Assembly (NCBI RefSeq): GCF_036785885.1
Contig: NC_092317.1
Location: 1,552,501-1,616,500, forward strand
Source: Coffea arabica
Taxonomy: Eukaryota; Streptophyta; Magnoliopsida; Gentianales; Rubiaceae
DNA length: 64,000 nucleotides
Reading direction: 5' to 3'
Notes under the pieces: generated by a model
Seen by the model: the letters and a program-made list of their open reading frames with translations, nothing else
What the model was told of the DNA's origin: nothing
Databases searched by the model: none
Part shown: one piece after another, positions 1 through 64,000 of the stretch
Position numbering within the stretch: the first letter of the stretch is position 1
How the letters are laid out: each line of letters begins with the position of its first letter
Translations under genes and position numbers: made by a program

Positions 1-362
1 TGTTTAAGTGACTTATGTAAACTGATAACATTTCATTACCACAATCAGTATTGAATCTCTGAGAGCTTAGTCTCAATCAACAGTAAACAGAAAAACAGCT
101 AGTAATTCTGGGGGTTCTTTGGAGCTCCACCTAACTCTGTTCCAATGTTTCCACTGCCTCACCTTCTTCTCATTACTTCACCAGTACCATCCGTGGGTCT
201 CCAAGTACAGTCAGTGTCTTGTACCTTAATCTGAGCTACACCACATGTAGCCTTTCAGTGTATTAGAAAAATGAATTATTGTTTCTTTAAATTCTGAAAT
301 TGTTGGCTGAGATAAAAGAAAGTTCTTGATGCTTGAACTTACTGGACTCTTTCTTGAGCTAA
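1..362 (+). promoter_or_regulatory. 5' flank of the ALE2-like gene
   Basis: No coding potential was seen. The stretch should hold the 5' UTR and proximal promoter of the kinase gene, but the window starts inside it and no convincing TATA box could be assigned. T-rich tracts just before the start codon look like a normal plant leader. Confidence 0.4.
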
Positions 363-5770
<5,408 letters not shown>

Positions 5771-6980
5771 TCAGTATTACCTATGATGAGTCAAAGGCCC
5801 CATTTAGGCAATAATTTTTTTCCAGATTCAGTTTATTGTTGCCCAAAGGTTTAAAGATGCAATCTGCAAGAAAGAGACATACAGTAAAATATGGAGCTGT
5901 AAGATCAGGCTGTTATTTAGTAATGGAAGGCTGTGCATATTGTGGCCGCCATTTGTGCAATTACCAAATAAAAATTGAAATGTAGCCGCACCATATGGCA
6001 CTCAGTGGAAGCTTCGTCTGAAAAAATTCCGGAGCAAAAGATGCAACTTTGTCTGGTTCAGTTTGTAAGTAATCTTCGGCTAAGCAGGACAAGACATCTC
6101 ATAAGTTTCCCCATAGTCATTTTGCAAAGAGATCATGCACTTGTCTTTGTAACCTTAGTTACTGTTATTGAGCAAGAAAGTGCATGGCTTTAGAGCTATT
6201 TCACAATCCTTTTTTGAGGGCATCCAAATCTCTGAAGTTTGAATAGAGCTGTCATCCAAGAGTACCAAGATGTGTAATCATATCCCCTGTATATAGACCT
6301 CATTGGCTATTTGAACCTGCATAAATATTCTATTTCTGATGGACCTGATATTCTGTAACTGAGACGTCTGAACTATACCCATTATTATCCTTTTAACTAT
6401 GGTTATTCTCATCACTATTATTACTCGTATAATATTTGCATTACCTATTACAGCAATAAAAGGCACCCAGTCTGTGATAGGAAATTTGTGGCAGCCAGAC
6501 GGACTCATGATCTCCTCTTATTCCAACAAGATTTCTGATTACGAAACTACGTACTTTCAGTTTTACTTTGCGTTTCACCTCTATATATATGTAAGCAACA
6601 TTTTACTCTTTGATCTTTAGGGGAAACAAAAATTTTCACATAATAAAATGGTTTTCTGCTTTTTCCCCTGAGCACAAGAAGGAACATTCACAAGTCGAAT
6701 TCACAAAACCATGAAGCTTTTAACTTGAAATACTTTATATTGTACACTGCCAACAAGCAAGAAATGAAACAACAGTCGGCAACAAGCTTAAGTAACCAAC
6801 TGAAGGTTGACGGACAGGATGACACAAACTTCTTCTGAATACATACAATGGATTGAATTGAATGGAAGCAACCATTGCCGTTCTATCTATATAACACCAA
6901 CCAGCAAATACAAGTCACAAAAATTACGTTGTGGACAAACAATGTTCATTGATCTCTTCAATGGATTACAGTGCAGAAGT
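5771..6980. other. Intergenic region between convergent 3' ends
   Basis: This gap holds the 3' UTRs of the kinase and of the HOTHEAD-like gene. An AATAAA at 5967-5972, about 200 bases after the kinase stop, is a plausible poly(A) signal. The 60-76 residue open frames here resemble no known protein and have no splice context. Nothing else was recognised. Confidence 0.5.
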
Positions 6981-9900
6981 CTAAATGCCTGCCGCTCTTC
7001 CTAATCTTTTTCTTAATATCTTCACTCCCATGTATCTGCACGAAACAAAAAATGAAATCCTTGTTGTAAGTGCTTCCAGTAGCTCTTTAAAACGTCATAT
7101 TCACACAAAAAGATAGATACAGTTATGATGCGGTGTGTATTTTGCCCGTAGAAAAATCACAGAGTATACTCGCATATCTATATATTTTGATTACCTTCCC
7201 ATCATCATCACTGTGGCTTGAGGATTAGTGCCTGGAGAATCTCTGAATATTGAACCATCCACGACACGGAGCCTTTGGACACCGAGGACCTTATAATCAG
7301 GACCTACCACCTTGCCGACGTGACATCCACCATGGTAGTGCCAAATTGTGACTACAGTGTCTCTACAGAACTGCTCCAAGAACTTGGTGTCATTTGTTTG
7401 CTTTGGTATGAGGTTAACATTGGCCTGCACGCTCATATTGAGCACCTTCTCAATCGTTTCTTTCTTGCACTGTGAGATATTGGTGAAACGGTTTGAGTTT
7501 ACAATCTTCTCCATAATGCGTATACCATTGACACATTTCTGTAAATCACGAGGATGGCTGAAGTAGTTGAAGGTGATGGAGGGGTTGTCGTCAACATTGG
7601 TGTTGATCAGGCTAATTTTGCCTGTTGACAAAGGCCTGGCAATCTTTTCTAAAATGAAACCTCCCTTGAAGACTTCATGTGGAAGGTCTCTTTTTCTTTT
7701 TCTGTATGCTTGAATTGCCTCTTGTGTTCTTAGTTTTGGTGGAATTGTAGAAAGCTGCCCAAGCTGAGTAATGACAATATCAGAGCACATTAACTTCAAT
7801 ATGAAAGAGAAATAACAGGCCACTGGCCCAGTGGCCCAGTGGTCCAGTGGCAGCATCACAATAACCATCCATTATGTATCAAGAGAAACCAATACCAAAT
7901 GGAAATTGATTTTACTACTCACCTCAGCTGAAAGGATTCCATGATGGCACTGAATGCTGTCCGTGGACTGTCCAAATCCACTGCTGGCTTCAATGTACAC
8001 TCCCATCTTGGTAATTCCAACAGTCTGTATAAGCGACTGTTGAACAGGGCCATTGGTGGGAATGAAGATTGTGTTGAGGGGGTTATCAGCCATCCCTTTC
8101 CCTACAAATGGATTGTTAAGCACCGTAGGTATGTTAAATTTCTTAAGGTCTGCTTTTGGTCCGATCCCACTAAGAAGCAGGAGTTGAGGGCTCCCAATCG
8201 CTCCACTGGACAATATAATTTCACTCCTCGTATCCCTTGATAGGAATGCTCGATGTTGGATACCCTTTTCATCTTTGAAGATGACTCCGGTGGCCCTAGG
8301 CCTTTTCCCTGTACCAAACACACTTAATCATGATTTTTTACAAGAAGGCCACTATAACTAGCTAGTGGTGACAATTGCACATCTTCAGATTATCGGTAAG
8401 CGGTGATCTTTTGGTAATTACATACCCCTTGTGTCAAAGACAATTTTCTGAACAGTTGCATGTATCAATACACTGAGCTTTTCAGGGTTGGCAGAGGCAA
8501 GTAGCTCGGCAGCTGTGTGACGGCGGCCGAATCTGTCGAAGATGGTACCACCAACCTTGGTTCCATATAAATGATCATAGGTGAAGCCATTAAACGGGGA
8601 TATACCAACTTCTAGGAGACTGTCCCTTAATGCCTGCTGCCAAGGTGCAAGGTCTGGCTTGTGAACAACTTGTTTTTCAACCCAGGGGTAGGACTCATTC
8701 ACCAGTTTTTCATCCCAACCTACTTCCCTGATGTAACTGCAAATTTGAAGAGTTTTTTTTAATTTTAACATGTTCACGAGTCACCTCCATCAAATATACG
8801 TGGAAGTATAACACTCAGCAAAGGATTATTTCAGCGCACCAAGGATTCCTTGACGAAAATCACAAGTCGTCTATGAGGGTTCCTACTGATTACTCGCTAA
8901 TTCAATGGACGTATGCTCTAATAGTAACTTTTTCAATTCATGTGTCAATTTGCTATGCTAACTAACTGATGCATTTATATGCAGTTAAACGAGGTGAGAA
9001 TGGTTAGAAATGCAGAGTCTGATAGTTTTAATGCGGTCACCTACTGGAAAGGGAGGTGCAATGTGGGGCTGAGAGCGAAAGGACTCGTGCTAATATTAGT
9101 AATAGTAATAGGTTGGAGATCCATGCACAGGGACGGACAACTATAGCACTAGTATCTAATTAGTAACGATTATAACGTTGTCTGGGGTGGTAGTTGGGAC
9201 TGGGGGACCTCTTTTGCTATGGGAACCCATAAATGCTTCGTTGGTCTTTGAATTTATGTTGCACCTAATCACTTTTGATTCTAGACAAAGACAAAGAAGC
9301 AGATTAATTCAGCCCAAAAAGAAACAAAAAAAGGGGTTTCCACAAGCGACGGGTTGGGGCATTGAACACTCGGGGATATGAGGGCCTCCCTGGCATTCAA
9401 TACCAAGCACCAAATATAAATAAAGATGTCAGAAACTCATAAATGTTCTGATCAGGGTCGGATGACAATTCATGAAGTTGCTGTGTTACCATTTAATAAT
9501 TTCTTCTTGGAACGTTTCGTTGGGAATTTGGTCATTCGGATTTGGGAGCCAATTAATGTAGTGTCATGATTCGGGGAGTGATATAATTTTCATTTCCATA
9601 GTCCCATATATGGTATATGCATATATATATAGACCAACCACACAGGCTTGTGCGATGCTACTACAGTACTATTTTATGTTATGAATGATGGACCATAACA
9701 CTTCTTGTGTGGTGTGGGTTGCGAGTTTATGACTTCTGAATGCACGAATTTTGACAAAGACGTCCATTCGAAAAGCAAGACAGAGACTTGAGGTGCTTGC
9801 ATGCATTAATGCAACACATTATACTAGATAATGAAGTTGACTTACCAGAAAACAACTAAGCTCACATTTAGGGAAAGAAAAGGGCAACAAAATATGTATA

Positions 9901-12883
9901 TATATTAGGGAAAACTTTGATATACCAGCTAAATTGAGTTCTGGGAATAACAATTGGCAGAACTGATCTTCAACAACTTGATTATACAGCATATTTATGA
10001 TACATGCAAAATAATATTTGAAATAATTTTGATATGCAAACAAATTCATTTTCTTATTTCATGTAAAAAATAAAAAGCACTTGGAAAATTTTTTTTTTCC
10101 AGCCCGGAAATAGTCCCATTGTTGCAGTTGCAGCGGGGTAGGTGGATTTGGGTGTGGAGTTCAATTCAATCTTGTGAAAAGAGTGTAAATTATGGCAACA
10201 ACCTCAACACGAGGGACCTTAGGTTCTAAACTACAGCCTGGTGCCCGTACCGCTCCAACGCCGACTAGTCTCTTCAACTAGTTTGGGGCAGGTAAGGTTG
10301 GCTTTAGACGCAGTTAATACTATGTACTTTTTTATTATAATTTGATGTATACTAACATAACTTTGTTATATTTCACGAAGTACAGTCAAAGTTATAGAAG
10401 TGTATATCAACTCATAAAATACAATAAAATTATATGAGAGTGTACGCTAAATTGTAAAAAATATATATTATATTTTTTCATAATTTGATATACACTCATA
10501 TAATTATATTATATTTCATAAAATACAACAAAAGTTAGTTACAGAAGCGTACGCCAACTCATAAAAAACAATAAAATTATATGAGAGTGTACGCTAAATT
10601 GTAAAAGAGCATAACAATAGCATCAATTGCGCCTAAAACCAATTGCACTTGCCCCAATTTCTTATTATATATCGCTTCGTACATTACACCTATGTTTTTA
10701 AACTCGAATAGGACTAGCCGGTCCGATCAGTCGAACCGAAAACCAACCAAATGTCCGGTCCGAATTATTATAAAAAACCGAATAGATAGAAACTCGGTCA
10801 AATCAGGTAAAAAGTCGGGTTTAACCAGGTTTGACTAGATTTGACCGGAAGAACCGGTTTGGTGTCAAAGTTTTTTTTTTTTTTAAAGGTCAAAGCATTT
10901 TTAATATTATGTTTTGACGATTAGGTTGTTAAAAATTATTACTATACCTCAAATATTTCATACTTTATAAAATGGTATCCTAAAGTTTGGTGTTATTTTT
11001 CAATCAAGTCCATAATTTTAGTTCTAAACTTGTTAATGTTCATTGAATAATATGAATTGCTACTTGATCATTCTAATTTTTTTTAAATATTTTTTTTGTT
11101 AAATATATTTGAAACATCAAATATATATGAATATATCTTTATTAATATAAACATGCTCTTAGATATTTTACATACAATATTTTAATTTTTAAATAATTTT
11201 ATTTATAATGTCATCCGATTCAATTCTAATCGAATCCATTCATCCCTAACCCTGAACTCGACCGAGTCAATATCCGGTCTGAATCTGAAAACATAGCGTT
11301 ACACAAAAACATTGATGGTTGTGTTTGGTCAAAAATTGCACCTAGCCTGCAAACAGACTCCAACCTCAAACCTTATCAAGGCGATGATGCAGTAGTTTGT
11401 CGTTACTCACTCAATGCTCCCTAGTCCCTCCCAAGGTAAGGATTTCCAGATAAAGTTAGCCGCTCCAGCACTATCTTTTTCTATTAAATTTCATTTACTT
11501 TGTAAGCGAAAAAAATTAGAGTGGATAAATGATATTGGGACAGCACAAAATTTAACTAAATTGGTGCTGTGACACACTGTTACTAGCCATCAAAATGCTT
11601 AATTACTACAGTAATAATTTATCGAGTTGCACTTTTCACTCGATATAGGGAGAGCCATAGATACTCAATACCAAGTTCTCTACGTGGTGGGCCACATTAA
11701 ATTTTATTTCTGAAAAACTACCCTTTAAAGTACTGCTAAGTTTTCTTCTTGCGGGATGCATAAGCCCCGCCAACACTAAAGAATCCTAATTTAGGCTGCC
11801 GTTTAGCATTGTTTTGTTAGATAATTATGCATCCTACATTAACAATTCTACTTGTGCATTAACATACAGTCTACTTGTTAGCAACCTTAACAACTAGCAT
11901 TAGTTATTGTTGGCTTTCTTTTTTCTTTTCTTTTTTTTTTAAATTTTTGCAGAAAAGATGAGGAAAAGAAGAGAGTTGGATCTGCATTTTGGGGCAGCAA
12001 ATATGTGCAGAAAAAGGGAGTGAAAACGAGGGAGTAGTAGGGGAGTTGTACGTACCTTGAGCTGGCCCTGGTGTAGAAGCCAGCATTGATGCAAGTGCCC
12101 CCACCAAGAACTCTAGCCCTGGAATTCAATACCCCATCGGTGGAAACGAAGAATTGGGAAGCGGAGGATGATGAAGTGTCGGCTAAGGAGATGTGGAAGT
12201 TCTGCATGAAGGACACATTGACGTTCCCAAAGGGAGCTCCCCCTCTTTCCAGCAGCAGCACGCTATAATTCTGAGATAGCGTGGCCGCCAAGGGACACCC
12301 TGCCGTCCCACCTCCCACTATTATGTAGTCGTATCCTTCGCCATCCCCGCCTTCCGGCCCCGGTGTCACCGATTCTGACGAAGAAAACGAACTCGCACGT
12401 TTGATGAACGGGTATCGACTCTCCCATGTTCTCTGATCCTTCCCTGCACCAACAACAGCAACATTAACTCTGTGCCCCTAACTACAAAGAGTAAACGGTT
12501 GCTACAAAATTTGAGTGTGACTGGTGTGAACTACTAGCCAGCACATTAGTTATATTATATACTAATTAACTACATGACATGGATGTGGATATGAATCATT
12601 TGATGGAATATTCTACTATATGTTGTCAAGAATGTACACATGAACTATATATATGGGACAGGAAGAAAACTAATTCATGCTTCGCGAAGTGCACATGAAC
12701 TTGAGTTATCTGAACCATAATGTTTCTCGAGAAGAAGAAGAAGTGAAGTAGAAAAAGGTGAAAGACAGAAAGAAAGAAAGAAAGGGAGAAGAGAGAACCT
12801 TGGCAGGAGGAAGTGAGAGTGTTGAGGCATAGAAGTAAAGAGAGAAGGAGCTTCAAAGCTGATGCACCAACCAGCAAAGCCAT
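6981..12883 (-). CDS. HTH: HOTHEAD-like FAD-dependent GMC oxidoreductase
   Basis: Six exons, 5' to 3' on the minus strand: 12883-12799, 12443-12056, 8736-8426, 8308-7923, 7763-7195, 7035-6981; 597 aa. An N-terminal secretion signal is followed by the FAD-binding loop YDYIIVGGGTAGCPLA, GMC signature 2 (SGAIGSPQLLLLSGIGP), and the C-terminal WHYHGGC and NPQAT motifs that carry the catalytic His and Asn. The last exon supplies only the tail, starting YMGVKI. Length and sequence fit Arabidopsis HOTHEAD (ADHESION OF CALYX EDGES), proposed to oxidise long-chain omega-hydroxy fatty acids for cutin and needed to prevent floral organ fusion. HTH-like paralogues exist in the family, but match quality around GGTIFDRFGRRHTAAELL favours true HTH. 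Intron 2 (8737-12055) is unusually long and contains two MITEs. A TATA box lies 190 bases upstream of the start codon. Confidence 0.9.
10283..10657. mobile_element. MITE with imperfect inverted ends (TTGGGGCA...)
   Basis: The left end TTGGGGCAGGTAAGGTTGGC and the right end, read in reverse complement, TTGGGGCAAGTGCAATTGGT, stay similar for about 33 bases. The interior is AT-rich and holds a tandem duplication of about 147 bp: nearly identical 51-base blocks lie at 10409-10459 and 10556-10606. Each unit also contains inverted segments, so the element could fold into a long hairpin. It sits in intron 2 of the HOTHEAD-like gene. No clear target-site duplication was found, so the superfamily is open. 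Confidence 0.6.
10690..11296. mobile_element. Non-autonomous hAT-type MITE, CTATGTTTT ends
   Basis: The element begins CTATGTTTTTAAAC and ends GAAAACATAG. It is flanked by CATTACAC (10682-10689) and CGTTACAC (11297-11304), an 8-bp target-site duplication with one mismatch, which is the hAT signature. Subterminal sequence is rich in GGTCCGAT and CGGTCAAA-like words; the middle is AT-rich and encodes nothing. It is related to the copy at 17158-17453. Length 607 bp. It lies in intron 2 of the HOTHEAD-like gene. Confidence 0.72.
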
Positions 12884-13069
12884 TGATAGATAAAAGGACA
12901 GAGAGGCTCAGAGACCAGCAGCTCCCTCAGAACCAATAAACTATACTAGTCGTAAAAATTTTGAAAGAGAGAAGAATGGAATTTCCTTTCCCTCAATTTG
13001 CACTCTCCCTCTGATGTGGCTGCTCTTGGTTGGCCTTGTTCTGCGTGTATTCCGCACCTACATAGCGCA

Positions 13070-13077
13070 TATTTATA
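13070..13077 (-). promoter_or_regulatory. TATA box of the HOTHEAD-like gene
   Basis: TATAAATA on the minus strand, about 190 bases upstream of the HOTHEAD-like start codon and preceded by GC-richer sequence. This is a standard plant TATA motif at a distance that allows a leader of roughly 150 bases. Confidence 0.6.
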
Positions 13078-14963
13078 CCCGCAACCATGATTTCATTGCT
13101 CGCACACTACAGCGTGTGACTGTGTGTAACTGTACTCCTCGTCATGCATTGCAAAAATCCCGTAAACAAGGCAGAAATGATAATAATAATAATAATAACA
13201 ACAATGCCGAATGCGATAATTAGCATTTAACAACATAGGATATGGCAAAACAATTGTTGTTGAAATAATGCTGATGCTGATCGGGGCCGCTGATTCATCA
13301 AAATCAAAAAAAATTTCCCCCCTAACTTTCTTGTTTCCAGTAGTATTAAATGTCACGAAATCTCTAACTGGGAGCACACATTGAATGGGGTGAATTAAAT
13401 GGGTGCAGTTGAGGCTAATGAATGCATGGCCGTTCGATTACTTTTATGATCATCATCCCTCATCTCAGTTCAGTATTATGTACGTGGACAGCTCACAAAT
13501 CACAATAGCAGCAGCACCACCTAGTTACCACCTTCCGTTACCATTACAGTTGGTTATTTAAGCTGAGCTTTTACTAACTTTCTGAGGCTGGAGTTTATGG
13601 AGGATGGTACCGTAGTCGTCAAGGACTTTCTCATGACCATTTTCATGAGTTGCAATTTACTCTTCAATTACCACCGCAGAAAACAAGAAACAAAAAAAGA
13701 TAAAATGGCACCACCAATCATCCTGGAAAGTTGGAAATACTAGCTTCAGTCTCAAGTTCTTGCTGCAGTATTTGATGAACCTCATCAATTTATCCAGAAA
13801 AAGTTAAGAAACTGATGGGAAAACTGAAGAGGGGTTAACAAAAATAAATGCTTTAAGTGGTCCAATACTTGTGTATGGCCGTAAATTACAAAGGAAGGGA
13901 AAAAAAAAAAAAAACAAAAGGACTATCATCAAATTTATTGGCGCGTGTTTTTAAGTAATTCTTTTTTTTTTCTTCTTTAAGATTTAATTGATTGAATTTA
14001 TGGATCGACTGTAGATCATTTAGTCACAACCACTCCATACTATTCATAGAGAATTTTCTTCAAGATTTAATACGATATATCCTGTGTGCCAGATAAATAA
14101 CATGATGATTAATTACATATTTCAATGTATATCACATCTGTTTTAATTAAAAACTCATGGATTTTAACAATAATCTTGTTTTGTGTGGATTACTTTATCT
14201 TGTCACTAAGATTGGTTATAGTACGTGTGTTTCTTTTGTCTTCCCGATTTAATTTTTTTTTTTTTAACCAATCACCTTTTTGGGGAAAGTTTGGTACACA
14301 ATTCTCCACATTTTAAGATAGAAGACTAGAAGTTCAAAGTTTGATGCAATTCAGTATAGGATGCATGGCATGTGCCTAAAATGAAATCCAACAAGTATAT
14401 GTAGGGAAAGGCATCATATTTAAAAGTAATTTTTTGAGAATTTTTAACTTTTCAAATTTAGAGTTCCGAACATCTAAACTTAAAGGTCTGTTTAGATCAC
14501 CATTATTGTTTTCTAAAAAAAATTTTAAATTTTTTGTGAACAAATTTTCTATTTTCTTTTTTTTTACTTCAAACATATCAAATAGATGCAAATGTATTTT
14601 TTTAAATATAAAACTCCAGAAAATTACGCATTTCCATCTCTACTTTCAGCCACTGTCACGACTTCTAAAAAGCTAATGCAGGATTTCTGTCCAAACCCTT
14701 GGAAGTTGGGCCTATGTGTCTGTAATCTAATATCTATTCTCATATATAAGTGTTTCAGACCCCAAAAAATGGATTGGGGCTAATTCACAAGGTACATGCT
14801 AAGATACTGTTTATTAGGGCTTGAAGATTCATGATAGCGGATTCTTGTGTTGAAAAATGCAGAGTTTTAGCAATGCCGCCATGTGATGCGATCTAGTACT
14901 TGCTATAATGAAGCATGAATCATTGACCTCTACAAAAGTTCATTAAATGGCTATCTATATATA

Positions 14964-15100
14964 GTGTATTTGGTTTACGTATTATTTCCGCCTTATTTAC
15001 ACGCACTCTCGCTTGCTTGAATCATCAACACATTTTTCAATTATCTTTTTATCTCACATACATCACATCAAAAAAATGTTACAGTATTTCTCGCTCCTCG
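14964..15100. mobile_element. Truncated MITE related to 49345-49513
   Basis: The stretch starts GTGTATTTGGTTTACGT and continues through words such as CTTGCTTGAATCATCAACAC and TCACATCAAAAAAATGTTAC, which are closely repeated at 49345-49513. The right inverted end is missing, so this is a decayed copy. The right boundary is approximate. Confidence 0.55.
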
Positions 15101-17157
15101 GCAGCGAGCCGTGACTTGTTTGTTGGTTGTACTGTATAATTCTTATATTTACTAGAAATTTTGCCGTACCCACGTGCCCATGTTTGAGTCTTTATAAGTG
15201 TCCTTGTATTCTAATTTTAGATGATTCACGAATTAGACACTTAGATACATACACGAATCCGGCACCCGTACATGAATCCCGAGCAACATGGATGACCATG
15301 GTTTCTGATAATGAGAGCAATAGAAAAAAGATCAGTAGCAACCTCAGCTCTTATATTCTTCGGATTAAGGAGACTCAGTAAAGGGGTATCATGATATTGT
15401 ATTAGCTTTTCTGATTATAGAATATTAATGATGAGTAATGCATCAGATATTTTCTTCAAGAAGATTCAATTGTGTGCACAACCAAGTTGCCAGACCCTGA
15501 TCATTGACCAAAAAAAGAGAAGATGAAAGAAAGGAAAAGGTAGTTAGGTAGATCAAAGTCTCTTTACTGCAATACCACAACTGCCATGACCATAATCAAT
15601 ACTTTAACCTGCGATGAGAGAATGGGCGCCGAAGCCAATAATAACATGACAACCTAACATGCGCCAACAGCTTAAACTAAAATCGTCTTCACCCCCGTCT
15701 CTTGAAAACTTTCTTTTAATAGAGTAAGGTTAAATAGTGAGTTATTTTAAGCTCATCCTATCCTCCGCTTATTTCATCGAGTTGGATCATCAGTTTCTTG
15801 CGGTTTCTGAAGATTGGAGAATGACGGAACTTGTAGTAACTATTTTAAATGAGACCAATAGCATATACGTACTGGCTGTAGGTTGTTTTGGAGCCTGGTT
15901 TTCTCTGACATGTCGCAGGAGATCCACAAGAAATTATAAAGAACATGCATGCCCTTGCCTGAATGTGCATTCAATATATTAAGTACATCTCAAACCTGCC
16001 ACATTGATTCCATTCTGGGCAAAACCACACGAAACGTTGCTACTTATCTAGCTGTATAATTAACGAAAACTGATTAGAATTATTCTGTAAATTCATTTAA
16101 GGTACTGATTTAACAGAAACAGTTCATTTCTTTATTGTTAGCCATACACCAGCTGGTGTGTACGTCCTTCACAGGGGCCTTCACTGTTTCGTATTAAAGC
16201 GCCTGCAATTTGATTCTTGTGTCATGCACCATCAAGGGCAATGTATAGCATGAGACAGGGAGAAAAGTAGTGGACCATATCAAATGATTAGTCAATTTTA
16301 TTTCACCTCCTGCAAGGATAATGTGTTGCTTCTCCTAGTAATTTATTTATTTATTTATTTTGACTTTGGTACGGTGAGTGATTTTGATTCTAATTATCAC
16401 TACGAGTGAGGTAGGCTTCTAGCACCACACAGATCACTTACGCATTAGCAATATTTCATTATGCCCTTTAATCCTCACCTTGATGCACTTAGAGGGAGGA
16501 GGGACCTGAAGAGGCCAAGAAAAATTCGGAGAGGATTGAATCACCGTCATCCCAAATGGATACGTAGGCACCCGCTGATAACATTTTTAGAAAAATCTAG
16601 ATTTTAGAATGTAGGTAGGGATTTAATCCCTCAACCTACACTCAAATAAAACTTTAAAACTCTTTTGATGGTTAACCACTCAATGAGTAGTTAGTTGGAT
16701 GTTAGACAAAATACCTAACGAAGAAGAACATCTCACGTTATTATCATGGATAAAGAACTAATCCAATCTATTTCACGTAATTTCCATATTTGGGGTGTTT
16801 GATGATTGTCATCAAATGGAACAATAAAGGAATCAATGTCTAAATTTCATGTCGTGGCTATATGTAAAACAGTAGTGGGGTCAATCATATATTGAAGTGA
16901 AATCTAGTATATACGTTTACCGGGTATCTCAATGCACCTAGCTAACATTTCATGACCCTATCATCTTTCAATCTAAACTTACGTCCACCACACAAATAAA
17001 GTAGACTAGTAATGTATAGTAATTCTTTTCATTTATTCTCTTCCTTTTGTCCGTTTAGGTTAGGGAAGAATGTTGATGCAATTTTTTGTTTTTTGTTTTT
17101 GTTTTTGTTTCTTTCATCATTGTTTTCAAATGAAATGCGTAGAGAATCAAATCTAAC

Positions 17158-17453
17158 CAATGTTTTGAAAATCAGATCGATCAGCCGGTTCGATTAGTTG
17201 AACCGCGAATCGGCCATGCCTCCGGTCCGATTCAACTAAAAATCCAAAGAATTAATTGAACCTGTCAAAATCAGAAGGTTCAATCGGTTTTTATTAAGTA
17301 TTTATTTTTTAAAACAAATATTTTAGTTTTATTCAAAATTTTTAATACTAAAAAGAATAAAAAATTATTAAATCTTTGAATCGGAGTCGAACCGATTGAA
17401 CCGTGAACCGAAAAGTTTTTGGATTCACTCTCCAGTCTGGTTTAAAAACATTG
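17158..17453. mobile_element. Non-autonomous hAT-type MITE, CAATGTTTT ends
   Basis: A 296-bp element begins CAATGTTTTGAAAATC and ends GGTTTAAAAACATTG. It is flanked by a perfect 8-bp direct repeat AATCTAAC (17150-17157 and 17454-17461), as hAT insertions leave. Subterminal sequence contains GGTTCGATTAGTTGAACCG and its near inverse GAACCGATTGAACCGTG. No coding content. Same family as 10690-11296. Confidence 0.85.
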
Positions 17454-19028
17454 AATCTAACCGTATCTAATAGGACGGACCGTAGTAAATGATGGTGGGC
17501 GCTTTGATAAGCAGTAAGAGGTGGTTGGAGTTTTATCACATTCTGAGAGTACATTCAAGATAGTCTCATCTAGTGGAAATGGAATGTCAGAGAAATTTTA
17601 GTCGACAAGAGGCATTTAATAAGATTTGGATCCGTTTTCATTTATTAGAAAAGGATATGATCATTTTAAATTTGATTCATATTAACCCTTATTAATAAAT
17701 AAAAGCACGTGTCATACATTCAAATATATACTACGAAAAAATGAAATGAGAATCTATTAAAGAGGAGCCAAGTCCGCACTTAATATTACACCAAAGGAAT
17801 TTCTTTTATCCCGAACGAGTAAAAGCATGATACGAGGCTTAATAAGTCCAAAAAGGATGTGTTTAGTACCTTAATTCACACTCTACCCATCGAATGAAGG
17901 CGGCTTTAAGCTGCATTGAGTAATTCATCCATCAATCAATCACAAATCTTCTTATGTTCTCCCTCGCTATAGACAGACTAGAGAGTGGGAGACGGGGACT
18001 TTTGAATACCTAAAAACTAGCGAATTAAGAGGATAGAGACAGCAGCAGTATACAGTAACTTTGGAATTGATGAATAATAGCAGGATCATGTGTTAGTAAA
18101 TTTGACGAAAGATTTAGAGGGAGGTAGTTGGTGCAAAACCCCACCATTAATTGTCCTCTTCAACCATCATCGAGCGCTCAAAAATTTCATTGGGTGATAA
18201 AATTAACTGCAAGTCTTGATGCACTTCAAAATCTCTAAAAATTCAGAAAGGAAAAAAAAATTCATCTGAAGAGGATGGGGGATCAAAATATAATTCATGA
18301 AATTCTTGGCTTGCAATGCAAATGTGTGAACCCGTTAAAAGTTGGAAGTACTGAATTGCAGCTAAGATAACCGGGGCAAATAAGCGTAAGAAATGCAATG
18401 TAAATAAGTAAAAGTTGGGCTGGTGGCCAGGGGAAGGGAATTAAAGCCCTTCCTCGCTGCTTGGTCAGGGAATCGATCCCTTGGCCATGCAGTCGGGGAG
18501 GGGGCGGAGGGATGATAAAAAACTCCTGTTGGAATTTGATCGGCAATGATAGCCGTTGCTGTGTTTTATAGCGGCTCCGCTATAAGAAAATTTTCATTTC
18601 CTCAGTAAATACAAACTATTCAGAGATTTCCACAAGTCATCAAGATACAAACTGCTGTTGCATTATGCTACTCTTGCGACAGACAAAATTGACGGCAAAC
18701 CAGAAACAACCACAAAAAATTGAGACTCTATAAATGAGGCCTTTATAACTTAAGCACAATAAAATCAATATCTAAAGAATCTCAAAAGAAGAAAACAAGA
18801 AAAGGAAAAAGAGAAAATTAAAAAGAATCTATCTAATGGGGCTGTCGACCACAAGCTGACAAACCCCAGTATATGGCACCTCAACAAAAATCATGCCTTC
18901 CAATCTGTTCGTCTCGCGCTTCAGTTGAAGTTGGAACCAGTGACCAGAATCGCGTGTAGCGTACAACTTTTGAATGACCTTTATCTGTATCCTTGATATA
19001 TGAAGATGGTTGCTCAATGAAGAGAAGC

Positions 19029-22000
19029 TCACTTCACCTTATCATCCACCGGGCTCGAGTATTCTGTCCCATTTTCGGCAGAAGTCACCTCAGATGATGC
19101 ACTTGACGACACCCCACCGTATTCACTTGCTCCGCTGCGGAAGCTCTTTGATGCAAGAGGAGGATTTTGCTGTGTATTGGTATTCCCATGCCTTTGACCT
19201 TCCTCTGCCAATTTTTTGAGCAGGTTCATGACAGTAGGAAGGAACTTGGTTGATAACGAAAGCAGCCCAGGTAGCTGTCAGAACCAAGGATCTATTAACT
19301 TCAAATTCTTGAAAGCATTTTAGAAGATGAAAGCAACAAAATCAAGGTAAAGGTAAATTCCAAGTATGCCACCATAAAGGAAACATAAACTACCAACCAA
19401 ATCCTTTCTCGCAATCTTCTACATAGTATAGAAATTTCCATCATCCTTGATCAGTGAAGGGCAGGGAGAGGAGGAGGAGGAGGAGGCGGAGGAGGAAGGG
19501 GGGGGGGGGGGTTTCACAGACCATGATATGCAAAACCACAAAAAGACCGACCCTATGTATCCTTAAAACATGAGAAATTCAACTTAAACTAGGCAAGTTC
19601 TAGGAGGCTAGAAGTGTAGTAAAGCCAGATATAAAGACATACAACATGTCCACCATCAAATGCCAGCTTCATAATGCAAAAAACCTTATGAAGCATGTGC
19701 TCCGCAAGGGCAAATGGATTGAGTTAACAGTAATTTGAGAAATAGATGCACATGTTAAAAGCATAATTGGGGCCCATCTAAAAGACCATGATAATAAATC
19801 AATGAGCCATGTCACACAAGTCATAACTTAATTAAATCCTTGAACTCTCAAACAAATAACAAAAGTTTCAGGACTGCAGCAGAACATTTGACACTTACAG
19901 CACCATTACGGAATTCTCCAGAGACGTCTAGTTGCACCCAAAGAGCTTTTACAAGAAGGAAACCAACAAAGATAACACCTAGATATAATGGATTTCTGCC
20001 ACCACCAAAAAAAAAAAGGTTTTAAGCGCAATCCGTTGAACAAGGAAATATAAGTCAAGTCATTCAATCCCTTCCAGTAAAGATATCAAGAAGAAAAGGG
20101 AATACACTGCCAAAAGTAGATAAAAATGCATGCACCTCAAAGATAAATGTCAAGGTGAATACCTTAATAGGGTCATAAACTCATTGAACCCTAACACAAT
20201 CATGGCGACAATAGCCCATGGAGGTGGTAACCAGTTGTTATTTCTCCTGCTAGCCTCCTGAAGTACAAGAAACCATAAACTCTTAAAGTAAATAGCAACA
20301 ATCAAGGATGTCTGAATCACAAGTAAAGAATATCGCAGAAAGGTTCAATAGCAAATGGATACATATTTGCAAATGCAAAATCAAGGAACACGACATAAAA
20401 AATTAGTCATGTAGGCATATAAAAAGTACAGCAACACATTTAGCATATATCATCTCTTCAAATTTTAGTCAACTAAACCACATGATCTCCCACACAGATA
20501 AACAAAAGAGAGAACCATCAGAAGATAGTATAAGCAGAATCATGCCTGAGCAGCAATGGCTTGGGTTACAGTGTACTCAGTCTCTGTTTTAAATTGCCTC
20601 CAAATTGATTTGCACTGTACAGGAGTTATCAGAGTCTTCGTTGCTGAAACCTGGGTGGGAAATTCAATTAAATCACATCTTTAGGCAAATTGAGGACGAG
20701 ACACTATTCTAAAGACCACAATCACATAGAAACAAACACTGCAGTTGAGGAATCAAGACAAAAGCACATTGTACAGATATTCTGGTCTTATACAAGCTAT
20801 GCAATTACATCAACTACTGATGTTTCTATTCCAGCTCTAGAAAACATGAACTTAATGTCTTGCAACACTAAACAACTTCCTTCTATAACCCAAAAAGTTA
20901 CTTCCAGACAATGTGGATGTGGAAAAACTGGGTACAAAGTGGAGCAAATACGGGTTAACACTGAGAGGACCTGAAAATAGCAATTTGTGGTATAGAGCCA
21001 ACTTCACTCTAAAGATTATATGCTCGAGGGAAACCAAGAAAAGATAAAATATCTTATACAATTAAATCAGCACAAGACCAAAAAGTTCTGAGAAACCAAG
21101 TATCCTATTTGAGTTCAGATGGCTACCTCATCCCAAGTGCTCGAGGCAAGAGGGTCAACTGATGGAGAACTCTTGTTGGTAGACGCACTACCTTTACTAT
21201 CCACTAAAGCAAGCGACAGAGTTTTTTCAATAGAATCAGCCTCATCATCCAAACGTACTGCCGCCATAACAGATAATAACTTCAGAGACTGCAGATTAAG
21301 GGGAAAAAATTATAAAAGTTTAAAAGAAATTGAAATGTTTTCTGGGGACATTAATCCAAAGTAGTTTTTTAATGAAGCATGTCCTACAGAAGAGCGAGCA
21401 GTTTTCGTGATTGCTCGAATATCTTCCTTCCCAGTCCAGACCCGTGGCATTGAATCCGAATCATGGCTAAATAATGTTGAGAACCTGTAAATTAAGTGAA
21501 CTTATTAGTTTCTAGTAAAAGAACTCTCGGATCATTTTCAAGACATGTTGACAATTAGAAGTTACCTGTCCTTCATACGTATTAAAACCCTTCCAGCTTC
21601 TTCTTTTGCCTTTGACTCAACCACTCCTCTGGCATAATCTCTCAACTTTGAGAGCGTTTTTTCCTTCGATTCTTCGTCCATTTCAAACCCAGAAAGCGCA
21701 GAAGAAAAGCCAGAGAGAGCTGTTTCAGTCTCACGCCAAAGGAGTTTTCTGATTGCTGGCCATGTATCATCATTAGCACCATCCAATAAAGCCTCAACTG
21801 GTCCAGATAATGCTTCATTCAATTTTGTCTGCAAATATATTGTTACAAGGCAATATTATGTACGATTAAATTAACATCTGAGTGCAGATACCAGATTAAA
21901 AGTACCCAAATTACATATTCAAAAGTAGCAATTATAGAAATTGTAAGTCTAACTATTATAAATCCACAAAATAGCAACTAAACCATTGACCCAGAAACCA

Positions 22001-25000
22001 TTGCAACAATCGGCATATCAGGGATCCAATGCCATAGAATTTCTCCAACACTTAGCCTGATTTCCTTTCATCAATTGCATGGTTGCACAAGTAGCGATTA
22101 ACAGTGCTAACACACATTAATTTTGTAATACTAGAAGTCAATGTTGTAACACACATTAACAGATCGATTGTAACACCAGAAGTCAATGGCAAATTACAAA
22201 ATGTTGTTACCTCATAGACAGTGGTCAATTCAGACAGCTTCGCTACACGAACTGAAGCAACATGTGCATCCATGTCACGCCGCAGTTTGTCCCTTAATTT
22301 GGACGAGTCCCAGTTTGCTTGGTCAATGATGGCATCTGAAAAGTTACAAGTTAGCGTCCAACTTAGATCGCAACACATCACATCACGAGTTCCTATACGC
22401 ACATGTGGATATTACTTTATCTTCAAATGTATATACGCAAATACACAGATGGACCTCTAAGCAAAATATATCCCTACATATGGATGTGCAAGCTCTCTGA
22501 ACAATAAAACCAGCTAAAATAATTCAGTTCTTTAGTCAATATAAACCTCCATAACTAATTAGCTTAGGTACCAACAACATGCTTTTACAAACTAGTAATT
22601 TTACAAGAAAGCAACAATTTATTACATATATTTTCTTTCAAGGCATCACATTCGTTTGGTATCATAAGTCTCAGTGCAGTGGCTGATCACAACTTAAAGA
22701 TGTAGACCGAGAGTCACCAAATCTTATGTAGTGATGAATTCCTACCACAAACCTTTCAGAATTGTGCTACAGCACTCAAGGATACGAGGCATAAAACAAT
22801 CAGTTTTCCACATTAGAAAGTGCACTTTTCATTGTAGACTATGCACAATGCAATTCAAATGATTTGACCATACCAGCGCAAGCTTCATCAAACTGTGACA
22901 TAAAAGTCTCAGAGCAGTGACGAGCAGCCATGGCAAACCCTTTTCCCCCATTCAGTGCTTCGTCAAAAGCTTCTTTAAATCTCTCCAAAGTTCCAGAGCG
23001 AATGTGGCTCAACATCAATTGGTAGGCAGGTTGGACAAGCTGAAAGACCAGAAAACAATAACCATGAGCAAATACAACTTATCTTAAGAAAAATTTCTCC
23101 TCCGCTTTTTGCGGACAAAAGTAGTCAAACATCAGATGCTTTAGACTGCGTCTGAAACAGAATGTACTTTAATTTCTAGCCTCAAGTCAAACAAAGGCAT
23201 TCAGTTTGGACCAATTGGAAACAAAAAGAAACAAAAGACTAGCTTACTTCCCTCTGTATTTTCCCCTCCTTACTTGCATAGCTTATAAAACTCTAAATAA
23301 CAGTATGAAAAAGAAGCATTACTTGCAGCAGTTTTTCTTCCAATTGCTTTCTTTTTCCAGTTCTGACACCTTCATCAAAATAAGTGGCTTCCACATCATA
23401 CCTAAAATAAATTAGGTTCAGAACGCAAATATATAACAAGAAAGATCTCAATATCTATCACAAAAATTCACCAACTGAAAACTAATTCCAAGTTTGAAGC
23501 TGATTACTTTGACCACAATACAAAATAGTATTAGCCAGAATTTTGTTGTTGCTACTGTCAGAGAAATGAAAATCAGATCAATGTTTTTGTTTTTCAACGG
23601 AAATGAATATGATGATCAATCCACAAAAGTAACAGAAAATATTCCAAATTCCTCAAAACATTTAATGTTTGATGCACCCAAAAAAAATGAAGATCTAGTG
23701 CCTAAGCACAAATAAATTTTCCATGCCTACCTTTGTGATAATTTTCCAAAACAAGAAGTTAACAACTATCCAAGAGGAACAAATCCACATAAACTCCAAA
23801 TTGCCAATGAAATATCATAAAGTTCCACTATCCACCAACACCATTGGTGCTCTGGATTAAAAAGTAACCGATTCAAAATAAATCCTCCTAAAGTTTCCCA
23901 TGATCTGGAAAAAGTTAATCTTCAGTGTGAAAAAATTTGATCCAACAATCAAAAAGTCAGAAAATTCACTAAAAGAACCAGCAGTATGTTAATATCAGAT
24001 GCAAACGTAATAGTCATACCTCAGCACATTGCTGAAACTAGTTGTACTCATCCAACAACTCAGGAGTAACAAAAGTAGGAAAAAAAACATCTCGCACACC
24101 ATGCAAGATACATAATCTCATGTAGTCAGACACGCATGCAGGCATACATCTGCTGAGACATGCAGACATGTTAGCACAAGAATTTTACTTACTCTGATAG
24201 ATAAGTGTCAAGAATGGTACTCAGCTTCTTTCCAAATCTTGGTACTTGATGAGATTGCACAGCTGCTTCTAGTTCACGCCATTCCTACGATAAATGTACA
24301 GCCAATTGTAGCAAACCAGTTGACAAATTTAACACTAATCCTCAATAAGAAACTATTACTAAAATATATGCCCTAAAAACCTTCAAGCAAATTACACACC
24401 TCATTTTCTAGAAAAGAACCACATTTTTCATTGGCAATCTCCTCACAACGCACTGTAGCCACCATGACCTGCAGAAAAAGCAGAAGAATGCATGTAAACT
24501 AAATAAGACAGTTAATTGAAGAGCAATTTCAATTATTGGATTTTCACATTCTTACCTTGTGGGCAGGAAGGTCAAGGTCCTTGTTCTCCTTGATAATCTT
24601 CCAGATCTGTTGAGCACTGAAGGAAAAGCCTGATGCTGGAACTACAGCCCGTCTATCTCCAGCAAGTCCACCAGGAGCAATTGAATGGAAAAACCGCTGT
24701 CTTAGATTGGCCACCTTCTCACCAGCAACCAAAGGAAAAAGCCATGTGAACATCATGCAAACTTCAGAAATCAGTAAGAAACTATGTTTCATATACAGAT
24801 TTTATCGCAAACAAGCATTGGCAAAACCATTTATTAAGGGGGTATTATGATAAGTGTGTGGGCAAGTGATGTCAGCTTGATATGATGAACTCACTTAAAT
24901 TTTGCTTCCATGACATGCAAAAATGAAAAGAAACAAAATAAGTAAAAGTCAACAACTAAGCTACTAACTAGATATCTTAACACATCTTAAAGGGATTTTC

Positions 25001-28000
25001 AAACCAAGTGTCAGATGTGTCAAAACGTTATCAAAGCAAAAAAATTAAGAAATGTCAAAATGAAGAGTAAAAATTTTTTGGAACAGCTCTACCTATAGCA
25101 AAGAAATGAGTTGCTTCAGTTTAAGTACTTTACAGCATCAGATCATAAATTTTACAAATTAATATAAGCACACGGAAAGACATTGTATATCCTTCAGTAC
25201 TGCAATAAAAGAATTCCAAGAGTTATTTACTTTGCAGAACCACAAGCACGACTGCCCAGAATCTAATTCTTTTTCCCAGGGCTTAGGGAAAGGCATATCC
25301 ACATATATGTTTTGATAGTGCCATAGGTTTTTAGAAAGTCTGTGTTTCTTCATCTTGGAACAGACACACAACATTTGATTTCAGTGGGGTAATAATAGAT
25401 TTAAATATTTTAGGGGACTGCAATTGAAAGGAACAATTTGAAAAAAGAAAAACAAAATGCAGCACCCTGATGCTATTTAGGGAAAAAAAAGATACAAATT
25501 TCAACGAAGATATAATTGCACCTAGAAAAGGAGAGCTTCTACAGAGCATGGTCAATATATTATTGTAGAGAATGTAAAATAAAAGAAGGCCACCTGCAAG
25601 CAACAAGAATGCATATATATGACCGTCAAAGTTCCAAGAAACCAAACTAGTACCTGCTCTTTAAATTGTTCTTCCTTCTCCTCATAGCTAGACAAAGCCA
25701 CAACTTCAACCTAGCAATGAATCAAATTTTAGATGATGCTGCAAAAATCAAGGTTTAAGGTTCAAATACACAACCACATTTCAGAGCTAATCTCAACCAT
25801 AAAATGACATCTTACATTGAAAAATTCACTTAAAGGGGTATCCTTGTGAGCTTGTGGCTTAGGAACAGAATCCCATATCTAGAGAGGAAAAATAAAGCCC
25901 AAAACAAGTTAAGAAAAGAGATTAAAATTAGAAAGAGAAACAAAATCAACTGTAATTCTTGTATAAAGAAAAGGGGACATAAAAAACCAATGATATACTT
26001 CACCTTTTGAATGTCTTCTCGTAGAACAGGCTCCAAATTTTCCAAAGGCGTCTAGGCACAAAATTAGAAGAAAAAGGGATAAAGAAATTATAAAAGATGG
26101 GGAGAATACAATAGAAAACTACCAAGCAGAAAGTAAACATACTCTTGTTTTGTCACGTATAACAAACATCAAAGTTGTCTTCCGTGGACTAAATAATCGC
26201 ATCATGACCTATTCATCACAAATCCAAGTTAGTATAGCATTGGAGCCCCAAAACCTATGACACAACACAGACAAAGATTAACCTGGAATACAGTTTTCAG
26301 GAGAGGCTTATTTGCGGCCTGTTCACGGCCAATGTCATGACACCACCTATGCAGAATTTGCAGATCATTATTAAGTTAGAAAGCCCAGCAATATGACTAA
26401 ATTGTGATACGCTTGCGATGGAGAACAAACTTACATGTTTATCAGCACAATATCTGAAACTGCAAGTGCAAAAAGTGCACTCTGCTTTTCAAATGCTGTA
26501 TCATCCTGAAATTATCACTCTCTGTAAGAAGCAAAAACTAATAATATTGATTCCAGTACACTATACTACTGACACTTAGTGAAGAAGACGGACGGATTAG
26601 AGTCAACACAACAGGTAACAAAACCGACTGAACAAAAGATCGAAAGTAAAATACAAGTTAATGTGGTGCAAAGCAACATCATATCCCAAAACCTAAAGCG
26701 AACATGCAGAATAAGATTGACAAAATTCACTCACAAAACCAAGACTAATCTCAACACATTAAAGATCTGCAAAATAATTCCAGATGACACAGTAAGTATC
26801 AAATACCAAGAAATGTAATTGAAACAAATAACTTTAAATCAAATAGAGGGCAGCATGAAAGATTGGAAAGTAACTTCTTAACCATTTGCATTGAGAACTA
26901 AAAGTAACACGTTAAAATCTTCCATAAGCATTCTAACTGAAGAACCTTGAGACATAAAGCAGCATTAAAAACCACGCTCAAGCAACCAACGAAATCTGCA
27001 GGATGCTGCAGCTGACATGGACCTGCCAGCTTCTATACTAATCGAATGATGGTAGTGAAAGAATATTCTAATTGTGACAGAATCACTACACAAACAAACA
27101 TGCAGCATGACAGAAGTTAACCAACAGTACAGGGGCACAAGGAAGTGTCCTCAAAGATACCTCTCCCCTTTCTCTTCCATCAGTACCCTCTAAATCCATC
27201 ACAAGAGTACAGGGCTCAATTCCAACGCATCTTGCCATCCAGATGCCTTTTGTGGTTTGGGACCTGAAAGGTAACCTCACCCTGTGAATTCAATTGAACC
27301 GAAAAGAGATCAAAGAAATGACTACAGAGCTTAGTTAACACATGCCTTCCTTTGAAAGCATCCATCTCCCGGAAATTAGTACGGAACAGATTATTCAAAA
27401 GAGTACTCTTGCCTGTCAAATTGCGGAAGCAATAATTGAGATAGAGGGTACTTTCAAGCATTATATAGCTAATACATCATTAACATTGTACGGAAATGAA
27501 AGAGTGACGCTTCTTGGAGTAAGGAAGAAGAATAAGAATCAGAAATACTTTTAAACATGGGAAAAAAGGGAGCCCCCATTTAATAAACAGCTAAAATTGC
27601 TCATTAGCAGAAACAGGAGAGCTGAAACAGCTATATTTTCCAGAATTTATCAGTACAGAACAGACAAAAACAAAATTAAACAGTGTCTCTCCACAAGACA
27701 TAGAAAGAGAAAATCATACCACTACTTTGTGGACCCATGATGGAGACAACGGCATACGAAAGTCCACATTCTGCTAGTTTTACTTCCTTCATGAAATTTT
27801 CAATTCCAGAAATGTTAAAAGTGCCATCCCCATCTATGAGGTGAGTTGAACAACACCCATCATTATTATCTGTAGGCAATTACAATAGCCAATGCCATGC
27901 CTATTAGAATGTAAACTTGGAAAAATGATCTCGAAGATCATTCCATACAAGCAATATTAAAGATAATCTGGGAGTGTTGAGAAGGAGAAGAATGTTCCAG

Positions 28001-28745
28001 TTTTAGGATAAATCCAAAATCAAAAAGTCACTGAAAATCCAATCTCCCATTGCCGTCCTAGTTAGCGTGTATGAACCAAATTGTTAGCAGAAGTAGCAAA
28101 ATAAGAATCTTTGTAAGTTTCTTTTTACCTTCTAATCTCACAGTTAAAATACATTAGCTCAGCAAAGCTCTTGACATAAAGCTTAGTACATGCTGATCAA
28201 TATCCCTCCCCATTTTCTTTAATGAAGGTCTCTTATTTCTTACATTTCCTGAAATGACGTTTTTCTATCTGTAATTTTTAAATGGAATGCGATCCTTTTA
28301 AAACACTCATTCACTAATTTATTCCCCTGGTTTAAAAAAGCACATTTTTCCTCTCTAATATATGCATTAGCTCAACTGAATCGAGGTTAGAGCAGAAAGA
28401 TAAAAAAGAGCTAAAAATCTCCACAAAACGTAAATCCAACATGATTTTTAAACTAAAACCAATCAATTCAATAATTATCCAACCCAAACCCGAAAAGTAT
28501 AACCTTGTCCGACTACAATAACTAAAGGAACAGTTAAAACCTAAAATAAAAACGTAGATAAGATAGGACTAGATGTAACCCCGAAAGCATTCCGTTATAT
28601 GAAATTAAATAGCCGGGTTAATTAAAGCAGATCATTCAATAACAGAGTTTTTACACATAAATAAGCTATAAATTCGAAGAAAACAGAACAAATGAAATGG
28701 ATCAGAGAATAGCAGAGCCTCGAAAAATGGAGGAGGCATACCCAT
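19029..28745 (-). CDS. RHD3: RHD3/SEY1-type dynamin-like GTPase (ER fusion), with a 2-nt frame break
   Basis: Twenty-three exons, including 28745-28742, 27869-27720, 27412-27346, 27263-27161, 26505-26435, 26346-26283, 26208-26143, 26051-26004, 25878-25816, 25710-25654, 24714-24556, 24468-24400, 24284-24193, 23401-23323, 23039-22874, 22335-22211, 21828-21566, 21486-21388, 21288-21127, 20650-20546, 20257-20163, 19995-19899, 19274-19029. The ends give about 815 aa if the break is ignored, against about 800 for Arabidopsis RHD3. Visible features are the P-loop GPQSSGKST (47-55), DLEGTDGRE (from 97), the RD motif (171-172), a long helical middle, a C-terminal membrane hairpin after NNNWLPPPW and a Ser-rich cytoplasmic tail. 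The family fuses ER tubules and is needed for root-hair and cell expansion. Exon 18 starts GTTCTCTCAACA, two bases more than family alignment needs; read literally this gives a stop at 21284-21282 after about 583 residues. Introns 3 and 20 have GC donors. Confidence 0.85.
28742..28745 (-). other. Four-base first coding exon of RHD3
   Basis: ATGG is followed directly by the donor GTATGCC. The next exon begins ATAATAATGATGGG after TTGCCTACAG, giving Met-Asp-Asn-Asn-Asp-Gly, which matches the RHD3 N-terminus. The start codon is therefore separated from the rest of the reading frame by an 872-bp intron. Confidence 0.8.
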
Positions 28746-31700
28746 GGGAGATGAGTGGTTGGATCAAACGACGTCGATTTCAGACCTTACAGATGATGAT
28801 GATGATGATGATGATGTAAAGTCGGAATCCGAGGAGGATCGGTAAATTGGAGGAGAGATGAGAAATCAGAAATCAAATTACAGCAACAGCAGCAGCAGCG
28901 ATCTCGAAGGAGGATTTTAAAAGTGCGCTCAGTGCTTGTTTATCTATTTCCTGATGATTAATCCAAAAAGGTTAAAAAGGAAAACATATATATATTTTTA
29001 AAATAAAAGGAATTTATTAAAGGTTGAGGGTTTTACTGCAATTAAAAAAGAATACACTGTGTAGTGATCGCGGCGGATATTTACTGCGCCAAAGCTGCGT
29101 AAGGAAAAGAAGTCAAGCTTGTCTGCTCCGGAGGTTGGTAAGATAAGAAAGTCTGTTCATAATAACTTTTTGTCAATTTAATTCGGCAAAAGAAAATTTT
29201 ATTTTTAATGCTGTTCAGAATTTTTTTTAATGTCTGTTCGTAATAACTTTTTTTTTCACCATTTCTTTATTGTTTAGAATATCAATCTTATCAAACACCT
29301 TTGAAATATTCCCACTAAAAATTCAATTCAAAAACTTTAAAATCATTAAAGAGAAAAACTACAAATCAATCCCCATGGGTTCATAAGTGATCACCTGTCT
29401 ATTTTGCATTTGTTTTTTAAAATATGAAAGAATAGTTTAAAACATCTTTCACATTTCGTCAAAATAAATTTTTTCGCCATTCACTTTTAAAATAATAACT
29501 TTACCTCCTTTACAAAATAAAATTAATAAAATTTGGTCCAAATTTAAGTTTTTTTTATCACTTTTTTATCTTGAATCTATCACGTGATTTACATATAGTC
29601 ATTTTTTTAAACTCAAAAAGGTTATATCTTATTTGTAGTCAAACAAATAAACCGATTTGTATTTATTTTTGTCCTTCAAATTTAACATCTAAGCAAAATC
29701 ACATTCATTTTTCCCTAGAAAAAGTGAGATTTCGTATTTAATTTTGTCATTAGAAGAATTGAATATAACATTTTTATACATAAAACAGTGACTGTATGTG
29801 AATCATAGATGATTTCAAGCTAAGAAATAGTTGAAAATTTACTGATTTAATCTTTTAAGGAACATCGCAAGAAACGTTTTTACCTTAAAATATTTACACA
29901 GCATAAATTTACTTGAAGTTTGGATTAAAAACTTTTCGCTAGAGTAAGTTTTTTTTTTTTTTTACTTACCTTTAACGCCAAAAACAAAAGCCAAAAGGCA
30001 CTACTGGCATGTTTTGTCTATTGAGAGCAAGCTGTGATCTACAATATTCTTCGAATTGTTAATGGAGACAGGTCATCAATTTTAAGCATTTGAATGTGGA
30101 GTGAATATCATGCTGTTTCCTCATCTCATTTTTATGTAGCAGCTGTACCATGAAAAGCTGTCTCCAATAGCAATCAAGAAATTTTATATCGTTCTGTACT
30201 AATTAAGTGACAAGCTCAAAACTTGATCTTTATAAATATAATTATGGAGCCTATTAATTTCATACTAAATATAATCTAAGTAAAACTCTGAGGTTCTTTG
30301 TTCGAGATAAAATTTTTTGGCATGAATATGAAATAATGCTTTCCTCTGATCGGAAAAGAGACTTTTTTTTTTTTTTGAAAAAAAAGGGCAAAGATATGGT
30401 TAAGACTAAAGCGCCGGTGTTTAATTAGCGTAATGAGCAGGATTTAACTGACCAAAAATGAACGCGCCAGTAATGGCGGTGGCAACACCGACTATGTGGC
30501 ACCCCACTAGGCACTAGCCGTCCATCGGATCTATCTTTTTCAGCAAAAAGGTTGGCTGCTAGCCAAAACCCTTTTTGTGGAGCGTGATCACACGGTCCAA
30601 TCATCACTCAGCTTCGCGCATGACGTTTACTGCGGATGCCTCATTATTTGTTTCAAGGACAATAAATGGTTGAGAATGACCACTCTGATTTTTGGCATTT
30701 TCCGTTTGGCGCACCAAACTTTTCCTACTGCAATTAAATAAGGTAGCCATCTAGTAAGACGGAATTATATTTTTTTTTTCTTCTTTTTCCCCTTTGCTGT
30801 CATCACCAAAATAGGAGCACTACAATTTATTGGTTTGAATAGAACATCCAATATTTGACTCAGTAAGCTTGTATTGGACAAAAACGAAAAAAAATTAAAA
30901 ACTGAATACGCGTACTTTTGATCTTATACACCATTTCAGAAATTACATTTATTCAAACTGAGTGGCCAAGAACGATAACGCTGGATAGATTTGGGATGTA
31001 TCAGCCACATGCCGATCTTAAACGTGATACTTTTACCCACCCACGCACCGGCACCGCGTCTATAAGCTACCGTTTGACTATTATAATTCTTTAATGTTTT
31101 GTGGCCGCTTAAGATGTTTTAATAATTCTAATTAGTACGGTTCTGCACGCACTCCGAGGTGGACCGTATTACTGGATCCCGTCATCGACAGCAATTCTCC
31201 TGTAAACTGCCCGGATTACACTACTACTTTTAGGATTTTTTTTGGTTGAAAAATGTATTGTAGCAGTCGGATACATGCGAAGAAAAAAGATGGCCGAAAA
31301 ATGTCTACGCGAAAAACATAAAATTTTTTTTTCAGAAAATCACAGTCCAAACAAAGCAACTTGAGAAATGCTTGATCAAAGTCAATTCAAGTTAGATGAA
31401 GCACAAAATGAGGTACCTGAGACTCAGCGAACCCATCTGAGTTGCTGGAGAGACTTGCCAAGGCTCAGGGTACTAGCTGCTGAGCGTCGACAAAGCACGT
31501 GTTGCATCACTACTAGCGAACAACGAAGCCCATCAAATGCTGAGGTATCATTCCAAATTTACCACGAGATCCCCCTTTTAGTCCACCAAGAAGAAGCACA
31601 TATCCAGTTAGGAGCTTCACTTTCTCAGCTCCAACTTATAAATCTTACAGACTAAAATGTATGCACGGGCTCAATTCAAGAGGGGGGAAAACGCAGAGAG

Positions 31701-32021
31701 GATTATGCTGTATAAATCACAATTGACAAGCTGAAAGTCCATGTACCAGGGTTCAAAAAACTACATCATCTGTTTCTACATAAAACTATTAAAACGTACG
31801 GTTCAGTGAGTAAAACTGGTGTAAATAGAACTAAACAAGGGCTTACAAGATACCTAATGCTACTGCAGAAAATTTGAGAACACTTCACGGGCAGGGAAAA
31901 CTTCCAGATTTATAGCTTCTTTGTCCCACACAATGCCACCACCTCTTACCACCACCTACTATGTCTTGACTTCTCTCCCCTCATAACAGCAAACCATTTA
32001 GCTCCTCCATTCACCTTTACA
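28746..32021. other. Intergenic: RHD3 upstream and TMN7 downstream flanks
   Basis: The first few hundred bases are the RHD3 leader and promoter; the last few hundred hold the TMN7 3' UTR. The middle is AT-rich with long homopolymer T runs (29949, 30363, 30769) and no recognisable element. A 95-codon open frame at 31368-31655 was examined and not accepted as a gene. Confidence 0.5.
28792..28816. repeat. (GAT)n microsatellite in the RHD3 leader
   Basis: About eight perfect GAT units lie 47 bases upstream of the RHD3 start codon, in what should be the 5' UTR. Confidence 0.9.
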
Positions 32022-35000
32022 TCAGTCAATCTTCACAGAGGAGTAGATCTTCCGCACAAACCAGAAGCAAGCATAGAACCCAATTGTTCCCGTTAACACA
32101 AAGAAGGCATATGATGCTATTAACATATAACCAAAGTACAAAATGCCTGAAACTAGCTTTGTAATTTCCAACTTGGTGAAGAAGTAGAAAACAGAGTAAA
32201 GGAAAAGGTATAGAGAAGAGGAACCAGCAGTGAGATAAGCCCTCCACCACCAGTGATAGTCTTCACTGCAGAGCTGGAAATAGCAGAGAACGATGGTAAT
32301 CTCTGCACATGTGATTATTAAGATCACGAAAACAATGAAAAGGAAGCCAAAGATGTAGTAGAACTGGTTCAGCCATATTGAAGTCAAGATGAAGAACAGT
32401 TCAATGAACACAGCCCCAAATGGAAGTATCCCTCCAATAAGAATGGAGAATATTGGTTTCATGTACCACGCTTGCTCAGGTATCTGTCGAGGTATTTTGT
32501 TGGTCTTTACAGGGTCTTCAATAGCTGGTTTCTTGAAACCCAAATAACTACCAACGAAAACTAATGGAACTGAAATGCCGAACCACAAACACACAAGAGC
32601 AAACATAGTCCCAAAGGGAACTGCTCCGGAAGATTTCTCCCCCCAAATGAGAGCATTCAGAACAAAGAAGACAGCAAAAAGAATACCGGGAAACATAAAT
32701 GCCGTCTTCAGGGTATTCCTCTTCCACTCTGTTCCCTTAAACATTTTATACAAACGAGCTGAGAAATAGCCAGCAAATAAGCCCATAAAAACCCAAAGGA
32801 GAACCATGGCTGTCATTAGTCCACCTCTGTTTGAAGGTGATAAAAAACCTAGCAGTGCAAATATCATAGTCACAAGTGTCATCGCAAAGACCTGAACACC
32901 AGTTCCCACATACACACACAGTAAGCCAGAATTTATGGGTGCCCTGAAAACATCTCCATGAACAAGTTTCCATCCTGTTTCTTCCTGAGCTTCATCCTGT
33001 GTTTCCAACTGATTATAGTTAGCAATATCTCTGTACAGAGTTCTCATCATGATCATGGCAACCATCCCAGAAAGGAAGAGGACAATCATCAAAGAGTTTA
33101 TGATGGAAAACCAGTGGATCTGATCGTCATTCATGAGAAGGTAAGTATCCCAACGAGATGCCCACTTAATATCACTTTCCTGAAAGGATAAAGGAGTATA
33201 CACACGAACTGAGAAGCAGCTAAGATGGATTAACATCAATCAACAAGGGTTTTACCAATACGTACCTTGAAAGTAACATCATATGTAAAAACCACCTCCT
33301 TATTTGTATCTACTTCCTGTGGAACAGTACTTCCTTGAACTAGATTTTTGGTGTTCTGGTTGCACGTAGACACCTGTGGATTCTTCTCATCCCACTCCTT
33401 ATACTCATGATTAATGCTGTAATTATAAGCTGAGTCAGGCGTAGCCAGCTCTAAACAATCAAAAGCTACACTCCATCCTAAACTGATCATCAACATGCTC
33501 TATTTCCAATAAAGATTCCAGTATTATAAATTAGTATTTGACAATGTTCATTTTTCTGAACTTTGATAGGTATGCTGGAACAACAGGAAGCAATTATATG
33601 AACCAGGAAGACGAAAATGTTTAAAACAGAAAGGGCAGTTAGAATGCAGAAACCTGTTTGGGGTGACTTCAAAACCAACAATCCGTGCAGAATCCATTTC
33701 CTGGTCTTTATGGTACATGACTTTAAAGCTTAAGTGGTTATTGATAAAATACTTCTCTTCTTTACTCTGTACAAAGCCAGAAAATGCACAAAATGTCATA
33801 CAAAATTTCATTCATCAAGCATTACAAAGAGCTGCTCAACGCACTAACCCCTGCATAATTCCCCTTGAACCCAACACGGAAGCCATGTTCATATGTGGTT
33901 GACGGACTTCCATCACGCCTTTGTCTAATAACAGCAACTGGAAGGTTATCCAGAATCCTGCAGTACATTGCAGAAACAAACACAGAATAAACTAGGACAA
34001 CAAACTACGATTCTCATTTAAAGCGTCTATTAAAGTATTGAGAAAAGAAAAACCCATGGGAAGAACATACATGTTCACCCTATATTCATCATCAATTTTT
34101 TCTTTGAAATTCTTAGCAGCTTCAGCATCAAGCTTCATTCGACAAGCCACCTTGCATGGTGTCTCATGCCTCATTTCAAACTGGTTCACAAGGCAATGAC
34201 CCCAATTAGCATGGCTAAACACGATCATTCAGAAAAATACTCCACAAATAAAGTCTAAAAGAAGCCACAATCCAGAACAAGAAGGAAACTGCAAGTTACT
34301 TACTTTATAAACTGAGTTCTCTATGCGGTCACCTCGAAGGACCTCCCCTAAGTTTTCTGCACTGTTCTCAATAGTTTCTGGTTTGCAGTACTTCAAGTAG
34401 TAGTAGTCATAAGGAAGTTGCGTCTTTGTAGAAGACAGCTTGTTCACTTTAACGAAAAGCCTGTCACCCTGTTCAACAGGAAAGGAAAAAAAAAACACAC
34501 ACACACACACACAACTCCCTTGTTAGTGAAAGAGCAAGATAGCCTCAAGAAACACACAAAATGGAATAACCAAAGCTCAAGTGAGGCAACACATTCTCCA
34601 TCAAGAAACTTCCTCTGAAATGGTTGAATAGCTAAACCACGATCCAAAATCTAATATTTGTAAGGATAAAAACACGAGCATGTAATACTGCCGAGGTAAA
34701 ATCACAATAATGTTCTCAGTCCCACTCCCCAGACCATAAGCTCAAATAAACAAAATGTCAACGTGGAATTCAAGGTTAGAACCCAATAAGCACAAGTTAT
34801 GCAAAAGCAATTCTATATCATGAGCCATAATGCATCAAAAGTTGTACAATTTTCTTTTAACACACTCGTCATACAAGATACTTGGGATGACTCGACTCTA
34901 CAGTGAATTACTATCAAATTCAATCAAGATCACACCAATATTTACAATCTAAATTCCCGGTTATAAATCAGTTTCTGATTCATCAATCCTCGTTAGAAGA

Positions 35001-35591
35001 GAAATGCCAATAGCACATTGGCTGACAAGAATCAATAAGTTCATAGCACAAAGCAGCAAAAATTCAACTGTAGAAAACTCGGAAAAGCATGAATATTAAA
35101 GTCATCTCTAACATAGTGTTGCAATGATCAGTTCATCATAACCACATATGCCCACAACAGAAACAAACTAAAATGGCAATAACTGCTCTGAAAAAACCTA
35201 GATCCAAAACCAATTGTGATAGGACATATCCAAATCCCAACCCTAGATCCAAATCCTCACTGATTGGAGGCTCAATCAAACTTAAAAGAGTTTAGCTCAG
35301 CTTCGAAATTCTAAAATCACCAATTCAGCCTATTTCCCACAAATTGCCGAAATTATCAGAAGATCTAAAGACCAATAGATATCACCGACTAAGTTCAGCA
35401 GCAAAGATATATACGTCACTCCACCAGTGTGTGTGTGTGCGTGAGTGTGTGTGTGAGAGACAGAGAGAGGTGTTTACTGTCTGGAAATCACGAGGAGCAA
35501 CGCCAGGAAGATAGAAGGAGTGAGCGGATGAGGTGAGGAAGATGACGACGATGAACAATGGCACAACCCGACCCGGGTTTCGGTGACCCAT
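32022..35591 (-). CDS. TMN7: Transmembrane 9 superfamily protein, TMN7-like
   Basis: Seven exons: 35591-35478, 34468-34304, 34180-34071, 33957-33849, 33766-33654, 33416-33266, 33179-32022; 639 aa, the usual TM9SF/EMP70 length. A signal peptide (about 1-25) precedes the conserved FYLPGVAPRDF start of the lumenal domain, then LRGDRIENS and the TYEHGFRVGFKG block. The large last exon carries nine predicted transmembrane segments, including FSIINSLMIVLFLSGM, and the KPAIEDPVKTNKIPRQIPEQ loop. The C-terminus ends SSVKID, the KxD/E motif that retains these proteins in the Golgi by binding coatomer. The near-identity with Arabidopsis TMN7 along the last exon supports the assignment. The family acts in Golgi/endosomal sorting, with TMN7 reported to influence copper homeostasis. 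All splice sites are canonical and the model is complete. Confidence 0.93.
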
Positions 35592-35667
35592 TTTTCCCCC
35601 GATTGGGATGCAATGTCAGATCCTCGGAGAAAAAGAAGGAAAGAGCGTTCAGGCAAGGCAGAAGAGA

Positions 35668-35679
35668 TTATATATTATA
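35668..35679 (-). promoter_or_regulatory. TATA-like element of the TMN7 gene
   Basis: The minus strand reads TATAATATATAA about 77-88 bases upstream of the TMN7 start codon, a fitting place for a core promoter with a short leader. The downstream leader is rich in CTCTCT-like pyrimidine runs. Confidence 0.5.
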
Positions 35680-36221
35680 GAGAGAGGCGACAATTCGGCT
35701 CCATTTTTCCCCTTTCCCCTCCTTCTCTCTTACGTCATTAAATTAAATTTACAGCAGTAGCGGGTAATTATTATTATTATTTTCTTGGTGATTTTCTTCT
35801 TTCCATTTTATCTATCCTTTTTTCAATTAAAGAAAGAATGATTTGAGCACCCTCTATTTCTTAAAAGAAATTATTAGAATATACTACTAATAAACAGTTT
35901 TATGCTTGTTACAGTTGTGAAAACACATAGCTAAGCTAAACGTTGTTGCATGCTCCGCCATTCAGTGTGATTTGTTCTTACACAAGTGGTTTTTTTTTTT
36001 TTTTTTTAAGATAGAATAAGTAACATTGAAAGAATAAATTTAAAAGACTAATACATTTTTTTTATACTAACATTTAAAAGATTAATACCTGAAGCACCCC
36101 ATACTGCACATTGAACATATAATGTGAGTAATATTCCAAATAATATACGAAATTATGAGTGAAAATGGTTGGCAACTTAGACTAAAGTCAAAATACTACT
36201 TTCACCGTCATATAAATAAAG

Positions 36222-37735
36222 AGTAAATCTTATATACACTAACAGCGTATACACTAGAAGTGGCAAAATGGATTCATATCCACCAATCCATCCATATAAA
36301 CCAACCTTAAATGGATTTGGATTATCCATATAAATTCAATGGTTTTAAATGGATAATCATTTAAATCCAATTATGTTGGTGGATTTAAATGGATTATCCA
36401 TGTCATTCATATATATCCACTTAACTTAAAAAACAGAAAACACACATAGTGATTACAAATATTTATAAAAAAAGTGGGATAGAATCTTGTGGAACCATCT
36501 ATTATTTTCTTCATAACTTCCTCATATATCAAATTAATTTTGTGGGATCACATATTCTTTCCTTCATAACTTTCTCATATGCCAAGTTGCCAATAACATT
36601 AATTGTGCTTCTAGTTCCTAGACTTCTTCCATCCTTTTCAAAATTATATTTTAGTCTCTACTCTTGTTTTTTTTTAATCAAACTCTCATGTAGTAATGAT
36701 TGCAAACATTTACATTCTTAAGTAAAGAAAAAGCGATAATGTATCATGCAGTGTCAAAATAATTTTTTATTTTTTTAATTCTTTTATTTATAAAAAAAAA
36801 ATTTCTAACGAGTGTCCCTGCAACATTGGTTAAGATATATAAATGACACCTTCTTCTTTTTTTTTTTGTTAATAAGTGGAAGGTTTTGAATCCAAATCCT
36901 CATACTTACAATCCCTATTCCCTTATCACCCAACCCAACTATCTAAAAAAAAAAAGACACCTAATTTACTAAGTAATATAAGGTAGCTTGTATATCAATG
37001 ATATAATAAGGAGCTTCATACATTTTTAGGTACTACGTGCACATGTGATGAAAATATTTTACTTGTCAAATAACATAAGATTTCTTATTAGAACTTCACT
37101 TTTATTCAAGACATCCCTCTTGAACAAGAGTACAAAAAATTGGAAACTACACTTCTTTTCACTGTAAAGTCGTATTCAATTCATCCAAAAGTTATAAAAA
37201 TGAAGCCAAGTTCTTAATTGTTTATTACTTTACAAAATGATACTTAAAGTAATGATGAAAGGTTAAATTGACCACAACAGTTAAATTTTCTTGGAACTAA
37301 ACTAATTTTATGAAGAACTGAAATAGAATAGTAGTACAAGAATTTGTTATTATCAAAAGGTTTTAGGTGATTTAAGGATAGAACTTTGGGGATCTGTATT
37401 TTTTTGAAAAAAAACATTTGGATCTTAAATTTAGGATTTGAGAGAGTAAATGGATAAATGGATGGATCATGGTTTACACTATCCATTTAAATGACATCCA
37501 TTTAGATCCATTTATTAAATGGTTTTAATTGGATTGGATCAATTTGATCCATTATCCATTTAACTAAAACCATTTATCAACCATATATCCATTTTGCCAC
37601 TTCTAGTATACACTATCACCGTTTGATTCATGACATGTGTGTAAAAGTTAAATTTTAAATTCAAATTTTGCACAATTATCATTCATCCAATATTGACAGT
37701 GTATGGACGCACTGTCAGTATAGGAAAGATTAATC
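36222..37735. mobile_element. Small MITE split by a nested hAT element
   Basis: The left part (36222-36254) reads TAAATCTTATATACACTAAC and onward; the right part (37606-37735) ends with the inverse of a similar sequence (ACTGTCAGTATAGGAAAGAT). The two arms pair over about 35 bases. Without the insertion the element would be about 155 bp. Outer ends are approximate. Confidence 0.6.
36255..37605. mobile_element. Non-autonomous hAT element (1351 bp)
   Basis: The ends are perfect 18-base inverted repeats, TAGAAGTGGCAAAATGGA and its complement TCCATTTTGCCACTTCTA. The flanks carry the exact 8-bp duplication GTATACAC (36247-36254 and 37606-37613). About 150 bases inside each end are packed with AAATGGAT/ATCCATTT words in both orientations, typical of transposase-binding subterminal repeats. 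No transposase coding was found; the 90-codon frame at 36449-36721 lacks any hAT similarity. Confidence 0.9.
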
Positions 37736-38689
37736 CATAAATAAAATCATAAAAAACTAAGTAGACATTTTATAGATGAATGTTTGGTCAAAATTTCCTG
37801 TGTAGAAGCAAAACCGTGGCTTACTTTATTATTATTATTATTATTATTTTTACACCTTTCTTTCATCTTGGGTGTAGCGAGACTTTGCAATCTAGAAGCT
37901 TTTCTAGATCATAGCAATCACAGAGTATAAGCTATATCCATAGGATCCTAATAATAGGGGGCTCACTAACTAAGCTTTGGTACCATTTTGCAGGCAGGCA
38001 GACTAAAATGAAATACGGAGAGATCCCTAACCAACAGCAGCATTGAGGAGGAGGCTTACTTGCAAGCTATAGAAAGACGAGCATTGGAAGTTTTCGTCAT
38101 CAGGACCTCTTGATATTGAAGTTCTAACAAACTCAACCACTGCTTATATGAAAGGTGCAGGTCAACTCATTAAACACCCAAGAAAAAAAGTTGTTCCAAG
38201 AATACACATACCCTCAACAACCGACGCCCCAGTTCATCTTCTTAAAATAATTTTTTTTCCCTTGACCTGAAAACTTATCGTCATTCCTATATTTTAGAAA
38301 TGTGATAACCATTTTTTGTAGTTTGAATAAACGTTTCACACGTCAAAATATATTCTAGAAATGTGGCAAAGCAAAATTTGGTAACGAGAAGAATTTGTTT
38401 GATGATTTTAAATGTTAACAACTCCTTAATATCTAGATCTAGATCATTCTCAAACAGCACTAACCATGGAAATTAACAGTTTAGAACACTCCTACCGCCC
38501 CACCACAAACTGAAAAACATCACAAAGGCAGGCATTGTGTAGGATAGATAGCAGGATGGTCAAAACGAGCTTTCACATTCTAAAAGTCTACAAGTTCTAT
38601 CTTGAACAAAACACGAAGCCTAGAAACTGATGTTCTCCAAATCAGGGCTCCCCAATAGTTAACAGGTTCTCAGATTTTCAACAGTTGAC

Positions 38690-41600
38690 TCAAGAAGCAC
38701 ACTCACTTAGATGAACTTTAAACTTGTCCAGCTCTTCGAGAACCTCCTCTTCTGATCTGTAAATTAGGTCAATCATCCGCCATATCTGCATCATCAACCA
38801 AATTGAAAGCATCAACCTTTTGAAAGAGGCATGAATTGCGAGATGATCATAAGGAACATGGGACATTTTATCCGAAGAAAAAGGAGCACCAACTATGGGC
38901 AAGAATGCAAAAGCAAGACGGTGGAGCATCAACTTGCGCTTTTTGTGCAAGTTTAGCTGCCAAGTTTATAGCATCATCAAGGATTCACGTATGTCACACC
39001 TATCTTGAACTAAATTACATATACAACTTATTATTTCACACTTAAATGCAGATCTCAATTTCCACTCAAAATGCAAGATAGCAAGCACATAAAAGATGAC
39101 AACTGAGCAGCAACCCATCAAAAATACTAGCGAAAATATATAGTCCTTCATTAGCGTCCAAGAAAATAAATCAATGTTGCTACCTGCAGAGTACCACCGC
39201 CACCAGTACTCTCACCATCATCGGAGACGCTCACAATAGTCCACGGATCCGATACATTCCAATGAAAATCAACAACCTTGTCCCTAAAATTATTAATAAG
39301 AGGGTCATTACTTTCATATTAGCAATTCCATAAATCAGCCAGCAACTAAAATCAAAGTTTGTCTTCAGTAAAACCTGAAGAGATGGGCAATCAACTAGCT
39401 AGAGGAGTAACATAACAGGATTGCCATTCACAACATAAATTAACAATTGCAAACAAGATCCCACAATAATTTCCCCAAACAAATACCCCCTCCCCCAAAA
39501 TTTTAAAGAAAAATATAGAAAAGGGGGAGATGAATTTCAGAAAATAGATATCAAGTCAATTGCCCTACTTAGGTCTATGGTGATGTCCAAGTCCAAAGGT
39601 CAAAAGTAGCACTGTCATGCGAATTCTTCATATTGGATGAAACAACAAAGAAGCTATGTATTGGACAAGATGAAGTTACCTGTGCCCAGCATGCCGGAAA
39701 AATAATCCAGGGGGAGCATTTGGCGCTTTTGTTCTAGCTGGGTTCTGCTTACCAATCTGGTTAAAAAATTAACCTCGTCAAAGTTACATGCAGTAACCAT
39801 ACAGTAAGAAGATTCATTCTAGAAAAAACAAAGACGCAAATTTATAAGTCCTCCACAAACATCATAAGTTTTCAGAAAACACAACCAAGTCAAAGCTAGA
39901 GACCAAAATTTGATGCAAGTTTATTCTCAAGTGCTACTTTAACCAATTCAATCCTGCCACTGCCTTCCTGTTTGAATACAGGCAACATCTTACCATCAGA
40001 TCTCACTATTTTCAAAACCTTAAAATCAACAATGCACTGCCCTCTTACTTGTCAAGGAGCTCACGGTAGATGTTAGACACAAGCTAGAGCCCCTTTCCAC
40101 ATCGATTAAGTCTTTTCATTTTATAATTGGCACTGCATGCACTTCAGCTTGAAATTTCTTTTAAGTATTTTCACAGAGACAGTAGCAAACAAGTACCATG
40201 GTGACATACCCCTTCATAATCCCAGAGATTCAAGATGCCATCCTCTGCAGAACTTCCAAATACAGAACATTTGTGTGGAGACCACTGCACCAGATGAAAA
40301 AATATCATTGACTGGTGGGAATTCCAAGCCAATAAAACAACATATTTCATCTCTTCAAATGAATAAGACTAAGGAGATGATGAAGAGAACCACCCCCCCC
40401 CCCCAAAAAAAAAAAAAAAAAGCATCGAAATAACCATCCTGATACCTGTACGCATAAGACAGCAGCACTGTGACCTTCAAAAGTGTGGACAGGGGACCCA
40501 ACTCCTCCTGAAGTTAGGTTTCGGCGGTCAAACATGCGCACAGAGTTATCAGCCGACCTGAAAGATGCCAGTCAATTCCACAAGACAGATTTAGAAAATA
40601 GACAGTAAAAAGTTCATCTATAGGAAAGAAAATTAGTGGGACACAACTAGAGCAAAACTTAGGAATAGGCACAAATAGAGCAGTACATTCAAGTACTTGC
40701 AACCAAACAGTTCCCAAAACACAAGTTTCAAATGGTCAATACTAAAAAAGAGATGTATGTATTACCCGGTCAGAATAAAATGTGTGTCATGAGGGCTCCA
40801 ATCAACACAATGGAGATCAGCATTATGAGCCTTTTCAACCTGCAAGAGAGCAGCCAAGATCTCAAAGGCCAGTAAATGATACACTAATCCTCTGACCATA
40901 CAGTAACTAAAACTTTCATCAAAATATGCCAAAACCCATAAAACCAATAATCTTGATGATGATAATTTTTTCTTCAAACTGCCCCAGGTAAAGCTAAAAC
41001 CCGAAAGAACCCAAGCATATTTGGTTCTGTTCAACAAAACTACATCCTTTGGTGCCATGTCACCTCCTGAAACCCTTGGCTACAAGAAAGGCACATAACC
41101 AAAAGAGTACTGTCATGCATCTGTAATTGCTCACTACAAACTTCCACATCCTCACAAACTACTCATAGTCTTTCGCTGAAACCATATTCAGTTTGCAACA
41201 ACCCACAAATAGATAAGATTCCTCCCCCAAGATTTCTCCTTACAAACTCTATGTCATTAGAACACAATCATGGAATTCCATTAACTGCAATTGAATCAAG
41301 AGATGCATTTTGACTGATGTTAACCGGAACAGAAAAGAAAAAGTTTACAGAAATCGTCAAAATGTTGAAATCCGTCTTGAACTGGTCACACTTAAGTTGG
41401 TAATGAAGAAAATGGTCAAGTGAAAGAGCACAGTGGTCGAAACTACCAATTGCAGCTTTTGACTTATTCAAAAGAGCTCACCCACCCACCCTCCCCCCAA
41501 CAAAAAAAAGAGATGAAAAAAAGGCAGACAATCACAAAGAAGAAAAGGTTCAGATAAAAAAAGTGAAGCATACACATGTGAAAAGTTGAAAAATACATAT

Positions 41601-44600
41601 TTATGCTCCCAACTAGATTCTTGTACAAGATAAATAGCTACATCTTCTGTCTGACAGATCAAACCAAACAGTCATCATTTGGTTTTTGAACATGATCTTA
41701 ATCTGTAACTTGCAGAAAAGGGGGTCAAAGAGGAAACAAGTTCAAGATTACATCCCAAAGTTGATCATAGATAATAAACAAGGGTAAAGCTCTCAACTCA
41801 AACAGAACAAAAACAGTTATTATGAAAATTGAAAGCATAAAAATATGGTTAACCAAATGAAACAGAATAAAAGTTATAAGCTGTCAAGTTCAGTAATTTT
41901 GCATGCATTCATGATTTTGCAGAATCATACTTAAGCTATTATCTTCTTAATATCCACCTAGTGAGCTCTTCAATATAGATTTAGAGCATCGAAATACTGA
42001 AATTCAATAAAATATAAGTGGAGAATAAATGACCTTAGTAACAGGAGCTGAACCACTTCTTGCATCCCAGAGTATGAGGCATGAATCATCACCAACACTG
42101 CAAAACTCCTGCGAACTTCATTAGAAAATTTCCACGTCAACGAAAAGTGAATTTGAATGGTTCCACGCTAAAGCTGTCTTATGAGCATATAGAAGCAAGC
42201 TTCTTCATATGCTATTCATAGATTGTCTTCCTGAGTAAACTTTTAGCTACAAGTCATCAAATGGTAGATTCACATCATGCCAAAGAAAGAATTACATCAA
42301 CTCAGAATGCACTAGTTACCTTGAGGGGCAAAACTGAACATCTTCAACAGTATCCTCGTGTCCTTGGAAAACACCTCGAGCATGGACACGAGGACCATCA
42401 ACACGTTTATCATCAACTCCAAGCTTTGACTGCTTAGTGTTCGCAGCTCCAGATCCTGGAGATTTTGTAGCACTCTGATCAGCTGCCAAAGAGGAGATAT
42501 GGTCATGAATGCTCCATAAAACAACTGACTTGTCTTTCCCTGCCAGAAGATTTTTGCAGAATCAGCATATACAAGCTCATAAATATCTTCTGTAGACCAA
42601 ATACCATCCTCAGAAGACAAAAAAAGGAAGAGAAGGAATAAGACAGTTAAAGAACTGGAGCATATATTTATCAGTTTGCATTCCATCAGGTCTCAATAAT
42701 TATCTCAAGCAACAAATTCATAAGAAAATATTAGTTTTCTAAAATAGGAAAGCATTAGAGTATTAATCATTGAACCTCCAGAGAGGACAAAAGGCTCTGT
42801 CTGACACATGGCAAGTGCAAATTCTGCATCGTCCTGATGGCCAGTGAGTATCTGAAAAGTAAGGATTATCAGCTTTCAGCACCTAAAAGGGTAGCAACTC
42901 ACTACACTATCTACTCAAAAATAAAACCTAATGTAGTTATATTAAAAGCAAATGTTACCAAATCGATTAAGCTTTGCTCATCAATAGCAACTTTAAAAGC
43001 CCTATTGATGTATAAGGATTGACAAAAACTGATAACACAAGAAAAACTACCAGGGAGAAAAACTAAATTTTGTTTTCTGTACCAAGTCCGGACAAGATTC
43101 TGAGGCTCCCAAGACAGCATGACGATTAGGCTGAGACTCAACATCCCAAATGAGAACCTGGATGAAAATTTTATTAACTTTGACCAGTCAACCTTCAAAA
43201 TATTAGAGACTATCAACACAAAGGAAAAGAAGAAAATTAGAACTGCAACAGATAAATCAAGGGCTTACATCAGGACTATCAGTATGTGTGGCCACAATCT
43301 TACTGTTCTGTGGTAGCTCCCTAATTCGGTTTACCTTCAATAAATTCATAAGACGTTATCACATTTAGCACAAAATCAATAACCGAGTATTCCCAACTGA
43401 ACTTATATGGGAACAGCAGGGCACATCTACACTCATAGAAATCAAATTTCAATTAACCAGTAGGCGAAAGCATGTACAGCAATGGGAGGGCAAGCAAAAA
43501 GTTGTTCAACAGGACTGCAGTTTATACAAAATTTCAATTTCCACTTAGCAAGGACAAAGGATATCTGAAATTTCATACAATCTTCAATTTGAACAGCATT
43601 ACTTTGCAACTTTTACATACCCCAAAAGCTTAAATTTTAAAAATACGACATACATCTGATATATAATATGCCACTAAAGTACTTAAACATATCATATCTA
43701 AAATGGGAAGTTACATACTATTTCTTCAGTTGTGCTGAATACATCGCTTCTCTGGACGAGAAAGCACAACAAAATCTTCAATCTTAATTCAGACTCTTAG
43801 AACTGATCCCAGATGCCAATTAGAAATCATAGTAAAGAATAGCTAAAAAATGTTACACAGTTTTGGAAAGTAATTAAAGGAAACGAAGACATCTTTATCC
43901 TCAGTTCAACCCTCCATATAGAAAAACAGTCATGCTAGGCAGAAGTTGTCAACAAGATACAAGTATATTAACTTGGGTACATGTACCACAAACACATATG
44001 ATGAGGTACCATAAATGAAATGGTAATAAGGCAGGGGAGAAATAAGAATATGCATCATGAGAACAGCTAAAGATATAAGTACCTCTCCAGGATGTATGAT
44101 GGTCTTGAACTTCTTTACAAATGGTGAACGTGCTTCTTCATTAAACTGATAGAATCACAATGGAGTTGCAGAAAAGATCAATGATGCAAATTTAGTATAA
44201 ATACCAGAGTGCAAATGGAAAAATGCTTCCAAGGAATAAACAAGAAGCAGAAGTAGAAATGACTAAAGGAAGACACATCTTTGTATCAGCACATCACCCA
44301 CCTGTGATATGTGTTCAGCTGCTGCTACCCGAGGCTTTACAACTTCACAGTTTGCAATGACAAGTGTATTTGGAACACTAACGTCAGTCTGGAAGGAGAG
44401 CAAGAAAAGAGTACAACATCAGTATTGGAAGTAAAACAAAAAACAAGACATCATTATTCTAAGCCCGATGTTTATCTTCATTCAACAAACTACAAATTCA
44501 ACATCATTGTCCCACATCAACAATGCCATTAACTTCATAAATAAGGAACCAACAGTTGCTATTGTCCCAGAATCTACACATAAATCAAGAAAATGGCTCT

Positions 44601-47600
44601 CCCTCCCACCCTCTGAAACTTTCTTTGCAGTTTGTAGCTCTAAGCATGTCTTGGTACAAGATGAATGGTTTATCAACAGGCCCAGCTCAGACATTCACAA
44701 ATATCATCTAATTAATACTTGAAAGCATGCTACAATGCTATCCAACATGCCTAATGAACTCTCAACACTTTTATGTCCCCGGTCAACACTCATTGATGTC
44801 ACCGTCAAAGTGATTTGTTCACTCCCTAGTGCTTATATGGGATTGATAACAAAGTAAATGAAAAGCTAAAGTTTATGACAGACAAAATTCTGAATGCAGC
44901 TATTGCAACCCCAAAGTTGAAACATGTGGTGCAGAACACATAATGCTTTTAATGGTTCATAGAATAGATTTTCATGGGACAAAAACAACATTTGGCCATT
45001 CTTTGCTACTACGCTATCAAAATCTATCATGAAATGTCAAAAACTGAAAACAGATTGTCTTGCCTGTTCAGAAAGGTAGAGACGTTGCCGATTCTTGTAG
45101 GTTGCTTGCTCCAGTTGTGGCCCCCACCTGTATGATGGAGAGAGAGAATGTAAAGATGTTTTGCATTTAACAAGAATCAACAACTTGCAACCAATGAAAG
45201 AAAAAATGCCAATTAAAAAAAAAAGTATTGGCTACTGAAAGCATCAACCTACGGTGACCAACAAAATTATGAAAGTTTTTCACAACAAAAGATGGCAAAC
45301 AATGGAACTGCATTGAAACACTAAAGATCCTAGCAAAACATATAGGTAAAATGTACAAGGAGAAAAGAAGTGGATTGTGCAGACCGGCAAGATTGTGATG
45401 GCCATCTCAAGGAATGGTGAGTGAACCAATCATAAAGAACAAGAACGAATTCGCACAGTTTTTCATAATGATCTTTTACAGAAAATGGTTTAAGCTTTCC
45501 CTTCGAGCCATCAATCTCTTTTGTCCCTTTCCCATTCTCCATCACTCTCACACTGCTTCACTTGCTCTAAAATTTGGTCAATTTAGTTTCTCCATTTCTC
45601 ACCCTTCACACACAACATATAAAGAGCAAAAACAAACAAAAATACATCCCTCTGAAGCCTGACATTTATGATACCATAAACTGAAAATCTAATGCAGGGC
45701 CCAGCACTTTATGGCAATAAATCTATACCAAGAAAACACCAAAAAAAAACAATACTCCTAAGGTAGGAAAATATAAAAAAAAAAGGAAAGAACATAACCA
45801 TGTAGGGCCCAAAATAATAAATGTACAACTATAAAAGAATATACACTGTGTGAGGCCCCCGTACACCCGTCCCACATCAAGACGGAGAAGGAAAAGGAAA
45901 GGAAATATAACATCCATCCTATCGGATTACTAATAGCTTTGGGTTAACCATTTTGAACTCGTGGTTTCAGCTCAAAAAATTATTGGGCTAGCCCGTTGGG
46001 CGTGGAGCATTACAAATGGTATTAGAGCAAACCTCGCGTGATCTCTGCGTGGGCTGAGCCTAGGGCCAAGTAGTGTTATGTTTCCGACTATGCAAGGAAG
46101 TGCAAGGAGCTAAGTGTTGTGCAGGGCTAAGTGCCACATTTGATGGGAGACACCTCTAGAACCTACGAGATTAAGTGCCACGTGGGGCGGGGCCATCTCT
46201 AGAGCCCACGCACGACTTGGTGGACAGTGTGGATTCTAACAAGTTTTGCGAGGACGCAAAGTCCTTAAGTGGGAGTGAGTGTAAGGCCTCCATACATCTG
46301 TCCCATATCGGGATAGAGAAGTAAAAGGAAAGGAAATATAATGTCCAACCTGTCGCATTACTAATAACTTTGGGTTAATCATTTTGAGCCAGTGGTTTCA
46401 GTTCAAAAAGTTACTGGGCTAGCCTATTAGGCACAGGGCATTACACTATGACAAATCAAAATACAACCACATAATACCAGCGTCATAAAACTAGGGTCCA
46501 ATCCTGAGGACAATGAACAAAAATTAATGACTCAATATAAGTAGTGTTAAAAACCTGAAAAGAAGATCAATGACACAAATTTCATGACAAAAGACATAAC
46601 AAGAACATGCTGAATCAAGCTTTATTGCAAAGAACCAAATTTATGATGAAAGATGAAGAGATATTATGAGAAACCACAGAATGGATACAGTAACATTCTA
46701 AACAATTAGAGTGGATCAAACCATCACCGTAACAGGAAAAAGACGCAAGTCACGGAATTCTTGAATACCCTAAACTGACCAGATTAAAGCCAAGAGGGTT
46801 TTCTAGCCACAAATTGACCTCATTATCCCTGTAACCTGAATCTGCAAATAAAGCAACGTAAAAAGAATTTCAAAGGTGGGAAAAACAGCTATTTACCTAA
46901 TTGTCCTTACCAAAAGTACTTAAAGACCAGAATGAAACAGCTTCTCCAATCTCCTATTTGACTTCTTTATGTATCTTGAACTATTCTAGACCCAGAAATT
47001 GGGATAAGGCAGCATGTCTGTCGCATACGTTAGACAGCACAACAGTATATGCAAAGAGAATTAAGAGTACTAGAGACTGAATGTTTAAGAAAAGAAAGAC
47101 GGTTTCTACAAGTACTATGAAATTCATCATTATGGCCACTGAAGTCAAAAGCTCAACAAGAGGGAGCTTAAGCGCAAAGCTAAAAGCAAAATTGCAAGTC
47201 ATTAGGCCTACTAGCACTTGAAATGCAACACACTTGAAAAAAAGCATTGTAGCCTTCACTACGATAGAAAAAGACAAGGATTCTAGAAGTACCTATTTTC
47301 TGGTTCCTTCAACTATATTTTAAAAAATTTTGATATATTTGGATTTCAACTTGGGTTATTGATATTCATGCTAATGCGATAAAAGCATGGAATACCATTA
47401 GTTTCGGGGTGATGTACAATCATTCTATTTTTCCAAATAATTGCAAGATATAATCAGAATTCGAAAGAATGATGGGTGATGGGTATTTAAACTATTGCTA
47501 CAAATAATGCAAGATATGGTGAAAACTAGATGACTGATATGAACATGCTTTTCATCTCAATCAACTTTGCACTTGGAGTATTGGGTTAACAATTCTATGC

Positions 47601-48405
47601 AACTTATGCACCATCGTCTACCAGACAAACAACTAAATACTTAATTTCATCCTACTAGAAAATTACAATAAATCCCCAGAAGCAGAGCAGAATCAGCTCC
47701 AGCAGACACACTTAAAATGCCCTTCCCGTTCCCTTATCACACCATGTCTAAACTCTCATGGTAAACTGCATAAATGCTGTCCATTTTCACTAACTGCACA
47801 AGGACTCCGTTGCATACGGCCGGTGAAATGTGTGTTTCTAACACATCTCAAGCATCAGTAATCAACAGACAAAACCAGGAACTCCAAGCTAATGCCCGTC
47901 CTAATAGCCTTCCACGAAAAGGACACCAAAATGGAATTTACAAGAACATTAATAGTTATGAGCCTCACAATGTAGTTAACATTTTTCCGTCCTAGTTAAA
48001 TCCACATAAAAAAATAAAGTACAAACCATTGGTGTTCCCCGAGCACTATAGCAATAAATATCAAGTTTAACTCAATGCCCACCTTTTTCAGCCTAATACT
48101 TATGAATACAATTAAGTATAGAACAAAAATTAACTTATAATTCACATAAACCAACAAAAGTTGAGAAATATATGAAAGATTAAAAACTACATTAACGAGA
48201 AATGGAACCCTAGAAAGATAATCAAGATATAGAGTGTGTTTCTTTGGACGGACCGGCAAGAGAGGGAGGGCCAAACAAGGTTATGATTGGCAAGCCAATC
48301 GTAGAGAACAGGGACGAGTGATTTCCATTGAGTGTAACGCTCATCCACCGACGGCTGTGCTCCTCCTCCTCCTCCGCCCTTTCCTCCTACTCTGCCTTCC
48401 TTCAT
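38690..48405 (-). CDS. MSI4: FVE/MSI4 WD40 histone-binding protein
   Basis: Fifteen exons: 48405-48254, 45127-45064, 44388-44302, 44145-44083, 43334-43269, 43157-43083, 42851-42776, 42539-42320, 42115-42034, 40839-40766, 40557-40446, 40284-40210, 39756-39680, 39283-39184, 38785-38690; 472 aa. The N-terminal helix (VLYDWLANHNLVWPSLSCR) that binds histone H4 is followed by a seven-bladed WD40 propeller; blade ends such as VLIWDV, VVLWSI, LILWDA, LNLWDY and LQIWRM are visible. Exon 8 encodes the variable Ser/Lys-rich insert. Arabidopsis FVE works with histone deacetylase HDA6 and related complexes to repress FLC and in cold response. The start is the first ATG in frame; a GTG at 48444 directly follows a stop and is not used. 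The protein lacks the basic KKRGRKPK-type extension of Arabidopsis FVE. Intron 2 has a GC donor. Exon 9 uses an AG followed 7 bases later by a second AG that would break the frame. Confidence 0.9.
45385..45542 (-). other. Candidate alternative first exon (1b) of FVE/MSI4
   Basis: An ATG-initiated frame of 52 codons plus two bases ends at a GT donor with the same TCTTGCCG junction and phase as the regular first exon. In ungapped alignment its last 33 residues match the exon at 48254-48405 at 17 positions, including VLYDW, H, L, WPS and SCR. It lies 257 bases upstream of exon 2, so splicing would give a full FVE with a different N-terminus. There are no stops. A weak TATATG lies at about 45616-45623. 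It could be a used alternative exon or a relic of tandem duplication. Confidence 0.6.
45849..46445 (+). mobile_element. TRIM retrotransposon (597 bp) in FVE intron 1
   Basis: Two direct repeats of 166 bp each (45849-46014 and 46280-46445) begin TGTGAGGCC or TGTAAGGCC and end CATTACA, the TG...CA form of LTRs. Two bases after the left LTR, TGGTATTAGAGC (46017-46028) matches the initiator-Met tRNA primer-binding site. AAGTGGGAGTGAG just before the right LTR serves as polypurine tract. The 265-bp interior has no coding capacity. The flanks CACTG and CTATG match at only 3 of 5 positions, so the target duplication is eroded or the ends have drifted. The LTRs carry no 5S-like sequence, so this is not Cassandra. 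Confidence 0.88.
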
Positions 48406-49344
48406 TGTTGGCGCTTTCTCTTTCTCACCCACCTTCACCCCCACTTATAGTCTTAATACCAGTCTATGTACAGTGACTCCAGTGTGCGTAATGTGGGTTT
48501 TTCTTACACATTTCGCCTGTGCTCATTTTTGTTTTCCCGCCTCGGGGCCATGCTGTGTTGTACGCCAACGACTCTCTGGATTCGGCCGCTTTCCAGTCGG
48601 GAGCCAATTTTTACCCTTTTTTTTTTTTTTTTTAAGATTTTGAAACGCCCAAAGAAACATTTTTGCCCCTTTTTTCTTTTCCTCTCTTAGAGGTGAGATT
48701 GGATTGTCACCCGTCCATTAATTTTCTCTAGTTACTAGCAATTCCATATTTTGTAAGTAATAACTAAATTGCTATTTAAGTGGGGTGTTTTAGATAGCAG
48801 ATTGGATTCCTTTACTGTAATTTTTGGTTTTATACCTAGTCATGATTTCAAAGCTTTATGTGGTATTTTAGGTTGGTTATCGATAATAAAAAGTTCCATA
48901 ATGATATGAAAAATTCAAAGTTTTCTATTACAAGTCTACAATAACATTCTCATGGGTTAGGATTTTGTTCATCGAATTTTTCTCCATTTATTTAGATCTA
49001 AATATTTTATAATTTTATAGCATCATTCGATTGCATCATTACCTTTTTCTTATCTCTAGATCAAATATACTAAAAATTGATATTCTTTTAGAAATATTTT
49101 AGTGTTGAATTTACATGAAACATTTGAACGGTGAAAATCAGCTAAATTTGTAACAAAATTTATATATAATTAACTCAAGTGAATTTTAAATACAGTGTTG
49201 ATTTTGAAAATAATTGCCAAATTGATTTTATTAGGTGACTCAAAGAGAGTCACCAAGTTCCCTTCCCATTAATACGGACATGACATGTGCCACTATGATT
49301 TTTCCATTCTATTCATGCATGACACGTTTTTTGTGAGCTTGCAA

Positions 49345-49513
49345 GTGTGTTTGGATTACACGTTTTATTTCTACTTTATTTACTCACACTGACTTGCTTG
49401 CATCATCAATATATTTTTCAACGACCTTTCTATCTCATATATATGACATTAAAAAAAATGTTATACAATATTTCTTCACAAACTTATCTCAAATAATTTA
49501 CTATCAAACACAC
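49345..49513. mobile_element. Short MITE with GTGTGTTTG ends
   Basis: The 169-bp stretch begins GTGTGTTTGGATTACACG and ends ATCAAACACAC, giving a 9-10 base terminal inverted repeat. The interior is shared with the truncated copy at 14964-15100. No target-site duplication could be defined. Confidence 0.6.
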
Positions 49514-49547
49514 TCGAATGTGAAGACCCCAAATCCTAACTCCAAAA

Positions 49548-49953
49548 TAGGGATACTGGTGAGTCGAATCAAGTTTGAATAGCACTGTGCTCGAGCTCAA
49601 ACTTGATGAATTTTCAAACTACTCGAGTTCGACTCGATCGAGCAAGAGAATTGGTAGCTCGACTGGACTCGATAAGATTAGATCCTGCTCTCAAGCCTTA
49701 TCGAGTTCGAGTACTCGAACAAAAAATCTCAAAGTTTGTTAAAACATAAATTCATAATGGTTATTTCGTAATTAAAATAAATATATTACATAAATAATAG
49801 AACTATTCAATTAGGCTTGTCAAACACTCAAGCAGCACATTAGGAAGCTCAAACTTGACTTGAGACCTAAAATGAGTAGTTCTAACTCGAACTCGACCAA
49901 GTTCGAGTCGAATGTTTAACTGCTCGCAAACGGCTTGGCTCACCGGCATCCTA
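49548..49953. mobile_element. Non-autonomous hAT-type MITE, TAGGGATACTGG ends
   Basis: The left end TAGGGATACTGGTGAGTCGA pairs with the right end, TAGGATGCCGGTGAGCCAAG in reverse complement. Flanks CTCCAAAA (49540-49547) and CTCCAAAG (49954-49961) form an 8-bp target duplication with one mismatch. Subterminal sequence is full of CTCGAGTTCGA-like words in both orientations. 406 bp, non-coding. It lies 1.1 kb upstream of FVE. Confidence 0.8.
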
Positions 49954-50466
49954 CTCCAAAGTCAATGATACAAAAGTGTAAGAGCTATGGAACAGGTTCT
50001 TGTTTATGGCCCTTCGATTGGCAGATGGATCTTTCACAGCCCATAAAAGGCAAGGGACCTGTAGGATTCGATTTAAAATCTCTCAGCCAACCGGTTAGGT
50101 TACATCATATATCTATCACAAAAAATCCCTAACGTCAAAATATATCTAAATATATCTTATCTGATATGAAAAAAGAAAAGCAACAATTTACAGCACTCTT
50201 TTGGTTCCAGGGAACCATAAGAAGATAAATCAAAGAAAAGAAGCAAAACCGGACATCATGGTTAGAGAGAGAACCAAAAAAAGCGTATACCAAAATATAG
50301 TTTTGCTTTATGCAGGACGGATTAGCTTCCTAGCTTAAAATTGAGATTTCATTTTAACCTCAATTGAAATAACCACAGAGAAGCACCGGCAGCTATTAAA
50401 AAAATAAAAAGAAAACAAACCTGCAGCAGTGGATTACACATAGTTAAAAGTGAAACGATAAAGTAG

Positions 50467-53400
50467 TTAGCAAAAACGTTGTCCTGAAATTGAGCAGGAT
50501 CGACTTTTGCCATTCCTCTGCCTGCATGTAGAAGAATCTCAACGTTAGCATCAACCTGCTGAAACGAAACAATGGTTGAAATATGAGAATAGAGACCAAC
50601 CAAAAAGCATCTTTCTTTTCTTGCGCTAATAACTCTTCAAATGAAATATCCGCAAACTCATCATCTGTTCTCTCCACTTGCTCGCGATGTTTGTCTTCCG
50701 CTTCCATGCGGGCACCAATTTCAAGTAGCTTCAATACAAACGTCCAGGAAGAGATGGTTAGGTCTTCAACAAAAAAAAGCATGAAGAGACATTAATATGA
50801 CCAAGCAACAAAAGAGGCTGATGCACATGCTCAATAAAGGAACAAAAATTTTCAGAGCCAAGCATCTCTGTATAATTGTTTTTCTTGATCATATGATATT
50901 CTTGCTCAACTATTGACTTTAGTGCGAAAAATTGGTTGTTTCTAGTGCTCCTGCATCCTAGACCTGTGGTTTCTCCTCAATCTGGCATACCCAACATATA
51001 CATCAGTTTCATACGGTTCTGGAAGAAAACTTTTGAAAGATATTGTGAGACCAGATCAGCTCCTTTTGTTGTAATTTGGGACTAGTCATAATCTCCAGCA
51101 TAGATTGATTGCCGCGTAATAGTTTTAGTTGGGCACTTTGTGACTTGTTTCATCCTTGATCATGATATTCTGATTCTTAACTTCTGGCTCCAACTGAAAT
51201 AGTATAGGCTCTCTTGCTGCCTTCTTCATAGTTAAGATTTTGCAGACGGATATATGCAAGTAATTTTAGCCGCTGAAAACCTTCAAGGCAATAATGGCTT
51301 TGTAGTCTGATTTTTGTTTCAGATTTCAAAAACCGATTTATGGTTGTTGGAGAGAATTATTCTTTATACTCTGATTTGTGGCAACTTGATTATCTCTGTG
51401 CAAGTTTGAGCCAAGATGAAAATATTAACATACCTTCTTGTAAGCTGAGGAGACCTTCAATTGTTGTTGGAGCCAATTATATACAACAGCATCCTCTTCC
51501 AATCGTCTTTGCTCTAACTCTAGCTTGTAAATCTACATAAACCCAAGGATACATTGCATTAGCAACATGAAAAGATGAAAAAGGTATTTCTCAGACATGA
51601 GAAATCACTCCAAGCACGAACCTGTTGATGCAAGCGGTCAAATGAAGACCTGTCAGCCTTCAGCAGTAAAGCCTTTGTAATCGTAAATTTACGTTGGATG
51701 ACCTCTGATCTGCTCATAAGATTGAAGCAGCCATTCAAGAGTCAATAATTTTATATCTTTGTATCAAGTGCATTTACAACATAAAACTTGTTCTCAAACT
51801 CTCTACATTTTTTAATGAACCTAGAGATCTGAAGCTCGCCATAGCATAAATGAACTCTTTTTCTTTAGTATCAGACTATCAGAAAATTGGGGGTAAACTG
51901 CTGCTATCAGATTGTCTCACAGCGTTGGGGATCCTTGTCCTTTGTCCTTTGTATTGTAAAATTTACTGATCCTTATTAACCCTAGCAGAAAAAAAAAAGA
52001 CTAGAAAACACACATTTATAGATACAAGAGTAGAAGTTTGGGCAAAACAAATCTAGTGATCCGCAGGTTGTTACTTGATTCAAACTTCAAAACAAAGTAC
52101 CTATGTTTTAGCTCTTTCTTTGCCTCAACCAAGCAATTAACAAACTGCCCAACCTGCATAACATAATAATAAAGCAAATCTTAATTAGTTCAAATAGCTG
52201 AGACCTGTGAGCAACTCATGTATAGAAGGAAAAGAGGTACTTGAGGAAACAAAGATAACTTTCACATTGTGGTAATTTACGTCAGAGTAGAGTATTATGC
52301 TAATAAAACATGAAAAGCCGCGACCACGCAATTTTATGGAATTTGCACTGTGTTAATTGAGCACCATGCATTTTTACCAATGGATGCTGCATGCTTCTAC
52401 CTGCAAAATACTCACAACTTGTTCTAATGTGACACCCAAGGCAGCTAATGCTACCATATGATGCAAGGTGGATATAATTGAGGTGGGCTACACAGACATA
52501 ATGAAGTTGTTGTGAAGCTTTAAAACCAATAAAGTTGACATACATTCGAGCAATTGTATGTTTATTACTGCATTAAAACTGGCTTAGGGCTTCAATGAAC
52601 CACCCCGACAATAAATCATAACGGCCTGAGTATTAATTCCAAAAACTTTTAGCTTTACCTCCTCATAATGGTTTAGAAAGCTCAACAGAAGCATGCTAGA
52701 AAATCAGATTGCTAGCTCCAAGCTCGTGATAATGATCAACCAAGAAAGTCACGTATTTGTTTAAATTAAATACATTCACCAACCCCAAAACGTAGTTCCA
52801 AGTTCAGTAAAGCCAAAACAAATATTCCTCAGCCATTGGATTTCATTGACATTTTAGAGAAAGATGCATACAACAGTTAAATAACGGTCACTTCCTTCAC
52901 ATAATGTAGAAAGAGACAAAATTATTCATCAGCAATGCAATGTGATAAAGTTTAATTCCATACAATGGGTAAGATACATCAGTCTGGAAAAAGAAATGAC
53001 CAATCTTTCTTCGCGAGTATTCACAACAAGACTGAATTAGTGGCGAGCTGAAATTCATTTTAAAAAAAAAAAAAGAAAAGAAAACCTGAGCAAGAGTCAA
53101 GGCGTTGGATTCATGGGACTTGGCAAGCTGGTCATAGTTTTGCTTGAGCTTCCTCTGAACTGCGCTAGACGAGGTCGTAAATGGATACAAACAAACCAGC
53201 TCTTCTTTCTTGTTATCCTTCTTCCTGTCGTGTTCCCCAGCTCCTCCACACGCACTACTAGGGTCGGGTCTCTTCTTCTTGGCCCGTTTCTTCCTCTTCT
53301 TCTTTGTCTCCTCCTCCTCCTCCTCCTCCTCTTCCTCATCTTCATCCCCAACCCGGCCTCCGTCGAGCACAGACCCATTTTTATTATCCGGGCCCTCATC

Positions 53401-53688
53401 TTTAAACGGCTCATCCCATTTGGGTGAATCAGGAGGCAATAGCCCACGGAGAATCGAAGGGGTCAGCCCGGTCGAGACGGATCCAATTGCCCGCTTTCCT
53501 CCCACCTGGGCTTTATCGTCGGAGCATCTATTTCTGTCCTCGTCATTCTTGTGTAAAGAAGAACATTGTTGGGTTTGTTTCTTACGAAGGATTGATGGTA
53601 TGGGGTGAGTGGATTTTCTAGAGACAGTGAAAATGGAAAAAGAAAAGAGGGAGAGAGTAACGATAAATAGCACTGAAACAATAAGCAT
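50467..53688 (-). CDS. Uncharacterised plant protein with N-terminal membrane anchor
   Basis: Six exons: 53688-53086, 52153-52101, 51709-51622, 51532-51434, 50728-50601, 50521-50467; 341 aa. I do not recognise a named family. The N-terminus is a single hydrophobic segment (about 1-22) that could be a signal anchor, followed by a low-complexity region with a run of Glu (about 117-128) and then Lys/Arg-rich KKKRKKRAKKKR, a possible nuclear localisation signal. From about residue 170 the sequence is charged and helical, compatible with a coiled coil (SAVQRKLKQNYDQLAKS; KLELEQRRLEEDA). The C-terminus reads FWQRNGKSRSCSISGQRFC. The last exon was placed at the AG at 50522-50523 because it alone keeps the frame from FW into QRNGK; the nearby CAGCAG at 50558-50563 leads out of frame. 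The hydrophobic start next to a nuclear-type basic run is odd. The model is complete and all introns are GT-AG. Confidence 0.7.
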
Positions 53689-56379
53689 GGTTAGATAAGA
53701 ATAGCTGCAGATGGGAATATGGGATGGAGAGCGAGAGAGCTGTTAGAGCAGAGGGAGAGAAAGGGTGAAAGAGAGTCGAGACTACAGTGAGAGAACGCGG
53801 CGATATGGATATGGGAACGGAATGTACAACGCGGCATTTGCAGATTGATTTGGAATATGCTTGACTTTAATAGGACGACTTTTACTTGCGGATTTGTACT
53901 GAGGAGCGGGGAGCCAGGGGCGGAGAGAGATCAAGTTCCCACTTCCCACCGGCCACCCCATCAGATAAATTTACGCAAGAAGAGTCGACTGACTAACAGA
54001 CTGAGTGACCAGGGGTTGAGTGAATCTGTTTGATTCTTCGTGTAATTTAAGGAATTTGTTACCATTGCATCACCTTCCATTGTTCTTTTGACTTGGTAGT
54101 GTACTGTAGGACTTGCCTTCCTACTACACGTGTTATGTATCCAAACATGCATGGTAGGAAAATAGAGAAGGGATCAACCGCAAAGAGGCCAAGTGCGTAT
54201 GCTATGACCAGCAAGTGAGCTGTGCAAGTGGATTGAAATTTGGGTGAGATTGGAATTATCTACCGATCAAGAATCATTTGTGACGAGGACAAAATGCGAC
54301 TGTTTAAAAATACATGGTGATTTTGATATTCCCTCCTCCCAACAAGGTTAAATGAGGATAGAGAACCTTTTCTTGTTAAAGACATTTATTATTAGGATCA
54401 CAAAATCACCATTTTTTTAACCATAAATTGGTGTAGTTGTATTTCTACAGTGACAAGGTGATTTCCGAACTGATGAACCGAATCTACAGTACAAGCACAC
54501 ATGTCAAGATAAAGATATAATCAGAGTTTTGTCTCCCGATCTAACTCCGATGCTAAAATCAGTTATGTAAAAAATCAAGAGTAAAAGCAACACTAGTTGG
54601 ACTAAAGTTATGAGCAAGAGAGAAATTAAAGCCAAAATCCTCTCTCTCTCTCTTTCCCCATAAAGGGAGGGGAGTATTTATAGTAAGAAAACTGACGAGG
54701 AATGGTGGAACCTACTATTTGTTACCTGCAAGGAATCAGCTTAGGGTGGCGGTGTCAGAGGTAGGTCTGGGTATAACAGCAGTAGCAGTCATATCAACCA
54801 ATCTGACACTAATCAAGCTTGTAAGTATCAGACGCCAAGTAACCAGACAGTCCCAATCGACCGAGGTGGACTCATCTCGAGAGGACAAAGATGAGAATAA
54901 ACACCAAGATAGCCGAAGTGATCACCTCAACCTAAAACGTGTTAGATTGGTCATCTCAGCGATGAGTCGAGCCGAGGAAGCCGAGGTGAGCGTCCGCATC
55001 GAGCAACGGGGAACTTGGCTGTTTTTTGAGTCTAGTCATCTTCCCTTTTTGAGTAGAGGAAATTCAGATTATGGTTATTTTCCCATCTTCTACAGGGAGG
55101 GGGAAATTCAGATTATGTTTTTTGACCTTGGCTTTTGCAGAGGGAGGGGGAAAGTGAAAGTGGAAGTGGAATTGGGATCGATGTACTTGTACTCGCTAAT
55201 TGACATATAAAGCTACAGGTTTAGTCCAAACAACTGCTTCACTCTTACTCGAGCAAAATTGAGCAAGGAAAGGAAAGCATCGCAGTCAGCTAGCATAAGA
55301 TCAGTGGCACATTTCATCATTCAATTCAACTACTTTTTCCTTTTTGATTTGGATTCTTCCAGTAGTTAGTTATTAGCATTCTTTTTTTTTTGGGGGGAAG
55401 GAGGAGGAATGGGTTTGGAATAATTTCTAAAATGCACACTCGAGCATCCACTTTGATTTCAGAGGGCAACATACATCTTTATTTATCACTTGCGATGATG
55501 CACGAACCCAACCCACTGGGGAAAGCAGAGTCCAATTTTGATAGTAGCAAGACGTCGTAATTTCTCTAGAATAGATAGAGACGCGCACCACTTGTTGCGG
55601 TCTTCAGGGCTTTAATTGAAAAATTGCCTTTCCATTTCATGATATGACAGCTTAGAGCCATCCTTACCCCAGCACGGGCAGAAAGTTGACGACACTACTC
55701 TTTCCCCCTTTCTTTCTTGTTTAACTTGATTCAGCCGAATTTCATGCCCAAATAAAATAGCCTTCTCTGCAATTTTCTTAGTTTATCTATCTGTAAGGTA
55801 AAAGAGGGTTTACTCGTCTTCTTGTACAAGATCCGTCTTGAATACTCTATTTATTTAGATGAAAGGAAGAAGAATGATTGTTTGTGTTATTACTGCAATG
55901 GCAAGCATTGCTACAATGGCAAAGCAATGAGATGGCTGCTTTTTTCTTTATCTTTTTACATGTAAAATACGATGATGCTGGAATCCCTGAAAGCCAAAAG
56001 CTTACATAATCTATAGGACTACCAGTACATTTGCACATGGACTCAACTAGAATCGTCTCGATGTGCTTCTAAACATATCCTTCCAACTCTAAACTCTTGT
56101 ACACTTGCAGGCCAGAACTAGAAGGATAATTAATAGCTACTACTCTGTATACATTAAAATTCTTAAAACCATCTTCTTCTTCACGGTCTAAGAGCTTTGG
56201 ACCGACGGTGTGTTGCCTATCTTTACAACTTCACCCCAGCAAAGCCGAAAAAAGGAGGAGTCGTAGTGCAAGAATTGGATGTGCCATAGCTTAAAATATC
56301 TGAAAAATCATACCGAAAGTAAAGAGTATCTTGGATCCAAGGCCATAGCTGCTGTGCCACTGCTGATAAGAAGATCATC
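53689..56379. other. Intergenic: upstream of 53688 gene and 3' flank of BGAL
   Basis: The first part should be the promoter and leader of the uncharacterised gene (AG-rich, about 53700-53800). Around 54480-55010 there is repeat-like sequence. The rest is unremarkable and runs into the beta-galactosidase 3' UTR. Two open frames (54719-55210, 53845-54033) were not accepted. Confidence 0.45.
54480..55010. repeat. Possible LTR-like remnant
   Basis: The stretch contains GTCTCCCGATCTAACTCCGA, a (CT)n run, and AGTATTTATAGTAAG that looks like an LTR core promoter, followed by a GC-richer part with GAGCCGAGG and CGAGGTGAGCG words. This resembles solo LTRs in plants, but no terminal TG...CA pair or target duplication could be fixed. 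Boundaries are approximate. Confidence 0.3.
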
Positions 56380-57175
56380 TCAACTGCAAACCGCCTCGAC
56401 AGAAAGTTTCTTCATCACATTTGGACACGGATCGCCACCAAAAAGCGCAGGTGCTACTGTGACCGAGCATGTTTGCTGCCCAATGCAATACTGCAAAAAA
56501 ATTTTTAAAAAAAAAAAAACAAATATTAGAAAAACATATACATGCATTCATAATTAGTTACTAAATGAAGCCATTTCTTCATATATTACTTTGAACTGCG
56601 AAACAAAACGAAAATTTGAATAACTTGTCTGGAAGACGACATGCTACGTTGACTGGAATAAAATTATTGAAAAAGGAAAAAAAAAGTCCAATGTTGAATG
56701 CCAAGTAAGGTTGTAAACTTGAACTATTTGACTAACATACAAGAAAAGAATAGCAGAGCTTAATTCAGAAATTCTGAATTGTGATTACCGTTTCAAAAGC
56801 ATCATAAGAATGGAAAGCATGACAGCCTCCCTGACGGAAGTTTCCACAAGTCCCTTCAGGCGTTCCAAAGCTAGCAAATTTGATCGATGATATTCTTTGA
56901 CCAGGAGCACATGAGAGATGGGCTTTTGGCCTCAAGGGTTTGCTGACTTTACCTGATGATTGCAACTGCCAATTTACTAATGTTGGTTGCCATTCATAAA
57001 TATCTGCGCATACACTCGATACTTCTCGTTTTACCAAAGATATGCCATATGGATTTCCTCCCCATTCTTCAAATACAACTAACAAGTTTCCAGTTGGATA
57101 TAACCAGGAGCGAGGGACGTGATACCTGAAAATAATCCGAGTTCTGTCAGTCCACTGCATATTATGGTGGAACAC

Positions 57176-57222
<47 letters not shown>

Positions 57223-60200
57223 GGCAAGGAGCATAGAAAGGAGAGCAAGTTGGTTGCTGGCTTACCATTTTTGTGAGGCCTCCCCACAATTACTGAGGCA
57301 TTTTTTCTCATTAAATGACCCAGCATAACTGCAGGCACCACAATTACCAGATGCTTTATATGCAGGATAATACCTTCCAATGCTCTGACCATTTATCCAC
57401 ACTTGACCTTTGCTCATGGCACTCATATCTAAAGCCAAAGGCTCATTTCCGGATGGAGCACTGAAAGTAGTCTGCAATTGCAAAGAAAAAGATACAAAAA
57501 CATTATGATTGTTATCAACCCTGAGATATTCCCCTGCCAAAGTGTTTTCCTTATGCCAAGAGCAAGGAATTGAACAGAAAGACGAACAATAGTTCCAAAA
57601 TACTTCTAATAGTAGGAGTAAGCACTTGAACAGAAGATATTAGACATCCTTGGTGCGCTATTAGCCCTCCCATCTTCCAAAACATTAAAGGATGTAGAAT
57701 ACCTTGTACCAGGTAAGTGGCTGCCTCTCGGCAACAAAAGAACCTTCACCCCACTCTACAGCAGAGCTCCCGCCAAGGGAATGTAGACTCAAGGCTTCTC
57801 CCTTCAGACCAACCTGATTAAAGCACCAAGTGAACTGCCAGTTATTGATTAAGACCATCACGTGAATTGACAGTGCTTTATTAAGACCATCAGGTGAATC
57901 GACAGCCACTCAATGATCAGGTATCAAATAATCATTTTGATTCAAAAACTGACCTTATAAGACCATTTCTGCCACGTTAGGTCTCTTCTCCCCTCATTAA
58001 GACCATAAAGTGAAACGGGCCCGAGAATACCAGCATTCCATGTTTCAAAATGGGGACCAACATTCTGAGCCCATACATGAACGATAAAGCAGAATAAGCA
58101 AATTTCAAACGCATATTGAGCAAGGTTTTTAAAAGCATGCCATGACAACCATGCAGTACATGCTTTATTCAAATTGCTCAAGATAGATAATATCATGCAT
58201 GGCTACATCAAATGCAAAAGAACTTTAAAACGTCTATGTGTGAAAGAGTGTGTGTGTGTGTGAGAGAGAGAGAAAGAGAGAGACAAACCGGGAGACCGAC
58301 AGCAATACTTAGGAGTGAAATCTTGTTAACTCCGGCCCTCAGATTTACACCTTGACTGAAAGTTATTTTCGGGTTTTCCAGACTACCATATATAGTTCCT
58401 GCCAATGTTTGAACACAGACATCAACAAACCATCATGATTATCAAATTTCCACCTGTTATGGGAACAAAAGCCGGACGAAGGAAGACATGACTATCTTCA
58501 ACTTGACAGAATATGGGGACAACTTTGCTGATATAATCTCCTAACTCTAAGGGTGAAGGAATCAAGTTCAAAATCAATAAAACAGCAGAATATTGTCTCC
58601 ATGCAACTTAAGGGAACATATATCTTTGAACTATATACTGATAACATTTTATTGACTCAAGTTTCACCTTGACATATCACTCTAAAGAAATAGTCAATTA
58701 GACAACTAGCCACCACATAACTTGCATAGAAAACAAAACATTCAATGATGTTCAATGTCTTGTTGCACACCTGATAGCTGACCATTGATGAAGACATGCA
58801 AAGCATGACCGGCTGACATAACTGTAAGAACAGGCCATTTTCCGCCTTTTAGAAATCCTTCGGTGTGGTAAATTCTCACTCTGAATAACAGAAACATAGG
58901 AGTTAAACCTCAAAATGAATCATCACAAAGTCAGCGTATCAGTATAGCTGTATGAGAGTAAAAATCAACAGAAAGAAGCACCTACTCTGTTGAATACCAC
59001 AAATAATCTGAATTATCTCTGGTGACATTTATCTGCTCCAACAACCCAGAAACTGTAAACGTGTTGTCTTCATATGATGCTGTTTCTTCATTGTATGACT
59101 CCCAAGAAAAGCCCTTAATAACAGGATTCATTTTCATCTGTGCACTTTGAGCACCAACCTTGCCATGAAAAATCAGTCTGATGTCAAGATTACATAGTGA
59201 AGAGGTCTTTTCATAAGGGACACAAACCCATAACGTAGTCGTGATAATCTACAGTCAGCAATAAGATAAAAGACATTAAAGTTCAATAACAGTTTCTCTT
59301 CCTCACCCTTGCAGTATTATACACAGTGTTCTTGCAGTCAGGAAGGATGCTGATAGACCAGGGAGGCAGGTTGTAGTGCATATTGCCAAAAGCAACCCTT
59401 GCAAAAGATTGAGAGTTGTAGTTGGCGAGAAATGCTGCACAAGCTCCAGATTTTGATTTAAAAACATGAGCCTGTAATGCAAAACTGAAAGTAAGAAAAA
59501 CGGTTGAACTCAATTTGTAATAGTGGCAAATGTAAGAGAATAAAAGTAATTGAAACCTCTTGATAATTTCCAAGAGGCGTCACAGTGGGATTTCCAGATA
59601 CTAGTGCTGGTTCGCAGAGCTTTAGTGCTCTATGTAAATCCTTAAGATGACCCCATTTGGGTTGCCGTAATAGTCCTGGAAGAAAACAGAAACTTTCATC
59701 AGTTTGAGCTGAGCAATCCAAAGCTCATTAGGCTTTTAACTGTCCCCATGCACTTGATACTGACAAAGGATCATTTCAGCTAGGAAGAATCATCCAGAGA
59801 ACAAAATATCAGATTCAGAAGGCAAAGAAAGCTTAATTTATTGCCAGTGTTAGACAGTACAGATCCATATAGCAGGATGAACATAGGATTTGTCACTCCT
59901 TTGGATAGTTTAGACCAGCTTTTACATTAAGATTTCATCAGACATCGAAGATAAGGACAGGATCCTAGTGGTCTTCTTAAACAAATAAGTCAATTATCAG
60001 ACTGCACCATTAGACACAAAAAAGTCGATAGACCGGCTTTGACATTTAGATTTCCTCAGACATCAAATGATAAGGAAAGGGTACATGTCTTTTCTCAAAT
60101 AAAAACAAGGTCAACCATCACAATGCACCATTAGGAAGACACTAAGGGTCAAAAATACATTTAAGACAAACAGAAAGTCAAGTCAAGACTTGCACTTCAC

Positions 60201-62752
60201 TCTTAGTAAAATGACGCACATGTCCAGTTTAAATGACATGGCAGACTGAGGCTTCTTAGGGGCTGACAAGTATGGCCACTATAAAAATAAATGCCAACCC
60301 AAAAGCTAGTTTCCCGCTAAAATGCAAACTCATATAGAAAACATTAGCATCTAGATGACATGAGGTGAATACTGCAAGCTTAGGACATGAGTTTAGGAGC
60401 TGGTGCAGTCTACATACCATATTCATCAAGAGGAGCATCATAATCATAGCTAGTGGCAATAAATGGTCCACCAGCTGTCCTGCCAAAGTTTGTTCCTCCA
60501 TGATACTGCCACAAAGACAGGAAATAAGAAGACAATCACAACTTCCAGTAATTTAGTAGGAATTTTCACAAGAATAATTTTTAAAACATTAAACTTTACC
60601 ATGTAATAATTAATAAAGGAACCCCCTTTTTGAATAAATTTTGCAACAGAAAATGCCAAGTCTTCAGCAGGACGGTAAGGTTGCGCACCTCCGAATTCAG
60701 TAAACCTGCAAAAAGAACAGATAAAAATAGAGTCACTTTCCTGTTATAAAACTCCAAGAATTATGTGAAACTACCTACCAAAAAGCAATAACTCACCAGC
60801 CAGTCCAAGCTTCCGTCCAAATCTTGGGTTTATAAGCCTTATTTGGGGAGAAGTAGTCGCAGTAGAAGCCATTGCATGTATTTATCTGGGCAGAAGTAAA
60901 ATAGACATGCGAAAACAGACGCTTAGAAGAAAAAAAATAACCGTAGTTGCAAAGACTAATAATCGGTAAAAAAGGAATCCTCTTGAGATAAAACTGAAGA
61001 AGTTCGATAAATAACAACAACCACAACTATTCAATTGGATAAGTACTTATGGATACTCATCCTAGGAGACAGGCAAGGAAGTATTTTGTAGCTGAACATC
61101 AGAAATCAGAGTTGAACGTTGAAAGTGGGAGTATATATGTAGTCAATGAAGGAACTGCGACGTCAATCAGCGACTCAGTCCGAATAGAATTCAAGATCCA
61201 ACCATATTTTAATCAAGACAAATTTGACAGATAGGATTGAGCAGAAAAAACCCATGTGCAGGGGCTCCAACAATTCAATCTCTTTTTGGGTCACAAAATG
61301 GACAAAACACTGGGTTCCAGAAACCCCACTATACTATGGGGGAACATGGCATGACAGCCATCAAGAACTAGAATAAGAGCATTGCAAGTACTCTAAGATT
61401 AATCAAAATGCAAAAAAGAAAAAGGTGGGTGGGGCGATGGGGCAAGGTTACTCACAACAGGATCAGGTGCGTCATCTTGCTTGCACATGACCCAAGGGAC
61501 ACCAGTGCCTAGATCCACAGCCATTTTGGCTGCCCATTCCGTATAAGCTCGACCAGGGGCACCTAATTCATACTCCATAGGCCCATATTCGTTCTCAACC
61601 TGCAAAATTATTCCAAAAAAAGCCTACCTTTTTCAGTTCACTTCCTTATTTTCCACACTTCAAATATTCCAGATACCAGAAAGAAAAAATGAAACTGGAC
61701 ATGAATAAACGGAAAGAAATTACTACCTGCGATAGGATTATTGGACCACCCTGAGGTTCATATAACCTCTCGGCTTTCATCATATTCACAATCTTGGTCG
61801 TGAATTTTTGCATTGCGGCCTTCGTTGCAGAATCATAGACACCAAAATTAGTTAGAATCGAATCATGTCAATGCAATATGGCAGTAAAGGAAATTAATAT
61901 CCTACAAACTTATTTGCCTGACCTTGAAAGGACCGTTGTTTGTTCTAAAGCTAATGCCCGGAACATACTTTAACCAAACTGGAAAACCCCTGAAAATTTA
62001 TTCAAGAAAAAAGTGACTCAGACCATAAACACTTCTCAAACAGCAGGAATTTTCTACTTCTGGAAACTGCATTACTTAAAGATTACCCAAAGTTCCATTC
62101 AGCACAGACATAAGGACCAATTCTGAGATTAACATAAAGCCCTGCTTCCTTCACCAGCTTGACAAATTTAACCAGATCATATCTACCCTCAAAGTAATAC
62201 TACAAAAGTAAAATACAAAAACTTTAGTATATATATCCAAGAAGTATTAGAGAAAAAAAAGTAAAGGGGGAAAAATACACCCAGTTCATCAATTACTTTG
62301 CCAGGTTGAGGTTCATGTCCATTCCAGAAAACATAAGTTTCGATCACGTCCAAGCCTCCCTCTTTTGCCTTCTGAATAAGATCCGGCCACATCTACCATA
62401 ACCCAAAACCAAGGATAAAAAACCGAACTTCATTGCAGAGTTCAGTAAGAAATGCCGAAGAGAGCAGTTGGTAAAGAGGGCACGAAAAAAAAAAAAAAAA
62501 AAAAAAGAAAAATAGAAAAGAAAGAGGCAAATAAGCAATGGGGATGAAGTACATTTGAGGTAAATATACCTCAGGAGTGCTTCTAGGATAATGAATGGAT
62601 CCAGATATAAGAATCCTCCTTTGGCCATTAACAATAATAGCCTTACTGTCATAGGAAACAGAAGCTGTTCCACAAGAAACCCATGAACCCAATAACACCA
62701 GCACCACCAAGGCCAAAACTTTCCACATTACAGAAACCTTGGAGAAAATCAT
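56380..62752 (-). CDS. BGAL1: Beta-galactosidase, GH35, BGAL1-like
   Basis: Nineteen exons: 62752-62570, 62392-62297, 62199-62087, 61989-61923, 61819-61727, 61599-61456, 60885-60797, 60705-60600, 60505-60418, 59675-59557, 59471-59307, 59158-58986, 58880-58771, 58398-58289, 58064-57954, 57813-57703, 57471-57266, 57125-56789, 56490-56380; 843 aa, close to Arabidopsis BGAL1 (847). A signal peptide (about 1-30) is followed by the GH35 domain with [15 protein letters not shown] (acid/base Glu188) and WTEAWTGWF (nucleophile Glu257), a galactose-binding beta-sandwich region ([13 protein letters not shown]), and a C-terminal SUEL-type lectin domain (about 750-843) ending in the Cys-rich [19 protein letters not shown]. 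Secreted enzymes of this subgroup trim beta-1,4-galactan and arabinogalactan side chains in the cell wall during growth and ripening. All splice sites are GT-AG and the frame is intact. Subgroup a1 (BGAL1/2/3) fits best; exact orthology needs a tree. Confidence 0.93.
57179..57219. repeat. (AG)n microsatellite in BGAL intron 17
   Basis: About 20 uninterrupted AG units lie inside the 140-bp intron between exons 17 and 18. Read on the gene strand it is a (CT)n pyrimidine run upstream of the acceptor. Confidence 0.95.
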
Positions 62753-63947
62753 TTCTAGGCATTAACTAAAACCCCTCCGTTAAAACTTTTCCTTCCCCCT
62801 TGTACCTCAAGCTTGTACCTTTACAATCTCAAAGCAAAGCACTCAGCCCTTTGTTTGGCCCTTTAGCCCTTTTCCCACCTCGCACTTTATTCTATACTAG
62901 TACTTGCTTTATTGGAGAGAGGGAGGAAAAAAACACAAAAAAAAACAGAAGAAATGAGTCAAAGAGGAAACAGCTGTTTTTCTTGTCTGAATTTTTCTAT
63001 TACTAGCACTATGATAGATAGTTTGCTTAGGTAGAGAGTTGCAATTTGCAGATGATAGTCCCCAGTAGTACAGGAGTGGTCAGTGAAGCGTGATAAATTG
63101 TGGACTAAGGTAGTGTACTACTTGAGAAGATGGGGTGCTTTGCAGCTGCTTTTAAACACAAAAATTGGACCTCGTTTGAAAGTGACATTCGGTCCCATTT
63201 TCAGGACTTTGGACCCCACTCATTACCATACCATTTTGGACTTTCCTCACTAGTAATAGTAATACTTACGCGGAGTCTCAACTCTCATCCGTTTTTTATT
63301 ATTATTATTATTATTTAAGTGAGGGTACTTCCTTCATTATTTACCATCCCTCCTTTCAAATTTTAAGTGAGCATTTAAGAAGGAAGATTGATGCTTGTAA
63401 GATTACTTTAAATTTTGATTTTTTAGATTTAAAAGGGCTTTTCTGCTGTCTGCTGAAAAGTGAATTAAAAAAAATTTCTTTTTTTTAACGCGTTTGATTA
63501 AAGCTCTGCTAGTGGGCAAGGATTCTCAGCCCAATCCCAATATGGTCGGTCCGCGCTTTTTGGCGAAGCCTCCCATGTTTGCTCTCTGATGGAATTTTAC
63601 CAGACAAGCCTTAGTGCGTCTACATCACTCGCGGGCAATTTGCCGCACATTATTGGGCTGTGCAGCCACGGACGCTTCCCACGCCAGGGAAGGCCTTCTT
63701 TTTTGTCCTTTTTAGTTTCTCCTCAGTAATGACGATTGCGATTTACGAGGAGTATGTTAAGTGTTAGTTAATAACATAAACAGTGCGTTTGTCACGGGTT
63801 TGGTTTTGTGCTTTCTTCGCTGTTAGCCATCCTAATAAATAATGCGTTTATCATCATTTTCTTAATCTAGGAATGATTGGTCTAAATTATTCGATCTGTT
63901 CTGTATTTAGACGAAGCATGTCAGTCTTAACAATCTACTGTATAATA
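62753..63947 (-). promoter_or_regulatory. Upstream region of the beta-galactosidase gene
   Basis: The first 200-300 bases should contain the leader and core promoter; TATAGAATAAA on the minus strand near 62891-62901 is a weak TATA candidate. Further out there is a (TTA)n run at about 63297-63314 and otherwise undistinguished AT-rich sequence. No gene was seen. Confidence 0.4.
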
Positions 63948-64000
63948 CTCCCTCCGTCCCACTTTGATAGTCCTGGTTATTTTTTCACACAGTTTAAAAA
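63948..64000. mobile_element. Left end of a Stowaway-like MITE, cut by the window
   Basis: After a TA dinucleotide (63946-63947) comes CTCCCTCCGTCCCACTTTGA, the typical inverted-repeat start of Stowaway (Tc1/mariner-type) MITEs, which insert at TA. The rest lies beyond the window. Confidence 0.75.

Follow-up and report, generated by a model that had tools for sequence, protein, structure and literature searches.

FVE/MSI4, a homologue of RbAp48, acts together with HDA6 and FLD on FLC in flowering time (PMC4848314). The Coffea arabica locus described here raises the question why the first intron of this gene contains a second sequence that looks like a first coding exon, and whether this sequence codes, or once coded, for protein. 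The window is a stretch of 64,000 nucleotides (positions 1552501-1616500 of contig C8 in G000, a plant assembly of 1.198 Gb in 131 contigs). We refer to the regular first coding exon as 1A and to the candidate alternative first coding exon as 1B. Their positions and those of the associated features are listed in Table 1.

Table 1. Features of the FVE/MSI4 locus, in positions of the window
Feature	Position	Strand	Remarks
Exon 1A, regular first coding exon of FVE/MSI4	48405-48254	-	50 codons + CG; donor GTCCGT
Exon 1B, candidate alternative first coding exon	45542-45385	-	52 codons + CG; donor GTCTGC at 45384-45379
Exon 2, common acceptor ATACAG/G	45064..45127	-	for 1A and, if used, 1B
Exons 3-15, WD40 body of FVE/MSI4	38693..44388	-	spliced alignment; open to terminal TGA
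Putative 1B promoter region	45543..45847	-	directly upstream of 1B; expected place of any separate promoter
Miniature LTR-type (TRIM-like) element	45848..46445	+	between 1A and 1B; not part of the exon

The FVE/MSI4 gene, its regular first exon and a candidate second one

Spliced alignment to an Arabidopsis FVE template places the gene of the window on the minus strand, with 15 exons that form an open frame terminated by TGA. The arginine codon left incomplete by the first exon (CG/G) is completed by exon 2. On the homologous contig C7, exons 1-14, which is the part compared, are likewise open and comprise 440 codons versus 438 on C8. A difference of two residues between the homologous contigs lies in the glycine run of exon 1A, and the FVE protein shows four amino acid differences beyond this run. 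The donor of intron 2 (45063-45062) is GC (CAG/GCAAGA) on both contigs and GT in the paralogue on contig C12. Among the neighbouring frames of the window, Pfam families were matched by 5093-5767 (plus strand, protein kinase) and, on the minus strand, by 7194-7871 (GMC oxidoreductase), 32025-33239 (EMP70) and 57265-57639 (a piece of a beta-galactosidase); another beta-galactosidase piece (62396-62761, minus) scored below the family cut-off, and the frame 50447-50791 (minus) had no match in Pfam.

A paralogous FVE gene is located on contigs C11 and C12 (loci L031 and L029), and its model on C12 likewise has 15 exons and a first exon of the regular type. Unlike the gene of the window, it encodes a longer, basic N-terminal tail, has a first intron of about 0.6 kb and carries no 1B. 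The tail resembles that of Arabidopsis FVE. The FVE/MSI4 protein of the window begins with a short MKE-Gly-rich start.

The first-pass annotation had described 1B as an exon that starts with ATG, stays open and ends at CTTGCCG/GT in the same phase as 1A, and all of these features were confirmed. The reported agreement with 1A was also reproduced: in an ungapped alignment of a 33-codon core, 17/33 residues and 59/99 nucleotides are the same and 40/99 nucleotides differ. The conserved core is kept in 1B, whereas the histone-facing helix is altered, with 9 of codons 1-12 differing, again as the annotation had it. The local protein alignment of the two exons has a score of 94, compared with a mean of 20.4 (sd 4.0) and a maximum of 47 in 5000 shuffles, which rules out that 1B is an open frame by chance. 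When the 1.2-Gb genome was searched in six frames with 1B as query, six matches were returned, four of them non-self (E 0.0015 to 0.022), namely 1A on two contigs and the first exon of the paralogue on two contigs. Since these non-self matches are all FVE first exons, the similarity is not a chance one, and judged by sequence 1A and 1B are two homologous exons. An assembly artefact is disfavoured because 1B is present on both homologous contigs.

1A and 1B have the same phase, and each is compatible with the common exon 2. When spliced in silico onto exons 2-15, they yield frames of 469 and 471 codons, respectively, with no stop in either. 1B has its own start codon, and an in-frame TGA, read by eye, is the sixth codon 5′ of it, so that the 1B frame starts at its ATG or later. 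The donor (CCG/GTCTGC) is present but weak. With a matrix built from 27 donors of the two FVE genes it scored 2.16 versus 2.48 for the real donor of 1A, both of which are low among the donors of these genes, and among the 208 GT sites of intron 1, 31% equal or exceed the 1B donor in score.

Use of 1B as an internal cassette was considered and rejected, as a 158-nt block inserted after 1A shifts the frame. An in-frame cassette of 168 nt would require the AG at 45554-45553, which by eye has no pyrimidine tract. Because the 158-nt block breaks the frame, the simplest use of 1B would be as a first exon in place of 1A, transcribed from a start site of its own within the putative promoter region.

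Upstream of this region lies the miniature LTR-type element. Its direct repeats (45848-46014 and 46279-46445) differ at 31/167 positions, which suggests that the element is probably old. A primer-binding-like sequence, TGGTATTAGAGC, is found inside it at 46017-46028; we take it to match the initiator tRNA. Related copies are dispersed over the genome, 56 among the matches listed, with the element's own locus on both contigs included.

Age and possible coding constraint of exon 1B

As the alternative to a functional exon, the first-pass annotation had named a young, unused partial duplication. The divergence of 1B does not bear this out. Synonymous divergence (NG86 dS) is 1.6 between 1A and 1B, 1.8 between 1A and the paralogue and 1.9 between 1B and the paralogue, all of which are saturated, and the flanks of 1A and 1B show no clear homology (best E 0.87 upstream, no match downstream). 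The strongest flank match, between the upstream regions of 1B and the paralogue (E 0.006), is T-rich by eye. The corresponding dN values are 0.44 for 1A-1B, 0.09 for 1A-paralogue and 0.52 for 1B-paralogue. The saturated dS implies that 1B either goes back about as far as the split between FVE and its paralogue or is too old to be dated in this way, and on these distances we regard 1B as an old tandem duplicate, not a young one.

Searches for relatives of 1B gave no further copy in the material covered. In 15 kb of the C12 paralogue, tblastn with 1B found the regular first exon as the sole first-exon-like match (E 9e-8; next 4.4). A whole-genome DNA search with 1B plus 118 nt of upstream sequence returned the two homologous loci only, so that there is no processed 1B copy to serve as indirect proof of splicing. 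Among 14 pattern-matched viral and 52 genome stretches, none was confirmed by tblastn as a relative; these collections are non-plant, and absence there says nothing on plants. Degenerate WPS(L/Q)SCR/GT patterns occurred in 2 and 4 viral contigs, where tblastn of 1A and 1B reached a best E of 0.024.

The first-pass annotation had proposed dN/dS as a check on 1B, and the outcome depended on the test and on the part of the exon. Single-rate codon likelihood on the 1B branch gave p values of 0.18, 0.075 and 0.15 for 33 codons and of 0.53, 0.39 and 0.90 for 36 codons, in each case under three frequency models. In 5/6 of the free fits a branch length was driven to its upper limit, which indicates saturation, and tighter branch caps gave p values of 0.075 and 0.045. 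The asymptotic single-rate tests mostly did not reject neutrality of 1B (dN/dS 1). When the single-rate test was bootstrapped, the observed value was reached by 6/500 and 5/500 neutral data sets, and an earlier run had given P 0.017 on 300 data sets. The 27 changes unique to 1B are distributed nearly evenly over the three codon positions (11, 8, 8); 8 further sites differ in all three sequences (1A, 1B and the paralogue), and 7 of these are third positions.

Along the exon, dN/dS on the 1B branch is 0.76-1.45 for codons 1-12, the helix, and 0.14-0.25 for codons 13-33, which comprise the helix end and the propeller entry. Constraint in codons 13-33 is associated with 2dL values of 13.3 and 14.2, one for each of two branch caps. 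As the split between codons 12 and 13 was chosen after the data had been seen, the change-point was left floating in simulations; here, the observed maximum was attained in 1/500 neutral data sets at each of two kappa values. Since 1B was noticed through its similarity in the first place, we also simulated under six settings with 16-18 identical residues kept, and the change-point value was then reached by 1/900 and the single-rate value by 16/900 data sets. The change-point and the conditioned codon models exclude stop codons and indels.

Stops and indels were addressed by simulating neutral decay at the indel rate of the locus (in introns, 12 events for every 113 substitutions), with 40, 30 or 20 differences assigned to the 1B branch. 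A sequence with no stop, no indel and the GT kept was obtained in 0.04%, 0.2% and 1.8% of cases, respectively, compared with 23%, 28% and 37% for a stop-free core alone. At least 17 identical residues were retained in 0.07%, 18% and 98%; with the latter two frequencies under neutrality, residue identity alone proves nothing. As to the earlier expectation that a fossil would gather stops or lose its donor, freedom from stops is weak evidence when taken alone; that 1B was spared stops, indels and loss of the donor all at once counts against neutral decay.

Taken together, codon-level constraint on the 1B core appears supported, albeit by mixed tests: it is indicated for codons 13-33 and in the bootstrapped single-rate test, mostly not in the asymptotic ones and not in the helix codons. 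Our reading is that 1B probably has a long history as protein-coding sequence, with the entry strand held and the helix either free to change or changed.

Variation between the homologous contigs adds little to this. 1B is letter-for-letter the same on C7 and C8 (0/158 positions differ), and its flanks differ at 14/559 positions, 11 of them in the 302 upstream bases (45543-45844) and 3 in the 257 downstream bases. Zero differences in 1B would be expected with a chance of 0.019 at the flank rate and of 0.108 at the intron rate of the gene. Because 12% of the 158-bp windows that lie wholly within introns (664/5725) are equally free of substitutions, we count the invariance of 1B as weak, not significant. 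The 14 coding exons compared carry substitutions at 7/1314 bases versus 113/8033 in intron bases (Fisher p 0.0076).

Possible histories of exon 1B

We favour the explanation, at a probability of about 0.57, that 1B arose long ago by tandem duplication of the first exon of FVE/MSI4 and that it works, or for most of its existence worked, as an alternative to that exon. A transcript initiated within what is now intron 1 would have 1B as its first exon, and the phase-2 donor of 1B would be spliced to the common exon 2. The predicted product is the 471-codon form of FVE, in which the strand at the propeller entry is largely kept and the N-terminal helix is rewritten. Because both members of the pair are first exons, the choice between 1A and 1B would be made by the promoter and not by splicing alone.

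The main rival holds that 1B long served as an alternative first exon and has recently fallen into disuse, with stops and donor loss not yet accrued. Constraint of the core over the whole 1B branch, next to a helix part that is apparently unconstrained, would fit such a history, as would the weak donor, the LTR-type insertion about 300 nt upstream of 1B and the four residues that were lost in 1B and kept in seven other first-exon matches. Against it stand the frame, the ATG and the donor, all of which are intact, and, as a weak point, the identity of 1B on the two homologous contigs. We consider recent disuse possible but doubtful. A related history starts from a complete tandem FVE gene, of which unequal crossing-over removed everything but the first exon, now an alternative exon or a relic. 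Such a collapse would place two promoters and two first exons before one gene body, so that the same architecture is expected, and it explains coding constraint before the collapse. It requires more steps than duplication of a single exon, however, and in the intron between 1A and 1B no other FVE exon has left a significant trace (best E 2.3), which leaves this origin improbable.

Neutral evolution since the duplication, with a frame that is open by luck, is compatible with most of the asymptotic single-rate tests, with the nearly even spread of 1B-only changes over codon positions and with residue identity taken alone. It is at odds with the bootstrapped single-rate test and with both the change-point and the conditioned simulations, and it would demand that stops, indels and donor loss were jointly escaped, for which P is 0.0004 to 0.018. 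On these grounds this explanation was already disfavoured, and we judge it very improbable.

The histone H4 pocket and related systems

For RbAp46, the N-terminal helix Asp9-Pro28 has been described as one wall of the histone H4 pocket, with Trp23 interacting with H4 and with Phe29 and Leu30 in a hydrophobic patch, where L30Y disrupts binding (PMC2572730). Peptides of MTA1 and Su(z)12 occupy the same groove (PMC4139204). By comparison with RbAp46/RBBP7 as described there, 1A and 1B encode counterparts of this helix and of the entry strand that follows it, and in both of them Val-Leu occupies the site of the Phe29/Leu30 patch; 1B differs in having no counterparts of Trp23 and Pro28. In an alignment with RBBP4, 1A retains the Trp, the Lys, the Pro and the Leu of WPSL. 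Relative to 1A, these residues are changed in 1B (W to L, K to C, P to L and L to Q), and the Val-Leu of the patch position is retained. The losses of Trp and Lys hit the YxxWK motif, the Pro precedes VLYD and the Leu follows WPS. All four positions are kept in 7/7 other first-exon matches compared in this genome: 1A on C8, the paralogue on C11 and C12, and two MSI-type loci on two contigs each, with the weaker matches on C15 and C9 left out.

The Pfam domain CAF1C_H4-bd (PF12265; cut-off 22.7 bits) is recognized in both joined proteins, with 72.3 bits for the 1A form and 50.3 bits for the 1B form. With the exon alone, 1A passes at 39.1 bits and 1B fails at 17.4 bits. Since the counterpart helix of RbAp46 walls the H4 pocket, a 1B isoform would be expected to bind H4, or peptides that compete for its pocket, differently. 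A bolder version, which we think rather unlikely, is that a second promoter in intron 1 gives rise to an FVE/MSI4 isoform whose H4-pocket helix was rebuilt under selection unlike that on the propeller. If true, a partner-switched or histone-blind FVE would compete with the normal form in deacetylase and Polycomb-type complexes, and a promoter-controlled switch would be added to the flowering or cold response.

Among the open-access papers listed in literature searches, none was seen to report an alternative first exon of FVE/MSI4; most subscription papers and the gene-model databases lay outside this search, and an annotated isoform may already exist in the latter. A candidate alternative first exon that would swap the H4-pocket helix in a gene of the RBBP4 type appears to be new. 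If such an isoform exists, altered mainly in this helix, it would represent a natural experiment in which the scaffold function is set apart from histone binding.

Exclusive homologous or switching exons as such are already known in plants, and of the systems described in the sources consulted, FLM/MAF1 of Arabidopsis is the nearest to 1A/1B (PMC3266260). There, the exons are internal, the protein is a MADS-box factor and transcripts provide the evidence, whereas 1A and the candidate 1B are first exons of an RBBP4-type chaperone gene recognized in the genomic DNA. As 1A and 1B would, the exons of FLM/MAF1 form an exclusive pair in a flowering-time gene; their exchange switches a motif for protein interaction where the pair joins the shared exon that follows (PMC3266260).
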